Source: Acrocarpospora macrocephala (GTDB lineage Bacteria > Actinomycetota > Actinomycetes > Streptosporangiales > Streptosporangiaceae). From it: a DNA stretch of 64,000 nucleotides. Location of the stretch: NCBI RefSeq assembly GCF_009687865.1, contig NZ_BLAE01000046.1, positions 1-64,000 of the forward strand, read 5' to 3'. Shown in pieces: positions 1-64,000 of the stretch. Each line of letters opens with the position of its first letter. The stretch's first letter is position 1. The translations under genes were made by a program, and so were the position numbers. The notes under the pieces are model-generated. The model worked only from the letters and a program-made list of their open reading frames with translations, made no database searches and was not told the DNA's origin.

Positions 1-891
1 GCTGGGGAGAGTTGGGTGTTGGGGGTGGTTTTGCCGGTTGTGGTGGTGGCGGATGTGTTGGTGGCGGCTACTCGGGGGCGGGGGTCGATGCGGGAGACGT
101 TGGTTTTGGGTGGGGTGGTGCAGCCGGTTGGGCAGCTTGTTCTGGTAGGGGGTGCGCTGGTCGCGGGGGCGTCGGTGCCGGTGTTGGTGGTGGCTTGGGC
201 GTTGCCTGCGGTGCCGGTGCTGGTGCTGGCGGGGGTTCGGGTTTCGAGGGATTCTTTTGGGTTGGTTGGGTGGGGGGAATTCTGGCGGTATATCGGGCCT
301 CGGTCGGTGGCCAGTGGTGTTCAGGCGGTCTTTCAGCGGCTGGATATCGTGGTGGTCGCTCTGTTGGCGGGGCCTGCTGAGGCGGCTATGTATACGGCTG
401 CAACGCGGTTCAAAGTAGTTGGGCAACTCGTCAGCCAGGGGCTCGCGCAGGCCGTACAACCCCGGCTGATTCGGGCGATCGCCGATGGCGACTCTGACAG
501 GGCGAAAGCGCTCTACCGGCAGGCCACCCGGACGCTGATGGCAATCACCTGGCCGGTCTGGATCGGCTACGCGGCCCTCGCCCCCTGGATTCTCGGCCTG
601 TTCGGACCAAGTTATCCCCAGGCTGTGGATATCGCCCTCGTCCTCTCCGCCACGATGATGATCGCCACGGCGTGCGGCATGGTGGACGTGGTCCTCATCG
701 CGTCCGGCCGCACCACCGCAAGCCTGATCAACGTCATCTCCGCAGTAGCGGTCACCATCGCCATCGACCTGGCCCTCGTCCCATCACTGGGCGCCCTCGG
801 TGCGGCTCTCGGCTGGTCCGCCGGCGTGCTGGTGAAGAACATCCTCCCCCTAGTCCAGCTGTACGGCTTCCGCCCGAGGATCGCCACATGA
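1..891 (+). CDS. Polysaccharide flippase (MATE/Wzx-like), 5'-truncated by window edge
   Basis: C-terminal part (about 296 residues) of a multi-pass membrane protein; the reading frame is open to the window edge. Long hydrophobic stretches alternate with short basic loops. The segment from about residue 90 (FWRYIGPRSVASGVQAVFQRLD) matches the second half of polysaccharide-synthase flippases, which move lipid-linked oligosaccharides across the membrane. The stop overlaps the next start as ATGA, so it is co-translated with a sulfotransferase. That fits export of a sulfated glycan. The first 420 bases use G/T-ending codons almost only, then the gene switches to C-ending codons. The family is fairly sure, the substrate is not. 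Confidence 0.75.
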   Translation, partial: AGESWVLGVVLPVVVVADVLVAATRGRGSMRETLVLGGVVQPVGQLVLVGGALVAGASVPVLVVAWALPAVPVLVLAGVRVSRDSFGLVGWGEFWRYIGPRSVASGVQAVFQRLDIVVVALLAGPAEAAMYTAATRFKVVGQLVSQGLAQAVQPRLIRAIADGDSDRAKALYRQATRTLMAITWPVWIGYAALAPWILGLFGPSYPQAVDIALVLSATMMIATACGMVDVVLIASGRTTASLINVISAVAVTIAIDLALVPSLGALGAALGWSAGVLVKNILPLVQLYGFRPRIAT

Positions 892-1811
892 CCATTCTCG
901 TCACCGGCCTCCCCCGCAGCGGCACCAGCTGGACCGGCCGCATGCTGTGCGCCTCCGGCGAACTCGTCTACGTCAACGAACCCCTCAATCCGGAACGCCA
1001 CCACCCAGGCGTCCTCAACACCCCACCCCCCAACCGGTTCCAATACATCTGCGAAGACAACGAACCAACCTGGCTCCCCGCGTTCACGGACACCACCGCG
1101 CTCCGCTACCGCTTCCTCGCCGAACTACGCCACAACCGGCGCCCAGCAGCCCTCGCCCGCCTGCTCAGAACGGGCACCGCGTTCACCCTCGGCTGCCTGC
1201 TCGGCCGCCGCGCCCTCCTGGACGACCCGTTCGCCCTGTTCTCCGCCGCCTGGTTCGCCTCCCGCCTCAACTGCCGGGTAATCATCCTGATCCGCGACCC
1301 GGTCACGTTCACCGGCAGCTGGCAACACCTCGGCTGGACGGTCTACTTCCACGAACTCCTGGAACAACCCCTGCTCATCCGCGACCACCCGAACCTGCTC
1401 GCCCTCCGCGACCACGTCGGCTCCCAGGACCGCATCGCGAAAGCCGCCGCCCTCTGGCGCGCCGCCCGCGACGTGACCGACACGATCACGCACCCGAACA
1501 TCCGCGTCGTCTCCTACGAAACCCTGGCCGCCGACCCCCTCTACGGCTTCCGCGACCTCTACGCCTGGTGCGGCCTCACCTGGACCGACCGATCCGCACA
1601 GTTCGTCCGCCGCGCCTGCACCGGACCTTCAACCGAACGCGCCTTCACCTGGTCGGGCTTGTCCCGCACGGCATTCCAGCGCACCGACAGCGCGACAGCC
1701 GCCGCCCGAACCCGGCTCTCCCCCGAGGACGCCTCCCGCGTACGATCCCTGGTCTCTCCGTCAACGGCGGCCCGCGAACGTACTTGTACACGGGCGGCGG
1801 CACCTCGGTGA
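888..1811 (+). CDS. Sulfotransferase family protein
   Basis: About 307 residues. The N-terminus carries the PAPS 5'-phosphosulfate loop (VTGLPRSGTSW, residues 4-14), and a 3'-phosphate region (VIILIRDPVTFTGSW) sits around residue 130, as in Sulfotransfer families. It would move sulfate from PAPS to a carbohydrate or other acceptor. The ATG at 888 overlaps the flippase stop by 4 bp, so the start is firm. The expected family C-terminus (LSPEDASRVRSLVSP) is followed by an unlikely arginine-rich tail, while a different frame becomes coding-like from about 1757. The true 3' end may therefore be damaged or fused to unrelated sequence. Confidence 0.8.
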   Translation: MTILVTGLPRSGTSWTGRMLCASGELVYVNEPLNPERHHPGVLNTPPPNRFQYICEDNEPTWLPAFTDTTALRYRFLAELRHNRRPAALARLLRTGTAFTLGCLLGRRALLDDPFALFSAAWFASRLNCRVIILIRDPVTFTGSWQHLGWTVYFHELLEQPLLIRDHPNLLALRDHVGSQDRIAKAAALWRAARDVTDTITHPNIRVVSYETLAADPLYGFRDLYAWCGLTWTDRSAQFVRRACTGPSTERAFTWSGLSRTAFQRTDSATAAARTRLSPEDASRVRSLVSPSTAARERTCTRAAAPR

Positions 1812-2050
1812 CGATCCCCCAGTGCACGAACCCGACCACCCTCATCAGCGGCGAGGTGACGCCTGGGGGTACCGCCAACAACGTGACGCTCACTGTGGAC
1901 GGGGTGCGTTACACGCCCCCGACCGGCACATGCCACACCAATTCCGCCTTCTACGACAACCCGTTCAACTGGGGGATGCCGAAGGCCCTGCCGGGCGGCC
2001 GGCGGGGCCTTCGGCATCTTCGGCCGCGCGGGATGTTTTTGTCGGGATGA
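1757..2050 (+). pseudogene. Coding-like fragment in shifted frame after the sulfotransferase
   Basis: About 75 codons (1757-1980) have strong G/C third positions and read as a plausible secreted-type beta-rich segment (TPGGTANNVTLTVDGVRY, with two cysteines near PQCTN and GTCHT). The frame overlaps the sulfotransferase 3' end and has no convincing start of its own. It runs straight into the terminator hairpin at 1975-2017. I read it as the 3' remnant of an unrelated gene joined by deletion to the sulfotransferase. I do not recognise the parent family. Confidence 0.35.
1975..2017 (+). terminator. Strong hairpin terminator
   Basis: A perfect 14-bp stem (GATGCCGAAGGCCC pairing with GGGCCTTCGGCATC) surrounds a GC-rich loop that can itself pair. 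It lies after the sulfotransferase unit and before the next gene. A T-containing stretch (TGTTTTTG) follows about 18 bases later. Confidence 0.75.
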
Positions 2051-2169
2051 GGAAACCGTTCAACCGAACAGGGCGATTCTCCAAATGGGCGGTCGAAGTT
2101 TTGGATTTGGGCGCTCTTGTCGGCATTTCCGACTAGGCTGACGTGTCCGGCAATCCTCCAGGAGATCTG

Positions 2170-3927
2170 ATGCTGGTCGAGGAAATGGCTGATCGCCCCC
2201 AGTCCCCACCGTCCCAGAGCACATTCCTCTCCAATGCGACGAGGTACCTCTGCGCCGCCGCATATATCGATCCCGCCTTCCGGGATAAAGTGGTCGACGA
2301 ACTTCTCGCCGACAACAGGGCCGTCGCACCCTCGTACGGCGGGCTGGACGTGTCCCCGGTGCTGGCCCACTGTCTGCGGTCGCAGCGTTTCTCCTGGATG
2401 CGTGACGGGGCCATCACCGTGCTCATGCTGCTGGGCGTCCTGCTCAACCCCGCCTCGCTAGGCGTCCTGCTCCTGGCTCTGCCCTTCGCCCTGCTGGCCT
2501 TGTCGTTCGTGAAGGAGAGACGGGTCCTGCGGGTGGTGGTGATCATCTGGGCGGCCTGGAACGCGCTCACACTGATCGCATCCCTGGCCGTCACCACACT
2601 CCTGGCCCTGCTGTCCACCGGTGCCCCTCTGATCGGCGGCCTGAACAGCCTGGCCCCCCGGCGGAACGTTGCTGATCAGATAGCCGTCAGCCTGGCCAGC
2701 CTAGGAACAATCTTCACAATTGCCGCATTCCTGGTAGGAATCGCCTACTGGGTTGGCCAATACATTCTTCTCTCCAAATCCTTCCGCCCTGGCGAGCCGC
2801 ACGTCATCCCATTCACCGACTACGGTACGGACGTCCGACGCCAGAATTACATCAAAAACGCACAGTGGGGCAATTTAACCCTCTACGACGGCGAAGACCC
2901 CTTCATCGGCGCGGGCGCCACCAATCGCGCCTGGTCCATCGTCGTCGAACTCGACCGTCGCCGCCCCGAACACGGCAAGACCTCCGGAACCCGCCGCAAC
3001 ACGGCCATTGACCCCGTGCAGCTCCATACCTTCGTTCGGGAACGCCTCGCCCAGATGCGGGACGACGTCGTCAACCCCGAAGAGAGCATTGTCCGCCTCG
3101 CCATCAAGGATCATCTGACGGCGCCAGGCACGTTCCGTCGTCCCGACTGGAACACCAGTTTCCCCCGCGAACCTTGGCTGAACCAGAGCCACCCCCTCAT
3201 CGACGAGCACGGCTTCCCCCGCTTCACCCTCGACGACGACGCGATCCAGGCCGTCATCCGCCATCCACAGGGCGCCATGCGCTACTACCAGCGCGTCACC
3301 ATCGGCGCGGAAGGCCCACCGGTCACCAAACCCGACGGCCAGGCCGTCATGCCCGGCATCGACCGCGAAATCGACATCTCCGCCTTCATCTACCTCGCCG
3401 TCGAAGGCCGCATGTTGTACACCCAGTTCCTGGTCACCGCCCTGCCACCCTGCAAGCGGGAGTACCACATCATCGACGTGCTCCCCGCCATGACCTCACC
3501 CGTACAAGTCGCCCTTCAGGCCCTGCGAGCCGTCCGACTCCAGCTCGCGGCAGAGATCCTTTTTGCGCCCTTCCGCCTGGTCGGCCTGATCTGGCGGGAA
3601 CTCATGAAGGCCATCACTAAGCCCAATCCCGCACGTTTCCGGGTGTTTCCCTTCGGCTCCCGCCAGAGCGTACGGGAACTAGGCGCCGAACCCGAGCCGA
3701 CCAGCTTCATGCAGGTCCTCGACATCGACAAGTACAGCAAGCTCATTTCCCAGCGTCTCACCGAGGCCGTCCTGGACTACCTCGAAGACCAGGAAATCGA
3801 CACCGCCATCTACCGTCAGCAGGCCTCCACCGTCGTCAACTACGGCGCACTGATCACCGGCGGCACTATCACCGGCCCCGTAGCCGCCGGCGCCGCCGCC
3901 ACCGCCACCCAATCCCGCTCCAACTGA
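2170..3927 (+). CDS. Membrane protein of unknown function with C-terminal Gly-rich motif
   Basis: 585 residues from ATG 2170, which has AGGAGA 5-6 bases upstream (a GTG at 2143 lacks one). About three hydrophobic segments lie near residues 80-110, 120-150 and 175-200. A long soluble domain follows, with no motif I know. The extreme C-terminus holds NYGALITGGTITGPVAAG followed by an Ala/Thr-rich run. The next gene, 43 bases downstream, carries a very similar string at its N-terminus (NHGISISGGNVSGPMAAG). Paired glycine-rich motifs in adjacent actinobacterial genes resemble amyloid-type or conflict-system signalling motifs, so a membrane effector or sensor partnered with the next protein is my inference. 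Confidence 0.75.
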   Translation: MLVEEMADRPQSPPSQSTFLSNATRYLCAAAYIDPAFRDKVVDELLADNRAVAPSYGGLDVSPVLAHCLRSQRFSWMRDGAITVLMLLGVLLNPASLGVLLLALPFALLALSFVKERRVLRVVVIIWAAWNALTLIASLAVTTLLALLSTGAPLIGGLNSLAPRRNVADQIAVSLASLGTIFTIAAFLVGIAYWVGQYILLSKSFRPGEPHVIPFTDYGTDVRRQNYIKNAQWGNLTLYDGEDPFIGAGATNRAWSIVVELDRRRPEHGKTSGTRRNTAIDPVQLHTFVRERLAQMRDDVVNPEESIVRLAIKDHLTAPGTFRRPDWNTSFPREPWLNQSHPLIDEHGFPRFTLDDDAIQAVIRHPQGAMRYYQRVTIGAEGPPVTKPDGQAVMPGIDREIDISAFIYLAVEGRMLYTQFLVTALPPCKREYHIIDVLPAMTSPVQVALQALRAVRLQLAAEILFAPFRLVGLIWRELMKAITKPNPARFRVFPFGSRQSVRELGAEPEPTSFMQVLDIDKYSKLISQRLTEAVLDYLEDQEIDTAIYRQQASTVVNYGALITGGTITGPVAAGAAATATQSRSN

Positions 3928-3970
3928 CCAAGCCCACAACATCAATCTCTCCGAATCAGGGCCGATCGAT

Positions 3971-4318
3971 ATGAGCGAATCCGTCAACCACGGCATCAGC
4001 ATCTCAGGGGGCAATGTCTCCGGTCCGATGGCCGCCGGGAACCAGCCCCAAGCCATCCAGAACATCACCCAGACAGCAGCCGCCAACGACCTGCTCGCCA
4101 GGATCGACGCCCTTCTCACCCAACACGAAACCACCCTTGACGACCCCGCCGCCGCCCGTGCCGAACTCGACCGCATCGGCACCGAACTCGCCCTGCCCAC
4201 CCTCGACCAGAACACCCTCAGCAGCCGCCTGACCCGCCTGGCCCAGCACGTCGCGTCGGTCGCCACCCTCGCCGAAGCCGTCGCCGCACTCACCGCTCTA
4301 CTGTTTCCCGTGTCCTAG
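3971..4318 (+). CDS. Small protein with N-terminal Gly-rich motif and helical C-terminus
   Basis: 115 residues. Residues 6-23 (NHGISISGGNVSGPMAAG) nearly repeat the C-terminal motif of the preceding membrane protein. The rest is predicted to be helical, with heptad-like spacing (LLARIDALLTQHE, LSSRLTRLAQHVASVATLAEAV). ATG 3971 is used with a modest upstream purine run. It is probably in one operon with the upstream gene. It resembles short actinobacterial proteins of unknown function with the same GG-x-(I/V)-x-GP-x-A-x-G signature. No enzymatic residues are visible. A partner or adaptor of the membrane protein is inferred from the shared motif only. Confidence 0.7.
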   Translation: MSESVNHGISISGGNVSGPMAAGNQPQAIQNITQTAAANDLLARIDALLTQHETTLDDPAAARAELDRIGTELALPTLDQNTLSSRLTRLAQHVASVATLAEAVAALTALLFPVS

Positions 4319-4433
4319 AGCGCTGCGATATGCCCTCTCAAATGCCGACATGCATATGCGCGGCCCACTGGGCAGGGCTGGCCGGGAAGCGGTGCGAAGA
4401 CGGGCATCACATACTTTGCGAGTGAGCGGTAGC

Positions 4434-5012
4434 ATGCACACCATGTCGCGCGGCGCACAAAACCCACCCGACTGGTTCTTGTACGAGCAGAGCGTCGCAT
4501 TTATTCTCGCACAAATAGACGCCGACGCCGTTGTCGAGCACCATGTCACCGTGATTGGCAGATTGAGTGGGCGACCGCGTCAGGTCGATATCCGAGTGAC
4601 CGGAACCATCGCCGGGTGCGAAGTCGTCATCGCTGGGGAATGCAAGCATCTGACGAAAACTGTTGGAATAGACATAGTGGAAGGTTACCTGGCCAAGCTC
4701 GATGACGTCGGAGCAGATCTTGGTTTCCTGACGTCGTCGTCAGGTTTCACGGACCCAGCCCGTCAGCGCGCGGAAAGCTCGCGTTGTCCAAGATTATTGC
4801 TACAGCAAGTCCCGTACGCTGTGGGCAGGACTCTCACAGCATTGACGGGTCTACACCGGCGCTATGTTGACCTGTATCTAGCGCTTAACAATGACACCCT
4901 AAATAAGCGGCAAGCCTACAGCCTTTCTCGACGGTATGATGGCATGGCACGGCAGCTTCGCGAATTCGGAAGTTCCGGGGCTGAGGCACTGGCTGCACAC
5001 GGTTTGCTATAA
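4434..5012 (+). CDS. Restriction-endonuclease-like (PD-(D/E)XK) protein
   Basis: 192 residues from ATG 4434; ATG 4443 is also possible, and neither has a strong ribosome site. Residues about 40-70 hold the nuclease-fold signature: RQVDIRVTG (metal-binding Asp), then VVIAGECK (E-x-K). A glutamate upstream (YEQSVAFIL) would be in the first helix. This pattern is typical of Mrr-like and related DNA-cleaving domains. Codon use is clearly less GC-rich than in the neighbours (third positions are often A or T), which suggests recent transfer. It follows the Gly-motif pair by about 115 bases and may be a third part of that island. DNA cleavage is inferred, and the target is unknown. Confidence 0.65.
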   Translation: MHTMSRGAQNPPDWFLYEQSVAFILAQIDADAVVEHHVTVIGRLSGRPRQVDIRVTGTIAGCEVVIAGECKHLTKTVGIDIVEGYLAKLDDVGADLGFLTSSSGFTDPARQRAESSRCPRLLLQQVPYAVGRTLTALTGLHRRYVDLYLALNNDTLNKRQAYSLSRRYDGMARQLREFGSSGAEALAAHGLL

Positions 5013-5062
5013 CACTTGCCACCTCCGGGTGAAGAAGATGGAGCGGTCGGGTTTCCGTCGGG

Positions 5063-5893
5063 TCAGGTGAACAAGCGCCGTACCGCGCACACCAGGAGCA
5101 GGCGGAGTGCGAAGGGGAGATCGTCGATCAGATATCGGCGGGCCAGGCGGTTGGGCTCGGTGCTGAGGCGGTAGAGCCACTCCAGTCCGTGGTCGCGCAT
5201 CCAGTGGGGCGCGCGCCGTACCGAACCGGCGGCGAAGGCGATCGCGGAGCCGCAGCCGACGAACCAGGTGGCCGGTAGGTCGGCGCGGAGGCGGTCGATC
5301 AGCAGGTCCTGTTTGGGGAAGCCGAGTCCGACGAAGACCAGGAGGGGGTTCGCGTCGAGCAGTGCCCTGCGCATCTGCTCGAATCGTTCGGGGTCGGTCT
5401 CGAACCCGGGCGTAGGAGCGTCCACCCCGGCGACGATGAGGCCGGGATAGCGTTCGCAGAGTGCGGTGGCCGCTCGATCCGCCACGCCGGGCGGGCCGCC
5501 GAGCAGGTAGATGGGCAGCCGGTAGAACGCCGCCGCCTCCGACAGCGACCAGATCAGCTCGGCTCCCGTGATCCGGGCCGGCAGTGGGCGGCCGAGTAGC
5601 CGGGCCGCCCACACCAGCGGCATCCCGTCGGCCACCGCCAGATCGGCTTTCAACACCAGCGCCCGCAATTCGGAGTTCCGCGAGCAAGCCCGGCAGATAT
5701 CCACGTTCGGCGTGATCACATGGCCCCCGCGTCCCCGCCGGAGCGCCGTGACGACCCGGTCCACGACCTGGATCTCGGTCAGCCGATCGACCTCGATCCC
5801 GGCCACCGAGACCCGGCGTCGCCGCCGCCGGACGGTCTGCTCCGGCGCCGGACGCTGCCGGGGTATGGCGAGCAGCGACTGGATGCGCCCCAT
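5063..5893 (-). CDS. WecG/TagA/CpsF family glycosyltransferase
   Basis: 276 residues. It contains the GT26 family core: TPNVDICRACSRN, ADLAVADGMPLVWAARLLG, and a C-terminal GCGSAIAFAAGSVRRAPHWM followed by GLEWLYRLSTEPNRLARRY. These enzymes add an N-acetyl-hexosamine-type sugar to a lipid-linked acceptor at the inner membrane. ATG 5893 shares one base with the stop of the upstream GT2 gene, so it is the last gene of the 12200-to-5063 unit. The N-terminal 35 residues are very basic. Longer upstream reading in this frame is only shadow of the GT2 gene. Confidence 0.9.
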   Translation of the reverse strand: MGRIQSLLAIPRQRPAPEQTVRRRRRRVSVAGIEVDRLTEIQVVDRVVTALRRGRGGHVITPNVDICRACSRNSELRALVLKADLAVADGMPLVWAARLLGRPLPARITGAELIWSLSEAAAFYRLPIYLLGGPPGVADRAATALCERYPGLIVAGVDAPTPGFETDPERFEQMRRALLDANPLLVFVGLGFPKQDLLIDRLRADLPATWFVGCGSAIAFAAGSVRRAPHWMRDHGLEWLYRLSTEPNRLARRYLIDDLPFALRLLLVCAVRRLFT

Positions 5894-6786
5894 CAGATGC
5901 CGTGCCCCCGGGTGTTCAGCGCCGCGAGCACGGCGTGCGCGGACACCAGGCCGGTCGCGACGGCCAGCGCGATCGGCGCGCGGAGCTCGCCCCGGCGGGC
6001 CGAGAAGGCGCGCAGCGCCCACCGCCCGGCCTCGCGCCGCCGCCCGAGCGCCGCATGGTGGAAGGCGAGCTGACCGTAGACGCGAGCCGCGCCGGTCGGG
6101 TCGGCGCCCAGTTCCGGATGCCTGGCCAGCATCCACTCCAGCCCGGCGATGCGATCCGCCCAGCGAGTCACATACTGGGAGCCTCCCCAGCGGACCCGCA
6201 CCAGCGGACGATCCACATGCACGATCGGCTGCCGCCTGGCCGCACGCAGGGCCAGATCCCAGTCCTCGTTCTGGCCGCCTGGAGCGCTCTCGTCCACCCA
6301 CAGCGCGCCGCGCCGGAACAGGAACGTGGAGGAGTGCACCATCATCATCCGCGACCTGACCAGGTCGGCCACGGTCACCTCGGAGCGGCCCGCGGTGCGG
6401 GGGACGACGCGGGAGCCGTACTCCACCTCGATGGCGCAGGAGGCGAACTCGGCGTCGCCGAGGGCGGCGATCTGCGCGGGCAGCTTGCCGGGCAGCCAGA
6501 GGTCGTCGTCGTCGCAGAAGGCGATCAGGTCGGTGGTGAGCGCGGCGATGCCGGTGTTGCGCGCGCCGGGAAGGCCGGGGCTGAGCCGGTTGGGCAGCAC
6601 CCGGACCCGGCCACGGGTGGCCGCCACGACGTCCGCGATCTGTTCCGCGACGTCGATCGGATCGCCTCCGTCAGAAACGACGGCAACCTGGGCGGGATTC
6701 TGCCCCAGCACGCCTTCGAGCGCGGCGCGCAGCGGGCCCGGCCGGTCGCCGCGCGTGGGGATGACAACGCCGACGGACGGGTTCAT
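5893..6786 (-). CDS. Family 2 glycosyltransferase
   Basis: 297 residues with a GT-A fold. It has SVGVVIPTRGDRPGPLRAAL at the start, GARNTGIAALTTDLIAFCDDDD (the DXD-type metal site) near residues 75-100, and NEDWDLALRA (ED acid/base motif) near residue 170. It transfers an activated sugar during glycan assembly. The C-terminal third (EWMLARHP onward) is helical and may contact the membrane or partners. It sits between a sulfotransferase and the WecG-type gene with near-zero spacing. The sugar specificity cannot be read from the sequence. Confidence 0.88.
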   Translation of the reverse strand: MNPSVGVVIPTRGDRPGPLRAALEGVLGQNPAQVAVVSDGGDPIDVAEQIADVVAATRGRVRVLPNRLSPGLPGARNTGIAALTTDLIAFCDDDDLWLPGKLPAQIAALGDAEFASCAIEVEYGSRVVPRTAGRSEVTVADLVRSRMMMVHSSTFLFRRGALWVDESAPGGQNEDWDLALRAARRQPIVHVDRPLVRVRWGGSQYVTRWADRIAGLEWMLARHPELGADPTGAARVYGQLAFHHAALGRRREAGRWALRAFSARRGELRAPIALAVATGLVSAHAVLAALNTRGHGI

Positions 6787-6802
6787 GTCTCGGTCTCCGG
6801 AA

Positions 6803-7720
6803 CTAGTAGGTCAGGCGGTAGCCATACCGCAGCAGGAAGGGAAGGGTGATCAGGGTGACCGCCCAGCGGTGCGGGAAGGGCAGGGCGGCGTGGTTCTCGC
6901 GGAATCTGATCCGGCCGACCGCGAAGCGCATCGGGTTGCCGGAGACGGTGTGGGCGACGCCGAGGCGGGCCTCGTGGCCGACGAGGAACGCGAAGTCCGG
7001 CTCTCCGCACGGCAGGCCGAGGCGTTCGGCCAGCCGGCGCAGCGTCCGCGTCGGCTCCTCGACCAGATCCTCGTAGTGCACCCGCAGCACGGGCACGCCC
7101 TTGACGCGTAACACCTCGTACGCGAGGTTCTGCACCACCCAGTGCACGGCGGTCCTGGCGGGGGTCCAGCGCGCCATCGGCCTGCCGTCCTCCGGGCGTG
7201 CCACCTTCCTGCGCCACGACGCGGCCACCGCGCGGGGATCACGCACCACGTGCACGACCTGCAAATCCATGATCGCCGACAGGCAGTACGCGAGCGAGGC
7301 ATGCTTGCTCGAATCCACCACCACCCGGCCGTTCACTATCTCAGCGGCGGCCGCGTAGATCCGGTAGTAGGACGCCACATACTCGGTCAGCAGCGCCTCG
7401 CGGCTGATCAGGCCGAACGCGAACACCGGCACCCGCCGGGTCCGGTCCACCTTGCCGCGCAGCTCCTGCAGGCGCTCCGCCTTGGCGGCCCGCCAGCCGC
7501 CGAACGCGCGTTCCCCCACCTTGTGCCAGAACGGGCACTGCGAGAACGACTGGCGGCAGCCGCACGGCTCGTCGGCCTGCACGCCGCGCCGCCACAGATG
7601 CACGACCTCACCGAGCGGCGCGACCCCGGGCAGCTCTCCGAGCAGGCGCTCCAGCAGCGTGGTGCCGCTGCGGCCGAGCCCTCCCACAAAGATCACCGGC
7701 TGAGCGTCAGACACGAGCAC
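6803..7720 (-). CDS. Sulfotransferase family protein
   Basis: 305 residues from GTG 7720, or 303 from GTG 7714. The PAPS-binding loop VGGLGRSGTTLLERLL is at residues 12-27 and the 3'-phosphate region VVHVVRDPRAVAASWRR is near residue 135. A CGCRQSFSQCPFW cysteine cluster near residue 55 is common in bacterial family members. It lies directly downstream of cysN and cysD, whose product APS is the PAPS precursor, and upstream of two glycosyltransferases. It therefore probably sulfates the glycan made here. It is not closely similar to the other sulfotransferase at 888-1811, so the two may act at different positions. Confidence 0.88.
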   Translation of the reverse strand: MLVSDAQPVIFVGGLGRSGTTLLERLLGELPGVAPLGEVVHLWRRGVQADEPCGCRQSFSQCPFWHKVGERAFGGWRAAKAERLQELRGKVDRTRRVPVFAFGLISREALLTEYVASYYRIYAAAAEIVNGRVVVDSSKHASLAYCLSAIMDLQVVHVVRDPRAVAASWRRKVARPEDGRPMARWTPARTAVHWVVQNLAYEVLRVKGVPVLRVHYEDLVEEPTRTLRRLAERLGLPCGEPDFAFLVGHEARLGVAHTVSGNPMRFAVGRIRFRENHAALPFPHRWAVTLITLPFLLRYGYRLTY

Positions 7721-7774
7721 GACCCCCGAAGTGGATACGGAACGTGCCGACGCTAGCGCGGAGAGTAACTACTT

Positions 7775-7792
7775 GTTCACGGAACGTTAAAT
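7775..7792 (+). promoter_or_regulatory. PHO-box-like direct repeat (weak)
   Basis: GTTCACG-GAAC-GTTAAAT gives two 7-bp units 11 bp apart, the spacing of actinobacterial PhoP boxes (consensus GTTCACC). It lies in the 83-bp gap between cysN and the sulfotransferase. The first unit matches 6 of 7 bases, the second only part. This is a suggestion, not a firm site. Confidence 0.25.
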
Positions 7793-7803
7793 GATCTACC
7801 TGA

Positions 7804-9048
7804 TCAGAGGATCATCCCGGCCCCGACGGTGCCGTTGCTGGCCTCGTCGATCAGGATGAAGCCACCGGTCAGCCGGTTCCTGGCGTAGTCGTCCACGAAC
7901 AGCGGCTGGGTGATGCGCAGCGACACCCGGCCGATCTCGTTGAGCGACAGCTCGGCGGCCGTCTCGTCGCGGTGCAGCGTGTTCACGTCCAGCCGGTAGT
8001 GCAGGTCCTTGACCAGGGCGCGCGCGGTCCGCGTGGTGTGCTTGATGGTCAGCTTGGCCCGCGGGCGCAGCTTCACGCTGTCGGCCATCCAGCAGATCAT
8101 CGCGTCGATCTCCTGGGTGGCGAGCGGCTGGTTGTTCGGGCGGCAGATCATGTCGCCGCGCGAGATGTCGATGTCGTCCTCGAAGCGCAGGGTGACCGCC
8201 ATCGGCGGGAACGCCTCGTCCACCGGACCGTCGAAGGTGTCGATCGCGGCGATCCTGGTGGCCATCCCGGACGGCAGGTGCATGACCTCGTCGCCCGGCT
8301 TGAGCACGCCGCCCGCGACCTGCCCGGCATAGCCTCGGTAGTCGTGGAATTCCGTCTTGTGCGGGCGAATGACGTACTGCACGGGGAAGCGCACGTCGAC
8401 CAGGTTGCGGTCGGAGGCGATGTGCACGTTCTCCAGGTGGTGCAGCAGCGAGGTGCCCTGATACCACGGCATGTTCTCCGAGCGGGAGACGACGTTGTCG
8501 CCGTGCAGCGCGGAGATCGGGATGAAGGTCAGGTCGCTGGCGTTGAGCTTGGACGCGAACGAGGTGAACTCCTCGCGGATCTCCTCGAACCGCTCCTCGG
8601 AGTAGTCGACCAGGTCCATCTTGTTGACCGCGAGCACCAGGTGCGGCACCCGCAGCAGCGTGGTCAGGAACGCGTGCCGCCGCGACTGTTCCAGGACGCC
8701 CTTGCGCGCGTCGATCAGAATGATGGCCAGGTCGGCCGTGGAGGCGCCGGTGACCATGTTCCTGGTGTACTGAATGTGCCCGGGCGTGTCGGCGATGATG
8801 AACTTGCGCTTGGGCGTCGCGAAGTAGCGGTAGGCCACGTCGATGGTGATGCCCTGCTCGCGTTCGGCGCGCAGGCCGTCGGTGAGCAGCGAGAGGTCGG
8901 TGTATTCGGTGCCGCGGTCCCGGCTGGTGCGCTCGACGGCTTCCAGTTGGTCCTCGAAGATGGCCTTGGAGTCGAAGAGCAGGCGGCCGATCAGCGTGGA
9001 CTTGCCGTCGTCCACGGATCCGGCGGTGGCGAACCGAAGGATGTCCAT
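7804..9048 (-). CDS. cysN: Sulfate adenylyltransferase large subunit, GTPase
   Basis: 414 residues. It shows a GTPase domain with TAGSVDDGKST (P-loop), DTPGHIQYTRNM (G3) and VNKMDLVDY (G4), then beta-barrel domains. With CysD it couples GTP hydrolysis to formation of APS from sulfate and ATP. It ends where CysN-only proteins end, so there is no fused CysC kinase domain. No separate cysC is in the window, so the APS kinase needed for PAPS must be elsewhere. The ATG shares one base with the cysD stop. Its place in a glycan cluster, away from cysteine-synthesis genes, suggests it serves sulfation. Confidence 0.96.
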   Translation of the reverse strand: MDILRFATAGSVDDGKSTLIGRLLFDSKAIFEDQLEAVERTSRDRGTEYTDLSLLTDGLRAEREQGITIDVAYRYFATPKRKFIIADTPGHIQYTRNMVTGASTADLAIILIDARKGVLEQSRRHAFLTTLLRVPHLVLAVNKMDLVDYSEERFEEIREEFTSFASKLNASDLTFIPISALHGDNVVSRSENMPWYQGTSLLHHLENVHIASDRNLVDVRFPVQYVIRPHKTEFHDYRGYAGQVAGGVLKPGDEVMHLPSGMATRIAAIDTFDGPVDEAFPPMAVTLRFEDDIDISRGDMICRPNNQPLATQEIDAMICWMADSVKLRPRAKLTIKHTTRTARALVKDLHYRLDVNTLHRDETAAELSLNEIGRVSLRITQPLFVDDYARNRLTGGFILIDEASNGTVGAGMIL

Positions 9049-9962
9049 CAGAAGTACCCTTCCTTCTTGCGGTCTTCCATCGCCGCCTCGGAGGCCCGGT
9101 CGTCGGCCCGGGTGGCGCCGCGTTCGGTGATCCTGGTCACCGCGATCTCTTCGATGATCTCGCTCACCGTGGCGGCCGTGGAGTGGACCGCGCCCGTGCA
9201 GGTGATGTCGCCGACCGTGCGGTAGCGCACCATCGCCTCGAACAGCGGCTCGTCGTCGCCGCGCTCCAGCACGTCCGACTCGGGGAGCAGCATGCCGTCG
9301 CGCTCGAACACCTTCCTGGTGTGGGCGAAGTAGATCGTCGGGATCTCGATGCCCTCCCGGCGGATGTAGTCCCAGATGTCGAGCTCGGTCCAGTTGGACA
9401 GCGGGAACACCCGGATGTGCTCCCCCTTGCGGATCTTCGCGTTGTAGAGGTTCCACAGTTCGGGCCGCTGGTTCTTCGGGTCCCACTGCCCGAAGTCGTC
9501 CCGGAACGAGAACACCCGCTCCTTGGCCCGCGCCTTCTCCTCGTCCCGGCGCGCGCCGCCGAACACCGCGTCGAACTCGTGCTCCTCGATGGCGTCCAGC
9601 AGCGTGGTCGTCTGCAGCCGGTTCCGGGACGCCCGCCGCCCGGTCTCCTCGACCACCCGCCCGGCGTCGATCGAGTCCTGCACGGACGCCACCACCAGCC
9701 GCGCGCCCAGCTCGGCCACCCGCCGGTCCCGGAAGTCGATGACCTCGCTGAAGTTGTGGCCGGTGTCCACGTGCATGAGCGGGAACGGGATCGGCGCCGG
9801 CCAGAACGCCTTCTCCGCGATGCGCAGCATCACGATCGAATCCTTGCCACCGGAGAAGAGCAGGCAGGGGCGCTCGAACTCGGCCGCGACCTCACGCATG
9901 ATGTGGATCGCCTCGGCTTCGAGGACGTCGAGCTGCGACGTCGTGTAGTCGCGCTGAAGCAT
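9048..9962 (-). CDS. cysD: Sulfate adenylyltransferase small subunit
   Basis: 304 residues. It has the PP-loop ATP-pyrophosphatase core (LLFSGGKDSIVMLRIAEKAF, residues 34-53), the PHA-like MHVDTGHNFSEVIDFRD, and GGARRDEEKARAKERVFSFRD, all typical of CysD. It adenylates sulfate in a complex with CysN. It is in one operon with cysQ upstream (26-bp gap) and cysN downstream (1-bp overlap). Length and motifs are normal. Confidence 0.97.
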   Translation of the reverse strand: MLQRDYTTSQLDVLEAEAIHIMREVAAEFERPCLLFSGGKDSIVMLRIAEKAFWPAPIPFPLMHVDTGHNFSEVIDFRDRRVAELGARLVVASVQDSIDAGRVVEETGRRASRNRLQTTTLLDAIEEHEFDAVFGGARRDEEKARAKERVFSFRDDFGQWDPKNQRPELWNLYNAKIRKGEHIRVFPLSNWTELDIWDYIRREGIEIPTIYFAHTRKVFERDGMLLPESDVLERGDDEPLFEAMVRYRTVGDITCTGAVHSTAATVSEIIEEIAVTRITERGATRADDRASEAAMEDRKKEGYF

Positions 9963-9988
9963 TGGGGGCTTCCTAAGATTGGGGATGG

Positions 9989-10750
9989 TTACACAGGCCG
10001 ATGCAGGTCACGGATGCCGGCGAGCAACGTCGGCGCCAGATCCGGTAGGCAGACCAGGATATCGGGCAGGGACGGGTCGGCTTGGTTGTAGGTCAGCGGC
10101 GAGCCGTCGATGCGGCTGGCGTGCGCTCCCGCGGCGAGCGCGACGGCCGCCGGAGCGGCCGAATCCCACTCATACTGGCCACCGGCGTGCACGTAGGCCT
10201 CGACCTCGCCGGTGAGCACCGCGCAGATCTTCGCGCCCGCGCTGCCGATCGGGACCAGGTCGGCGCCGGCCAGATAGGCGAGTTTCTGTACGAACTCGGG
10301 CGGCCTGGTGCGGCTCACCGCGATCCGGAATCGGGGGCCTTCATGGCGCGGCAGCCTGGGGGGCTTGCCGGTCGACAGCGTACGGCCCTGCGCGGGCAAC
10401 GCCACCGCGCCCGCCGCGAGCTCGCCCTTCTCCCAGAGCGCGACGTGCACCGCCCAGTCCGCCCGCCCGGCCTCGCCGAACTCGCGGGTGCCGTCCAGGG
10501 GGTCGACGATCCACACCCGGCTCGCCTTCAGCCGGGCCGGATCCTGCCGGTCCCCTTCTTCCGACAACACGCTGTCGCTCGGGCGCAGGCGTTCCAGCGA
10601 TTCGGTGAGGAAGCGGTGGGACTCGCGGTCGCCCGCGTCCTTGAGCGCTTTGGGGTCATCGAAGCCGTATCGGGCGCGCAGGCGTAAAAGCTTCTCGCCT
10701 GCCTCCGTCGCGAGGTCTTCGGCTAGGGCGTGGTCGTCTCTGATCGTCAT
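9989..10750 (-). CDS. cysQ: 3'(2'),5'-bisphosphate nucleotidase, inositol-monophosphatase family
   Basis: 253 residues. The metal and substrate motifs of the family are present: VLSEEGD near residue 60, WIVDPLDGTREF near residue 82, and GGQYEWDSAAPAAVALAAG near residue 205. CysQ converts PAP to AMP. PAP is the by-product released each time a sulfotransferase uses PAPS and it inhibits those enzymes. Location between the priming sugar transferase and cysD fits that clearing role. Four bases separate it from the upstream stop. Confidence 0.92.
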   Translation of the reverse strand: MTIRDDHALAEDLATEAGEKLLRLRARYGFDDPKALKDAGDRESHRFLTESLERLRPSDSVLSEEGDRQDPARLKASRVWIVDPLDGTREFGEAGRADWAVHVALWEKGELAAGAVALPAQGRTLSTGKPPRLPRHEGPRFRIAVSRTRPPEFVQKLAYLAGADLVPIGSAGAKICAVLTGEVEAYVHAGGQYEWDSAAPAAVALAAGAHASRIDGSPLTYNQADPSLPDILVCLPDLAPTLLAGIRDLHRPV

Positions 10751-10754
10751 TTTC

Positions 10755-12200
10755 TCAGTACGCTCCTGCTCCGCGTGCCACGGCCGACCACGTCTTCCAG
10801 AGGATTTGAAGATCCAACATCAGGGACCAGTTCTCGACATAACGCAGGTCCAACCGTACCGATTCCTCCCAGGACAGGTCGGATCTGCCGTTCACCTGCC
10901 AGAGGCCGGTCATGCCGGGGCGGACCAGCAGGCGGCGGCGGACGTCGTCACCGTAGCGGGCCACCTCCTCTGGCAGGGGCGGGCGGGGGCCGACCAGGGA
11001 CATGTGGCCGTTGACCACGTTGATGAGTTGGGGGAGCTCGTCGAGCGAGTGACGTCGCAGGCGGGCTCCGAGTGGGGTGATCCGGGGGTCTCTGCGGATC
11101 TTGAAGAGCACCCCGTCGGCGTCGCTGACCAGCTGGATCTTCCGGTGTTCGGCGTCCTGGGCCATGGTGCGAAATTTCAGGATGGTGAACTCCTGGCCGT
11201 CCCGGCCGACCCTGGTCTGGCGGAACAGGGCGGGGCCCGAGCTGGTCACCCGGACGGCGATCGCCAGCGCGAGCAGCAGCGGTGACAGCAGGATGAGGAC
11301 CACGCCCGCGACCAGGCGGTCGAAGCCGTTCTTGATCAGCCGCCGGACTCCGGCCAGTTCCGGATGTTCCACGTGCAGCAGGGGCAGGCCCGCCACCGGG
11401 CGGATCGTGGTGCGCGGCCCGGCCACCTCCATCAGGGCCGGCGCCACCACCAGGTCGGTACGGCTGCGCTCCAGCCGCCACGCCAGCCGGCGCAGCGCGA
11501 TCCCGTCGAACTCCGGGCAGGCGAGCACGGCGACCGTGTCGGCGTTGATGCGGTTGACCACCAGCGGCACGTCGGAAAAATCGCCCAATACGGGGACTCC
11601 GACGTCGGGGCCTTCCTCGGGGAGGCAGGCGGCCACGATGTCCATGCCGTGGTAGCGCTCGCGGCGGAACAGGCGGACCAGGTCGGCGACCGCTTCCGGG
11701 TGTCCGACGGCGACGACTCGGCGCATGCACTGGCCTCGGGATCTTCTGCGGTGCAGGCCGCGGCGCAAGCCGTACCGGCCGAGGAGGGTCAGAATGGTCA
11801 TGAGCGGGAGGGCGAGTACGACGTAGCCGCGGGCCAGGTCGGTCTTGGTGACGTAGGCGGCGATGGCCACGGCGGCGATGATCGCGATGCCCGACTGGGC
11901 GATCCGGCGGAACTCCTCGGAGCCGACGCCGATCAGCCGGGGTTCGTATACGCGGTTGAGGGCCATGACGATCACCCACAACAATGGCAGGGTTCCGCTC
12001 AGCAGAACGTAAGGCTCCACATACGGAGTGACTTCCCCGAATCGCAGGACCACCGCCGCGGCTCCGGCGAGAAAGGCGCAGGTGATGTCGGACATGGCGG
12101 CACTCACCCGATACCGGAGGGTCCAGGTCGGCGTCAGCTTTCGCTCCGGCACCGGTAGCGCCCGGTCGACGACGACCGCCCGCATCTCGCCGTCCCTCAC
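10755..12200 (-). CDS. Polyprenyl-phosphate sugar transferase (exopolysaccharide priming enzyme)
   Basis: 481 residues. GTG 12200 is preceded by GGAGG at 5 bases. Four to five N-terminal membrane segments (residues 35-150) are followed by a CoA-binding-like domain (RVVAVGHPEAVADLVRLFR). The C-terminal catalytic bacterial sugar transferase domain has a membrane helix (VAGVVLILLSPLLLALAIAV), ILKFRTM, LDELPQLINVVNGHMSLVGPRPP and RPGMTGLWQVNGRSDLSW. It transfers a sugar-phosphate from a nucleotide sugar to undecaprenyl phosphate, the first step of repeat-unit synthesis. It is the first gene of the seven-gene minus-strand unit ending at 5063. Confidence 0.93.
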   Translation of the reverse strand: MRDGEMRAVVVDRALPVPERKLTPTWTLRYRVSAAMSDITCAFLAGAAAVVLRFGEVTPYVEPYVLLSGTLPLLWVIVMALNRVYEPRLIGVGSEEFRRIAQSGIAIIAAVAIAAYVTKTDLARGYVVLALPLMTILTLLGRYGLRRGLHRRRSRGQCMRRVVAVGHPEAVADLVRLFRRERYHGMDIVAACLPEEGPDVGVPVLGDFSDVPLVVNRINADTVAVLACPEFDGIALRRLAWRLERSRTDLVVAPALMEVAGPRTTIRPVAGLPLLHVEHPELAGVRRLIKNGFDRLVAGVVLILLSPLLLALAIAVRVTSSGPALFRQTRVGRDGQEFTILKFRTMAQDAEHRKIQLVSDADGVLFKIRRDPRITPLGARLRRHSLDELPQLINVVNGHMSLVGPRPPLPEEVARYGDDVRRRLLVRPGMTGLWQVNGRSDLSWEESVRLDLRYVENWSLMLDLQILWKTWSAVARGAGAY

Positions 12201-12279
12201 GCATACCTCCGTGTAACCGTACGCATACCTACCGTTAATTGGCCGCTGGACATGCTAGCGCTGCCTTGGGGAGAATTCA

Positions 12280-12849
12280 GTGAAAGCCGAAACCTACATT
12301 TCCGTTGATATCGAGGCGGACGGGCCGATTCCGGGGCCATATTCCATGGTGAGTTTTGGGATGGCCGTGGCCGGGCGGATGACCGGGCGCGAGTTCGAGC
12401 GCCTTGACCCTAGCGTGAGCACGTTTTATGCGGAACTAAGGCCGATCAGTGATGATTTCGTGCCGGATGCCATGGCTGTGTGCGGGCTTGATCGTGACCT
12501 GCTGGTTCGGGAGGGGCGCGATCCGGAGGAGGCCATGAAGTCGGCGGCGAAGTGGCTCACGGAGACCTGCGGGAAGTCCACTCCGGTGCTGGTTGCGTAT
12601 CCGCTTTCCTTTGACTGGATGTGGATATATTGGTACTTCATGAAGTTCGCGGGCGTGTCGCCGTTTGGGCATTCACGGTGCATGGATATAAAGACGCTTT
12701 ATGCCGCTAAGGCGAAGGTTCCCATTGGGTGGGCGACGAAGCGGCAGATGCCGCAGGAGGTGCGGTCGACCCGGCGGCACTCCCATCACGCGCTTGACGA
12801 CGCCCTCGAGCAGGCCGAGCTGTTCCAGAACCTGATGACCTGGCGCTAG
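12280..12849 (+). CDS. 3'-5' exonuclease, DnaQ/RNase T-like fold
   Basis: 189 residues. GTG 12280 has GGGGAG about 6 bases upstream. The DEDD catalytic set is visible: SVDIEADG (D and E, residues 8-15), YPLSFDW near residue 110, and [14 protein letters not shown] (H and D, residues 167-180). This makes it a probable single-strand DNA or RNA exonuclease; the exact substrate is unknown. Many third positions are A or T compared with its neighbours. Its stop overlaps the convergent pth stop on CTAG. Confidence 0.85.
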
Positions 12850-13439
12850 CGCGGCGGGCCGGAGAGGTTGAGGTCGGCCGCGTGGAACTTGTTCTGGGTC
12901 GGCTCCAGGCCGACCTGGATCAGGGATTCCACCATGTCCGCCGCGCGATCGATCAGGAAGGGAAGGTCCTTGCGCTCGGCGGTGGCGAAATCCTTGAGAA
13001 CGTAGACGGCGGTGTCCATGCGCCCGGGCGGCCGGCCGATGCCGAAACGCAGGCGCAGGTAGTCCTTGGTGTCGAGCGACTTCGTGATGGACTTCAGCCC
13101 GTTGTGGCCGTTGTCTCCGCCGCCCAGTTTTGTACGGAGTGCGCCATAGGGGACGTCCAATTCGTCATGGATGACGATGAGCTGCGTGGTCTTGTAGAAG
13201 TCGGCCAGTGCCTTCACCGGCCCGCCAGAAAGGTTCATGAACGACAGCGGCTTCGCGAGGACCACGGACGCCCCGGCGAGACGTCCTTCCATGACCTCGG
13301 CCCGCGCCCGGTGCGCCTTGAACCGGCCACCGGCACGCGCGGCCAGCTCATCGGCCACCATGAATCCCGCGTTATGCCGGTTGGCCGCATACTCCGGGCC
13401 AGGATTGCCCAACCCGACCACAAGCCAACGATCCACCAC
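12846..13439 (-). CDS. pth: Peptidyl-tRNA hydrolase
   Basis: 197 residues from GTG 13439. It has the family signature [21 protein letters not shown] (catalytic His at the RHN), [23 protein letters not shown] and the substrate-lid [13 protein letters not shown]. It recycles peptidyl-tRNA released from stalled ribosomes in the cytoplasm. The pth-rplY-prs-glmU series on one strand is a conserved actinobacterial arrangement. Confidence 0.97.
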
Positions 13440-13632
13440 GTCTCCCCGCCATACTCAGCCCACGCAGGTTCCCAGCCTAGATCCTCGAACTCTAGCCACC
13501 TCGCATCCGGCCAAGCGACGTGGAACACGTTCACGGCCGAGAGGATGAACGTCCCTCGCGCCGTGGGCGAGGTCACGCGCCCGGCGTCCAGACAAGGTTC
13601 AAGGGCTCAGAATGCTCACAAACCTCAGGAAA

Positions 13633-13678
13633 GGCGAAAGCCCCACACTGGCATGAAATGCCCGGTGGGGCTCTCGCC
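13633..13678 (-). terminator. Terminator after rplY
   Basis: A 14-bp stem with one mismatch (GGCGAAAGCCCCAC against GTGGGGCTCTCGCC) lies just past the rplY stop. Read on the minus strand it is followed by TTTCC. It separates rplY from pth, so pth needs read-through or its own promoter. Confidence 0.7.
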
Positions 13679-13687
13679 GCGATCGGG

Positions 13688-14299
13688 TTACTCGGCGGGG
13701 GCCGCTTCGGGGGCCTCGGCGGGGGCGGTCGGCTCGGCGGCCTCGGGCTCCTCGGGGAGTTCGGCCGTGGGAGCGGAGATCACGTGCAGGATCAGCGCCT
13801 CGGGGTCGCCGACCAGGGTCGTTCCGGCGGGGAGCGGCAGGTCGGCGGCGAACAGGTCGAAGCCCGCGTCCTTGCCCTCGACGTCCACCTCGACGCCGGT
13901 CGGGATGTGGGTGGCCTCGGTCTCCACCTGGACCTGGACCATCTGCTGGTCGAGCATCGCGCCGTTGACGACGTTGCCGACCACGGTGACCGGGATTTCG
14001 ACGACGACCTTCTCGCCGCGCTTGACCACGAGCAGGTCGACGTGCTCAAGGAAGCCCTTGATCGGGTCGCGCTGCACGCCCTTGGGCAGGGCCAGCTCGG
14101 TGACCGCGCCCTCCAGCTTGATCAGCACGTTGGGGGTGCGGAGCGCGAGCAGGAGCTCGTGGCCCGGCAGGCTCAGGTGGCGGGGCTCGGTGCCGTGGCC
14201 GTACAGAACGGCGGGGACGCGGTTGGCGCGGCGGATGGCGCGGGCGGCGCCCTTGCCGAACTTATCGCGGGGTTCGCTGGTGATGATGACTTCGGACAC
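13688..14299 (-). CDS. rplY: 50S ribosomal protein L25 (CTC form)
   Basis: 203 residues from GTG 14299, which has AGGAGA 7 bases upstream. The N-terminal L25 domain (EPRDKFGKGAARAIRRANRVPAVLYG) binds 5S rRNA. A C-terminal CTC/TL5 domain follows. The last 30 residues are an Ala/Glu/Pro tail common in actinobacteria. An in-frame extension to 14344 exists, but its codons are not coding-like. Confidence 0.95.
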   Translation of the reverse strand: MSEVIITSEPRDKFGKGAARAIRRANRVPAVLYGHGTEPRHLSLPGHELLLALRTPNVLIKLEGAVTELALPKGVQRDPIKGFLEHVDLLVVKRGEKVVVEIPVTVVGNVVNGAMLDQQMVQVQVETEATHIPTGVEVDVEGKDAGFDLFAADLPLPAGTTLVGDPEALILHVISAPTAELPEEPEAAEPTAPAEAPEAAPAE

Positions 14300-14392
14300 G
14301 GCACATCTCCTAGGGAAATCGATGGATGACGCGCTCCCCCTCACCCGCCCTAGCGGAAGGCGTTACGAGCGCAACTAATGCAGTCTATCGGC

Positions 14393-15370
14393 TTATGAGT
14401 CTCCCTCGAACAAGCTCGTCACCGAACCGTCGGTGAAGACCTCGGTGATGGCGCGGGCGATCAGCGGCGCGATCGACAGCACGGTGAGCTTGTCGAAGCG
14501 CGCAGCCTCCGGGATCGGCAGCGTGTTGGTGACGACGACCTCGGAGATCCGCGAGTTCTTCAATCGGTCCACGGCGGGTTCGCTGAACACGGCGTGGGTG
14601 GCGGCCACGACCACGTTGGTGGCGCCGTGGTCGTAGAGGGCGTCGGCGGCCTTGCAGATCGAGCCGCCGGTGTCGATCATGTCGTCGATCAGCACGCAGG
14701 TGCGGCCGCGGACCTTGCCGACCACCTCGTTGACCTTCACCTGGTTGGCCACGTCCAGGTCGCGGCGCTTGTGGATGAAGGCGACCGGAGTACGCAACGA
14801 GTCCGACCAGCGTTCGGCCAGGCGGACTCGGCCGGTGTCCGGCGAGACGATCGTGGTGGTGGCCGGGTCGACCTTGTCGCGCAGGTAGTCGATCAGGATC
14901 GGCATCGCGAACAGGTGGTCCACCGGGCCGTCGAAGAAGCCCTGGATCTGCGAGGTGTGCAGGTCGATGGACATCAGGCGGTCGGCGCCGGCCTGCTTGA
15001 ACAGGTCGGCCATCAGGCGGGCGGTGATGGGCTCGCGGCCTCTGCCCTTCTTGTCCTGGCGGGCGTACCCGAAGAAGGGCATGATCACGGTCACCCGTTT
15101 GGCGGAGGCGCGTTTCAGCGCGTCCACCATGATCAATTGTTCCATGATCCACTTGTTGATCGGGGCGGTGTGGCTCTGGATGATGAACGCGTCACAGCCC
15201 CGTACCGACTCCAGGTAGCGGACGTAGATCTCACCGTTGGCGAAGTCGCGGAGCGCGGTGGGAGTGATCTCCACCCCGAGGTTCTTCGCGACTTCTTCGG
15301 CGAGTTCCGGATACGCCCGACCGGAGAAGAACATCAGGTTCTTCTGACCCATCGTCTGAATCCCACTCAT
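14393..15370 (-). CDS. prs: Ribose-phosphate pyrophosphokinase
   Basis: 325 residues. ATG 15370 has AGGAGG 9 bases upstream. It has the family motifs FFGYARQDKKGRGREPIT, DLHTSQIQGFF, and the PRPP loop CVLIDDMIDTGGSI. It makes PRPP from ribose 5-phosphate and ATP for nucleotide, His and Trp synthesis. It is the second gene after glmU with a 74-bp gap. A much longer open frame on this strand upstream is only shadow of glmU. Confidence 0.97.
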   Translation of the reverse strand: MSGIQTMGQKNLMFFSGRAYPELAEEVAKNLGVEITPTALRDFANGEIYVRYLESVRGCDAFIIQSHTAPINKWIMEQLIMVDALKRASAKRVTVIMPFFGYARQDKKGRGREPITARLMADLFKQAGADRLMSIDLHTSQIQGFFDGPVDHLFAMPILIDYLRDKVDPATTTIVSPDTGRVRLAERWSDSLRTPVAFIHKRRDLDVANQVKVNEVVGKVRGRTCVLIDDMIDTGGSICKAADALYDHGATNVVVAATHAVFSEPAVDRLKNSRISEVVVTNTLPIPEAARFDKLTVLSIAPLIARAITEVFTDGSVTSLFEGDS

Positions 15371-15444
15371 GCGGCTTGCTCCTCCTGGCCCGGGATAATC
15401 CGGTGATACGCGGTAGACCGCGCCTTGATCCGATCCGTACTGCT

Positions 15445-16887
15445 TCACGCTGGGGCCTGCCCGGAATCGAGCGCCCGCTGGGCTGCTTCCGCGGAAGCCG
15501 TACCTACCCGGCGGCGGAGCACCCAGCCTTCGACATTGCGCTGGCGGCTCCTGGCCACGGCCATCGCGCCCGGCGGCACGTCGTTGACGAGCACCGAGCC
15601 CGCCGCCGTGTACGCGCCGTCGCCGACGTGAATCGGGGCGACCAGCATGTTGTCGCTGCCGACCCGGGCATGATCGCCCACCGTTGTGTGACTTTTCGTG
15701 ACACCGTCGTAGTTCACGAACACGCATCCGGCGCCGATGTTGGATCCGGTGCCGATGGTGGCGTCGCCGACGTAACTGAGATGGGGGATTTTGGAACCTT
15801 CGCCGATGGTGGCGTTCTTGGTCTCCACGAACGTGCCGATCTTGCCCTTCACGCCGAGGCGGGTGCCGGGCCGCAGGTAGGCGAACGGGCCGACCGAGGC
15901 GCGCGGGCCGATCTCGGAGCTGAAGCAGACGGCGTTGCGGACGACCGCCTCCTCGCCCACGATCGTGTCGGTGAGGGTGGTGCCGGGGCCGATCTCGGCG
16001 CCGGCGGCGATCCGGGTCGCGCCGTGCAGCTGGGTGCCGGGGTGGATCACCGCGTCGGCCTCCAGGGTGACGTCGGCGTCGATCCAGGTGCTGGCGGGGT
16101 CGATCACGGTCACGCCGTTGAGCATGTGGGCGTGCAGGATGCGCTCGTTGAGCACCCGGCGGGCGAAGGCCAGCTGGACCTTGTTGTTGACGCCCTCGAC
16201 CTCGACGTAGTCGACCGCGATGTGGGCGCCGACGCGGTGGCCCTCCTCGCGGAGGATCGACAGCACGTCGGTGAGGTATTCCTCGCCCTGCGCGTTGGAG
16301 GTGGAGACACGTTTGACGGCGTCGGCGAGGAGGAGGCCGTCGAACGCGTACACCCCCGAGTTCATCTCGGTGATGGCGCGCTGGTCGGGCGTGGCGTCCT
16401 TCTCCTCGACGATCTCCAGGACCGCGCCGGTGGCATCCCGGACGATCCTTCCGTAACCGGTCGGGTCCGGGACCTTCGCGGTCAGCACGGTGACCGCGTT
16501 GGCGTCGTCGGCGTGCCTGGCCAGCAGGGCGGTGAGGGTCTCGGTGCGCAGCAACGGCGTGTCGCCGTAGGTCACCAGGACCGTTCCGTCGATGGTGCCG
16601 ACCGCCTCCAGGACCGTGCGGACCGCGTGTCCTGTGCCGTTCTGCTGTTCCTGGACGACCTGGCGCGCGTCGGGCGAGGTCCGGGCCAGATGGGCCTCCA
16701 TCTGCTCGCGCGCATGGCCGATGACGACGATCAACTTGTCGGGGTTGAGGCCCCGGGCGACGACGAGCATGTGGTCGACCAGGGAGCGACCACAAAGCTC
16801 GTGCAAAACTTTCGGGGTCTTCGACTTCATCCGCGTGCCCTCGCCCGCGGCGAGGACGATGACGGCGGCCGGGCGCGGCGCACTCAC
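15445..16887 (-). CDS. glmU: Bifunctional UDP-GlcNAc pyrophosphorylase / GlcN-1-P acetyltransferase
   Basis: 480 residues from GTG 16887 (SAPRPAAVIVLAAGEGTRMKS), chosen by family alignment; an in-frame ATG at 16956 would add 23 untypical residues. The N-terminal uridyltransferase has LAAGEGTRMKS, QQNGTGHAV and TYGDTPLL. The C-terminal left-handed beta-helix acetyltransferase has the repeated hexapeptides and SYVGDATIGTGSNIGAG. The enzyme supplies UDP-GlcNAc for peptidoglycan and surface glycans. Confidence 0.96.
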   Translation of the reverse strand: MSAPRPAAVIVLAAGEGTRMKSKTPKVLHELCGRSLVDHMLVVARGLNPDKLIVVIGHAREQMEAHLARTSPDARQVVQEQQNGTGHAVRTVLEAVGTIDGTVLVTYGDTPLLRTETLTALLARHADDANAVTVLTAKVPDPTGYGRIVRDATGAVLEIVEEKDATPDQRAITEMNSGVYAFDGLLLADAVKRVSTSNAQGEEYLTDVLSILREEGHRVGAHIAVDYVEVEGVNNKVQLAFARRVLNERILHAHMLNGVTVIDPASTWIDADVTLEADAVIHPGTQLHGATRIAAGAEIGPGTTLTDTIVGEEAVVRNAVCFSSEIGPRASVGPFAYLRPGTRLGVKGKIGTFVETKNATIGEGSKIPHLSYVGDATIGTGSNIGAGCVFVNYDGVTKSHTTVGDHARVGSDNMLVAPIHVGDGAYTAAGSVLVNDVPPGAMAVARSRQRNVEGWVLRRRVGTASAEAAQRALDSGQAPA

Positions 16888-17037
16888 TTGTGGGAGCTCC
16901 CTCGGATCCGCTGGTGAGACGGCTCTTAGATCAGGATGCTGTACGGCTACCGCCAAGGCACCGCACGGTCACCCACTCGACAACGTGAGCTTACCTGGCC
17001 GGGCACCGATCACACCCGGCACACCACCCCCACCGCG

Positions 17038-17110
17038 TTCCGGCGCCTGGACTCGAACCAGGACAAACCAACTCCAAAGGTTGGCGGGCTGCCAATTACC
17101 CAACGCCGGA
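17038..17110 (-). tRNA. tRNA-Gln (TTG)
   Basis: A 73-nt cloverleaf on the minus strand. Acceptor arms are TCCGGCG and CGCCGGA, anticodon stem CCAAC/GTTGG with loop CTTTGGA (anticodon TTG), and T-loop TTCGAGT. CCA is not encoded. It lies upstream of glmU on the same strand, a common actinobacterial position. Confidence 0.95.
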
Positions 17111-17301
17111 TAGCTCGAACCAACCGGTTCGATCAGCCACCACCTTACCGGGACCGATCCCAAGACGCGTTGTGATATCCGCGCGCTGTGTCGCCCGTCG
17201 TTCCATAACAGAGTTCGTGTTGTTCGGCAAGTCGGGGGAGCGCCACGAGATGGACCTTCAACGGTCATGTTCCATACAGTCACAACTTAGGGCTTCCTTA
17301 C

Positions 17302-17330
17302 TTACGATGGCGTAAGTTACGGTAGCGTAG
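17302..17330 (+). promoter_or_regulatory. Tandem 14-bp operators before the desaturase
   Basis: TTACGATGGCGTAA (17302-17315) is a perfect inverted repeat with a 4-base spacer. TTACGGTAGCGTAG (17317-17330) is a near copy, 15 bp further. They end 29 bases before the desaturase ATG, placed to cover the promoter. This looks like a repressor site, possibly for the TetR protein encoded just downstream of the desaturase. Confidence 0.6.
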
Positions 17331-17359
17331 GCAGCAATCCCACGACCGCGAGGTAGCCC

Positions 17360-18301
17360 ATGACCGTTGTAACGGAGCGAGCCGCTCCGCAGCCGAAACC
17401 GGACATCGACCCCGAACCGAAGACCCTTCCCGAGCTCATCACCTTCGGTTTCGTCGTCGGGGCGCCACTGGTGGCACTCGCCGTCGCCGTGCCGATGGCC
17501 TGGAGCTGGGGCCTGCTCAGCTGGATCGACGTCGCGATCGGCTTTGTTTTCTACGTGGTCACCGGCCTGGGGGTGACGGTCGGTCTGCACCGTTACTTCA
17601 CCCACGGCTCGTTCAAGGCCAAGCGCCCGATGAAGATCGCGCTCGGCATCGCGGGGAGCCTCTCCCTGGAGATGTCGGTGCTCGACTGGGTCGCTACCCA
17701 CCGCAAGCACCACAAGTTCTCCGACAAGGACGGCGATCCGCACTCGCCGTGGCGCTTCGGGACCGGCTTCTGGGCCATCACCAAGGGCCTGCTCTGGGCC
17801 CACATGGGCTGGTTGTTCGAAACACACCGTACAAACCGGGAGAAGTATGCCCCGGACCTGGTCAAAGACCCGGACGTCATCAGGCTCCACAAGCTCTTCC
17901 CCACTCTGGCGATCACCTCTCTGGTCCTCCCGGCCGTCCTCGGCGGCCTGATCACCTGGTCCTGGCAGGGCGCGGCCACCGCGTTCTTCTGGGGCACCGT
18001 GATCCGGATCGGCCTGCTGCACCACGTCACGTGGTCGATCAACTCGATCTGCCACGTCTTCGGCGACGAAGCCTTCGAAGTCCGTGACAAGTCGCGAAAT
18101 GTCTGGTGGCTGGCCATCCCCTCGTTCGGCGAGTCCTGGCACAACCTGCACCACTCCGACCCCACCTGCGCCCGGCACGGCGCCCTGAAGGGCCAGATCG
18201 ACCTGAGCGCGGGCACCATCCGCATCTTCGAGAAGCTCGGCTGGGTGTACGACGTGCGCTGGCCCGTCCCCGAGAGACTGGCGGCGAAGCGCCTTGGCTG
18301 A
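17360..18301 (+). CDS. Acyl-CoA/acyl-lipid fatty acid desaturase
   Basis: 313 residues. The three histidine boxes of membrane di-iron desaturases are present: HRYFTH (near residue 78), HRKHH (near 114) and HNLHH (near 258). There are about four hydrophobic segments. It would introduce a cis double bond, usually delta-9, into C16-C18 acyl chains and so adjust membrane fluidity. It has strong operator-like repeats just upstream, and a TetR-family gene follows 91 bases downstream. That suggests regulation by fatty acid supply or temperature. Confidence 0.92.
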   Translation: MTVVTERAAPQPKPDIDPEPKTLPELITFGFVVGAPLVALAVAVPMAWSWGLLSWIDVAIGFVFYVVTGLGVTVGLHRYFTHGSFKAKRPMKIALGIAGSLSLEMSVLDWVATHRKHHKFSDKDGDPHSPWRFGTGFWAITKGLLWAHMGWLFETHRTNREKYAPDLVKDPDVIRLHKLFPTLAITSLVLPAVLGGLITWSWQGAATAFFWGTVIRIGLLHHVTWSINSICHVFGDEAFEVRDKSRNVWWLAIPSFGESWHNLHHSDPTCARHGALKGQIDLSAGTIRIFEKLGWVYDVRWPVPERLAAKRLG

Positions 18302-18314
18302 CCCAGGCAATTCT

Positions 18315-18349
18315 CGTACGGCTACCGCGGAGATCGTGGTAGCCGTACG
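18315..18349. repeat. 12-bp inverted repeat between desaturase and TetR gene
   Basis: CGTACGGCTACC and GGTAGCCGTACG flank an 11-base spacer. There is no T-run after it, so it may be a weak terminator for the desaturase or an operator for the TetR gene starting at 18393. Confidence 0.55.
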
Positions 18350-18392
18350 TCTCCCATCCCCGAATGGGACGGATTCCACGGCGACCGCCATT

Positions 18393-19400
18393 ATGGAACC
18401 CGTGACCGAACCCAGATCCCGCAGACGCATGACCGGCGCCGAGCGGCGCGAGCAGTTGATCCATATCGGTCGCGCGCTCTTCGCGGAGAAGGGCTTCGAC
18501 GGGACGTCGGTGGAGGAGATCGCAGCTCACGCGAAGGTGTCGAAGCCCGTGGTGTACGAACATTTCGGGGGCAAGGAAGGGATCTACGCGGTCGTCATCG
18601 ACCGGGAGATGCAGCGGTTGCTCAGCCTGGTGACGCAGGCGCTGTCGGCGTCGCATTCGCTGGTCAAGCTGGAGCGGGCGGCGTTGGCGCTGTTGCAGTA
18701 CATCGAGGAGAGCAGCGAGGGGTTCCGGATCCTGGTTCGTGACTCGCACGCGGCTTCTGGGACGGGGACCTTCGGCAGCCTGCTCAGTGACATCGCGAGC
18801 CAGGTGGAGGATGTGCTGGCCGATGAGTTCGTGGAGCGTGGGTACGACCCGAAGCTTGCTCCGATGTATGCGCAGATGCTCGTCGGCATGGTCGCGCTGA
18901 CTGGGCAGTGGTGGCTGGATGTGCGTAAGCCGAGCCGTGAGGAGGTGGCCGCTCATCTGGTGAATCTCTGCTGGAACGGTCTTACGAGTTTGGACCCGAA
19001 TCCGCGGCTGACGAGTGCGTCGCGTGGGCTTGTCCTCGCTCCGGGCCTTGTTCCTGAAATGCCGGGGAAGGAGCTCAGCGACAAGGAGCTCAAGGAGCTG
19101 GGTAAGCAGCGGGAGCGTGAGCTCAAGGAGCAGGAGAAGTTGCGCCGGGAGCTCGATAAGCAGCGGGAGCGTGAGGCCAAGGAGCTGGAGCGGCAGCGTG
19201 AACGCGAGCTCAAGGAGCAGGAGAAGGCTCAGCGTGAGCTCGACAAGCAACGTGAACGCGAGACAAAGGAACACGAGAAGCTGCAGCGCGAGCTCGAGAA
19301 GCAACGCGAACGCGAACAACGCGAGCAGGAACGCCTCCGCGCCCTCGAAGCCCGCCAAGCCGAACTAGAAGCCCGCCTCGCAGACGTGGAACCCCAGTAG
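18393..19400 (+). CDS. TetR-family regulator with long charged coiled-coil tail
   Basis: 335 residues. The N-terminal DNA-binding domain is typical (RREQLIHIGRALFAEKGFDGTSVEEIAAHAKVSKPVVYEHFGGKEG, about residues 17-62), followed by a normal ligand/dimer domain to about residue 205. Unusually, residues 223-335 form a Lys/Glu/Arg/Gln-rich tail with three near-repeats of RELKEQEKxxRELDKQRERE, strongly predicted to be a long coiled coil or single alpha helix. TetR proteins normally end near residue 200. ATG 18393 is chosen over an earlier in-frame ATG at 18294, which lies inside the desaturase. It likely regulates the adjacent desaturase. Confidence 0.85.
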   Translation: MEPVTEPRSRRRMTGAERREQLIHIGRALFAEKGFDGTSVEEIAAHAKVSKPVVYEHFGGKEGIYAVVIDREMQRLLSLVTQALSASHSLVKLERAALALLQYIEESSEGFRILVRDSHAASGTGTFGSLLSDIASQVEDVLADEFVERGYDPKLAPMYAQMLVGMVALTGQWWLDVRKPSREEVAAHLVNLCWNGLTSLDPNPRLTSASRGLVLAPGLVPEMPGKELSDKELKELGKQRERELKEQEKLRRELDKQREREAKELERQRERELKEQEKAQRELDKQRERETKEHEKLQRELEKQREREQREQERLRALEARQAELEARLADVEPQ

Positions 19401-19523
19401 GGGTAGTCTCTCCCACCCACCCAGCCCTCTGTTTTCCCTCGGGCTCCGCCCGCCCCCGCCATCGCCGTAGTTCCCCCACAAATCGTCCTGTCAGAGCGAG
19501 ACACGCCGAGATTTCAGGTGTCA

Positions 19524-19552
19524 GTTAACGTTCCGTTCAACAAGTTCGGGCA
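19524..19552 (+). promoter_or_regulatory. PHO-box-like repeats before ppk
   Basis: GTTAACG, GTTCAAC and a poorer TCGGGCA are spaced 11 bp apart and lie 10-40 bases before the ppk ATG. The first two match the Streptomyces PhoP consensus GTTCACC at 5 and 6 of 7 bases. PhoP control of ppk is known in Streptomyces. Confidence 0.5.
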
Positions 19553-19562
19553 TATTTAGGAC

Positions 19563-21665
19563 ATGTCCGCCGAAATCTCTGTCGCTTCGAAGCAGGAAGA
19601 CCACAACCCTGGGGATCGGCCACTTCCTCCTGATCGGTTTCTCAACCGGGAGGAGAGCTGGCTTCAGTTCAATGAGCGGGTGCTTGAGCTGGCTGAGGAT
19701 CCGCGGACGCCGCTGTTGGAGCGGGTGCGGTTTCTGGCGATCTTCGCGAGTAACCTCGACGAGTTCTTCCGGGTGCGGGTGGCGGGGCTGAAACGGCGGA
19801 TGGCCACCGGCCTGCTGTTGCGGACCAAGAGCGGGCTGAAGCCGCGCGAGGAGCTGGCCAGGATCGCGGGGATCGCGGATGGGCTGGCGCGCCGGCATGA
19901 CGCCTGCTTCCACAAGCTGGTGGGGCCGGATCTGGCGGCCGAGGGCATCGAGATCGTCCGGTGGGATGATCTGGGCCGGGATGAGCGCACCGCGATGCGC
20001 AAGCTGTTCCGGGAGCGGATCCGGCCGGTGCTGACGCCGCTCGCCGTCGACCCCGCCCACCCATTCCCCTATATTTCCGGACTTTCGCTCAACCTCGCGG
20101 TCACCGTCCGGAACCCGTCAACGGGCAACACCGTCTTCGCCCGCGTCAAGGTTCCCAGCCAGCTGCCCCGCTTCGTCACCGCTTCCAGAGACCGTTTCGT
20201 CCCCCTGGAAGACGTCATCGCCGCCCACCTGGGCCAGCTCTTCAAGGGCATGGAGATCATCCAGCACCACGTCTTCCGCGTCACCAGGAACGAGGACCTG
20301 GACGTCGACGAGGACGTCACCGAGAACCTCATGCAGGCCCTCGAACGCGAGCTCCTGCGCCGCCGTTTCGGCCCTCCGGTCCGCCTCGAAGTCGAGGACA
20401 CCATCACCGACGAGGTCCTGGAACTCCTGGTCGAGGAGCTCGGCGTCGCCGAACACGAGATCTACCGGCTGCCTGGCCCGCTGGACCTGTCCGGCCTGCA
20501 CGCCATCGCCGACATCGGCCCGGCCCAGAACCGCGGCGACCTGAGCTACCGCCCGTTCGTCCCGGCCGAAGCCGTACACGCCGACGACGACATCTTCGCC
20601 CTGCTCCGCGAGCGCGACATCCTGCTGCACCACCCGTACGACTCCTTCTCCACCAGCGTGCAGCGTTTCATCGAGCAGGCCGCCGCCGACCCGGACGTAC
20701 TCGCGATCAAGCAGACCCTGTACCGCACCAGCGGCGACTCCCCCATCGTGGACGCCCTGATCGACGCCGCCGAAGCGGGCAAGCAGGTCGTGGTCGTCGT
20801 CGAGATCAAGGCGAGGTTCGACGAGCACGCCAACATCTCCTGGGCGCGCAAGCTCGAACGCGCCGGCTGCCACGTCGTCTACGGCGTGCTCGGCCTGAAG
20901 ACGCACTGCAAGCTGGCCCTGGTCGTACGCCAGGAGCCGAGCGGCGAGCTGCGCCGCTACTGCCACATCGGCACCGGCAACTACAACCCGAAGACCGCCC
21001 GCATGTACGAGGACTTCGGCCTGCTGACCGCCGACCCGCTGATGGGCGAGGACGTCACCGACCTGTTCATCCATCTCACCGGCTACTCCAACCATTCGGC
21101 CTACCGCCGCCTGCTGGTCGCCCCGCACTCGATGCGCCAGGGCGTGCTGGGCCGGATCGACCGGGAGATCGCCCACCAGACCGCCGGACGCCCGGCCAAG
21201 ATCCGCATCAAGACGAACTCGCTGGTCGACGAGCCCATCATCGACGCGCTCTACCGTGCCTCGCGGGCGGGAGTCCCGATCGACCTCCTGGTGCGCGGCA
21301 TCTGCACGCTCCGGCCGGGCGTGCCAGGTTTGTCGGAGACGATCCGGGTCAGAAGCGTGCTCGGCCGCTTCCTCGAGCACTCGCGGGTGTTCGAGTTCGG
21401 CCTGGGCAGGCGCCCCGAATACTGGATCGGCAGCGCCGACCTGATGCGCCGGAACCTGGACCGCCGAGTGGAAGCCCTGGTCAAGGTGACCGGAACGCAA
21501 CATCGCACGTACATCGCGGACCTGCTCGATCGGGCCTTCTCCGATGGGACGGACTCATGGTGGCTCAACGCGGACGGACTCTGGCAAAGACACCAAGGCG
21601 GAACCGACCTGCAGCACCACCTCATCGGCACCCGCCGGTGGCGCACGGTGGACGACAGCGAATGA
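19563..21665 (+). CDS. ppk: Polyphosphate kinase 1
   Basis: 700 residues. It shows the PPK1 layout: an N-terminal domain beginning with FLNRESWLQFN-type sequence ([20 protein letters not shown]), a head domain, and two phospholipase-D-like catalytic domains. The catalytic region has [13 protein letters not shown] and [19 protein letters not shown]. It polymerises the gamma phosphate of ATP into polyphosphate and runs in reverse. The stop overlaps the mutT1-like ATG (ATGA). ppk beside a MutT1 homologue is also seen in Mycobacterium tuberculosis. Confidence 0.97.
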
Positions 21666-22513
21666 CCGATCTGGTACGCGCCTCCGGTGCCGTGATCTGG
21701 CGCGGGGACGAGCGGAACCCGGAGGTCGCGGTGGTCCACCGCCCCCGGTATGACGACTGGTCCTTCCCCAAGGGCAAGCTGAAACCCGGCGAGCACGTGA
21801 TCGCCGGAGCGCTCCGCGAGGTGGCCGAGGAGACCGGCCTGCAGGTCGTCCTCGGCCGTTCGCTGCCCCCCGTGCACTACCTGAAGGACGGCCGCCTGAA
21901 ACGGGTGGACTACTGGACCGCCCAGGCCGTCGCCATCGGCGACCTGGAAGCCGTCGAGGAGGTCGACCAGGTCGCATGGCTCAGCCTGGACGCCGCCCGC
22001 CGCCGCCTCACCTACGAATGGGACGCGGGCCTGCTCCGCGCCCTCACCGCCGCCCCTCTCCGCACCACCCCGTTGATCCTGGTACGGCATGGCCAGGCCG
22101 GCTCCCGCCAGGACTGGAAAGGCGACGACGACCGCCGCCCCCTCGACCAGGCCGGGATGGCCCAAGCCGAAACCCTGGCCACCGCCCTCGTCGGGTACGC
22201 GCCGACCGCCCTGGTCAGCTCCCCGAGCAAACGCTGCGTCCAGACCCTCAAGCCGTACGCGACGCAAACCGGCCTCCCCGTGCGCAAGGAGAAACTCCTC
22301 ACGGAGAACCACTACGACCCACGCGAAACCCTCCGCCTGGTCCAGAAACTGGACGAACCCGCGGTCGTGTGCACGCATGGCAAGGTCGTCCCCGACCTGC
22401 TCGACGCCATCTGCGACCACCGCTGCGGCGACACCCACCTCCGCAAGGGCGCCTTCGCGGTCGTCCACCACAGCGGCGACCACCTAGTCAGCGTGGAACG
22501 TTACGCCACGTAA
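21662..22513 (+). CDS. Nudix plus histidine-phosphatase protein, MutT1-like
   Basis: 283 residues. The N-terminal Nudix domain carries the box [22 protein letters not shown] (about residues 37-58). The C-terminal histidine-phosphatase domain has LVRHGQA near residue 142. The same two-domain layout is found in mycobacterial MutT1, which hydrolyses 8-oxo-dGTP and diadenosine polyphosphates. It is translationally coupled to ppk by a 4-bp overlap, so a link to nucleotide or polyphosphate pools is likely. Confidence 0.9.
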
Positions 22514-22578
22514 TATCCTCCGGATCGGCGGGCTTGGCCGCGACATACGACTAACGGTGCGGCGATTGCCCGTTGGGG

Positions 22579-24027
22579 CTACTGAGCCGTGACCTTGGCC
22601 CAGACGCTGGGGAACTTGCGGTGCGCGCGTTCGGCCGTTTCGTGTTCCATGCCGACGAGCACGCCGTAGGTGAAGGTGTCCTCGCCGGCCTCGCGGGCGC
22701 GGTCCGCTTCGGCGGCGAGGGTCTGCTGGGCGACGACGCCGTCCTGGTGCAGACCGAGCACTTCCTGAACCGATTCGGCGCGCTTGGCGGCCTGGGTCAT
22801 GCCGAGCGCCTCGGCCGTGTACCGTGCCCGTTTGGCCGCCTTCCGCACGTCGTGCATGGCGATCTCGCGTTCGTCGCGGTCCTCGATGGCCTGGGCGGTG
22901 GCGTAGCGGCCCTCGACCCGCTGCCACTCCTTCTCGGCGATCTTCTCCAGGGTGCCCTCGGCGGGGTTGGCCGCCTTCTTGGTCAGCGGAAGCGGCGCGT
23001 CGAGCGCGTCCAGCAGCGCGAAGTAGCGCTCGTCGCTCATGACCTCCCGGACGCGCGCGTAGGCGGCGTCCTCCTTGGCCAGTAGGTCGGAGCCGAGGCG
23101 CTCGCGGACCGGGCCGACGATCATGGCGTCGTCCAGGGTGTCCAGGTGCCCGGCGAACCTGGCCCTGATGACCTCCAGGTCGCGGACCTCGCCGAGCACC
23201 TCGCCCAGCCAGCGCAGCTCCTCCTGGAGTTCCTCGGTGTCCTCGACCAGCGACTTGAACGCCCTGAGCGCGCTGCGCATGCGGCGGCAGGCGACTCTGG
23301 CCTGGTGCACGGCGTCGTCTTCGGCTCGCCGTACTGGACCGTCGTGGGCGATCAGCGCCTCGACCTGGGTGCGGAAGTAGTTCGCGACGACCGCGCCGGC
23401 CGTGCCCGCCGGCGGCGGGGGCGGCGCGGCGGGGACGGCGTCGCCGAGCAGGCGGCCGAGCTTGTTGGCCGACTCGGCCGGGACGGCGCCCGCCTTGCGG
23501 AGCCGTTTGCCGACCCGGCGCAGGATGGTCTCGTCGCCTTTGACCAGCTCGGCCTCGACTTCCTGCCAGCGCGTCACGGCCGGCGGCTCGCCGAAGACCG
23601 TGCCCTTGACCCGGTCGTCGGCTATCTCGATGAGGATGTCGCCGTGCTCGTCCATGAGCCGGGTGACGCCGCGTTTGGTGTCCAGCTGGGCGACCGGGAC
23701 CAGGTCCTTGCCGCGGCTGTAGACGAGCACGAGTTCGGCCAGCTCCGGGGGCACCACCTTGGTGCTGCGGGTCAGCGGGTGGGTGACCTCCTCGCGCACG
23801 CCCTTGCTCTTGGGGAGCTTGAGGTGCCAGCCCGAGTCGTCGCCGCCGCGCCTGCGCCGCAGCGTGATGCCGCGTGCGGCCAGCCGCAGGTCAGGCGTGT
23901 CGAAGTAGATGGCGACCAGCGAGAAGGTGCGAGGGCCCACGGCCGCCGCGGCGCCCTTGAGATCACTCAGGTCCGGGATCTCGAACTCGGCGGGAACGTC
24001 GAACTTGTCTTCGATCTCGATCGGCAC
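22579..24027 (-). CDS. CYTH and CHAD domain protein
   Basis: 482 residues from GTG 24027 (GCGAGG 7 bases upstream); ATG 24069 would add 14 residues. The N-terminal CYTH tunnel domain begins with EIEDKF, the E-x-E-x-K signature for binding triphosphate chains. An AAPPPPPAG linker leads to a C-terminal CHAD domain rich in conserved His and Arg (AVHQARVACRRMRSALRAF, MHDVRKAAKRARYTAEAL), known to bind polyphosphate. It is convergent with the ppk unit, with 65 bases between, so all three genes concern phosphate polymers. Confidence 0.9.
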   Translation of the reverse strand: MPIEIEDKFDVPAEFEIPDLSDLKGAAAAVGPRTFSLVAIYFDTPDLRLAARGITLRRRRGGDDSGWHLKLPKSKGVREEVTHPLTRSTKVVPPELAELVLVYSRGKDLVPVAQLDTKRGVTRLMDEHGDILIEIADDRVKGTVFGEPPAVTRWQEVEAELVKGDETILRRVGKRLRKAGAVPAESANKLGRLLGDAVPAAPPPPPAGTAGAVVANYFRTQVEALIAHDGPVRRAEDDAVHQARVACRRMRSALRAFKSLVEDTEELQEELRWLGEVLGEVRDLEVIRARFAGHLDTLDDAMIVGPVRERLGSDLLAKEDAAYARVREVMSDERYFALLDALDAPLPLTKKAANPAEGTLEKIAEKEWQRVEGRYATAQAIEDRDEREIAMHDVRKAAKRARYTAEALGMTQAAKRAESVQEVLGLHQDGVVAQQTLAAEADRAREAGEDTFTYGVLVGMEHETAERAHRKFPSVWAKVTAQ

Positions 24028-24096
24028 TAGCACCTCGCAGTGAACAGTTGGCCGCTTATGTGCGGCCATAATGCCACCCGAAGGTAAACAAATCGC

Positions 24097-24444
24097 TCAA
24101 GGCATCTGCAAGAGCTCGATTCGATTCCCCACGGGGTCGTGCACATGGCACCGGCGATACCCCGGCAGCAGATCATCGGGTACGGCATCCGGCAGCCGGG
24201 CCAGCAACTCGTCCAGATCGGTGACCAGCAGCGCGGGATGCGCCTTGCGGGCGGGCCTGAAATCCGCCTCGATGCCCAGATGCAGCTCGACACCCTGCCC
24301 GCGGAACCAGGCCCCGCCGCGTTTGGCCAGCTCGGGAGGCTTCTCGACTTCGGTCATGCCGAGCACGCCCACATAGAAGGCCCGCAGCTCGGGTTCGCTC
24401 CCGGCGGGCGCGGCCAGCTGGACATGATGCATTCCCACGATCAT
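24097..24444 (-). CDS. Glyoxalase/bleomycin-resistance (VOC) family protein
   Basis: 115 residues, a single VOC module. MHHVQLAAPAGSEPELRAFYVGVLGM is the usual start with a metal-ligand His, followed by ELHLGIEADF and a C-terminal HVHDPVGNRIELLQ with the second His and Glu. The substrate is unknown. Its start region is partly duplicated in the gap before the tam gene (see the repeat at 24371-24574). Confidence 0.85.
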   Translation of the reverse strand: MIVGMHHVQLAAPAGSEPELRAFYVGVLGMTEVEKPPELAKRGGAWFRGQGVELHLGIEADFRPARKAHPALLVTDLDELLARLPDAVPDDLLPGYRRCHVHDPVGNRIELLQMP

Positions 24445-24574
24445 CTATAGCGTCCTTCCGAGCCACAACGAAGATCCACTTCGATCACGCCTCCATAGAA
24501 GGCCCGCAACTCGCCGCCAGCTTTGATGGATCGCCAGGATCATCTAGGACTCCTTCCGGGCCACGACGAAGATC
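24371..24574. repeat. Diverged local duplication spanning VOC start and tam 3' end
   Basis: 24371-24477 and 24492-24574 share ATAGAAGGCCCGCA, then GATCATCTA, then a CTCCTTCC/GTCCTTCC and CACRACGAAGATCC string. Copy one contains the VOC start plus a relic of the tam C-terminus (IFVVARK). Copy two contains the real tam C-terminus and a decayed VOC start. Confidence 0.65.
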
Positions 24575-25296
24575 CGCCGGAACGGGAACGGGGTGCCGTA
24601 GGGGCGGCGCGGATACGCCTCTCCCAGCAGTCTGCCCGCCTCGGCCAGGAATTGGGCCTGGCGGTCCGGCGTGAGCCGCCCCAGCATCGGGCGGAGCGCG
24701 GTCGCCCTGACCCAGGTGAGCACGGCGTCCTCCCCCTGGAGCACGTGCTGGTAGGTCGTCTCCCAAGCGTCCACCTCGGTGCCCCCGAGCAGGTCGAGAT
24801 ACTCGCCAGGATCCCCTACCGGCGCGTGCCTGACCAGGTCACCGAGCTCGTCCCGCCAGGCCGCGCTTTGACAGAGGTCGCGGATCAGGACATGGCTGGG
24901 GAAGTCGAAGTTGCCCGGCACCTGGAAGGCCAGCCAGCCGCCTGGAGCGAGGTCCTCGGCCATCCAGCGGGTGATCAGCTCGCGGTGTTCCGGGATCCAC
25001 TGCAGCAGCGCGTTGGACACGATCACGTCAACCGGTTCGGCGGGCTTCCAGGCCCGTGCGTCCAGCACGTCGAACCGAGCCCCGGGCGGGGTTTTGGAGA
25101 GCATTTCCGGGGACGAGTCCACGCCGGACAGGTCGGCGTCCGGCCAGCGCTGGGCCAGTTGCACGGTGAGCTCGCCGGTGCCGCAGCCCAGGTCGACGAC
25201 CGTGCGGGGGTTCTCCGCGCCGATCCGGCCGACCAGCTCGAAGAACGGGCGGGCCCGCTCGTCGGCGTACCGGCCGTACAGGCTGGGGTTCCACAT
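24544..25296 (-). CDS. tam: Trans-aconitate 2-methyltransferase
   Basis: 250 residues. ATG 25296 is preceded by GGAAGG; an upstream ATG at 25311 overlaps that site. It is a class I SAM methyltransferase: VVDLGCGTGELTVQLAQRWP (motif I, about residues 33-52), GVDSSPEML and SNALLQWIPEH. The N-terminal WNPSLYGRYADERARPFFEL is typical of Tam. It methylates trans-aconitate, an inhibitor of aconitase. It is divergent from a MarR-family regulator with two operators between, as for the tam/tamR pair of Streptomyces coelicolor. Confidence 0.9.
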   Translation of the reverse strand: MWNPSLYGRYADERARPFFELVGRIGAENPRTVVDLGCGTGELTVQLAQRWPDADLSGVDSSPEMLSKTPPGARFDVLDARAWKPAEPVDVIVSNALLQWIPEHRELITRWMAEDLAPGGWLAFQVPGNFDFPSHVLIRDLCQSAAWRDELGDLVRHAPVGDPGEYLDLLGGTEVDAWETTYQHVLQGEDAVLTWVRATALRPMLGRLTPDRQAQFLAEAGRLLGEAYPRRPYGTPFPFRRIFVVARKES

Positions 25297-25314
25297 GGGG
25301 CATCCTTCCATTTA

Positions 25315-25363
25315 TCTCGACGTCAAGATACTTGATATCGTGATAGATGTCTCGACGTCAAGA
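25315..25363. promoter_or_regulatory. Two identical operators between tam and tamR
   Basis: TCTCGACGTCAAGA occurs at 25315-25328 and again at 25350-25363, 35 bp apart. Each is a near palindrome around GACGTC. They cover the divergent promoters and would let the MarR-type regulator repress both genes. Confidence 0.75.
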
Positions 25364-25381
25364 GAGATAGACTTGGTGCCC

Positions 25382-25894
25382 ATGAGGCAGGCCGAGGATG
25401 AAGTGGACCGGCTGGTTGCGGCGTGGAAGCAGGAGCGTCCCGATCTGGACGTCAGCCCGCTGCAGGTGCTGAGCCGGGTGTCGCGGCTGAGCCGCCATCT
25501 CGAGCGGGCCAGGCGGGCCAGCTTCGCCGAGCACGGTCTCGAATCCTGGGAGTTCGACGTGCTCACCGCGCTGCGCCGGTCCGGCGAGCCGTATGAGCTG
25601 AGCCCCGGCGCGCTGCTACGCGCCACCCTGGTCACCTCGGGCACCATGACCAACCGGATCGACCGACTGGCCGCGACCGGGCTGGTGACCCGCCACCCCG
25701 ACCCCGAGGACCGCCGCGGCGTGCTCGTCCGGCTCACCCCCAGCGGACTCGAACGGGTCGACGCCGCCTTCACCGGGCTGCTCCGCCGGGAGCAGGAGCT
25801 CCTGGCGACCCTCGGCAAGCATGAGCAGCAGGCCCTGTCGGGCCTGCTGCGCACGCTTCTTGTCCCTTTTGACGCTTCCGACAGCGGAGCGTAG
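25382..25894 (+). CDS. tamR: MarR-family regulator, TamR-like
   Basis: 170 residues. It has an N-terminal helical extension (EDEVDRLVAAWKQERPDLDVSPLQVLSRV) that marks the urate/trans-aconitate-responsive MarR group. The winged helix with LVTSGTMTNRIDRLAATGLVTRHPDPEDRRGVLVRLT follows. In Streptomyces coelicolor, TamR represses tam and is released by citrate and trans-aconitate. The same gene pair, orientation and twin operators here support that role. ATG 25382 is used; an in-frame GTG at 25376 is possible. Confidence 0.88.
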   Translation: MRQAEDEVDRLVAAWKQERPDLDVSPLQVLSRVSRLSRHLERARRASFAEHGLESWEFDVLTALRRSGEPYELSPGALLRATLVTSGTMTNRIDRLAATGLVTRHPDPEDRRGVLVRLTPSGLERVDAAFTGLLRREQELLATLGKHEQQALSGLLRTLLVPFDASDSGA

Positions 25895-25970
25895 GGGCTC
25901 ACTGCCCGCCAGGTGGCAGGAGAAACCCGAGTAAGACGGGACAATAGCGCCTTGTGGTTTCATTTGGGGT

Positions 25971-25988
25971 GTGTGATTTATGTCACAC
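25971..25988. promoter_or_regulatory. Perfect CRP-type palindrome
   Basis: GTGTGA-TTTATG-TCACAC matches the classical cAMP receptor protein consensus on both arms. It lies 232 bases before the secreted pseudoprotease gene in a 325-bp gap that otherwise shows no gene. Confidence 0.55.
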
Positions 25989-26219
25989 CGCATCTGGACC
26001 GGTCCTGGCGTGATCATTTTGGGCAGCCCCCGCCAGCAGGGGAAACGACCCTTCCATTCCCAGGTTTCGCTCAGGTACATGGTGTATCAGGCGAGGCCGC
26101 AGGCCCAGCTGACAAGCCGTTCAACTTTCGCAACGGTAGATCGTCTTATAGCTTCTAACTGTTCCTTTACTGACGCATGGGGCGCAAGTGACGTCCCACG
26201 ACAGACCTGGGGTTACACC

Positions 26220-27743
26220 ATGAAGCGCACATTCGTTGTGGGCGGCATCAGCGCGGGCCTTCTGGCCTCCGCTCTTGTCGCCTCCCCCGCTCAGGCGGGC
26301 GATGAGGTCCCGTCGGTCATCCTGGCCAACACCAACCTCGCGGCACGCGAGGTCGCGGCGTTCTGGTACGGCGAGGCCAAGGCCAACCTGATCGGCGCCA
26401 CGCCCTACGACGTGGAGACGAAGGTCGTCGCCAAGCACGTCTCGACCGGTGGTCCCTCCGCGGACAGCAAGCCCGGCGTGGTCCCCGCGATCGGCGACGA
26501 GAAGAAGAGCACCAGCAAGTCGAAGAACGTCAACCTGCCCAAGACCTCGGGCAAGGTGTTCTTCATCGGCGCCGACGGCGACCCGCACTGGTGCACGGGC
26601 ACCTCGATCCAGGCGCAGTACCGCAACCTGGTGGCCACGGCCGGCAGCTGCGTGTACGACACCACGAGCAACGCCGCCACCCTCGACAAGTGGATCTTCG
26701 TCCCCGGTTACTACCAGGGCAAGACCCCTTGGGGCATCTACGTCGGTAAGCAGGGCTTCACGCACTACGACTTCGACGTGTACGAGGACGGCGACCGCGA
26801 CTACGCGTTCGTCACCGTGTACAACGGCGTCATCCCGACGTCGGCGGGCTTCGACAAGGACTACGAGAGCAAGCCCTACCCGACCAAGCGCGCGGCCGAG
26901 AAGGAGAAGGCGAAGCTCGCGGCGGACAAGACCACCGGGTGGTCCTGGCTGAAGATCGAAGAGGTCATCGACTACGACAGGGTCAAGCCGCAGCACTCGC
27001 CCGAGTCCAAGCATGTCGGGGGCGTTACCTACGAAGCGTGGCACAAGTTCAACTCGAACACCCCCTTCGACGACGTCGACAAGGCCGCCGCGACCGGCAC
27101 CGGCTACGTCGACAGCGACGATGTGGGCCAGACCGCCTGGCAGGACGCTCTGGACGGCCAGAACGTCGAGGGCAACGTTTACCTGAGCGAAGACAAGAGG
27201 ACGCTCGGGTACACCAAGCCCAAGGAGGGTGGCGGCTGGACGTACCACCTGCGCTCCTTCTGGGTGAACTACGACCTGGACTACAAGGTCGTCGGCAAGG
27301 TGCTGTCCATCGGCCTCAAGGACGTCGGTCGCCTCGGTGACAACGTCGGCGGCCAGGGCCTGGCCTACAACCAGAAGATCGGCAAGCCGGTCTTCGTGTT
27401 CGGCTACCCGAGCGGTTCCCACCCGGACGGCAACTACGCCTTCACCGGCAAGACCCTCAAGTGGGCGTACGGCAAGACGTTCGCCGCTTCGGCCTCGTCC
27501 ATCAAGGCCCAAGAGCTCATCGGCATCAAGTCCAGCTTCACCGGCGAGGGCGCACTCGGCTCGTCGTGGCTGCTGAACTACAAGAGCGCTCGTCGTCTTG
27601 GCTACCTGAACGGTGTGACCATCGGCGTCTCCGACACCGACAAGAACAACCGTTACGACACCAGCGTCTCCCCGTACTTCGACGGTGAGACCTACGGCGT
27701 CTACAGCGTGGCCAAGAACCTCTGGTCCGGCAAGATCGTCTAG
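26220..27743 (+). CDS. Secreted trypsin-fold protein, probably catalytically inactive
   Basis: 507 residues. The signal peptide ends at about residue 26 (ASPAQA). The S1-type region includes WCTGTSIQAQYRNLVATAGSCVY (residues 124-146), DYAFV (Asp194) and GEGALGSSW (442-450). Family members have AAHC at the first site and GxSGG at the last. Here the catalytic His is replaced by Ser143 and the catalytic Ser by Leu446, while Asp and the cysteine pair remain. A large insertion (about residues 210-340) separates the halves. This is best read as an exported pseudoprotease, perhaps binding or structural. An earlier in-frame ATG at 25980 is not needed. A terminator follows. Confidence 0.82.
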   Translation: MKRTFVVGGISAGLLASALVASPAQAGDEVPSVILANTNLAAREVAAFWYGEAKANLIGATPYDVETKVVAKHVSTGGPSADSKPGVVPAIGDEKKSTSKSKNVNLPKTSGKVFFIGADGDPHWCTGTSIQAQYRNLVATAGSCVYDTTSNAATLDKWIFVPGYYQGKTPWGIYVGKQGFTHYDFDVYEDGDRDYAFVTVYNGVIPTSAGFDKDYESKPYPTKRAAEKEKAKLAADKTTGWSWLKIEEVIDYDRVKPQHSPESKHVGGVTYEAWHKFNSNTPFDDVDKAAATGTGYVDSDDVGQTAWQDALDGQNVEGNVYLSEDKRTLGYTKPKEGGGWTYHLRSFWVNYDLDYKVVGKVLSIGLKDVGRLGDNVGGQGLAYNQKIGKPVFVFGYPSGSHPDGNYAFTGKTLKWAYGKTFAASASSIKAQELIGIKSSFTGEGALGSSWLLNYKSARRLGYLNGVTIGVSDTDKNNRYDTSVSPYFDGETYGVYSVAKNLWSGKIV

Positions 27744-27794
27744 TAGCTATACGGGAGAACCGGAGGTGCCCCGGTTCGCCTGAGTACGTGAAAT

Positions 27795-27826
27795 AAAGGG
27801 CCCGGCCGCGCTCGGCCGGGCCCTTT
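27795..27826. terminator. Bidirectional terminator
   Basis: A perfect 14-bp stem (AAAGGGCCCGGCCG with CGGCCGGGCCCTTT) and a 4-base loop lie between the convergent pseudoprotease and ABC-F genes. A/T tails on both sides suit both strands. Confidence 0.9.
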
Positions 27827-27831
27827 CTCGT

Positions 27832-29622
27832 TCATTCGCCCAGGCGGTCGGCCACGTTCAGCCAGTCGACTTCGGTGCTCTCCTTGAGGGTGGCGATCTC
27901 GCGGAGTTCGGCGTCGAGTGTGCCGAGGCGTTCGAAGTCGCTGGCCGCCTCGGCCATCTGGGCGTGCACTTTTCCTTCGCGTTCGGAGAGCTTGTCCAGT
28001 TGCCGTTCCAGCCGCGACAGCTCTTTCTGGAGCTCCCGCTGCTCCTTGGCGGACAGGCCGACCGTGATCGGGGTCTCGACCACCAGGGTGGGTACGGCTG
28101 TCGCCGCGCGGGCCGACAGGGCGTTGCCGGCCGCGCGGCGGTCCAGGTATTCGTCGACGCCGCCGGGCAGCATCGACAGTTTGCCGTCGCCGAGCAGGGC
28201 CACCGTGCGGTCCGAGACGCGCTCCAGGAAATAGCGGTCGTGGCTGACCACGACCAGGGTGCCCGGCCAGCCGTCGAGCAGGTCTTCCAGTTCGGTCAGG
28301 GTCTCGATGTCCAGGTCGTTGGTGGGCTCGTCCAGGAGGAGCACGTTCGGCTCGTCCATGATCAGCCTCAGCAGCTGGAGGCGGCGGCGTTCACCGCCGG
28401 ACAGGTCGCCGATCACCTTCCACTGCGCGTCGCCCTTGAATCCGAGGCGCTCCAGCAGCTGCGAGGCCGACCATTCCTTCTTGCCGACGGTGATGTACTT
28501 GCGGATCTCCTCGACCGTCTCCAGGACGCGACGGGTGGGGTCGAGTTCGGTGAGTTCCTGGGAGAGGTGGGCGAGTTTGACGGTTCGTCCCTCGACCAGG
28601 CGGCCGGTGTCGGGCCGTACCGATCCGGAGAGCAGGCGGAGCACGGTGGATTTGCCCGAGCCGTTGACGCCGATGAGGCCGATCCTGTCGCCGGGGCCGA
28701 ACTGCCAGGTGCAGTGGTCGAGGACCAGGGGTCCGGTGTCGGGGCCGCCCGCGTGCAGGGTCACGTCCTCCAGGTCGTACACCGTCTTGCCGAGGCGGGC
28801 GGAGGCGAACTTGAGCAGTTCGACGGTCTCGCGGGCCGGCGGCACGTCGGCGATCAGGGCTTCGGCGGCGTTGATCCTGAACTTGGGCTTGGAGGTGCGC
28901 GCGGGCGGGCCGCGCCGCAGCCAGGCGATCTCCTTGCGCATCAGGTTCTGCCGCCGGTCCTCGGTGGCCTGCGCGACCCGCGCGCGCTCGGCCTTGGCCA
29001 GCACGTACGCCGCGTAGCCGCCGTCATATCGCTCGACGGAGCCGTCCACGACCTCCCAGGTCCTGGTGGACACCGCGTCCAGGAACCAGCGGTCGTGGGT
29101 GACCACGATCAGCGCCGACCGGCGCGCCGCCAGGTGTCCGGCCAGCCAGGCGATGGCCTCGATGTCCAGGTGGTTGGTGGGCTCGTCGAGCACGATCAGG
29201 TCGTCGGCGCCGATCAGCAGCCGGGCCAGCGCGGTCCTGCGCCGCTCGCCGCCGGACAGGGCGCCAGCCTGCGCGGACAGCTCGATGTCGCCGAGCAGGT
29301 TCGCCAGGATCTCCCGGATCGCGGCGTCGCCCGCCCATTCGTGTTCGGCTCTGCCACCCAGGACGAGTTCCTGGACCGTGGCGTCGGCGGCGAAGTCGTC
29401 CCGCTGGGAGAGCACGCCGACGTGCAGGTTGCGGGTGTGGGTGACCCGCCCGCCGTCCGGCTTCAACTCCCCCGCGATGATCGAGATCAGCGTGGTCTTG
29501 CCGCCGCCGTTGCGGCCGACGACGCCGATGCGGTCGCCTTCCTCGACGCCGAGCGAGACGTTCGCGAGCAGGGGTTTGGGACCGTAGGCGTGGGAGACGG
29601 ATTCAAGATTGACCAGATTCAT
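27832..29622 (-). CDS. uup: ABC-F family ATPase (Uup type)
   Basis: 596 residues with two ATP-binding cassettes and no membrane segments. The Walker A motifs are GRNGGGKTT and GVNGSGKST, signatures LSGGERRR occur twice, and Walker B motifs are VLDEPTNHLD and LLDEPTNDLD. The linker between cassettes is moderate, and the C-terminus is a coiled coil (AKEQRELQKELSRLERQLDKL), as in Uup. Such proteins act on ribosomes or DNA rather than in transport. It follows ispE by 16 bases. Confidence 0.93.
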   Translation of the reverse strand: MNLVNLESVSHAYGPKPLLANVSLGVEEGDRIGVVGRNGGGKTTLISIIAGELKPDGGRVTHTRNLHVGVLSQRDDFAADATVQELVLGGRAEHEWAGDAAIREILANLLGDIELSAQAGALSGGERRRTALARLLIGADDLIVLDEPTNHLDIEAIAWLAGHLAARRSALIVVTHDRWFLDAVSTRTWEVVDGSVERYDGGYAAYVLAKAERARVAQATEDRRQNLMRKEIAWLRRGPPARTSKPKFRINAAEALIADVPPARETVELLKFASARLGKTVYDLEDVTLHAGGPDTGPLVLDHCTWQFGPGDRIGLIGVNGSGKSTVLRLLSGSVRPDTGRLVEGRTVKLAHLSQELTELDPTRRVLETVEEIRKYITVGKKEWSASQLLERLGFKGDAQWKVIGDLSGGERRRLQLLRLIMDEPNVLLLDEPTNDLDIETLTELEDLLDGWPGTLVVVSHDRYFLERVSDRTVALLGDGKLSMLPGGVDEYLDRRAAGNALSARAATAVPTLVVETPITVGLSAKEQRELQKELSRLERQLDKLSEREGKVHAQMAEAASDFERLGTLDAELREIATLKESTEVDWLNVADRLGE

Positions 29623-29638
29623 CGCCTGGTAAGCCTAT

Positions 29639-30538
29639 CTAGACGACCACGGCTCCGGGGACCGGTCCGTAGCCGCTCACCACGGCGCGGCAGGCGCTCT
29701 TCAGCGCCACCGACAGGTCGAGCGCGTGCTCGGCCGACTCGGCGAGGAACGCGCAGGTCGGGCCGGAGCCGGAGACCAGCGCGCCGAGCGCGCCGCGATC
29801 CCGGCCGACCTGAAGGGTCCTGGCCAGGCTGCGGCGGAGCATGATCGCGGCTGGTTGCAGGTCGTTGACCAGGGATTTTCCCAGCCCGGGCGCGTCACCG
29901 TCGCGGAGCGCGGCGGCGAGTTGGTCGCTCAGCGCGGGCCAGCAGGCGCGTTCGCCGGCGGCTTCGCGGAGGCGGTCGCACTCGCCGTACACCTGGGGGG
30001 TGGAAAGGCCGCCGTCGGCGAGGGCGAACACCCAGAAGAAGGTGCCGCGGACCGGGAGCGGCGTGAGCATCTCGCCCCGGCCGGTGCCGACGGCGGTGCC
30101 GCCGAGCAGGGCGAACGGCACATCGCTCCCCAGATCGGCGGCGATGTCCAGCAGGTCACGCTGGGTCAGGCCAAGGCCCCAGAGCCGGTCGCAGGCCACC
30201 AGGGCCGCGGCCGCGTCGGCGCTGCCGCCGGCCATGCCGCCCGCCACCGGGATGGACTTGCGGATGACCAGCTCCGCGCCGTACGGCCGGCCGGCGCGGG
30301 CGGCGAGGGCGCGGGCGGCCCGGATCGCGAGGTTGTCGCCGTCCAGCGGCACCAGCCCGGCCGAATCACCCTCCACCCGGACCGTCAACGTCGCCGCCTC
30401 CACGGCGGTGACCTCGTCGAACAGCGACACCGCGTGGAAAACATTCACCAGGTCGTGGTAGCCGTCGTCCCGCAGCGGCCCCACCGAGAGCTGGAGGTTG
30501 ACCTTGCCCGGGACACGAACGGTCACAGATGACGTCAC
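29639..30538 (-). CDS. ispE: 4-diphosphocytidyl-2-C-methyl-D-erythritol kinase
   Basis: 299 residues, GHMP kinase family: VRVPGKVNLQLSVGPLRDDGYH at the N-terminus, PVAGGMAGGSADAAAALVA (ATP loop) near residue 95, and the C-terminal SGSGPTCAFLA. It phosphorylates CDP-ME in the non-mevalonate isoprenoid pathway. In many actinobacteria it follows rsmA directly; here an opposite-strand kinase/FG-GAP pair lies between them. Confidence 0.96.
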   Translation of the reverse strand: MTSSVTVRVPGKVNLQLSVGPLRDDGYHDLVNVFHAVSLFDEVTAVEAATLTVRVEGDSAGLVPLDGDNLAIRAARALAARAGRPYGAELVIRKSIPVAGGMAGGSADAAAALVACDRLWGLGLTQRDLLDIAADLGSDVPFALLGGTAVGTGRGEMLTPLPVRGTFFWVFALADGGLSTPQVYGECDRLREAAGERACWPALSDQLAAALRDGDAPGLGKSLVNDLQPAAIMLRRSLARTLQVGRDRGALGALVSGSGPTCAFLAESAEHALDLSVALKSACRAVVSGYGPVPGAVVV

Positions 30539-30650
30539 GGCATCCGAGCCTAACCTGACCTGCCGCTACGCCCGATAAAAGATCAGCACAAATTAGGGCG
30601 AAAGCCGTACATAGAACGGTACGGTTGCGGCAACGCGCGGTTCACGGGGA

Positions 30651-31991
30651 GTGCACATCGACGTCAACTCGGCCATCAGCGCGCCGCTTTCCGCGGGCGA
30701 TCCGGCGCGAATCGGGCCCTATCAGCTGCTTGGGCGGCTCGGTACGGGCGGCATGGGCACCGTCTACCTCGGCGTGGACGGGGAGCGCCAGGTCGCCGTC
30801 AAGGTCGTCAAACGGCAGTACGCGGTGGACGAGGACTTCAGCCAGCGCTTCAAGACCGAGGTGGAGCACGCGCAGCGGGTGGCCTCGTTCTGCACGGCGC
30901 TGGTGCTGGACCAGGGCACGACCGAGGACGGGCGGCCTTACATGGTCACCGAGTTCATCCCGGGCACCCCGCTGGACCGGCAGATCGCGAGCTTCGGCGC
31001 GCTGGAGGCGGGCACCTTACACGGGGTCGCCTTCGGCGTGGCCGCCGCGCTGACCGCCATCCACGCGGCGGGACTGGTGCACCGGGATCTGAAACCGGCC
31101 AATGTGATCCTGTCCATGTCCGGCCCTCGGGTGATCGACTTCGGTATCGCGCGCGCGGTCGACGCCACCCACGGACACACCGAGACCGGCGAAGTCGTCG
31201 GATCCCCCGGCTGGTGGGCGCCGGAGCAGCTGCAGGGCCGGGTGGTCACCCCCGCCGTCGACGTCTTCACCTGGGGCTGCCTGGTCGGCTACGCGGGCAA
31301 CGCCCGCCACCCCTTCGGCGAAGGCGACCCCATGGTCCTCGCCCACCGCGTCTTAGAATCCGAACCCGACCTGGACGGCCTCCCCGCCCCCCTCGACCAC
31401 CTCGTCCGCCGCGCCCTCCACAAGGAACCCCGCCACCGCCCCTCCGCCCAGGAACTCCTGCTCGCCCTCGTCGGCGGACGCGACGACCCCAGCACCGAAG
31501 TCCTGGCCTGGGACCCCCCGGAGAACATCCAGCCACCCGCCCGCAAACGCCGCAAGTGGCCCTTCGCCGTCTTAGCCGGCCTTGTGGTCCTCGCCGCGGG
31601 TCTGTACCTCGGCTTCCGCGACGGTACGCCCTCCGGGAGCCGCGAGCAGGGCCGCGCCAACGACATCGGCCGCCGCATCGTCGTCCGCGACGTCCACATA
31701 ATCGTCCAGCGCCCGCATTGCCTCCCGGCCCCCACCGGCAGCAAAAACTGCGCGGTGACCTGGCTCCTGATCAACATGGGCGGCGCCACCGCCCCGCTCG
31801 GCACCTACCCCCAGCTCATCGACGACCAGGGTCTCACCCACACGACAACCAGCGCGCGCCCACCCGATCAACTCATGCCGGGCGACAGCCTCTCCCTAAC
31901 CGCCCAGTACACGCTCCCCGAAGGCAACGTCCCCGCCATGCTGACCGGATCACCGATGGCGGGCGGCAACGAAACCGAGGTCCGCCTGTGA
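30651..31991 (+). CDS. Transmembrane Ser/Thr protein kinase (Hanks type), copy 1
   Basis: 446 residues. The kinase domain has [11 protein letters not shown] (residues 31-41), catalytic Lys51, HRDLKPANV (Asp146), DFG 163-165 and [10 protein letters not shown]. One membrane helix follows (about 303-321). The outer domain of about 120 residues has a pair of cysteines (HCLPAPTGSKNC) and resembles immunoglobulin-like or DUF4352-type folds. GTG 30651 is used, though the ribosome site abuts it. It overlaps the FG-GAP gene (GTGA), so the two are co-translated. It is a clear paralogue of the kinase at 34329, with matching stretches such as the 20-residue [20 protein letters not shown]. Confidence 0.93.
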   Translation: MHIDVNSAISAPLSAGDPARIGPYQLLGRLGTGGMGTVYLGVDGERQVAVKVVKRQYAVDEDFSQRFKTEVEHAQRVASFCTALVLDQGTTEDGRPYMVTEFIPGTPLDRQIASFGALEAGTLHGVAFGVAAALTAIHAAGLVHRDLKPANVILSMSGPRVIDFGIARAVDATHGHTETGEVVGSPGWWAPEQLQGRVVTPAVDVFTWGCLVGYAGNARHPFGEGDPMVLAHRVLESEPDLDGLPAPLDHLVRRALHKEPRHRPSAQELLLALVGGRDDPSTEVLAWDPPENIQPPARKRRKWPFAVLAGLVVLAAGLYLGFRDGTPSGSREQGRANDIGRRIVVRDVHIIVQRPHCLPAPTGSKNCAVTWLLINMGGATAPLGTYPQLIDDQGLTHTTTSARPPDQLMPGDSLSLTAQYTLPEGNVPAMLTGSPMAGGNETEVRL

Positions 31992-33382
31992 AGACCTGGC
32001 CATTACCTGGGTGGAGGCTGCGGAAAGCGGCGGTTTTGTTGTTAGCCGGTGGGCTGGTGGCGGGGTTGGTTGGGGCTGGGGCGCCGCCTGCTGATGCTTG
32101 TAAGGGTGCGGGGACGGCTGATTTTGATGGGGATGGGGTTAACGATGCGATCGTTACCGACCCGGCTTCGCCGGGGAGCGGGGTGCAGGGGCAGGCGTAT
32201 GTGTTGTTGGGGCCGATGTTGAATGGCCGGGCGGTGCCGTTGGAGCTTCGGGCGGGGTGGGCGGCCAAGGCGGGGCGTCTGGACGGTGACGAGTGCCTGG
32301 ATGTGGTGGTCTCCAATCCGTTCGCGTCAGTGCTGTCGGATGGGAGCACGGTGCCGGGGGCGGGGGTCGCCTATGTCTTCTGGGGTGGGAAAACGAGCAC
32401 GAGGTCGCGGCTGGAGTTGAAGGTTCCGGCGCCGCGGGCCAATGCGCATTTCGGGTGGTCGCTGGCGATCGCGTCGGGGACCGTGGCCGTGGGGGCGCCG
32501 CATGAGGATGCGGATGAGGTCGCCGATTCCGGGGCGGCGTACGTGTTCCGGTTCGATGGGCGCAAACCGCGGGAACCGCAGCGGATTACGCAGAACACCC
32601 CGGGGGTGCCGGGGGCGGCGCAGCCGGGCGACATGTTCGGGTGGTCGCTCGCGTTCGCGCGGCTTGGCGGGAACCCGGGGGACGTGGATTTGGCGGTTGG
32701 TGCGCCTTTTGAGGACCGGGAAGAGGTCGGGCAGATCGACACGGGGGCGGTCACGGTCGTGTACGACGTGGCGACCAAGCCGTGGACATATCGCGGGGTG
32801 GGCTGGGATCTGTCCTTGGTGGACTCCGGGACACAATCCCGGTCCGGCGATCATTTCGGGCATTCGCTGGCGTACGGTACGCACGCCGGGAAGGGCTATC
32901 TCGCCGTCGGAGCGCCGCACGCGGACGTGGGAGGGGCGCGGGATTCCGGCCTGGCGTTGCTTTTTGAGTCCACGTCAGGGGATCCGCGCCTGATCAGGAG
33001 CCTGCACGAAGGGTCGGTCGGGATCGGGGACTTGCCGGAGCCGGGGGACATGTTCGGCTATGCGCTCGCGTTCGTGGGGGCGGATCTGCTGGCCGGGGTC
33101 CCGGGGCAGAGCGAGATCCGGCGGCTGGAATGCGGAGCCGTACAAGCGATTCCGATTGATCCGACCAGGGGGGTCAGCCGGATCATCCGGTTGGCGGACG
33201 GTCAGCTGTACGACCATTTCGGGTGGAGCCTGGCCCGGACGGGGGACGGGTTCGCGCTCGTGGGCGTACCGGATCGGGGGACGACCGGTGCGGTTGCCGT
33301 GGTTTCGCCCGGGGGAGGCGAGCCTCAGCTGATCTTTCCGGACGGGGACGCGCTCGAGTTCGGGGCGGCCGTCACCGGATAG
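31988..33382 (+). CDS. Secreted FG-GAP (integrin-alpha-like) repeat protein, copy 1
   Basis: 464 residues from GTG 31988. The signal peptide ends near PPADA, followed by Cys. It contains a calcium-binding-type loop ([12 protein letters not shown]) and five to six FG-GAP blades marked by FGWSLA, FGHSLA and VGAPHED-like strings, giving a seven-bladed beta-propeller. It is probably extracytoplasmic, with the kinase outer domain as possible partner. It uses strongly G/T-biased codons, unlike the C-rich kinase end just before it. Its last 11 bases overlap the convergent rsmA. Paralogous to 36281-37753. Confidence 0.9.
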
Positions 33383-34220
33383 GGCCGTGTTCTGCGATTT
33401 TGGCGAAATCGAGCACGCTCAGCTGTTCGCCGCGTTCTGAGGGGTTGATTCCCGCCTCGGTGAGGGCGTGTTCGGCGGCGGATGCCGTACCGGCCCAGGA
33501 GGCGAGGGCGGCGCGGAGGGTTTTGCGGCGCTGGGCGAAAGCGGCGTCCACGACGGCGAAGACCTGCTCGCGGGTGGCGGAGGTCGGCGGCGGGTCGCGG
33601 CGGACCAGGGAGACCAGACCGGAGTCGACGTTCGGGGCGGGCCAGAACACGTTCCTGCCGACCGGACCGGCCCGGCGAACCTCCGCATACCAGGCGGCCT
33701 TCACGGACGGCACACCGTAGATCTTGGAGCCGGGAGGGGCGGCCAGCCGGTCGGCGACCTCCGCCTGGACCATGACCAGGCCGCGCCGCAGGGACGGCAG
33801 GATCTCCAGCAGGTGCAGCACGACCGGAACCGACACGTTGTAGGGCAGGTTCGCCACCAGCGCGGTCGGCTCGGCGGGCAGATCGTCCAGATTGATCCGG
33901 AGCGCGTCGGCGGCCACCACCGAGAGGCGATCCGCGTGCTCGGGCGCCTTCTCCGCGACCGTCACGGGAAGCTGCGCCGCCAGCACCGGATCGATCTCCA
34001 CCGCCACCACCCGCGCGACCTCGCCGAGCAGCGCCAGCGTCAGCGAGCCGAGACCGGGACCGATCTCGATCACCACATCCTCCGGCGTCACCCCCGCCAC
34101 CCGGACGATCTTGCGAACCGTCCCGCCGTCGATGACGAAGTTCTGCCCGAGCTTCTTCGTCGGACGGATGTTCAATTTCTCCGCCAGCGATCGCACTTCG
34201 ACGGGCCCGAGCAAACTCAT
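33372..34220 (-). CDS. rsmA: 16S rRNA (adenine1518/1519-N6)-dimethyltransferase
   Basis: 282 residues from ATG 34220; ATG 34238 is possible. Motifs: [21 protein letters not shown] (SAM loop), [11 protein letters not shown] and the catalytic [10 protein letters not shown]. It dimethylates two adjacent adenines near the 3' end of 16S rRNA. It is sandwiched between two opposite-strand kinase/FG-GAP units and flanked on its own strand by rpfB and ispE, as in other actinobacteria. Confidence 0.95.
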
Positions 34221-34328
34221 GGCTCCAGTGTCGGGCATGCGAGCGTGCCGAATTACCTGTTGCCCCCCGGTACGAAACATCCAAGCTGAACTCGGCGTCG
34301 AACACCCCATGTACGAAGGGAGGCAACG

Positions 34329-36284
34329 GTGGATAACGTGGGCGCGCAATCCCAGGTAGTAGGAGATCCCCCGATGGAACCGACCGGCGCCGAGCCGCTT
34401 ACCCCGCACGATCCGCCCGCGATCGGGCCCTACCGGCTGCTGGGCCGGCTTGGCGAGGGCGGCATGGGCACGGTGTACCTGGCCGTCGCGCCTACCGGGC
34501 GGCTGGTGGCGGTCAAAGTGGTGAAGGCGCAATTCACCACGGATGAGGATTTCGCCGCTCGATTCCACGGTGAGGTGGAGAACGCGCGCCGGGTGGCGTC
34601 GTTCTGTACGGCGCAGGTGCTGGACAACGGGAACACCGAGACCGGAACTCCGTACATGGTGACGGAGTACATCGCCGGGATTCCGCTGTCGCGGCAGATC
34701 ACCCAGTTCGGGGCGCTCGATCCGGGGCCGTTGCACGGGGTGGCCCTGGGGGTCGCGGCGGCGCTGGCGGCGATCCATGTGGCGGGGTTGGTGCATCGCG
34801 ACCTGAAACCGGCGAATGTGATCCTGTCCATGTCCGGGCCGCGGGTGATCGACTTTGGGATCGCGCGGGCGTTGGATGCCACGCACAGCTTCACCCAGTC
34901 CGGGGAGTTGCTCGGTAGTCCCGGGTGGTGGGCGCCGGAGCAGGTGCGCGGGCAGGAGATCAGCCCATGGACGGACATCTTCGCGTGGGGCTGTTTGGTG
35001 GCGTATGCGGGGAGTGGGCGGCATCCGTACGGGCGGGGGGACGCGGTCACGCTCGCGGCCCGGGTGCTGGGCGGGCGGCCTGATCTTGGTGCCCTGCCCG
35101 CTCCGTTGAACGAGCTGGCCCGGCGGGCGACCGATCCGGATCCGTTCCAGCGGCCGACCGCGCAGGATCTGCTGATCGCCCTGGTGGGTGGCGCGATTCC
35201 GGAGCCCGCGTCGATGGGGTCCGGCTCGCAGAACACGCTGGTCGCCACCGAAATGCTCTCCGAGTCCTGGGAGGCTCCACCGAACGTGGCCGCCGAACCG
35301 GACGCCACCCAGATTCTGGCCCGGACTGCCACGTTCTCGCTTCCGACGCCTGAGAAGGCGGCCTTATCTCCCACGACCACCGAAAATCCGACTCCGGCTC
35401 CCCGCAGCACCTCTCCGGGCGATTCCGCACCGGGGAGCACCGGTACAGAGGGATCTGCTCCGGGTCGCAGCAGTTCGATCGGCGCTCCCCCGGCCGGCCC
35501 CCAGGAAAAGACCCCAGCTGAGAGCGCTTCGTCGGCTCCAGCCGGATTCCGGGAAGGTGCTCCTCCATATCCGGAGAGTTCTCCGCCCGTTCGTAACCTT
35601 CAGGAGGGTACCGCTCCCGGTTCTGCCTCTGGTCGTCCTCCCTACGGCGTGTCCGGTCCGAACCCGGTTCCGGAGGCCGCGTCGCTGACGGCCATGGAGC
35701 AGGCGTGGCGGTCGGTGGAGACCGATCCCCGGGGTGCCCTCCCCTATGCGGAGGATTCGCCCACCGAGGCCGGGAAGCGTGAGCGTACCTCGGTCATGCG
35801 GTGGTTGCTGGGTGCGGGTGCCGTGGTGGCGGCGCTGACGGTGACGTTGGTCGTTCTGCTCACCGCCGGACCCGACGAAGAGCCCAAGCCCCTGGCCAAG
35901 GCCAGCGTCTCCGCGCCGCCCCGAATCGGCGAGGACGTCGGCCGCCAGATCTCGCTCGGCGGATACGACCTCGCCTTGATCATCCCCCAGCAGCCCCGCT
36001 GCGGCGTACAGGCGCACGAGGGCGCGACCGCGGCCAAGGGCGGTTTCTGCCTGGTCCGCTGGTCGATGCTGAACACCGGCGGCGAACTGGCCGCCTTCAA
36101 CGGCGTGGCCCCCACCCTCATCGACGACAAAGGCAGCGAATACACGCCGCACGAGACCTCGACCACCCTCCCCACCGCCCTCAAACCCGGCACCAAGGTG
36201 GACGGCGTCCTCGTCTTCGACCTGCCCTCCGGCCGCACCCCCACCAAGCTGTCCCTCACCGACGAAGTGGAGGCTCAGCTATGA
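34329..36284 (+). CDS. Transmembrane Ser/Thr protein kinase (Hanks type), copy 2
   Basis: 651 residues. GTG 34329 has AAGGGAGG 5 bases upstream. The kinase domain has [11 protein letters not shown] (residues 42-52), Lys63, HRDLKPANV (Asp158), DFG 175-177 and [10 protein letters not shown]. It differs from copy 1 by a 180-residue Pro/Ser/Thr/Glu-rich juxtamembrane region (about 310-490). One membrane helix (about 491-514) leads to an outer domain with the same layout and a cysteine pair (RCGVQ and GFCLV). The stop overlaps the next ATG. Confidence 0.93.
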
Positions 36285-37753
36285 CCCGCTCCGCGGTCCT
36301 CGCCGCATCCCTCGCCACCGCGCTCGCCGTCCTGACCACCCCGGCCCTCGCATCCGGTACGGCATCCGCACGTGCTGACTGCGCCACCACCGCAGGCCCC
36401 GCCGATTTCAACGGTGACGGTCTCACCGACGCGGTCACCGGCGACCCCTTCGCCGACCTCGACGGCATCGAGGGCGCCGGCATCGTTCAGGTCCTCCTGG
36501 GCGGGAAGACCGAAGAGGCGCCGGACGGCCTCCCCGGTGCCGGTGGCACGCTCGAACTGCGCAGCCCCAACCCCGAACCCGGCGACGGCTTCGGCTGGGC
36601 CGTAAGAACAGCCCACGTCAACGACGACAAATGCCTCGACGTCATCGTCGGCGCCCCCTACGCGGGCGACACCGACACCGGTGCCGCTTACGTCTTCTTC
36701 GGAACCGCCTCCGGTGGGGACGCCGAGGTGCTGCCGCTGGACGCGGACAAGCAGGCGGAAGCCCATTTCGGCTGGTCTCTGGCCGCCGCTGACCTGACCG
36801 GCGGCGGCGCGATCGTCGCCGTCGGCGAACCCCACGCCGACGAACCCGCCGACGCGGGCGCGGTGCACGTCTTCGACCTGGACGGGACGATCCGCTCCAC
36901 CAAACGCCTCACCCAGGAGAACGAGGGCGTCATCGGCAACGGCGAGGTCGGCGACATGTGGGGCTGGTCCCTCGCGATCGGCAACCTCGGCGGCGATTCC
37001 GACAAACCAGACCTGGTCGTCGGCGCTCCGTACGAGAACAACGACGGCACCGGAATTCAGGTCGCCTCCGGCAAAATCGACTCCGGCATGGTCGCGGTCA
37101 TCTTCGACGTCCTCGAAAAGGGCCCCTACACCAGCCGCAAATGGGACCTCAATCAGGCCACCAAGGACGTCGTCGAGAAATCGGGCAACCGTTTCGGCTG
37201 GTCCCTGGCGTACGCCGAGTGGGGAGACACCGCATATCTCGCGGTCAGCATTCCCTTGGCCGACCAGGGCGACATCGCCAACACCGGCGCGATCCAGCTG
37301 TTCGAACGCAAGGGCTCCGGCGAACTCGCCCCCTTCCGCACCCTCCGCATGGGCGTCGGCGAACTCCGCTTCCCCACGATCCCGGTCGTCAAAGGCGCCG
37401 CCATCGGCTGGTCCATGGCCTTCTTGAACCCTCGCGTCCCCGTCCTCGCGATCGGCGAACCCTTCGCCTCAACCAGCGAGGCCCGCGAAACCGGCCGAGT
37501 CCGCTTCGCCTCCGTACGCGGCGGCCAAAGCGGCGACACCCTCGACTTCCCCGACCCCCAGCCCTACCAACACTTCGGCTGGTCCCTAGCCTCCTACGGC
37601 AACCCCAACGGCCTCTCCCCCGGCCAGGGCCTGGTCATCGGCATCCCCGACCGCAAGGGCGGCGGCGCCGTAGCCACCCGCGCCACAGGCCCCGCCACCC
37701 TCATCAAAACCACCCGCAAGGGAACCACCGACCTAGGCCGCTCCGTCGGCTGA
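36281..37753 (+). CDS. Secreted FG-GAP repeat protein, copy 2
   Basis: 490 residues. The signal peptide is about 32 residues (to ASARA), followed by DC. It contains DFNGDGLTDAVTGDPF, then repeated FGWAV, FGWSLA, WGWSLAIG and VGAPYEN blades of an integrin-alpha-like propeller. It is coupled to the upstream kinase (ATGA). It matches copy 1 in order and spacing of blades but is C-rich rather than G/T-rich. Likely an extracytoplasmic partner of the kinase or a cell-surface adhesion module; the ligand is unknown. Confidence 0.9.
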   Translation: MTRSAVLAASLATALAVLTTPALASGTASARADCATTAGPADFNGDGLTDAVTGDPFADLDGIEGAGIVQVLLGGKTEEAPDGLPGAGGTLELRSPNPEPGDGFGWAVRTAHVNDDKCLDVIVGAPYAGDTDTGAAYVFFGTASGGDAEVLPLDADKQAEAHFGWSLAAADLTGGGAIVAVGEPHADEPADAGAVHVFDLDGTIRSTKRLTQENEGVIGNGEVGDMWGWSLAIGNLGGDSDKPDLVVGAPYENNDGTGIQVASGKIDSGMVAVIFDVLEKGPYTSRKWDLNQATKDVVEKSGNRFGWSLAYAEWGDTAYLAVSIPLADQGDIANTGAIQLFERKGSGELAPFRTLRMGVGELRFPTIPVVKGAAIGWSMAFLNPRVPVLAIGEPFASTSEARETGRVRFASVRGGQSGDTLDFPDPQPYQHFGWSLASYGNPNGLSPGQGLVIGIPDRKGGGAVATRATGPATLIKTTRKGTTDLGRSVG

Positions 37754-37772
37754 CTCCGGGTCGTTGGATGTG

Positions 37773-39152
37773 TTAGGCGCCGAGGCGGGCGCCGCAGTGG
37801 GGCCATTGGCCTTGCCAGCGGCCCTGGACTCGTTGGAAGAGGAGTTGGGCGCGGTAGGTCTGTTCTTCGGCGGGCCAGTCGATGGGGGTTTTGGTGCCGC
37901 CTACGGCTTTCCACATGGGGAGGCTGAACTGGTACATGCCGTAGTAGGGGCCGCCGGGGTTGTACGCCTTGGGGTTGCCGTGGGATTCGCAGTCGGCGAG
38001 GCCGGCCCAGTTGAGGGCGGCCACGTTGGGGGCGATGGGGATGGTATGCGGGGGGAGGGCGGGGATCACCCGGATGACCGAGCCGTCTTCGGGGAAGTTT
38101 TTCAGGCCGGGGCGGACGGTGTTGCCCTTGGCGAGGGTGATGTTGGCCTGTTTGAGGACTTCGGCGACGGTGCGGCCGGTCGTGATGGTGGTGACGCGGA
38201 TCTTGTCGGCGACGATGGAGACCTTGCGCTGGGTTCGCACGCTCAGTTTGAAGCCGGAGACCGGGATCTGGCGCATGCGGTTGGCGGACAGCCGTAGGCG
38301 GGCGGGGTCGAGTTTGAGGTCTTCGAGAGCGTCGCCGACGTTGAGCGCGGTGATCATATGGGTGCTGCGCTTGCCGTCCATGATCAGGGTGAGCGGGCGC
38401 GCATGCCGTACGACGATGGTGGCGCCGTCGGCCACGGGTTGGGTCGGGGCGGGCTGGACGTGGTCTTCGGCGTCGTAGCTCACATTGGCGGCGTCGAGCA
38501 CGCCGTGCACGGTTCCGGCGAAGCTGCGTAACGTGATGAGATCTCCGTCGACGTCGAGGGTGACCTCGGTGGCCAGCCCGCCGCCGACGATCATGCCGAG
38601 TGATATTCCGGCGAGGGCGGCGTAAAGCGATCCAGCCCAGGGGGAGAGCAGCCAGGTCCGCCAGGTGGGCGCGGATTGCCGGCTCGGCTCAAGCATCAGG
38701 TCGTGGAGGTCCTCAGGCGACAAAGCACCCTCATGATCGCTCTGCTGCCGCGCCCGACGCGACCTCGGCCGCGGAACACCGTCGTCTAACGATTCCCCTA
38801 GTCGAACACCACCCGACAGCCCGTCCTCGCGCGTGTCGTAGAAGTGCTCACCCGGGGGAACGGGATCGCTGGAAGGCACCTCGGCGGGCTGACCTCTGCG
38901 CCTGCGACCCACCCGCGGCGCCCCGTCCGTTCGCATTTGATCATTCGGTAACGGCTCGACCGGCGCACCGGTATCCGCAGCTGGAGGTCCCACCGGCGCA
39001 CCCCCGTGCCCTCGATCGGCGACTGGCGCAGTCATATCCGCTGGTGGAGATCCGAGCGTGGCCGTTCGATCGCTGGGGGGCGGCCCGACCGGCTCGCCTC
39101 CCGACTCGCCGATGCCGCCCCCGAACGGTTGCTCCAATGTCGGTGAATACAT
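37773..39152 (-). CDS. rpfB: Resuscitation-promoting factor, RpfB-like
   Basis: 459 residues. ATG 39152 has GGAAGGA 7 bases upstream. A long Pro/Gly/Asp-rich cytoplasmic region (1-165) is followed by a membrane anchor (SLYAALAGISLGMIVGGGLA), three DUF348-type repeats (about 195-370) and a C-terminal transglycosylase-like Rpf domain with the catalytic Glu in LADCESHGNPKAYNPGG. Unlike mycobacterial RpfB I see no G5 domain between the repeats and the catalytic domain. It cleaves peptidoglycan to wake dormant cells or spores. Confidence 0.9.
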   Translation of the reverse strand: MYSPTLEQPFGGGIGESGGEPVGPPPSDRTATLGSPPADMTAPVADRGHGGAPVGPPAADTGAPVEPLPNDQMRTDGAPRVGRRRRGQPAEVPSSDPVPPGEHFYDTREDGLSGGVRLGESLDDGVPRPRSRRARQQSDHEGALSPEDLHDLMLEPSRQSAPTWRTWLLSPWAGSLYAALAGISLGMIVGGGLATEVTLDVDGDLITLRSFAGTVHGVLDAANVSYDAEDHVQPAPTQPVADGATIVVRHARPLTLIMDGKRSTHMITALNVGDALEDLKLDPARLRLSANRMRQIPVSGFKLSVRTQRKVSIVADKIRVTTITTGRTVAEVLKQANITLAKGNTVRPGLKNFPEDGSVIRVIPALPPHTIPIAPNVAALNWAGLADCESHGNPKAYNPGGPYYGMYQFSLPMWKAVGGTKTPIDWPAEEQTYRAQLLFQRVQGRWQGQWPHCGARLGA

Positions 39153-39322
39153 GGACGCGTCCTTCCGGAGGTTGACCGGCTCACGACGCTAGCGCCGTCG
39201 TCACTCCTACCTCAACCTCATCACTGAATCCCCGCCGTGACATTGGTCGCAGTTGGCTCAGGAGAATGACCCCCAATATGCCGCAAAAACCACGCATTAG
39301 CGGGCGTTTTGCCGATCTGGCT

Positions 39323-40180
39323 CTACCAGGCGCCGAAAACCTGCTCCCCGTTGCGACTGACCGCCCGGGCCAGATCGTCGGCATCCACGCCCTTCACCTC
39401 AGCGAGGCAGCGCAACGTCAACGGGATCAGGTAGGGCGCGTTGGGCTTCCCCCGGTGCGGCGTGGGCGGCAAATACGGCGCATCCGTCTCAACCAGCATG
39501 AGCTCCACCGGCGCCACCGCCGCCGCTTCCCGCAGATAACCTGCGTTCTTGTACGTCACCGGCCCAGAAAACGACAGGAAATATCCCGCCTCAGCACACT
39601 TCTTGGCCATTTCTGCGTCGCCCGAATAGCTGTGGAACACCACGACCTCCGGCGCGCCCTCCTCGGCGAGCACCGCCAGCACCGCATCGTGCGCGTCCCG
39701 ATCATGGATCACCAGCGCCTTGCCGGTCCGCTTCGCGATCTCGATGTGCGCCCGGAAACTCGCGTGCTGATCGTCGTGCGACGCCCAGTCCCGGTAGAAA
39801 TCGAGCCCGGTCTCCCCCACCGCCCGCACCCTCGGCTGCCGAGCCAGCTCCTCAATCTCCGCGAGCACCTCAGGCGTGGCCGCATGCGCCTCATTCGGAT
39901 GGATCGCCACCCCTGCGTACACATCCAGATGGTCCCGAGCCACTTCGGCGTTCCACCGCGAGGACCGCAGATCGTACCCAATGGTCACCAGCCTGGTGAC
40001 CCCCACAGCCCGCGCCTGCTCCACCACCGCGGCCACCGAAGACCCGGCCGCCTGAGCGGCCAGCGCCACCGGATCCCCGGAGGACGCCTGCCGATCCCCC
40101 ACCATGATGTCGAGATGGCAGTGGGAATCGAACACCTCGGTTCCCAGCGGCTCAGGCGGGGACGGCATCTCACGCGACAT
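39323..40180 (-). CDS. tatD: TatD-family metal-dependent DNase
   Basis: 285 residues from ATG 40180; GTG 40186 is possible. The amidohydrolase-type metal site is visible: FDSHCHLD, AIHPNEAH, VGETGLDFYRD, VIHDRDAH, VFHSYSGD and VETDAPYL. The family has 3'-5' nuclease and D-aminoacyl-type hydrolase activities. In other actinobacteria it sits between metG and rpfB; here mobile elements separate it from metG. Confidence 0.95.
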   Translation of the reverse strand: MSREMPSPPEPLGTEVFDSHCHLDIMVGDRQASSGDPVALAAQAAGSSVAAVVEQARAVGVTRLVTIGYDLRSSRWNAEVARDHLDVYAGVAIHPNEAHAATPEVLAEIEELARQPRVRAVGETGLDFYRDWASHDDQHASFRAHIEIAKRTGKALVIHDRDAHDAVLAVLAEEGAPEVVVFHSYSGDAEMAKKCAEAGYFLSFSGPVTYKNAGYLREAAAVAPVELMLVETDAPYLPPTPHRGKPNAPYLIPLTLRCLAEVKGVDADDLARAVSRNGEQVFGAW

Positions 40181-40255
40181 GCCCACAACCTATCGCCGCC
40201 CCCCGATCAGAATTCCTCGATGCATCATCCATCGCCGACGGAACGCGTCCGACCA

Positions 40256-40279
40256 CTGGGCGGTAGGCCCACCGCCCAG
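40256..40279. terminator. 9-bp hairpin upstream of tatD
   Basis: CTGGGCGGT and ACCGCCCAG flank a 6-base loop, between tatD and the IS1182-type relic. There is no clear T-run. It could be a terminator or part of the old intergenic region. Confidence 0.4.
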
Positions 40280-40350
40280 GAGTCCAACCAGGCCTTCACC
40301 GAGGACCTCCGAGGATGCCCCTGCCTTCAGGACTCTGTTCCCCAATTGGG

Positions 40351-41817
40351 TCACGCTGCCAACTCCAGCCGTGCAAAGTGGATGTCCGCGTGACTCCCAG
40401 AGGTGTTCCGGCGAGCCAGGCGTCCAGCCGGATGAGGTTGATCGCGGTCGCGGCGAGCACGTTGCCGAGGTTGGGTCTTATTCAGGCCGAGATTGCGAGT
40501 TCGGCGCATGCCGATCAGGATCGCTTGGGAGATGGTTCCTTTGACGCCAGCCCGGATTTTGCAGCGCTCTTTCCACTCGTCGGTGAGTTGCTCATGCCGG
40601 GCGCGTTCGAGGGCTTGATGTTACTCACGAGGGCGGATGGTGAGCTTGCGCAGCCCGGTCTTGGCAGTAGTGCACTGGGGGCGCATCGGGCAAGGACTGC
40701 AGTCGCGTTCATGAAAGTCGATCCGGATCAATGGCAGGCCGCGGCTGGTCTCGTCACGCTCAGTACTGCTGGTGTGACCCGCCGGACAGGTCGCGTGCCG
40801 CTGGTCGAAGGCGATGGCGAGCGCGCTCCACTCGAATCCCCCCGTCTTGGCCTGGCCTCTGCTGGAGAACTGCACCGGGCCCAGCAGTTCGACGCCATAC
40901 TCACCACGCGCGTGGACCAACAGGTCCCGTGCCGCGAGGTCGTCGTGGATGGTGGCGGTGAGCTGGGAGTCCTCGACGGTGGCGTCGGTAGTCGCCACGT
41001 GCGTGATCACATGAGCAGCGTCCGGGTTGCAGTCTCGGTCAGGTGGACCTCGTAGCCGATCCAGCCGGTCCGCGTTTGACCCCCCATACCGTGCGTCGGG
41101 GTCATAGGGCGAGGCCAGCCGGAGCCTTCCTGATGGCAGGTCCTTGCCCTGCCGCACATGCACCTCCCCCTCTTGTCGGTAGCACTGCTGGATCCAGGAC
41201 TTGCGCAGGATCTGTACGGCGGGGATCTGCCGCAGCCACGGCGGGGCGACCGGATCGTAGATCCGTTCCAGCGGCAGGTACCCGTCCGCGCCGACCTGCA
41301 GCAGGTACTCGGTCCGGGCGGCTGTACCGTCGGGAAGCCGGGAGCGGCGAACGCACTGCCGCCAGCACGTGTGTGGAATCGGTGCGCTGACGTCCTCCGG
41401 CACGAAGCAATCCCAGCTCACAAAGGCGCTCCAGGAGCAACTCCAGGACGTGTTCTTCCTGGCCGTGTGCCACCAGACGAGCGCGGAAGCCGCTGAGCAC
41501 CGAGAAGTCGGATCCCGGATCATCCAACTGCAGACCGAGCGCATACTTCCACTCGATCCGGCCTCGGACCGAGTCAGCGGCCTGCCGGTCCGAAAGGTTC
41601 TCCGTGTACTGCACACCGACACCAGCGCCAACTGTCCCGGAGACAGGCCAGGACGACCTCGTACCCCGAACATGCCCACGAAACCCTCATCGGCGAACAG
41701 CGGCCCCGGCACATCGCGGATCCACATCGCCAGCGTCCCCTCGGGAAATGCCGCCCGTGCCACTCGCACGGTCATCTCGGGAATCTCCGGCCACGGACGC
41801 GGTCGCAGCGACATCAC
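40351..41817 (-). pseudogene. IS1182-family transposase, broken by frameshifts and deletion
   Basis: Pieces in different frames line up with one transposase. The N-terminus is MSLRPRPWPEIPEMTVRVARAAFP (frame ending near 41617), then YTENLSDRQAADSVRGRIEWKYALGL with RTDSTHVLAAV in another frame. Next comes GADGYLPLERIYDPVAPPWL through HERDCSPCPMRPQCT to 40624, then ERARHEQLTDEWKERCKIRAGVKGTISQ in a third stretch and HFARLELAA to the stop at 40351. At least four frame breaks and a loss after THVLAAV are visible. It is non-functional. No terminal inverted repeats could be fixed by eye. Confidence 0.85.
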
Positions 41818-41840
41818 CCCTGCGGAGCAGGACAGGGAAA

Positions 41841-41867
41841 GACGAATCGCCGTCAGGGCGATTCGTC
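41841..41867 (-). terminator. Terminator of the RHH gene
   Basis: A perfect 11-bp stem (GACGAATCGCC with GGCGATTCGTC) with a 5-base loop overlaps the RHH stop codon. It is followed on the minus strand by TTTCCCT. Confidence 0.7.
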
Positions 41868-42011
41868 GTCTGCCCCAGCGGTCTCGCGCTGCGACTCAAG
41901 CCGGTACACGATCTCGGAGTTGAGGGACCGGCGGGCGGAGTTGGCCTGAGCTGCCAGCCACGCGTGAAGATCGGCTGGCAGGCGGAGCGTGATGCGTACT
42001 TCGTGATCCAC
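41853..42011 (-). CDS. Small ribbon-helix-helix (Arc-like) protein
   Basis: 52 residues from GTG 42011. VRITLRLPADLHAWLAAQA is the DNA-contacting beta strand and first helix, and RRSLNSEIVYRLES is the second helix, as in Arc/CopG-type repressors. It is transcribed away from tnpB, with only 29 bases between starts, and that gap is filled by an inverted repeat. No ribosome site is visible, so translation may be leaderless. No toxin gene is adjacent on its own strand. I infer autoregulation and control of tnpB. Confidence 0.75.
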   Translation of the reverse strand: MDHEVRITLRLPADLHAWLAAQANSARRSLNSEIVYRLESQRETAGADDESP

Positions 42012-42038
42012 ACCACTAAATGTAGTGGTAAAGTAGTG
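42012..42038. promoter_or_regulatory. Operator between RHH and tnpB starts
   Basis: ACCACTA-AATG-TAGTGGT is a perfect 7-bp inverted repeat, followed by another TAGTG 11 bp later, one helical turn. This subsite spacing suits a ribbon-helix-helix repressor acting on both divergent genes. Confidence 0.6.
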
Positions 42039-42040
42039 TC

Positions 42041-43246
42041 ATGACGACACCAGAAGAAGATGAGGAGGGTTCCGGGCACGCCCGGCACACCTACCGCCTT
42101 CGCATGTCGTCCACCGCACTCGCCACACTGCTCGTGGAGTGGGATCGGTGCCGCTGGGTGTGGAACCAGTGCGTCGCCGAGTCCCGGGCCGCTCACAAGG
42201 CTAAGCAGGAGTGCGGCCCGGCAAAACTGGACAAGATGCTGACCGGCTGGCGCGCCGGGCACGAATGGCTGCGTGAGGGCACATCGGTGCCGCAACAGCA
42301 GATCATCCGCGACTTCGCCCGGTCCCGCGCTAAGGCGTTGAAGGACATCAAGGCCCGCCTGCCGATCAAGCAGCGTGCGGGGATGCCGCGCTTCAAGAAG
42401 AAGGATCTCGCCGCGCCGACGCTCAACTACACCCGGCGCGGCTTCCGCCTCAAGAACGGACGCCTGCACTTGGCGGGCGGGATCACGCTGACGGTGGTGT
42501 GGTCGCGGGACCTCCCGGCCGATCCGTCGAGCGTCCGCGTATATCGCGACAGTATCGGGCACTGGTACGCCTCCTTCGTCGTCCCTGCCGAGACCCGGCC
42601 GCTCCCCGAGAACGGGCAGGCCATCGGTATCGACTGGGGTGTGAAGGAGACCGCGACCACCACCAGCGACGGCCATGACCTTCCGCACCACCAGTACGGC
42701 AGGAAGGCCGCCGACAGGCTGGCCCGGTATCAGCGGAAGATGGCCCGCCGGAAGCCGAAGCGCGGGCAGGCCGCGTCGAAAGGCTACCGGAAGGCCAAGC
42801 GACAGGCCGCGAAGGTGTACAAGAAGATCGCGCGGCAGCGGCAGGACACCGCCCGCAAATGGGCCAAACGCGTAACCGCCGACTTCGACCAGATCGCGGT
42901 GGAGGACTTCCGGCCGAAGTTCCTTGCCAAGTCCACCATGGCGAGAAAGGCCGCCGATGCGGTGATTTCGGCCACCAAACGCGAATTGATCAACATGGCG
43001 CGTAAGCACGGCCGGGACCTGCGGCTTGTGCACCCTGCGCACACCACGATGGACTGCGGGCACTGCGGAGCGAGAACCAAGCACGCACTACCGCTGTCGG
43101 AACGTACCTACGCCTGCACCGCGTGCGGAGCCATCTCCCCCAGGGACAAGAACTCCGCCTGTGTGATGCTCGTCCGGGCTGGTCTGATCCCGGCTGGTGT
43201 TGATCGCGTAAGACTCGATCGTTCGCTGAACGACCGAGCAGCGTGA
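42041..43246 (+). CDS. tnpB: TnpB RNA-guided endonuclease
   Basis: 401 residues. The N-terminal helical/wedge part (VEWDRCRWVWNQCVAE) is followed by a RuvC-like nuclease with all three acidic residues: Asp198 in GIDWG, Glu288 in VEDF and Asp369 in SPRDKNSA. The zinc ribbon has Cys339, Cys342, Cys359 and Cys362. Length and residues suggest an active enzyme, unlike the decayed transposase next door. TnpB proteins cut DNA guided by RNA made from the element's right end. ATG 42041 has only a weak ribosome site. Confidence 0.93.
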   Translation: MTTPEEDEEGSGHARHTYRLRMSSTALATLLVEWDRCRWVWNQCVAESRAAHKAKQECGPAKLDKMLTGWRAGHEWLREGTSVPQQQIIRDFARSRAKALKDIKARLPIKQRAGMPRFKKKDLAAPTLNYTRRGFRLKNGRLHLAGGITLTVVWSRDLPADPSSVRVYRDSIGHWYASFVVPAETRPLPENGQAIGIDWGVKETATTTSDGHDLPHHQYGRKAADRLARYQRKMARRKPKRGQAASKGYRKAKRQAAKVYKKIARQRQDTARKWAKRVTADFDQIAVEDFRPKFLAKSTMARKAADAVISATKRELINMARKHGRDLRLVHPAHTTMDCGHCGARTKHALPLSERTYACTACGAISPRDKNSACVMLVRAGLIPAGVDRVRLDRSLNDRAA

Positions 43247-43284
43247 GCCAGAAATCCCCCTCTTTTGAGAGGGGGAGCAGTCAA
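43247..43284 (+). ncRNA. Right end / 3' part of predicted omega RNA
   Basis: After the tnpB stop, an 8-bp hairpin (TCCCCCTC with GAGGGGGA, 43255-43276) is followed by GCAG and TCAA. This matches IS605-type right ends, where the guide begins right after TCAA. Here that would be 43285 onward, inside metG. The 5' boundary, normally within tnpB, is not determined. Confidence 0.55.
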
Positions 43285-45071
43285 TTGGCGGGGTCGGCCA
43301 GGCGTGTCAGTTCCTCGTCGATGATCTTGGGGTCCAGCTTGGTGAACAGCGGCGTGGGCGGGGCGAGACGCGTGCCGGACCGGATCGGCCGGTGCTCCCA
43401 GGTCGCCGCCCCGTCGTAGGCACCCGAGATGATCGGGTAACTGGGCCCGCCATCCTCGTCGACCTCGCTGATCTGCGGCATGCCGGACCAGACACCCTCC
43501 CCGCCCAGCATGTCGAAGATCTTGTTGGACGAGGTCGGCAGGAACGGCGTGAGCAGCGTCTTGGCGTCGTCGACCACCTGCAACGCCACGTGCAGGATCG
43601 ACCCCTGCCGGGAAGGATCGTCCTTGATCTTCCAAGGCTCCTGCTCGGCCAGGTACTTGTTGGCATCCCGAACCACATCGAACGCCTCGTTGACGGCGTT
43701 CTTAAACCGGGATCGGGCGAGCTCGGCACCCACGGAGGCGAAAGCCGTACGCGAACGAGCCAGCAGCGCGCGGTCGGCGTCGGTGAGATCGACGGCGGCG
43801 GGGATCTCGCCGAAGTTCTTGGCCGCCATGGAGATCGACCGGTTGACCAGGTTGCCCCAGGCCGCGACGAGCTCGCCGTTGTTGCGGTTGACGAACTCCG
43901 ACCAGGTGAAGTCGGTGTCCTGATTTTCCGGACCTGCGACCGAGATGTAGTAGCGCAGCGCGTCGGCCGAATACCGCTCCAGGAAGTCGCGCACGTAGAT
44001 GACGACAGACCTGGACGAGGAGAACTTCCGCCCCTCCATCGTTAGGAACTCGCTCGAAACCACCTCGGAGGGCACCTCAAGCCGCCCGAGCGACCCCGGC
44101 GTGCCACCGCGCGCGCCCTCGCCGTTGTAGCCGAACAGCAGCGCCGGCCAGATCTCGGCATGGAAGACGATGTTGTCCTTGCCCATGAAGTAGTAGCCGC
44201 GCGCGTCCGGGTTCTGCCACCAGGCACGCCAGGCGTCGGGGTCGCCGGAGCGCCGGGCCCACTCAATCGAGGCGCTGAGATACCCGATGACGGCGTCGAA
44301 CCAGACATACAGCCTCTTGTCGCTGCGGTCACGCCAGCCATCCAGCGGGATCGGCACCCCCCAGTCCAGATCCCGCGTGATCGCCCGAGGCTGCAGATCG
44401 CCGAGCAGGTTGAGCGCGAACTTGAGCACGTTAGGACGCCACTCGCCCTGTTTGCCCTGCAGGTATGTGCCGAGCACTTCGGTGAAGGCGGGCAGATCGA
44501 GCATGAAGTGCTCGGTCTCGATGAATTTGGGCGTCTCGCCGTTGATGCGTGACCTGGGATTGATCAGGTCGACCGGGTCGAGCTGATTGCCGCAGTTGTC
44601 ACACTGGTCGCCACGCGCGCCGTCATACCCGCAGATCGGGCAGGTGCCCTCGATGTAGCGGTCAGGCAGCGTGCGCCCGGTTGACGGGGAAACCGCGCCG
44701 AGCGTGGTCTTCGGGAAGACGTATCCGTTGTTGTACAGCCCGAGGAAGATTTCCTGGGCTATCGCGTAGTGATTGCGCGTGCTCGTCCGTGTGAACAGGT
44801 CATACGAAAGTCCGAGCGCGGTCAAGTCCTCGGCGATGATCCGGTTATATCGATCGGCGAGGTCACGCGCGGAAAGGCCCTCCTTGTCGGCCTGGACCTG
44901 GATCGGGGTGCCGTGCTCGTCGGTCCCCGAGACCATCAGCACCTTGTTGCCCGCCATCCGCTGGTAGCGGCTGAAGACGTCGGACGGCACGCCAAACCCG
45001 GAAACGTGCCCGATGTGCCGCGGCCCATTGGCGTAGGGCCACGCGACGGCGGTCAAGATGTGCTGAGACAT
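43281..45071 (-). CDS. metG: Methionyl-tRNA synthetase
   Basis: 596 residues, class I synthetase. [14 protein letters not shown] is the HIGH region, [18 protein letters not shown] the zinc knuckle, and GRKFSSSRS the KMSKS loop. The anticodon-binding helical domain follows. It charges tRNA-Met in the cytoplasm. The last codons and the TGA overlap the TCAA right end of the tnpB element, so the element sits exactly at the gene's 3' boundary. The final residues (RLADPAN) may therefore be partly set by the insertion. Confidence 0.97.
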
Positions 45072-45111
45072 GCGTCCAGCCTAGAGCCCCTTGACCGCCC
45101 GCTCGAACCGA

Positions 45112-46332
45112 TTAACCCCGCGTTGCCGTACGGGTGACGGCCTCCGCCGCCTCCTCGGCCGCCGACGCGGCGATGTCGATCGAGGTCTCCTTCGACCGGC
45201 GAATCCCCAGGATGCTGATGAACAGCGCCGCGAAGATCGTCTGGAAGCTCATGATGAACGCGGTCGCCGACGGCACGACCATGCGCAGCACCTCGGCCGG
45301 AATCAGTTCCCCGAAGCCCCGGCCGCCCCAGTGCGCGAGCGAGGCGATCAGGCCGACCAGACCGCCCAGCGCCAGCAGCCCACCGGCGACCAGGCCCTTC
45401 TCCAGGGTCACGATGTCGACCAGCTTCCGCACCCGCCGGTCCTCAGGAAGGAACCCCTCCTCGGCCGCGTACACCTTGGTGAACAGCGCGAACAGCGCGG
45501 CCTGGAACCCGATCACCACCATCGCGGACGCCCCGACCAGGGTGTCGACGTCGAACGCGAGCTTGCCGATGTAGACCGGGCCGAAGGTCAGCGCGGTGCC
45601 CGCGACCAGGCCGAGCGTCATCAGCACCAGGCCGGGGATGAAGAACAGCCAGCGCGGGCTGTACAGCAGCAGGAAGCGCAGGTGGCGCCAGCCGTCCCGC
45701 CAGGAGCGCAGGTGCGGCGGACGGGAGCGGCCGTCGGGCGCGAGGGTGGTCGGCACCTCGCGCACGTCCAGGCCCTGCAGGGTCGCCTTCACGACCATCT
45801 CGGAGGCGAACTCCATGCCGCCGGTCTGCAGGCCCAGGCGCAGGATCGAGTCGCGCCGGAAGCCGCGCAGGCCGCAGTGGAAGTCGCCGATCGCGCTCGG
45901 GAAGAACAGCCGCCCGACGAACGAGAGCACCGGATTGCCCAGGTAGCGGTGGAGCGGGGGCATCGCGCCCGGGGCGATCCCGCCCTTGAAGCGGTTGCCC
46001 ATCACCAGTTCGCCACCCGCGCGCAGTTCCTCAACGAACGGCAGCAGACCGGTGAAATCGTAGGAATCATCCGCGTCGCCCATGATGACGTACTTGCCGC
46101 GCGCCGCCCGGATGCCACCGATCAGGGCATTGCCGTACCCCTTCTCGGCAATGTGCACCACGCGGGCGCCGGCATCCCTGGCCAGCTGCTGCGAGCCGTC
46201 GGTGCTGCCGTTGTCGGCGATCACCACTTCGCCCTCGATGCCGTTCTCGCGCATGCAGTCCAGCGCCTTGCGCACACACGTTTCCACGGTCTCCGCCTCG
46301 TTGAGGCAGGGCATGACCACCGTGAGTTCCAC
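45112..46332 (-). CDS. Membrane GT2 glycosyltransferase (polyprenyl-phosphate sugar synthase type)
   Basis: 406 residues from GTG 46332 (GAGGGG about 8 bases upstream). An earlier GTG/ATG at 46368 is less likely. GT-A motifs: LTVVMPCLNEAETV, IADNGSTDGSQQLA, MGDADDSYDF (DXD) and FHCGLRGFRRDS. The C-terminal part has four membrane segments (from WLFFIPGLVLMTLGLVAG). This layout fits dolichol/polyprenyl-phosphate mannose or glucose synthases. It may provide the lipid-linked sugar used by the nearby pmt and by the GT39-like protein. Confidence 0.88.
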   Translation of the reverse strand: MELTVVMPCLNEAETVETCVRKALDCMRENGIEGEVVIADNGSTDGSQQLARDAGARVVHIAEKGYGNALIGGIRAARGKYVIMGDADDSYDFTGLLPFVEELRAGGELVMGNRFKGGIAPGAMPPLHRYLGNPVLSFVGRLFFPSAIGDFHCGLRGFRRDSILRLGLQTGGMEFASEMVVKATLQGLDVREVPTTLAPDGRSRPPHLRSWRDGWRHLRFLLLYSPRWLFFIPGLVLMTLGLVAGTALTFGPVYIGKLAFDVDTLVGASAMVVIGFQAALFALFTKVYAAEEGFLPEDRRVRKLVDIVTLEKGLVAGGLLALGGLVGLIASLAHWGGRGFGELIPAEVLRMVVPSATAFIMSFQTIFAALFISILGIRRSKETSIDIAASAAEEAAEAVTRTATRG

Positions 46333-46429
46333 GTCGCAACCCCTCAAGCTTTCGATCAGATCAACCAATCATGCCCGCTACCCCCATGTGCCCGAGTCAA
46401 GTCCGTGAAACGACTGGCATTCTGTAAGC

Positions 46430-47914
46430 ATGGTCGCGGTCGCGGAACCGACAACGTTGAGCGCCCCCAGCATCGGACGGTGGGGGCGTTCAGTCGCGTT
46501 TCTGCGCCGGCACCGCTGGTTCGCCGCCGCTCTCGGCCTGGGCGCGGTCCTGCGGATCATCACGATGCTGGGCTTCGGCCCGGCGATGTGGTTCAACGAC
46601 TCCTACGACTACATCTCCGTCGCGCTGCACCCCCGCCCGCATCCGATCCGGCCGGATGGGTACGGATTCTGGCTGCTGATGCTCAAGCCGTTGCACAGCC
46701 TGGCCCTGGTGGTGTTCACCCAGCATCTGATGGGCCTGGGCACTGGGGTCCTGATATATGCGCTCTTAACCAGGCGATTCAACCTGCCTGGGTGGGGGGC
46801 GACGCTGGCCGCGGTGCCGGTGCTGTTCGACGCGTACCAGATCCAGATCGAGCAGATGATCATGTCGGACGCGATGTTCGTCCTGCTCGTGGTCGGGGTC
46901 ATCACGCTGGTGCTGTGGCATCGGGAAATGTCGTGGAAAGTCGGTGCGGCTGTCGGCGGCCTGCTCGCGCTGACCGCGCTCACCCGCAGCATCGGCCTGC
47001 CGATCCTGGCGCTGGTGGTGGTCTACCTCCTGGTCAAGCGGACAGGCTGGAAGACGATCCTGGCATTGGTGACGGCCTGCGCGATTCCCGTCGTCGGCTA
47101 CATGGGCTGGTTCAAAGCGGTCAACGGCCAGTTCGCGATGACCAGCAGCGACGGCGTGATCCTCTACATGCGCACCGCGTCGTTCTCGGACTGCCACGAG
47201 ATGGGCCTCGACCCCCGCGCCGAACTCCAGCTCGCCCTGCTCTGCATCCCGAAGAAGCCCGCGGATCGCGGCCCTTCCGCGCAGGCCTACCTCTGGTGGG
47301 ACAACGACAACCAGATCCACGTGTTCGGCGCGGGCATGAAGTTCGACGCCGAAATGAACAAGAACACCAGCGCCTTCGCGACGCGCGCCATCCTCAGCCA
47401 GCCCGGCGACTACCTCGCCGTCGTCGCCAAGGACTTCTTCCGCGCCTTCCGCTGGGACCGCAGCCCGTTCCCGGACACCAAGACCTTCCTGCAGTACGAA
47501 TTCGGCAACAACATCACCACCCGGCTCCCCCAGTGGACCTCCTTCCGCGGCCAGACCCACACGGACGCCGAAACCTACGAGAACGGCCCCGCGGCCACGG
47601 TCAACACCCGCCCCTGGGCCGACATCATGATCGGCTACCAGAAGATCATGCGCCTGCCCGGCCTGGCCCTCGGCGTCCTCCTCCTCATCGGCCTGTACGG
47701 TGTCGCCCTCCGCTGGCGCAAACTCGGCGGCCCCGTCCTGCTCCCCTGGCTGGCCTCCGTCGGCCTGATCCTCGCCCCCGCCGCCACCGCCGAATTCGAC
47801 TACCGCTACCTGATCCCCGCGGCCCCCCTCGCCTGCCTCGCCGCCGCCATCACCCTCCGCCACGGCCTCCGCCGCACCCGCCCCACTCCGCCAGACCTCC
47901 CCGAAGCAGCCTGA
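46430..47914 (+). CDS. Multi-pass membrane glycosyltransferase-like protein
   Basis: 494 residues with about ten membrane segments. The first outer loop holds FNDSYDYISVALHPRPHP (Asp in the loop after helix 1, as in GT-C enzymes). A soluble outer loop of about 130 residues lies between helices (residues 230-400). GT-C enzymes use polyprenyl-phosphate sugars outside the membrane. It is divergent from the GT2 synthase, 97 bases between starts. The acceptor is unknown. Confidence 0.75.
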   Translation: MVAVAEPTTLSAPSIGRWGRSVAFLRRHRWFAAALGLGAVLRIITMLGFGPAMWFNDSYDYISVALHPRPHPIRPDGYGFWLLMLKPLHSLALVVFTQHLMGLGTGVLIYALLTRRFNLPGWGATLAAVPVLFDAYQIQIEQMIMSDAMFVLLVVGVITLVLWHREMSWKVGAAVGGLLALTALTRSIGLPILALVVVYLLVKRTGWKTILALVTACAIPVVGYMGWFKAVNGQFAMTSSDGVILYMRTASFSDCHEMGLDPRAELQLALLCIPKKPADRGPSAQAYLWWDNDNQIHVFGAGMKFDAEMNKNTSAFATRAILSQPGDYLAVVAKDFFRAFRWDRSPFPDTKTFLQYEFGNNITTRLPQWTSFRGQTHTDAETYENGPAATVNTRPWADIMIGYQKIMRLPGLALGVLLLIGLYGVALRWRKLGGPVLLPWLASVGLILAPAATAEFDYRYLIPAAPLACLAAAITLRHGLRRTRPTPPDLPEAA

Positions 47915-48024
47915 GACCCCCTCCAGAGGACCGCAACGCCCTTTTGGCGCCGGGACGGCGAGGACCAACGACGAGGTAAACGGCGCCCGATAACGGCCAG
48001 CTCACTGAATCTGGGGGCGCCCTT

Positions 48025-48867
48025 TCAGGACTTCGCCGTGTGTACGGCGTTGTATAGGTCCCGCTTGGGGATACCCGCTCTTTTCGCCACGTCGACGATG
48101 GCTTCCTTACGGGCGACTCCAGTCGCCTCCAGTTGGGCGACCTGGGCGACCAGATCTTCGATTTCCGGCTCGGTCTGATCAGGGGCGTACCCGGCGATCA
48201 CGATGGTGATTTCGCCGCGCATGTCCCCAGCGGCCCAGTCGGCGAGCTGGCCGAGCCCGCCTCGCCGTACCTCTTCGTAGGTTTTGGTCAGTTCGCGGCA
48301 GACGGCGGCCTGGCGGTCGGGACCGAATGCCTCGGCCATCGCCTCAAGGCAGGCCTGGAGCCGGTGCGGCGCCTCGAAGAAGACCATCGTGCGCTCCTCG
48401 GTGGCCAGGCCCGCCAGGCGCCGCGCCCGGTCGCCGGACTTGCGCGGCGGGAAGCCCTCGAAGCAGAAACGATCGCTGGGCAGCCCGGAGATCGCCAAGG
48501 CGGTGGTCACGGCGGAGGGCCCGGCCAGGGCGGTGACGGGCACACCGGCGTCGACGGCCAGCTTGGTCAGCCGGTAGCCGGGGTCGGAAACGCCGGGCAT
48601 GCCCGCGTCTGTGATGACAAGCACGGTCTTTCCGGCAAGGAGCACATCGAGAAGCTCCTTCGCCCGGGTGATCTCATTGGCGTCGTAGTACGACACCACC
48701 CGCCCGGTCACATTCGCCCCGAGATCGGAGACCAGCCGCTTCAACCGCCGGGTGTCCTCGGCGGCGATCACATCCGCCGTTTCGAGCGCCGACCGCAGCC
48801 GGGGCGACGCGTCGCCGACCTGCCCGATCGGAGCGCCCGCCAACACCAGCCTGCCGAATTCACTCAC
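48025..48867 (-). CDS. rsmI: 16S rRNA (cytidine1402-2'-O)-methyltransferase
   Basis: 280 residues from GTG 48867, which fits the family start (GRLVLAGAPIGQVGDASPRL). Tetrapyrrole-methylase fold: ADVIAAEDTRRL, VITDAGMPGVSDPGYRL, PSAVTTALAISGLP and FFEAPHRL. It methylates the ribose of C1402 in the decoding centre. It is divergent from pmt with 107 bases between starts, the same gene pair seen in mycobacteria. Confidence 0.95.
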   Translation of the reverse strand: MSEFGRLVLAGAPIGQVGDASPRLRSALETADVIAAEDTRRLKRLVSDLGANVTGRVVSYYDANEITRAKELLDVLLAGKTVLVITDAGMPGVSDPGYRLTKLAVDAGVPVTALAGPSAVTTALAISGLPSDRFCFEGFPPRKSGDRARRLAGLATEERTMVFFEAPHRLQACLEAMAEAFGPDRQAAVCRELTKTYEEVRRGGLGQLADWAAGDMRGEITIVIAGYAPDQTEPEIEDLVAQVAQLEATGVARKEAIVDVAKRAGIPKRDLYNAVHTAKS

Positions 48868-48974
48868 TGCACCAGTATGTTGTCCCCAGCGCCCCCGTTC
48901 GGACTGTGGCCGAACAGGATCGAATCGGCGCGTACGTCGTGTTCGTGGCGTGGTGTCGCCAGTAGTGTGGGCGG

Positions 48975-50585
48975 GTGGCCGTGACCGACTTCGCCAATCA
49001 GGCGTACGAGCAGCCCGAGCCGGACCCGCAGAACTCATCGCCCTCCGTGCGCGATCGGCTGGTCCCGCCGATGCCCGGCAGCGCGATATGGGGTTGGCTC
49101 GGCCCGATCATCGTAACGATCTTCGGCGCTATTCTCCGCTTCGACCGGTTGGGTACGCCCAAGGCGATCGTCTTCGACGAGACGTACTACGCGAAAGACG
49201 CCTGGTCGACCATCAAGTACGGCGTCGAGCGCCAGTTCATCGAAGGCGACGCGGCCAACCAGGCCGTGCTCCGCGGCGACACGAACATCTTCAAGGTCTG
49301 CGAACAAGTCGACCAATGCGCGTCATACGTGGTCCATCCGCCCCTCGGGAAATGGATGATCGGCCTCGGCGAGTGGATGTTCGGCCTGACCCCGTTCGGC
49401 TGGCGCTTCATGGCCGCCGTCATCGGCTCCCTGTCGATCCTGCTGCTGGCCCGGGTGGCCCGCCGCATCACCCGCTCCACCCTTCTCGGCTGCTTCGCCG
49501 GCTTCCTCCTCGCCCTGGACGGCTTGCACTTCGTCCTGTCCCGTACGGCCCTGCTGGACATTTTCCTGATGTTCTGGGTCATCGCGGGATTCGCCTGCCT
49601 GGTGGTCGACCGCGATCGAAGCAGGCAACGCCTGGCCGACTGGTACGAGACCTCCGGCGTCGGCGACCTCGGCCCCTCGCTCGGCATCCGCCCGTGGCGC
49701 CTCGCCGCCGGCCTCTGCCTGGGCGGCGCGCTCGCCACCAAATGGACCGGCCTGTTCTTCATCGCCGCCTTCGGCATCATGACCGTCCTGTGGGACTTCG
49801 GCGCCCGCCGCGCCGTCGGCCTCCGCCAGTCCCTCCTCGGCACCACCCGCCGCGACCTCCCGCTCGCCTTCGCCTGGATCGCGCTCATCCCGCTGCTGGT
49901 CTACGTGCTCTCGTTCGCGGGCTGGTTCGCCACCGACCGCGGCTACGGCCGCAACTGGGCCCAGGCGACCTCCAACGGCCCCGTGTACTTCATCTTCGAC
50001 TCGCTGCGCTCCTGGGTGGATTACCAGAAACAGATCCTTTCCTTCCACACCGGCCTGGACTCCTCACATCCGTACGCGTCCGAGCCCTGGCAGTGGCCGA
50101 TGTTGCTGCGCCCTGTGGCATTTTTCTACGAATCGCCCAAGGGCTGCGGCTCGGACAACTGCTCGTGGGCCGTGCTCGGCACCGGCACGCCGATCATCTG
50201 GTTCGGCGGCCTCATCGCGCTGATCGCGATGATCGGCTGGTACGTGGCGACCCGCGACTGGCGCGCCGGAGCGATCCTGCTCGGGTACGCAGCGGGCTGG
50301 CTTCCCTGGTTCTACTTCCAGATCGTCGACAACCGGACGATGTTCCTGTTCTATGCCATTCCCATGGTTCCCTTCATGATCCTCGCCATCGTGCTGGGCG
50401 CCGGGTTGATCATCGGGCCGATGACCCGGCCCGGCAACCGCCGTCTGTACGGGGCGGTGGCCGTGGGAGCGTTCGCATTGCTCGCGCTGGTCAACTTCTG
50501 GTGGCTCTATCCGGTGCTGTCCGCGGAGGTCATTCCGTACCAGGACTGGTATGCCCGAATGTTGTTTAAGTCGGGCTGGATCTGA
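48975..50585 (+). CDS. pmt: Dolichyl-phosphate-mannose protein mannosyltransferase
   Basis: 536 residues with about eleven membrane segments. The catalytic Asp-Glu pair is in VFDETYYAKDAW (about residue 58), within the first outer loop, and HPPLGKW follows, as in the PMT family (Rv1002c in M. tuberculosis). It moves mannose from polyprenyl phosphate to Ser/Thr of exported proteins. GTG 48975 is the start. Secreted FG-GAP proteins and the kinase outer domains, which are Thr-rich, are possible substrates (inference). Confidence 0.94.
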   Translation: MAVTDFANQAYEQPEPDPQNSSPSVRDRLVPPMPGSAIWGWLGPIIVTIFGAILRFDRLGTPKAIVFDETYYAKDAWSTIKYGVERQFIEGDAANQAVLRGDTNIFKVCEQVDQCASYVVHPPLGKWMIGLGEWMFGLTPFGWRFMAAVIGSLSILLLARVARRITRSTLLGCFAGFLLALDGLHFVLSRTALLDIFLMFWVIAGFACLVVDRDRSRQRLADWYETSGVGDLGPSLGIRPWRLAAGLCLGGALATKWTGLFFIAAFGIMTVLWDFGARRAVGLRQSLLGTTRRDLPLAFAWIALIPLLVYVLSFAGWFATDRGYGRNWAQATSNGPVYFIFDSLRSWVDYQKQILSFHTGLDSSHPYASEPWQWPMLLRPVAFFYESPKGCGSDNCSWAVLGTGTPIIWFGGLIALIAMIGWYVATRDWRAGAILLGYAAGWLPWFYFQIVDNRTMFLFYAIPMVPFMILAIVLGAGLIIGPMTRPGNRRLYGAVAVGAFALLALVNFWWLYPVLSAEVIPYQDWYARMLFKSGWI

Positions 50586-50685
50586 GCTCTGGCAGCGGTG
50601 TCCGTATCGTGAGTCACTAGGGGGGTGGTCCCGAGTGTCTCTCGGTCGTCGTCAACGGTGGGTCCCATACGGCAGACTGCGGGTC

Positions 50686-52044
50686 ATGCCCGCACCTGAT
50701 GTGGCGGCGCTCCTCGCCGAACTGGAGCGCGCCGAGCCGGACGTCGCCGACTCGGCCAGAATCGCCGTGGAATGGCTCACCGGCGGCGAGGCCCTGGAGA
50801 CCATCAGCCAACTCGACGTGTGTGAATTCCTCTGGTACGCGTTGCCGATCAAGGTCACCGGAGATCACGTGGCCATCGCGCACGCCCTCGGCCGGCTCTT
50901 CGAGCTGGGCGGCATGGAGCGCTACGCGGCGCTGTGCGCGTCCGAAACGACCACGCACATCCTGCGCACCTACGGCCGCGAGGGCGAAGAGGCCGGGGCC
51001 GCCGCCTACCAGCAGGCGCTTGAGGCCACCGGCGTGCTGCCCCCCGACGTTCCCGAACTCAGTTGGAGCTCCATCATGGGCCCGGAGGAGCTCGGCGCGC
51101 ACGTCGCCTGCGCGGCCGCGCTCGAGCTCGCGATCGTGTCGGGCGAGCTGGCCATGCCGTACGAACCGGAGACGCCCGCCACGACGGTCATGCGCGGTCT
51201 CACCCGCGGCCGGGTGGAACTGACCACGCGCTGGCTCACTGAGCCCCGCGCCGAGCTCGGCGGCGACTGCTGGCTCCACCGCGTCCACGGCGAACGCCTC
51301 AACCGCTGGGTCCTCGGCCGCGGCAAGGCCCGCCGCGAACTCGCCCAGCCCTTCGAGGTGCGGCTCTACGCTCCCATTCCCGCTCCCGCCGAACCGCATC
51401 TGGCGTCGCTGTGGTGGTTGCTGGACTGGGCGGCCGGAAGCGGCGGTGTGCCGCTGACGCAGAAATTCAACCTGTCCCGGGCGCTGGTGGTGGAATCGGC
51501 CGAGCTGTTCGGGTGGGACGCGGTCACCGCCGGGTCCATCCGGGGCGAGGCGGACGTTCCCACCCTGACGATGCTGCGAGAGATCGTGAGCGAGGAACTG
51601 CGGGCTCTGCGGCGCAACGGCCGGAAGCTGGTGCTCACGGTCGCCGGCCGCAAACTCTCCGACGACCCCGAGGCGATGTGGACCGCCGCGACGGCGACCC
51701 TGCTCACCCCGGCCCAGGGGGAACACGATTTCGAAGTTTCCGTCCGGGAGGCGGCGCTGATGCTGCTCGCGGACGGAGACCCCCTGCCCTACGCGGAGCT
51801 GCGCGATCGGGTGGCCGACGTGGTCAACGGCGAAGGCTGGCGGTCCTCCGCCGGGGGGCAGGTCTCCGCCGCGGACCTGACCACCCCGCTCGGGGAGCTG
51901 CAGCGGCGGCTGGACGCGCTGGATCTGCGCATGTCGTGCGACTGGCGGGCGAGCTGGCAACTGACACCCGTCGGCCAGCAAGCGGTCCTGTCCGCGCTCC
52001 GCACGCAGGCCCTGCGCCCTCGCCAGTACGCGGGCCTCGGCTGA
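50686..52044 (+). CDS. Hypothetical protein with winged-helix-like C-terminus
   Basis: 452 residues from ATG 50686. I do not recognise the N-terminal part. The C-terminal half has LTQKFNLSRALVVESAELFGWD, then EELRALRRNGRKLVLTVAGRKLSDDP and two further helical blocks. That resembles regions attached to plasmid pRiA4b ORF-3-like proteins of actinobacteria. No signal peptide or membrane segments are seen. It follows pmt on the same strand by 100 bases. Not secreted; possible DNA- or protein-binding role. Confidence 0.7.
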   Translation: MPAPDVAALLAELERAEPDVADSARIAVEWLTGGEALETISQLDVCEFLWYALPIKVTGDHVAIAHALGRLFELGGMERYAALCASETTTHILRTYGREGEEAGAAAYQQALEATGVLPPDVPELSWSSIMGPEELGAHVACAAALELAIVSGELAMPYEPETPATTVMRGLTRGRVELTTRWLTEPRAELGGDCWLHRVHGERLNRWVLGRGKARRELAQPFEVRLYAPIPAPAEPHLASLWWLLDWAAGSGGVPLTQKFNLSRALVVESAELFGWDAVTAGSIRGEADVPTLTMLREIVSEELRALRRNGRKLVLTVAGRKLSDDPEAMWTAATATLLTPAQGEHDFEVSVREAALMLLADGDPLPYAELRDRVADVVNGEGWRSSAGGQVSAADLTTPLGELQRRLDALDLRMSCDWRASWQLTPVGQQAVLSALRTQALRPRQYAGLG

Positions 52045-52184
52045 GTCGAATCACGGCTGCCCCTGGACGGACGGCTCTTCGTTCTGGGCGCGCGTTTCGG
52101 ATCACATTCAGGAGACCACTTCCTCAAGTGCTCCTACATGGGGTAGAAGGTTGAACCCGTACAACCCTCACCTTTGAGGTACCT

Positions 52185-52826
52185 GTGAAGAAAATGCTGC
52201 GATTCCTCACGGCTCCCGTCGTGGCGATGGCCCTGCTCCTGACCGGATTATCCACCCCTGCCCGCGCCGAGACGGATGCGCAACTGGCTGCGTCGTGGCA
52301 GCTCGCGTGGGACACGTACCGGTTCTACGAGATCCTGACCGCTCCCCTGCCCTGGACCGGACGAAGCCAGGTCACCCGCGACATCGCGATCGACATCAAC
52401 GCCCCCATCGCGCACGTCTTCGACGCCTACTCCAACGTCAACAACCACATCGGCATGCACTCGTTCCTCAAACGAGTGGTAACCCACGCCGACTGGACCG
52501 AGAACGACGTCCGCTACATCAACTTCACCGCGATCGAGGACATCCCCGTTGTAGCCGGCATCCCCATCAGCAGCAAAACCCACGCCCAACAGCGAATCCA
52601 CCGCAACGCGTTCTACTACGAAACCGACACCTGGACCCTCCCCAACGTCGTCACCCACCAGAAAATCATCTTCACCGACCTCGGAAACGGCACAACCCGA
52701 GTAACCGAACACCTCACCTTCGAGGCCAGCATCCTCCTGATCGACTTCACCGTGACCAACGGCGTCGCCTCACATCAGGCCACGCAAGCCGGCCTCAAGA
52801 CAGCCATAGAGAACGGCACACTCTAA
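52185..52826 (+). CDS. Secreted SRPBCC (START-like) family protein
   Basis: 213 residues. GTG 52185 is preceded by GAGGT at 4 bases. The signal peptide (KKMLRFLTAPVVAMALLLTGLSTPARA) is cut near residue 28. The rest matches the polyketide-cyclase/START-like helix-grip fold: VTRDIAIDINAPIAHVFDAYSNVNNHIGMHSFLKRV near residue 65 and a C-terminal helix VASHQATQAGLKTAIE. Such folds bind hydrophobic ligands; secreted versions are uncommon. No enzyme residues are evident. Confidence 0.75.
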   Translation: MKKMLRFLTAPVVAMALLLTGLSTPARAETDAQLAASWQLAWDTYRFYEILTAPLPWTGRSQVTRDIAIDINAPIAHVFDAYSNVNNHIGMHSFLKRVVTHADWTENDVRYINFTAIEDIPVVAGIPISSKTHAQQRIHRNAFYYETDTWTLPNVVTHQKIIFTDLGNGTTRVTEHLTFEASILLIDFTVTNGVASHQATQAGLKTAIENGTL

Positions 52827-52850
52827 ACGATTCACGCACTGGGAGACGAT

Positions 52851-52951
52851 TCCTTCCCTGCCTTCGCCCTTAAATATGTAGCGCCCGCCGAGCCGGGCGG
52901 CTACCGTTCTGGATAACACGAGCAAGACGCTCGGGCGAAGGCAGGGAAGGA
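52851..52951 (+). repeat. 19-bp perfect inverted repeat enclosing a start region
   Basis: TCCTTCCCTGCCTTCGCCC (52851-52869) pairs exactly with 52933-52951. The right arm holds the ribosome site (GGGAAGG) and first base of the small ORF at 52951. The 63-base loop contains a smaller GC-rich hairpin (GCCCGCC with GGGCGGC). As RNA it would hide the start; as DNA it could be an operator. Confidence 0.75.
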
Positions 52952-53055
52952 TGACAGTCGTGAGCTACCAGCTGGAACAGGCGCGCAGTCTGCGTTCACT
53001 GGACGCGCGATCTCTGCGCGCTCTCGTGCTGCGGCTCCGGCGGTCTTCCTGGTAA
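52951..53055 (+). CDS. Small Arg/Leu-rich ORF (34 aa), possible leader peptide
   Basis: ATG 52951 follows GGGAAGG directly (spacing very short; GTG 52960 is an alternative). The product contains YQLEQARSLRSLDARSLR and ends LRLRRSSW, with 8 Arg and 7 Leu in 34 residues. It is flanked by a start-hiding inverted repeat and, 23 bases after the stop, an intrinsic terminator, so it forms a compact unit before a tRNA cluster. It may be an attenuator leader or a small basic protein. Expression is unproven. Confidence 0.5.
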   Translation: MTVVSYQLEQARSLRSLDARSLRALVLRLRRSSW

Positions 53056-53077
53056 ACCCCCAAGAGATCGCCGCGAG

Positions 53078-53110
53078 GCCGCCAGGGACACCCCGGCGGC
53101 TTTTTCTTTT
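53078..53110 (+). terminator. Intrinsic terminator before the tRNA cluster
   Basis: A GCCGCC/GGCGGC stem with an 11-base loop is followed by TTTTTCTTTT, the clearest T-run in the window. Confidence 0.85.
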
Positions 53111-53178
53111 CCCGCACTTCCTTAACTGACGTGACCGGGTATGCGCATGCCTAAAACTCAATAGCGGAGAAATTCCAG

Positions 53179-53252
53179 ACGTCCGTAGCCCAAATGGTAG
53201 AGGTGCCGGCCCGAGGTGCCGGAGGTCGCGGGTTCGAATCCCGCCGGACGTA
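53179..53252 (+). tRNA. Atypical tRNA, anticodon-position GAG (Leu-like) with C33 and short variable loop
   Basis: A full cloverleaf of 74 nt: acceptor ACGTCCG/CGGACGT, anticodon stem CCGGC/GCCGG, loop CCGAGGT, variable loop of 5, T-arm GCGGG-TTCGAAT-CCCGC, discriminator A. The anticodon position reads GAG (Leu), yet real tRNA-Leu has a long variable arm, and base 33 is C instead of the near-universal T. Function in translation is doubtful or special. Confidence 0.65.
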
Positions 53253-53262
53253 CGCGGAACAG

Positions 53263-53336
53263 GCCGCTCTAGCCCAACGGCAGGAGGCACCGTGCTCAGG
53301 ACACGGGACGTCGGGGTTCGAATCCCCGGGGCGGCA
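53263..53336 (+). tRNA. Atypical tRNA, anticodon CAG (Leu-like) on a short-variable-arm body
   Basis: A 74-nt cloverleaf: acceptor GCCGCTC/GGGCGGC with one G-T pair, D-stem GCC/GGC, anticodon stem CCGTG/CACGG with loop CTCAGGA (CAG), variable loop GACGT, T-arm CGGGG-TTCGAAT-CCCCG, discriminator A. T33 is present. A CAG anticodon would be Leu, but the class I body is wrong for Leu. The body resembles the tRNA just upstream. Confidence 0.7.
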
Positions 53337-53347
53337 CGAAAATCCGT

Positions 53348-53437
53348 GGAGGGGCCAGCCGACAGATGGCGACGGCCGCAGTCCCGAAAACTGTTGGCGC
53401 TTTCGAGCGCGTGCGAGTTCGACCCTCGCCCCCTCCG
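53348..53437 (+). tRNA. Atypical long-arm tRNA, anticodon-position CGA (Ser-like) with C33
   Basis: A 90-nt class II cloverleaf: acceptor GGAGGGG/CCCCTCC, anticodon stem GCAGT/ACTGT (one G-T pair) with loop CCCGAAA, long variable arm with GCGC/GCGC, T-arm GCGAG-TTCGACC-CTCGC, discriminator G as in Ser. Base 33 is C, and a three-base CCA linker replaces the usual T8-N9. Confidence 0.6.
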
Positions 53438-53447
53438 CTCACGACAA

Positions 53448-53521
53448 GGCCCGTTGGTCTAGCTGGTCAGGACACCTGACTCTCACTCAGGAGATCACCG
53501 GTTCGAATCCGGTACGGGCTA
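53448..53521 (+). tRNA. tRNA-Glu (CTC)
   Basis: A canonical 74-nt cloverleaf: acceptor GGCCCGT/ACGGGCT, anticodon stem CCTGA/TCAGG with loop CTCTCAC (CTC), T-arm ACCGG-TTCGAAT-CCGGT. Confidence 0.95.
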
Positions 53522-53534
53522 CCAGCTTTGTCGT

Positions 53535-53608
53535 GCCCCGTTGGTCTAGCGGTTCAGGACGCCCGGCTTTCACCCGGGAGAACGCCGGTTCGAATCCGGT
53601 ACGGGGTA
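53535..53608 (+). tRNA. tRNA-Glu (TTC)
   Basis: A canonical cloverleaf: acceptor GCCCCGT/ACGGGGT, anticodon stem CCCGG/CCGGG with loop CTTTCAC (TTC), T-loop TTCGAAT. It is closely similar to the preceding tRNA-Glu. Confidence 0.95.
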
Positions 53609-53710
53609 CTGGACCCACCACGTTACGTAACAGTTTCGTCACTCAATAGAGTATGGTCACCGAAAGTGGCCTACCGGAAGCATGAAGTCTCCTGAAGAAC
53701 GGAGGCTGAT

Positions 53711-54238
53711 GTGGCCAGTGAGTTCCAGCGTAGAAAGATCATCGGAGTTTTCCGCACGATGGATGTGGACGGAGACGGCCGGCTGACCGAGGCCGACTTC
53801 CATGCCCTCGCCCGCCGCTGGATGGCCGTCGCCGGATCCGTCGATCCTGAGCGACTGGCCGCCGTCATGACCGGCTGGTGGCCGGTGCTCCAGGCCGCCT
53901 CCGACCGTGACGGCAACACCGCCGTCACCCTCGACGAGGTGCTCCTCGTCGTGGAAGGCCTCGGCGACATGGCGGACGCGGTCTCCGGCACCGCCGACAC
54001 GATGTTCGAGGCCATCGACCTCAACGGGGACGGCCTCATCTCCCGCTCGGAGTACGGCGCGCTCATCGAGACCTGGAACGGGACGCCCACAGCCACCGAT
54101 GAGATCTTCCCCCGCCTCGACCTGGACGGCGACGGCCACCTCACCCGCGACGAGTTCCGTACCCACTGGACAGAGTTCTGGGCAGGCGACAACCCGAACG
54201 CTCCCGGAACCTACGTCTTCGGCGCGCTGGCGGAATAG
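53711..54238 (+). CDS. EF-hand calcium-binding protein
   Basis: 175 residues. GTG 53711 has GGAGG 5 bases upstream. Four EF-hand loops are visible: DVDGDGRLTEAD (about residue 18), DRDGNTAVTLDE, DLNGDGLISRSE and DLDGDGHLTRDE. The second loop is the least regular. It is a soluble cytoplasmic protein of the calerythrin/CabD kind known from actinomycetes, probably a calcium buffer or sensor. It stands alone after the tRNA cluster. Confidence 0.93.
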   Translation: MASEFQRRKIIGVFRTMDVDGDGRLTEADFHALARRWMAVAGSVDPERLAAVMTGWWPVLQAASDRDGNTAVTLDEVLLVVEGLGDMADAVSGTADTMFEAIDLNGDGLISRSEYGALIETWNGTPTATDEIFPRLDLDGDGHLTRDEFRTHWTEFWAGDNPNAPGTYVFGALAE

Positions 54239-54275
54239 CCGTCGGTCATGAGGCGCGCCAGCCGGTCCGTGGAAG

Positions 54276-55403
54276 TCAGCGGACCTTGGCGAAGAACTCG
54301 CGCATGTCGGCGGCGAAGCGGTCGGGTTGGTCCATGGCGATGAAATGGTGGCCGGCAGGGTTGTCCTCCGGCCAGTGCACGATGGTGTTGTGGCGTTCGG
54401 CGAGTCGGCGGATGCCAGGCGGTCCGCTGTAGACGCCGGTCGGTACGGCGGTCTGCCCTTCCGGCCAGCCGGAGCCGGTGCTGTCGTAATACGGCCAGGC
54501 CGAGGATCCGAACGTCCCGGTGAACCAGTACAGGCTCACGTTGGTCAGGAACAGGTCACGGTCGATCGCCTGCTCCAGTGGTCTGCCGGTGGCGTTGAAC
54601 TCGTGGAACTTCTGCGTCATCCAGGCCAGGGCCGCGACCGGGGAGTCGTGCCATCCGTAGGCGAAGGTCTGGGGCGCGGCGCGCAGCAGTGCGTGGTGAT
54701 TCACGCCGTTCATCCAGTCCTGTTGCATGAGCTCTGTATAGGCCGCTCGTTCCTGGTCGTTCATTTCCGGGACGTCCTTCTCGGTGGGGAAGCCGAGGCC
54801 GCTGACGACGTACACGCCGACCACCTGGTCGGGAGCGGCTCTGGCCAGCTCCGGGGCGACGTATGCGCCGAAGTCACCGCCCTGGGTGCCGTAACGGTCG
54901 TAGCCGAGCCGCCGCATCAGCTCGGCCCAGAGCCGCGCCACGCGCGTGGCGGTCCAGCCGGTCCCGCGTGGCGGCGCGGAGAAGCCGAATCCCGGAACCG
55001 AGGGTACGACGACGTGGAACGCCTGGGAGGGGTCCGCGCCGTGCGCTGAGGGGTCGGTGAGACGGCCGATGAGGTCGGTGAACTCCACGAAGGAGTTCGG
55101 CCAGCCGTGCGTCAGGACGAGCGGCAGCGCGCCGGGCTCGGTGGAGCGGACGTGCAGGAAGTGGATGTCCTGGCCGTCTATCTCGGTCACGAACTGGGGG
55201 AACTCGTTCAGCCGCGCCTCGTGCCGGCGCCAGTCGTAGCCGTCACGCCAGTAGTCGGCCAGCTCCTTGAGGTAGTTGACGGGGACGCCGCGGCTCCATC
55301 CCTCGCCGGGCAGTTGCCGGGACCAGCGGGTGCGAGCAAGTCGATCGTTCAGGTCGTGCAGGTCGTCATGGGGGATGTGGATAGAAAACTTCTCGGTGCT
55401 CAT
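54276..55403 (-). CDS. Epoxide hydrolase, alpha/beta fold with EHN domain
   Basis: 375 residues. The N-terminal EHN region (FSIHIPHDDLHDLNDRLARTRW) is followed by HGWPNSFVEF (oxyanion), GTQGGDFGAY with the nucleophilic Asp near residue 185, and a C-terminal GHHFIAMDQPDRF with the catalytic His. It opens epoxides to diols; juvenile-hormone-hydrolase-like proteins share this layout. It is divergent from a WYL-domain regulator, 64 bases between starts, that probably controls it. Confidence 0.9.
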   Translation of the reverse strand: MSTEKFSIHIPHDDLHDLNDRLARTRWSRQLPGEGWSRGVPVNYLKELADYWRDGYDWRRHEARLNEFPQFVTEIDGQDIHFLHVRSTEPGALPLVLTHGWPNSFVEFTDLIGRLTDPSAHGADPSQAFHVVVPSVPGFGFSAPPRGTGWTATRVARLWAELMRRLGYDRYGTQGGDFGAYVAPELARAAPDQVVGVYVVSGLGFPTEKDVPEMNDQERAAYTELMQQDWMNGVNHHALLRAAPQTFAYGWHDSPVAALAWMTQKFHEFNATGRPLEQAIDRDLFLTNVSLYWFTGTFGSSAWPYYDSTGSGWPEGQTAVPTGVYSGPPGIRRLAERHNTIVHWPEDNPAGHHFIAMDQPDRFAADMREFFAKVR

Positions 55404-55467
55404 GAGATCCGACGGTAGGGACTATGTAGGCCAGTTTTCGTCCTATATGGACGTGCATGATGGTTTC

Positions 55468-56430
55468 GTGAGTGATACCTCTGCGCGGCTGCTCCAGCTG
55501 TTGTCGATGCTGCAGACTCCACGTGACTGGCCTGGCAGCGAGCTGGCCGAGCGGCTGGGGGTGAGTCCCCGGACGATCCGCCGGGATATCGACCGGCTGC
55601 GTGAGCTGGGTTATCCGGTGCAGGGGACGATGGGCCCGGTAGGTGGCTACCGGCTCGCCGCGGGCAAGGCCATGCCGCCGTTGCTGCTGGACGATGATGA
55701 GGCGGTGGCCATCGCGGTGGGCCTGCGTACCGCGGCCTCGCATCCGGTGGAGGGCATCGAGGAGGCGTCCGTACGGGCCTTGGCCAAGCTGGAGCAGGTG
55801 CTGCCGTCCCGGCTGCGGCACCGGGTCGGCGCGCTCGGCGCCGCCACCGTTTCCATGCTGACCGGGAGCGAGCCGAACCTCGACCCGCAGGACCTGGTGG
55901 TGCTCGCTGGGGCCGCCGCCAATCGGGAAAGGCTGCGCTTCTCCTACCGGGCGGGCGACGGTACCCCGACCAGGCGTCTGGCCGAGCCGTACCGCCTGGT
56001 GGCGGCCGGACGCCGCTGGTACCTGCTGGCGTACGACAATGACCGCGACGACTGGCGGATCTTTCGCGCCGACCGGATCAGCGAGCCGCGGGCGACCGGC
56101 GTACGGGTTCCGCCCCGCGTGCCGCCCGAGCAGGACGCGGCCGCGTTCATCACCAGCAAGCTGTACTCGCTCGCACCGACCTATGAGGTGGTGGCGACCC
56201 TGGGCCTCCCGGCCGAGCAGGTCAGGCAACGGCTCGGCGCCGCTGCGGGCGAGGTCGAGGTGATCGATCAGCACAGTTGCCGCCTGCGTGGCTCTGCCGA
56301 CACCCTGGAGTGGCTGGCGTCGCGCCTGCTCATGCTCGGTTGCGAGTTCGACGTGCACGAGCCGCCAGAGCTGGTGGAGTATCTGCGTGCGCTGGGCGGC
56401 CGCGCCACTCGCGCCGCCGGGGATGTGTAG
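55468..56430 (+). CDS. WYL-domain transcriptional regulator (DeoR-type HTH)
   Basis: 320 residues from GTG 55468, matching the common start SDTSARLLQLLSMLQ; ATG 55447 is an alternative. The N-terminal winged helix has LAERLGVSPRTIRRDIDRLRELGYPV. The WYL domain has RLAEPYRLVAAGRRWYLLAYDNDRDDWRIFRADRI near residue 170, and a C-terminal WCX-like extension follows. WYL domains sense small ligands or nucleic acids. Likely regulator of the divergent epoxide hydrolase. Confidence 0.9.
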   Translation: MSDTSARLLQLLSMLQTPRDWPGSELAERLGVSPRTIRRDIDRLRELGYPVQGTMGPVGGYRLAAGKAMPPLLLDDDEAVAIAVGLRTAASHPVEGIEEASVRALAKLEQVLPSRLRHRVGALGAATVSMLTGSEPNLDPQDLVVLAGAAANRERLRFSYRAGDGTPTRRLAEPYRLVAAGRRWYLLAYDNDRDDWRIFRADRISEPRATGVRVPPRVPPEQDAAAFITSKLYSLAPTYEVVATLGLPAEQVRQRLGAAAGEVEVIDQHSCRLRGSADTLEWLASRLLMLGCEFDVHEPPELVEYLRALGGRATRAAGDV

Positions 56431-56482
56431 GGCGCGGCCAGCCCTCAGGCCGTAGGGGCGAAGGCGTGGGTGACGCTGCACG

Positions 56483-56932
56483 CTACCTCTTGGTCGCCGC
56501 CAGTTCGGCGTTGGCCCGCTGGGTGACAAGGGTCAGCACGTGGCCTGCGACGGCCATGTCCGCGGCCGGGATGTCCGCGTACAGCCGGGCCGTGATGTCG
56601 GCGACCGCGTCGCTGATCTGGTGCTGCACTGCCTGACCGGCCTTGGTGAAGTGTACGCGCGGTTGCTCGTCGGGCAGAACCTCCACCAATCCGGCGTCGG
56701 TCAGTTCGGTGAGCGTCTCCAACGCAGCTGATTCGTCGATCTTCAGTGTGCTGGTCATCCGGTCGAGGAGCCAGGCGCGGCCGACGACCCCGCCGTTGTT
56801 CGCCACGACGTTGAGCGCGACTGATTGCTGGAAGGACGTCCGGATGCGGGCCAGTTCGCGTTCCAGGACGGCCCGGGTGGCGTAATGGGCCTGGCCGAGG
56901 ACCTGGCCGTTGAGGATCGGGGTGGTGGACAT
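56483..56932 (-). CDS. MarR-like winged-helix regulator
   Basis: 149 residues. ATG 56932 has GGAG 7 bases upstream. A central winged helix (WLLDRMTSTLKIDESAALETLTELTDAGLVEVLPDEQPRVHFT) lies between helical N- and C-terminal dimer parts, as in MarR proteins, though the recognition helix is degenerate. It is divergent from a TetR gene; a repeat lies between -35 and -10 of its own predicted promoter, consistent with autoregulation. Confidence 0.75.
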   Translation of the reverse strand: MSTTPILNGQVLGQAHYATRAVLERELARIRTSFQQSVALNVVANNGGVVGRAWLLDRMTSTLKIDESAALETLTELTDAGLVEVLPDEQPRVHFTKAGQAVQHQISDAVADITARLYADIPAADMAVAGHVLTLVTQRANAELAATKR

Positions 56933-56998
56933 GATTGCTCCTTCGTCAGAGGTCGAGGCATATCGGTGAGTGTTCTGGGGAGCCGGTACCACAATCGA

Positions 56999-57028
56999 AC
57001 AATACTGATACTGAGTACCATTTGACAA
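56999..57028 (-). promoter_or_regulatory. Promoter of the MarR-like gene with overlapping repeat
   Basis: On the minus strand TTGTCA (57028-57023) and TATTGT (57004-56999) are 18 bases apart. The spacer carries ACTCAGTATCAGTA, with a repeated CAGTA, a likely repressor site. Confidence 0.5.
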
Positions 57029-57089
57029 CATGAATTAAAAGACGCTCAGCTCCTATAGAGGCTGGGGCTTGTCACGCTAGGGTGTTGCC

Positions 57090-57734
57090 ATGGCATCCGT
57101 CTCCTCGGCCGCTGACCGTTCGCTGCCGCTGCGGGAACGCAAGAAGCTGCGCACCCGTCGGGCGCTGGCCGATGCCGCGCTGCGCATGTTCACCGAGAAG
57201 GGCTTCGACGCGACCACGCTGGAGGAGCTGGTCGACGAGGTGGAGGTGTCCAAGAGCACCTTTTTCCGTACCTTCCCGGCCAAGGAAGCCGCCGCCATCG
57301 AAGCCGAAGTCGAGCTGTGGTCGGCCAACCTGACCGCGCTGCGGGACCACACTCTGTCGGGCGTCATCCTCACCGAGATGAAGGACATTTTGTGTGGGGT
57401 CGTCACCGGACTCGATGCGGATTGGCCGGACCGCTATGTCGCCACCCGCCGGCTCGTACTGACCGCGCCGACCCTGATGGCGTACGCAGCACACCACCGT
57501 GCCGACATCCAGCAGCAGACCGGCGACCTGCTTGCCGACAAGCTCAACCTGCCGCTCGGAGACCTTCGACCTCAGGTGCTGGCAGAACTCACCACCACAG
57601 CCTGGACCATCGCCGCCCGCGCCTGGGTCCGCACCGGCGGCCAGGGCGGACGCCAGTCCCTCCTGGAAAGCGTCGAACACGCCTTCCAGACCATCCCCGC
57701 CAGCCTGGAACTATCCGCCCAAACAGAAAGATGA
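57090..57734 (+). CDS. TetR-family regulator
   Basis: 214 residues from ATG 57090. The N-terminal HTH is LRERKKLRTRRALADAALRMFTEKGFDATTLEELVDEVEVSKSTFFRTFPAKE, about residues 13-65. The ligand domain is of normal length and has no motif I can assign. It is divergent from the MarR-like gene and 30 bases upstream of the MBL hydrolase, which may be its target. Confidence 0.88.
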   Translation: MASVSSAADRSLPLRERKKLRTRRALADAALRMFTEKGFDATTLEELVDEVEVSKSTFFRTFPAKEAAAIEAEVELWSANLTALRDHTLSGVILTEMKDILCGVVTGLDADWPDRYVATRRLVLTAPTLMAYAAHHRADIQQQTGDLLADKLNLPLGDLRPQVLAELTTTAWTIAARAWVRTGGQGGRQSLLESVEHAFQTIPASLELSAQTER

Positions 57735-57764
57735 CGCAAACGCCCGGGCCGCTAGAGTTCACGG

Positions 57765-58508
57765 ATGCTGCTGACAATCCTTGGCGGATGCGGTGCGTGG
57801 CCGGGGGCGGGCCAGGCCTGCAGCGGTTACCTCGTGGAGCACGACGGGTTCAGGCTGCTCCTCGACCCTGGATATGCGACGGTGCCACGGCTGCTGGAAC
57901 AGGTCACCGCCGATCAGGTCGACGCGGTGTTCATCAGTCACGGACATCCCGATCACTGCGCCGACCTGAACCCGCTGTTGCGGGCGCGTACATTGCGTGC
58001 TGACCCGTCGGCGCCGCTGCCGGTGTATTCGCTGCCCGGCGCCCTGGATGCGGTACTCGCGCTGGACCGCCCGGGAATGCTGACCGACGCCTACGTCCTG
58101 CACGAGTTCACCGCCGGCGACCGCCTCGACATCGGCCCGTTCCGCGCGCAAACCCGCCTGCTGCCGCATTCGGTGCCCAATTCCGGCGTACGGCTGACAG
58201 CGGACGACCGGATACTCGCGTACACCGGTGACACTGGCCCGAGCCCCGACGTGGTGGACCTGGCGCGCGGCGCGCACCTGCTCCTGGCCGAGGCCACCTA
58301 CGCGGACCGGGTCCCGGAGGGTTCGCGACGCCACCTGTCGAGCGCTCGCCAGGCAGGCCGCCAAGCCAAGGAAGCCGACGCGCGACACCTGTTACTGACT
58401 CACCTGCAGCCAGGCACCGACCCCACAGCCGCGCAAGCCGCCGCCAGCGCCGAATACGACGGCGAGATCGGCATCGCCACGTCCGGTCTCGTCATGGATC
58501 TTTCCTGA
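57765..58508 (+). CDS. Metallo-beta-lactamase-fold hydrolase
   Basis: 247 residues. The zinc motif SHGHPDHCAD (H-x-H-x-D-H) is near residue 58. LLPHSVPNSGVRL and YTGDTGPS supply the further His and Asp ligands, and LLTHLQPG is near the C-terminus. The layout is like RNase Z-type or general MBL hydrolases. The substrate is unknown. Its C-terminal codons recur as a relic at 59840-59881. The next ATG is two bases after its stop. Confidence 0.9.
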   Translation: MLLTILGGCGAWPGAGQACSGYLVEHDGFRLLLDPGYATVPRLLEQVTADQVDAVFISHGHPDHCADLNPLLRARTLRADPSAPLPVYSLPGALDAVLALDRPGMLTDAYVLHEFTAGDRLDIGPFRAQTRLLPHSVPNSGVRLTADDRILAYTGDTGPSPDVVDLARGAHLLLAEATYADRVPEGSRRHLSSARQAGRQAKEADARHLLLTHLQPGTDPTAAQAAASAEYDGEIGIATSGLVMDLS

Positions 58509-58510
58509 TC

Positions 58511-59668
58511 ATGGCCGAGCTGATCCGCGGCGTCGAGGACGAGGTGCCGATCTCCTACGGCCGCTTTGACCTGTTCGACGGATCCGGCCTCGGCCAGGAT
58601 GCCGACCCGGAGACCGAGGCTGGCGCGCTGCTGGCCGAGCCCGACCAGATCGCCCTGGGGCAGGTCGGCATCAAAAGCCAGGCATGGGCGAGGAGGGCGC
58701 ACGTGCGGATGGAGGCATGGGACACCGAGCCCCCCGCGCCCGGCAAGCCCTGGGCCGAGGCTGGGCAGGTCCGCTACCTGAGCCCCGGGGGCACCGTGTA
58801 CCTGTGCGGCCTCATGCACAGCCCGTCAAGGCAGATGCTGCTGCTGGGCCCGCCGTTCTTCGTGTACGGCCTGCGCGCCTACGCCGGCCCTGTCCGCACC
58901 CAACCGGCCGACTACGACGAGACCGTCACGGAAGCCGTCGAGGAGTCCTGGCTGCTGCGGTTCTGGCCGCTAGCCGATGCCGTCGGCCCGGCCCTGCGCA
59001 CGGAATCGGAGGCAGGCGGCCAGGTCGCCGCCAGGATGCGCGAAATCCTTCCGCTGGAGCCCGGCTCCGCCGTACCGCGGCCGGAGCAGTGGCCCGCGCT
59101 GCACCCGCTGCCTGAACCCGAGCCCCCGACCCTGGTGGCCCGGCCCTCCCCTCCCATGCGTGGCATGGAGCGTGTCCCGAGCCGCGAAGCCGCAGGCCGC
59201 ATCGTTGTCCCTCAAGAAACGCTCGACTTCGCCCAGCGCCTTGAGGAGACGCTAGGTGACCTGCGCATCGACATGCTCGGCAACCTGCCCAGGGACATTG
59301 GCTCCTGGTCGCAGTCGCAGCTTGAGGACTACGCCACGCAGTTGCGCGTGAGCATGCGCATCGGCAGGGAGTTGAACCCGCACGGCGTACCCACGCTTCA
59401 GTTGGCGGCGTCCAGCGTGCGTACTGTTCTGATTGGGCCCGAGCCCGGGTTCAGCGGCCGCGCCTGGGTGTGGGCCAAGGACGAGAACGCCCATGCCGAC
59501 GTGCTGTCGGTCGACCGACAGGTCATCGTTCGTGACCGCATCCGCCAGAACACGCTGCTCACCGGGATCGTCACCATCCTGCGCAACGAAAATGACTTCG
59601 TCGAGGTCCGCGCGGCGACCCAGGCGGAGGCCGCCCGAGTGATCACCGTCGAGCGGCTGCGGGACTGA
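58511..59668 (+). CDS. Hypothetical protein
   Basis: 385 residues, translationally coupled to the MBL gene (2-base gap). I do not recognise it. The N-terminal part (1-60) is acidic, the middle is Pro-rich (LHPLPEPEPPTLVARPSPP, about 200-215), and the C-terminus is a mixed alpha/beta block (LEETLGDLRIDMLGNLPRD, TILRNENDFVEVRAATQ). There is no signal peptide, membrane segment or catalytic motif. Codon use is normal for the chromosome. Confidence 0.7.
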   Translation: MAELIRGVEDEVPISYGRFDLFDGSGLGQDADPETEAGALLAEPDQIALGQVGIKSQAWARRAHVRMEAWDTEPPAPGKPWAEAGQVRYLSPGGTVYLCGLMHSPSRQMLLLGPPFFVYGLRAYAGPVRTQPADYDETVTEAVEESWLLRFWPLADAVGPALRTESEAGGQVAARMREILPLEPGSAVPRPEQWPALHPLPEPEPPTLVARPSPPMRGMERVPSREAAGRIVVPQETLDFAQRLEETLGDLRIDMLGNLPRDIGSWSQSQLEDYATQLRVSMRIGRELNPHGVPTLQLAASSVRTVLIGPEPGFSGRAWVWAKDENAHADVLSVDRQVIVRDRIRQNTLLTGIVTILRNENDFVEVRAATQAEAARVITVERLRD

Positions 59669-60186
59669 CAGCAGCATCCCGCCACCCTGCCCAGCGACAC
59701 GATGTCCCTGCTCCACAAGCAGGCAGTGATCGTTTCCCAGGAAGTCCAGCCCTTGGGCGGGCACCTTGCCCTCCGGCTCCTGATCGGTTCCCGTCGTCAC
59801 TCAGTTGGTCGCTCACCGTGAGTCGCGTCTTCGCAGCTCGTCGGCATCGCTACGTCCGGTCTCGTCATCGATCTCTCCTGAGTTGCCTCGGACTTCGACC
59901 GCGTTCACGCCGATGTGGCATGGAGTGCGCAGCCACGATCGCATCCGTCCTCGCGCACGGCGGTCAGACTGCTTCGATGATCGGCCTCGATCGACATCGC
60001 CGGGGCGAATTGCTGTGCACGTCAGCCCGCATACCGCCGACGGTGGCGATCTTGTGGTGTTTCGCGAGAGCTCAGGAACCCTGAACGAAAAGATCCCGCC
60101 CGATCAGCAAGATCAAACGGGATCCCGTCAGCTTCAATCCAGCCGTCTCAAGACCGGCCCTGTACTGCTTGGTTGTGCCATGCGCT
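59669..60186. other. Gene-poor gap with an MBL 3'-end relic
   Basis: 59840-59881 reads VGIATSGLVIDLS then stop, almost the same as the end of the MBL protein at 58508 (GIATSGLVMDLS). It looks like the surviving end of a second, lost copy. A terminator lies at 60092-60124. I see no other gene. Confidence 0.6.
60092..60124 (-). terminator. Terminator after the propeller gene
   Basis: On the minus strand GATCCCG and CGGGATC pair across a 19-base loop and are followed by TTTTCG. Confidence 0.55.
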
Positions 60187-61299
60187 CTACGACAACAGTG
60201 ACGCCGTGGACAAGACGGGCCCAGCGGGATAGGTGTCGGACAGGAGCCAGAGGCGCGAGGTGGTGAGTTCGATGCCGAGGTCGTCCCGGCCTTCGTGATG
60301 GACGGCGGACTGACCGTAGGTGGGGACCTCCAGGACGGTCCAGGCGATGGAGTCGGGGGACGTGCCGATGACCACCGGGCGCTGCCGAGCGCCCTCTGTG
60401 GGCGAGAGGGCCACAGCCGAGATCCAGATCTTGCCGGAGGGATCCTGGGCGATGGAGTGCAGGCCGACGATCTCGGGCGGAAGCGGCACGGTGGTCCACG
60501 TGTTGCCGTCGTAGCGGTTCAGCAGGGGTTCGGTGGGCCGGGGTTCCCCTCGCGTGTAGTTGGTGCCGACGACCCAGATGTCGTCGGGGGTACGCGGAAG
60601 GACGTCCTCCAGCACGGACCCCTCGCTATGCGGGGCCGGGTAGGGGATGTTCTCCCAGGCCGTCCCGGTGTAGCGGGCGACCCCCGGGACAGAGTCGTCC
60701 TCGCTCGCGCCACTGCCCACCGCCCACGCCTCGGCGGCGATGCCCTTGATGGCCAGGACCTTCTGAATCGGCATCGAGTGTACGACCCAGGTGGAGCCCT
60801 CCAGCCGCCAGATAGTGCTCGCGCCGGGTTGCGTGCGACTCCCGGGAACCCACAAGCCCGAGGAGGTGTGTTCTGGTGCGGCCGACGTCAGCCCGGGAGG
60901 CGCCTCGACCTGCACGAACGCACCGTTGACGAGATGGGCGATGTAGGCGGCGCCGTTCTTGGTGCCGCCGATCCAAACCTCGCCGCCGGTGGTGGCGTTC
61001 ACGCTGCTGAGGACGCCCCGACTGGAGAAGTTGGGGATCGTGTATCCGGCCCACCGTCTGCCGTTCCAGCGGTGAAGGACTGGATTGCCGGGGTAGCCGG
61101 GCTTGAGCGCCTGGTAGCCGACGATCCAGATCTGGTTCTGCTCCGGCGCGGCCAGGTCCAGGAGCTCCGCCTTGGCACGGAGCTCGGGGAGAGGATGGCT
61201 CTGCAGGACCGGATCAGCGGCCAGCGCGGGAGAAGGCGCCGTGACTACTGCGGCGAGGACGAGAGAGGCCGCCGCGACCCGGGCGATAGAGGGTCTCAT
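60187..61299 (-). CDS. Secreted beta-propeller-like hypothetical protein
   Basis: 370 residues. The signal peptide is about 27 residues (ARVAAASLVLAAVVTAPSPALA). The mature part has repeated W-centred blades (IWIVGYQALKPG, VWIGGTKNG, AWAVGSGASED, IWVVGTNYT, IWISAVALSP) alternating with W-x-G/T-x-W stretches. That is the pattern of a six- or seven-bladed propeller of actinobacterial exported proteins. It probably acts outside the cell; no enzymatic residues are evident. It stands alone, with a terminator after it. Confidence 0.8.
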   Translation of the reverse strand: MRPSIARVAAASLVLAAVVTAPSPALAADPVLQSHPLPELRAKAELLDLAAPEQNQIWIVGYQALKPGYPGNPVLHRWNGRRWAGYTIPNFSSRGVLSSVNATTGGEVWIGGTKNGAAYIAHLVNGAFVQVEAPPGLTSAAPEHTSSGLWVPGSRTQPGASTIWRLEGSTWVVHSMPIQKVLAIKGIAAEAWAVGSGASEDDSVPGVARYTGTAWENIPYPAPHSEGSVLEDVLPRTPDDIWVVGTNYTRGEPRPTEPLLNRYDGNTWTTVPLPPEIVGLHSIAQDPSGKIWISAVALSPTEGARQRPVVIGTSPDSIAWTVLEVPTYGQSAVHHEGRDDLGIELTTSRLWLLSDTYPAGPVLSTASLLS

Positions 61300-61620
61300 A
61301 AGGCAAGCTTCCCGGACTTCGCAGCAAATGACCCCGCATGTCTTTCGCTTTTCACGGCAAGTTCCAGAAAATCGGTCAAGAATAGAATAAAGCCTCCAAA
61401 CGTCCCCTTACGACGATCAAGGGCCAAGTCGGGACAACGAGTGCGGCAACTCCGATGCCGTCTGATTCAACAGCATGAGCGGCGGCGGGTTCGTCGTAGC
61501 CATGTGCACAGGTTGGGATCCCGCGGAAACCGAATCGACTCCTTCGATGCGAAGCCAAATGTGAGGAGTGCGACGTACGAGCTATGGGCCGTTGAGCCGA
61601 AACTACGGGATGCTTGCGCC
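61300..61620. other. Intergenic region, nothing recognised
   Basis: About 320 bases of mixed GC with no coding bias. It holds the divergent promoters of the propeller gene and of the small gene at 61621. An ATTCTA/TAGAAT-like A/T-rich stretch near 61380 may belong to one of them. Confidence 0.4.
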
Positions 61621-62010
61621 ATGCCCTCAGAGGTGCCACGAACTGTCAAAGCGGTCGACACGGCTCAACTCCTCCGTCTCGACGCGGAAGCGGTGCAGTG
61701 TGGGCTGAGTCGTACGCACGGCGTCGCATGGCTGTCGGAGCATGTGCACGGTACGGCGACTCACTACCTGTGGCCCGCACTTGTTCATCGCTTGGAGCAC
61801 CGGCCTGAGTACTCGCCGCATTGGCGCTGCATGCTGCTGTTGACCGTACGAGACGGCACGCAGATCTTTTCGCTGTTGGACGTCCTGCCCGCATCCTTTG
61901 ACCAGTTGCCGGAGACCCTTGATGCAGCGACGAAGACGAAGATCGCACAAAAGCTGATGAATGGGCCGCTACAGACGTACGCGGAGTGGGCAGAACACGA
62001 CGGTACTTGA
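61621..62010 (+). CDS. Hypothetical protein (129 aa)
   Basis: A small soluble protein beginning at ATG 61621. It contains AVQCGLSRTHGVAWLSEHVHGTATHYLWPALVHRLEHRPEYS, LLTVRDGTQIFSLLDVLPASFDQLP and a helical end. I do not recognise the family. The long upstream open frame (from 60295) is antisense to the propeller gene and is not used. Codon bias is weaker than in core genes, so it may be an accessory gene. Confidence 0.55.
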   Translation: MPSEVPRTVKAVDTAQLLRLDAEAVQCGLSRTHGVAWLSEHVHGTATHYLWPALVHRLEHRPEYSPHWRCMLLLTVRDGTQIFSLLDVLPASFDQLPETLDAATKTKIAQKLMNGPLQTYAEWAEHDGT

Positions 62011-62047
62011 GCTCTTACGGTCGTCCGTCTCCGTTGTCGCGCAGCCG

Positions 62048-62539
62048 TCAGCCAGCGCGGGCTCCGAGAACGTCGGAAGCAGGCCACTGCTCCTGAAAGA
62101 CACGGGCGAGTGCCTGATGTTCGCTTCCCACGACATAAGCCATCTGACGCGGGTCAAGGACGGCCACCTCAACTTCAGCTCCCAGAAGCTCGTTCCCCCA
62201 TGGCTCGATCGCGTTGGCCAGCAGGCCGGAGTAAGTGAGCTGCAAATACTTCTCGCCATCACCTGCTGCCTCGCGCGCTTTCTCGTACGCCTGCGAGCCG
62301 ACCGCGACGAAGACTCCGAAGGTGACACGGCGGCCGTCGTCCAGTGCAATCGGGAGGAGAACCCGAAGAAACCGGCCCATGCCCTCAACAACGAACACAT
62401 GGGGTCCGCCTGCCACGCGGCTCTTGATCTCCTCATCCGGCAACTCTGTTACGGGGTCGGGTAGCGGGTAGTTGAAGCGAAGATCGTTAGGGTCGAGTGG
62501 CCCACCGCAACAGACGCAACTACGTGGATGCGAAGACAT
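62048..62539 (-). CDS. DUF2199-like protein
   Basis: 163 residues. An N-terminal CVCCGGPLDPNDLRFNYPLP (two close cysteines) and a central RVLLPIALDDGRRVTFGVFVAVG are as I recall for DUF2199-type proteins of unknown role, with LANAIEPWGNELLGAEVEVAVLDPRQMAYVV further on. It is convergent with the gene at 61621. Function unknown. Confidence 0.65.
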   Translation of the reverse strand: MSSHPRSCVCCGGPLDPNDLRFNYPLPDPVTELPDEEIKSRVAGGPHVFVVEGMGRFLRVLLPIALDDGRRVTFGVFVAVGSQAYEKAREAAGDGEKYLQLTYSGLLANAIEPWGNELLGAEVEVAVLDPRQMAYVVGSEHQALARVFQEQWPASDVLGARAG

Positions 62540-62891
62540 GCGCGCAATGGTGACGTATCAGAATGCCTGCGCCAACTCAAGGCGTGGGACTGTGCCCCCC
62601 GCCTCGGGGCTCGGGGTCGTCCCTCGTGATCGTTTCCCAGACGCCGAGCACCCGGGTGCGGGTTCAGCGTGTGGCGTCGGACATGCGGACCGTTATGTAG
62701 GGGTGCTTGCTCCAGCCACTCGCCGGTCAGCCTGCGCATCTAGGAACGCGTGCAGAGTGTTGACTACGCGTCCTTCCGAGATGAGGATCGCGATCACATA
62801 TGACGCTGCTCGTGGAGTTGTCCAGCGTCACCAGACACCAGTCGAGCAGGCCTACGGATGTATCCGCCGCAGAGAAAGGGCGACTTGCCTG
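62540..62891. other. Intergenic region, possibly decayed coding sequence
   Basis: About 350 bases. Several short open frames exist, but none has consistent codon bias or a ribosome site. It may be the remains of an old gene; I cannot name it. Confidence 0.3.
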
Positions 62892-63101
62892 ATGGGAGCC
62901 AAGCTCTTTGATGTGGTCCTTCGAGGCTACAGCCGCCACCAGGTGGATGCACTCTGGGCAAGGCTCGAAGCAAACGAGATCACCAGCGATGAGCTGCAAG
63001 AAGTCGCCTTGGAAGTCGTGATGCGCGGCTATGACCGACATCAGGTGCATGCCGCCCTCCTTGATGAGATCAAGAGACTCAAAGAGAGATCGGAAGGGTA
63101 G
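62892..63101 (+). CDS. Small protein with two DivIVA-like motifs
   Basis: 69 residues from ATG 62892 (AAAGGG about 12 bases upstream). It consists of two similar units: FDVVLRGYSRHQVDALWARLE and LEVVMRGYDRHQVHAALLDE. The string F-x-V-V-x-RGY-x-x-x-QVD is the N-terminal signature of actinobacterial DivIVA-domain proteins, normally followed by a coiled coil. Here the unit appears twice in a mini-protein with little else. Possible curvature- or DivIVA-interacting role, inferred only. Confidence 0.6.
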   Translation: MGAKLFDVVLRGYSRHQVDALWARLEANEITSDELQEVALEVVMRGYDRHQVHAALLDEIKRLKERSEG

Positions 63102-63139
63102 GCAGTGCTTCCCGTGGCGTAGACCGGCCGAAGCCGTAA

Positions 63140-64000
63140 TCAAGGGGCTGTGGTCGCTGTCGTACGTCGGTGTTCGGCGGCGAGCATGGTCACCAGGATC
63201 AGTACCAGGACCGCGAGTTGCGCCATCGCCGACCACAGTCCGATCGCCGTAGCCACGAGGGCGGCGATCGCTGCCAGGCTCCTGACTTGGGCCTGGCGTA
63301 GCGCCAGCACCCGGCGGAACCAGAAGTCGCCGGCCAGGTAGAGGGCCACGCCCGCCGAGAGCATGATCGCCGCCGATGGCTTGAGTGGGTCGAGGGGATG
63401 CCCGATGACCTTCTTGATCCCGCCGGACACGGCGATGACTCCCAGCAGGATCGGAATGTGTCCGTAGAAGTAGGCGCCCAGAATCATCCGAGTCCGCTGG
63501 ACGGGTTCCGCCGACGCCAGGGCGTGTTCTGCCGCCACCTCGTCGTCTCCGCCGAAATAGGCCCACCACAGACACGCCGCCAGGCACAGCCCGAGCGCCC
63601 CCGCGACCCCGAGACCCAGGTCGACTTCCAGGTCAGCGGCACCGATCCCGATCGCGAGCATCGACTCACCGAGTACGACGATCACCAGCAGGCCGTGCCG
63701 CTCGACCACGTGCGGCGCCCGGAGAGTGAAGCCCTTCTGACCGATGAAATACGGGCTGCCCCACAGCAACACCAGCGCCGCCGTCCACGGCAGATAGGTG
63801 TACGGCGCCTCCAGGAAGGACGCCACACCGATGAGCACCGTGGCCGCCAGGTTGAACGGCACCACGCGCACGATCGCTTTGGTCGCCTGGAGATAGAGCG
63901 CACCGTGAACCGCGATGAGCAGCAGATATCCGACGGCGAAGGCCAGCCCGCCGCCCTCGAACGTGGTGGGGATCGCGAGCGCCATGAGGAGAAAGCCGGT
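63140..64000 (-). CDS. Low-temperature-requirement protein A (LtrA) family, 5'-truncated by window edge
   Basis: About 287 residues are visible; the frame continues past the right edge (codons for TGFLLMALAIPTTF). At least seven hydrophobic segments are present (for example FAVGYLLLIAVHGALYL). The family hallmark VVERHGLLVIVVLGESMLAIGIG is near the middle. LtrA proteins are membrane proteins of uncertain function, first named in Listeria. The C-terminus is complete (stop at 63140). Confidence 0.85.
   Translation of the reverse strand, partial: TGFLLMALAIPTTFEGGGLAFAVGYLLLIAVHGALYLQATKAIVRVVPFNLAATVLIGVASFLEAPYTYLPWTAALVLLWGSPYFIGQKGFTLRAPHVVERHGLLVIVVLGESMLAIGIGAADLEVDLGLGVAGALGLCLAACLWWAYFGGDDEVAAEHALASAEPVQRTRMILGAYFYGHIPILLGVIAVSGGIKKVIGHPLDPLKPSAAIMLSAGVALYLAGDFWFRRVLALRQAQVRSLAAIAALVATAIGLWSAMAQLAVLVLILVTMLAAEHRRTTATTAP

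Follow-up and report, generated by a model that had tools for sequence, protein, structure and literature searches.

A conserved pair of neighbouring genes in Actinobacteria with matching, co-varying motifs: a candidate signalling module without an NLR

Introduction

In Acrocarpospora macrocephala, a membrane protein (A) and a small helical protein (B) are encoded by adjacent genes and carry similar glycine-rich stretches, A in its tail and B in its head. This raises the question of whether the two products act together and, if so, in which way. The genes lie in a stretch of 64,000 nucleotides (contig NZ_BLAE01000046.1, positions 1 to 64,000), which is called the window here. An initial annotation of the window had suggested a sensor-effector or defence module that also includes a following nuclease gene. 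As argued below, A and B probably form a two-gene homotypic-motif signalling module that works like an amyloid signalling pair, with A as hub and B, or a PNP enzyme in its place, as exchangeable output.

Results

Protein A (585 aa) is encoded at 2170-3927 on the forward strand, with the sequence AGGAG at 2160-2164 ahead of its ATG. According to an alignment of relatives, the chain is built from a conserved N-terminal segment, hydrophobic segments, a large C-terminal domain with the signature SAFIYLAVEGRMLY, and a tail with the motif. The hydrophobic part (residues 79-203; 2404-2778, forward strand) contains Kyte-Doolittle segments at residues 79-120, 118-159, and 167-203 and may form about four transmembrane helices, helix number and topology both being predicted. 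A Pfam scan of A revealed no family, including NACHT and NB-ARC, and none fitted the 21 aligned A proteins, among which two families were matched once each (best E = 0.0076). A search of solved structures with A gave nothing convincing (best E = 0.016), and no PADLOC-DB model matched the window protein up to E = 1.

Protein B (115 aa; 3971-4318, forward strand) starts 43 nt past the stop codon of A and consists of the motif head and a DUF5955-like helical domain. The DUF5955-like stretch (residues 42-107; 4094-4291, forward strand) matched PF19380 with E = 1.5e-4 and a score of 22.5 bits, which is under the curated cut-off of 27.1. Among 28 B relatives, 22 matched the family at E ≤ 0.1, the lowest E-value being 4.1e-9, and the cut-off was exceeded by some relatives, e.g., those of genomes G070, G047, and G019. 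In a literature search no paper on DUF5955 was found. The best hit of B among solved structures was a designed coiled-coil protein (E = 0.0011), which was not convincing, and the PADLOC-DB models gave one weak match only to the window protein (E = 0.008). Among the 28 B relatives the best PADLOC match was PDC-M14B (6.2e-8); one model of it, PDLC04451, was found in none of 148 genomes, and we rejected this assignment and read the match as a helical resemblance.

Alignment and profile searches placed the motif at residues 557-574 of A (3838-3891, forward strand; NYGALITGGTITGPVAAG) and at residues 6-23 of B (3986-4039, forward strand; NHGISISGGNVSGPMAAG), with the consensus NxGxxIxGGxxxGPxAxG. 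The two stretches are identical at 10 of 18 positions, and at 14 of 30 over a wider alignment. The shared motif of the initial annotation is thereby upheld, with a count corrected from 11 to 10 identities. Its description of motifs at opposite ends is likewise right for the layout, but 11 residues follow the motif in A, which is therefore located near the C-terminus and not at it.

Since the motif is rich in glycine and alanine, the match might be a product of chance or of low complexity, or might stem from a recent DNA duplication. The local alignment of the A tail and the B head scored 69, compared to a mean of 24.4 (sd 5.0, maximum 45) for shuffled sequences, so that none of 2000 shuffles reached the observed value. 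In the 12.1 Mb genome, a motif-only profile (30 columns, 22 rows, both window sites among the rows) gave six matches at E ≤ 1, and the A tail and the B head of the window were the only sites below 0.1 (1e-12 and 9.5e-14), the next one having an E-value of 0.16. When applied to 60 genomes, the same profile found 12 sites at E ≤ 1e-4, 11 of which were A tails or B heads; the twelfth was located directly behind a divergent A gene (G139). Eight of these 12 sites were themselves profile rows and four were not (G007 twice, G024, and G139). A profile derived from 28 partner proteins, with no A rows, found the A tail of the window with E = 5.6e-4 and also picked up A tails in five other genomes. With respect to duplication, the residues shared by tail and head used the same codon in 455 of 717 cases at 48 loci, compared to 426.5 expected from codon usage. 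This is a slight excess, which we counted against our main reading; because codon agreement is near expectation, with a small excess at most, the likeness of tail and head is held mainly at the protein level. Permutation and Mantel tests also contradict an origin by chance or duplication, which we consider hardly credible. A common glycine-rich string without correlation between neighbours, which the initial annotation had named as the outcome that would undo its proposal, does not describe the motif, as it is specific and co-varies with its neighbour across Actinobacteria.

A search of 198 related genomes detected relatives of A in 49 of them (E ≤ 1e-3), and 67 named loci carry such relatives. 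The genera include Acrocarpospora, Microbispora, Herbidospora, Planobispora, Planomonospora, Nonomuraea, Streptosporangium, Actinomadura, Thermomonospora, Actinoplanes, and others, and the closest named relative is that of Acrocarpospora phusangensis (65% identity). To define partners, the ORF was picked by position and codon bias, blind to the motif. At 56 of the 67 named loci, an intact adjacent small partner with a motif-like N-terminus was present. These partners were 91-134 aa long with one exception of 321 aa, and 53 of them started within 30 nt of the A end or overlapped it, the overlap being 4 nt in 22 cases. The other 11 loci were set aside and classed by eye after viewing: B was frameshifted or unreadable at L077, L110, and L126; the A tail was present with no B seen downstream at L082 and L095; both tail and B were missing at L087 and L088; L089 lay at a contig end; the partner of L103 was encoded in trans; at L118 B was present with its start missed; and L127 was masked. 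The two loci having a tail without a visible downstream B were counted against our main reading. The initial annotation had asked whether both motifs co-occur in neighbouring genes, and this is answered by the 56 adjacent partners and by the co-variation reported below.

Strong A matches (E ≤ 1e-70) occurred in 18 of 118 genomes, and 15 of these 18 also contained a strong B match (E ≤ 1e-10). In one of the three remaining genomes, B was cut by a contig end. The other two, from Microtetraspora and Thermocatellispora (G013 and G031), have an A protein without the tail motif, and no B was found in either genome; as tail and B adjoin, the loss could be explained by one deletion each. Outside the strong-A set, a strong B was found in one genome of the 118 only, and there a divergent A adjoined it. 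A plasmid search gave two weak partial matches only, and a phage search revealed no copies.

The match between tails and heads was compared with that of permuted pairs in a set of 43 non-redundant loci (A core < 60% identity), which included rows without a partner. The mean own tail-head score was 61.4, compared to 34.5 after permutation (sd 1.65, maximum 41.5; 0 of 20000), and the own head ranked first in 19 of the 43 loci and in the top three in 25. In group subsets, which were chosen after the pairs had been viewed, own and permuted scores were 79.6 and 63.2 for the Streptosporangiaceae-type group (2 of 20000), 68.8 and 55.9 for the PNP pairs (8 of 20000), and 80.2 and 39.4 for hand-picked divergent motif types (0 of 20000). 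The Thermomonosporaceae-type group (13 loci, two of them without an intact partner) gives little support, because own pairs barely exceed permuted ones (40.8 versus 37.8; 569 of 20000). Considered singly, 51 of 79 pairs reached 0 of 300 shuffles; of the 65 named loci at which a next ORF was called, 26 fell short of this level (17 with a partner and nine without an intact one). The own head scored better than the head of the nearest relative at 45 of 79 loci, worse at 27, and equally at seven; when the nearest relative had < 60% identity, it was better at 21 and worse at five of 26 loci. For 30 loci, a set that excludes PNP pairs as well as loci lacking an intact partner, the divergence of tails and that of heads were correlated with a coefficient of 0.74, and the partial correlation given the A core and the B body was 0.43 (0 of 5000). 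Tails and heads thus co-vary beyond inheritance. Very different motifs still match within their pair, e.g., at L090, L091, L096, L100, L106, and L122.

Rhizohabitans carries A (L103) and B (L169) on different contigs, with no partner adjoining A and with B adjoining a LepA-like gene identified by eye. Despite this separation, tail and head matched with a score of 85 (maximum of 1000 shuffles 48), and B ranked third best of 79 heads. Three genomes carry an A-B pair plus an A-PNP pair, and in two of them cross-scores were low: own scores were 107 and 70 and cross-scores 24 and 19 in G061, and own scores were 42 and 89 and cross-scores 25 and 28 in G070. In the genome of the window, the A tail and the second pair's PNP head gave a score of 54, above the 44 of that head with its own partner, so that cross-talk is possible and insulation is not clean there.

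At ten loci of the set, the partner with the matching head was a PNP/UDP-type protein. Five PNP partners were scanned and matched PF01048 (PNP_UDP_1) with E-values of 2e-13 to 9e-20, and both PNP partners compared with PADLOC matched 'Effector, PN-superfamily' (4e-21 and 2e-19). The A protein of L096 aligns with window A over residues 11-567 with 36% identity, yet its partner is a PNP protein; a single kind of A can thus be followed by different outputs. Two sources, in their available parts, list PNPases with the domains of conflict systems (PMC8195603, PMC7159879), and in fungi PNP effectors are joined to their partners by amyloid motifs, as far as the accessible text of PMC9815663 goes. The sensor-effector idea of the initial annotation fits the PNP partner and its PADLOC-listed defence effector domain.

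Several individual loci deserve mention. In the genome of the window, locus L057 (G000:C24) has a second, divergent A-like gene (5652-7232); the gene after it (4736-5632), likewise on the minus strand, encodes a PNP/UDP phosphorylase whose motif head is the one that scored 54 with the window's A tail. At L056 and L060, the partners of divergent A genes bear two tandem motif-like stretches instead of one. L175 encodes a PNP_UDP_1 protein (703-1845; E = 2.2e-29) in which the B profile matches a C-terminal stretch; the product of the following gene has an Asn/Gly-rich head. In the Streptomyces-type genome of L177, a right-handed beta-helix protein (152-1468) ending with FNDEVHGVQLAWNNTTAIQQQ is followed by a B-like protein (1504-1872) starting with FNEAFSGAQFAWNNQSVTQNQQ, which is the same layout with a different upstream protein. 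The B head VSGGNFFGA of L078 (6727-7071) resembles, by eye, VSGGNFYGS of the fungal sigma motif peptide AAS80314.1, as given in the part of PMC8086366 available; this could be chance.

The exchange of B for a PNP enzyme bears on two other explanations. Tail and head might dock statically: they would form a fixed beta structure that does not propagate and keeps A and B permanently joined, possibly in the service of envelope or hyphal growth, with neither an amyloid step nor an immune role. This is the chief rival of our main reading, as it accounts equally well for conservation, co-variation, and insulation, and the Streptosporangiaceae loci L064, L087, and L169, which share a place near lepA and the same neighbours, look more like a resident pair than a mobile defence island. 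We nevertheless regard static docking as less likely, since the two sides are alike in sequence and not complementary, which favours like-with-like stacking, and since an effector-type PNP domain can replace B. The other explanation reverses the direction of the signal, with A as a membrane-acting effector and B as its activator. In Bell-NLR pairs, the effector carries its motif C-terminally and the receptor N-terminally, according to the accessible portion of PMC7889193, and these are the positions of the motif in A and B, respectively. A PNP enzyme as N-terminal carrier, however, is of effector and not of receptor type, and A is large with a long conserved part, presumably cytoplasmic, unlike the small Bell domain; the reversed direction therefore appears doubtful to us.

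A gene for an Mrr-type restriction endonuclease (4350-5012, forward strand; PF04471, E = 3.2e-4) starts 31 nt after B on the same strand, which would suit a defence island of three genes in which the nuclease acts as effector. However, no relative of the nuclease was present among the genes of 40 A loci, and its relatives in five other of 118 genomes were in no case near an A gene. The nuclease as a third component was discarded on the basis of this absence, contrary to the initial annotation, and a three-gene island is highly improbable.

Around A and B, the window encodes functions of a polysaccharide-type locus, i.e., a MatE/polysaccharide flippase-type protein, WecG/TagA-type and family 2 glycosyltransferases, and a sugar transferase. 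Two sulfotransferases, a PAPS-reductase-type protein, an EF-Tu-type GTPase, an inositol-monophosphatase-type protein, and glycosyltransferases are encoded together at 888-1811 and 5063-12200, as if for a sulfated polysaccharide. The location inside a polysaccharide locus described initially is accurate for the window; at 65 named loci, the surroundings of the A gene contained no counterpart of any other gene from the window's first 14 kb.

A zinc-ribbon protein adjoins the A-B pair in 39 of 66 sources, which comprise the 65 named loci plus the initial 14 kb of the window; the window itself is not one of the 39. The protein has a CxxC...CxxC start together with a hydrophobic segment and a conserved C-terminal region, and it sometimes occurs in tandem; examples are L061 (7102-7848), L097 (7149-8153 and 8254-9597), and L098 (7241-8203). 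Of 118 genomes, 37 carry the gene, including 15 without an A match, and it was rejected as a core component because it is not specific. In 18 of the 66 sources, a protein of about 1000 aa is encoded upstream of A on the same strand. The one that was scanned (L098, 1795-4845) matched HerA_C (E = 3.9e-9) and DUF87, and all sources with this HerA-type ATPase belong to Actinoallomurus, Thermomonospora, Actinomadura, or Spirillospora.

Discussion

The proposal of a homotypic-motif signalling module has its direct support in the motif match and its specificity, the conservation of the pair, the co-variation, the exchange of the partner, and insulation in two of the three genomes with two systems. 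The tail and head motifs are alike and not complementary, short, and glycine-rich with spaced hydrophobic residues, lie at free ends, and are lineage-coded. Like-with-like stacking of this pattern is described for amyloid signalling motifs in the available parts of PMC7889193 and PMC8086366. Because the motif fits this pattern, we propose that A nucleates a beta-arch via its tails and recruits B or PNP. In this mechanism, A would be anchored in the cell membrane by its hydrophobic segments, with the large C-terminal domain and the tail in the cytoplasm. After triggering of A, the tails would cluster and take on a stacked beta-arch, amyloid-like form; acting as a template, this form would pass its fold on to the N-terminal heads of B and thereby gather the helical domain of B at the membrane. 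B would be an exchangeable output, and a PNP/UDP phosphorylase in its place would destroy nucleosides or nucleotides. Membrane topology, amyloid templating, and the direction of the signal are in this way predicted from the proteins and their relatives, and the pair may serve in regulated cell death or, as the initial annotation had suggested, in defence.

On a broader view, A-B might represent a widespread actinobacterial class of prion-like signalling without an NLR, which we put forward tentatively and at less than even confidence: a multi-pass membrane protein outside any known family would serve as receptor or hub, and a private motif code would be lineage-specific, largely insulated between systems in one cell, and select a DUF5955-like protein or a PNP/UDP phosphorylase as output. 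If A-B works as proposed, amyloid templating in bacteria would extend to the direct coupling of a membrane protein with outputs that are small or enzymatic. The co-varying, lineage-specific motif pairs offer a natural library on how prion-like motifs gain and keep specificity, and membrane protein, partner, and motif are direct handles for experiments.

With respect to known systems, a literature search, the reach of which into subscription papers was small, found no description of the A-B pair, and A and B were without significant match to the models of anti-phage systems in PADLOC-DB. Unlike many mobile defence systems, A-B is scarce on plasmids and was not found on phages. The helical domain of B matches the DUF5955 family (PF19380), whereas Streptomyces genes above the family cut-off lack the motif head in all 13 readable of 24 loci. 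A short homotypic signalling motif is also a feature of RHIM and the necrosome-type amyloids of BASS3, but no RHIM-like core was seen by eye in the consensus given above. Similar to the fungal PNP_UDP effectors with PUASM or HRAM, a PNP_UDP protein is tied to a partner encoded next door by a motif of amyloid type, a putative one in our case; according to the accessible text on the fungal proteins (PMC9815663), PNP_UDP bears their motif C-terminally and has an NLR as partner, whereas here the motif is N-terminal and the partner is a membrane protein, and the window pair itself has no PNP.

The closest comparison is with bacterial amyloid signalling, as the neighbouring A and B genes encode matching C-terminal and N-terminal motifs. 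Dyrka et al. 2020 reportedly described BASS1-10, pairs of a Bell effector and an NLR. In the available parts of PMC7889193 and PMC8086366, these systems share three features with A-B: the two genes lie side by side in multicellular actinobacteria; a short Gly/Asn-containing motif of the like-with-like kind is carried C-terminally by one product and N-terminally by the other; and motif pairs diversify in step. As far as the accessible publications go, bacterial amyloid signalling is built on NLR receptors. The N-terminal carrier in A-B is not an NLR but a DUF5955-like helical protein (B and 27 relatives) or a PNP enzyme (PNP_UDP_1 in the five scanned partners). A is a predicted multi-pass membrane protein of 585 aa and probably not a Bell domain; its Pfam scan gave no match, and with its length and its several hydrophobic segments it is unlike the small Bell domain described in the available part of PMC7889193. 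Since the NLR that defines published BASS is missing, we did not file A-B as a BASS-NLR pair. The best reading is that A-B is an NLR-free, membrane-anchored relative of bacterial amyloid signalling, in which amyloid formation, a trigger, and an immune role are presumed.
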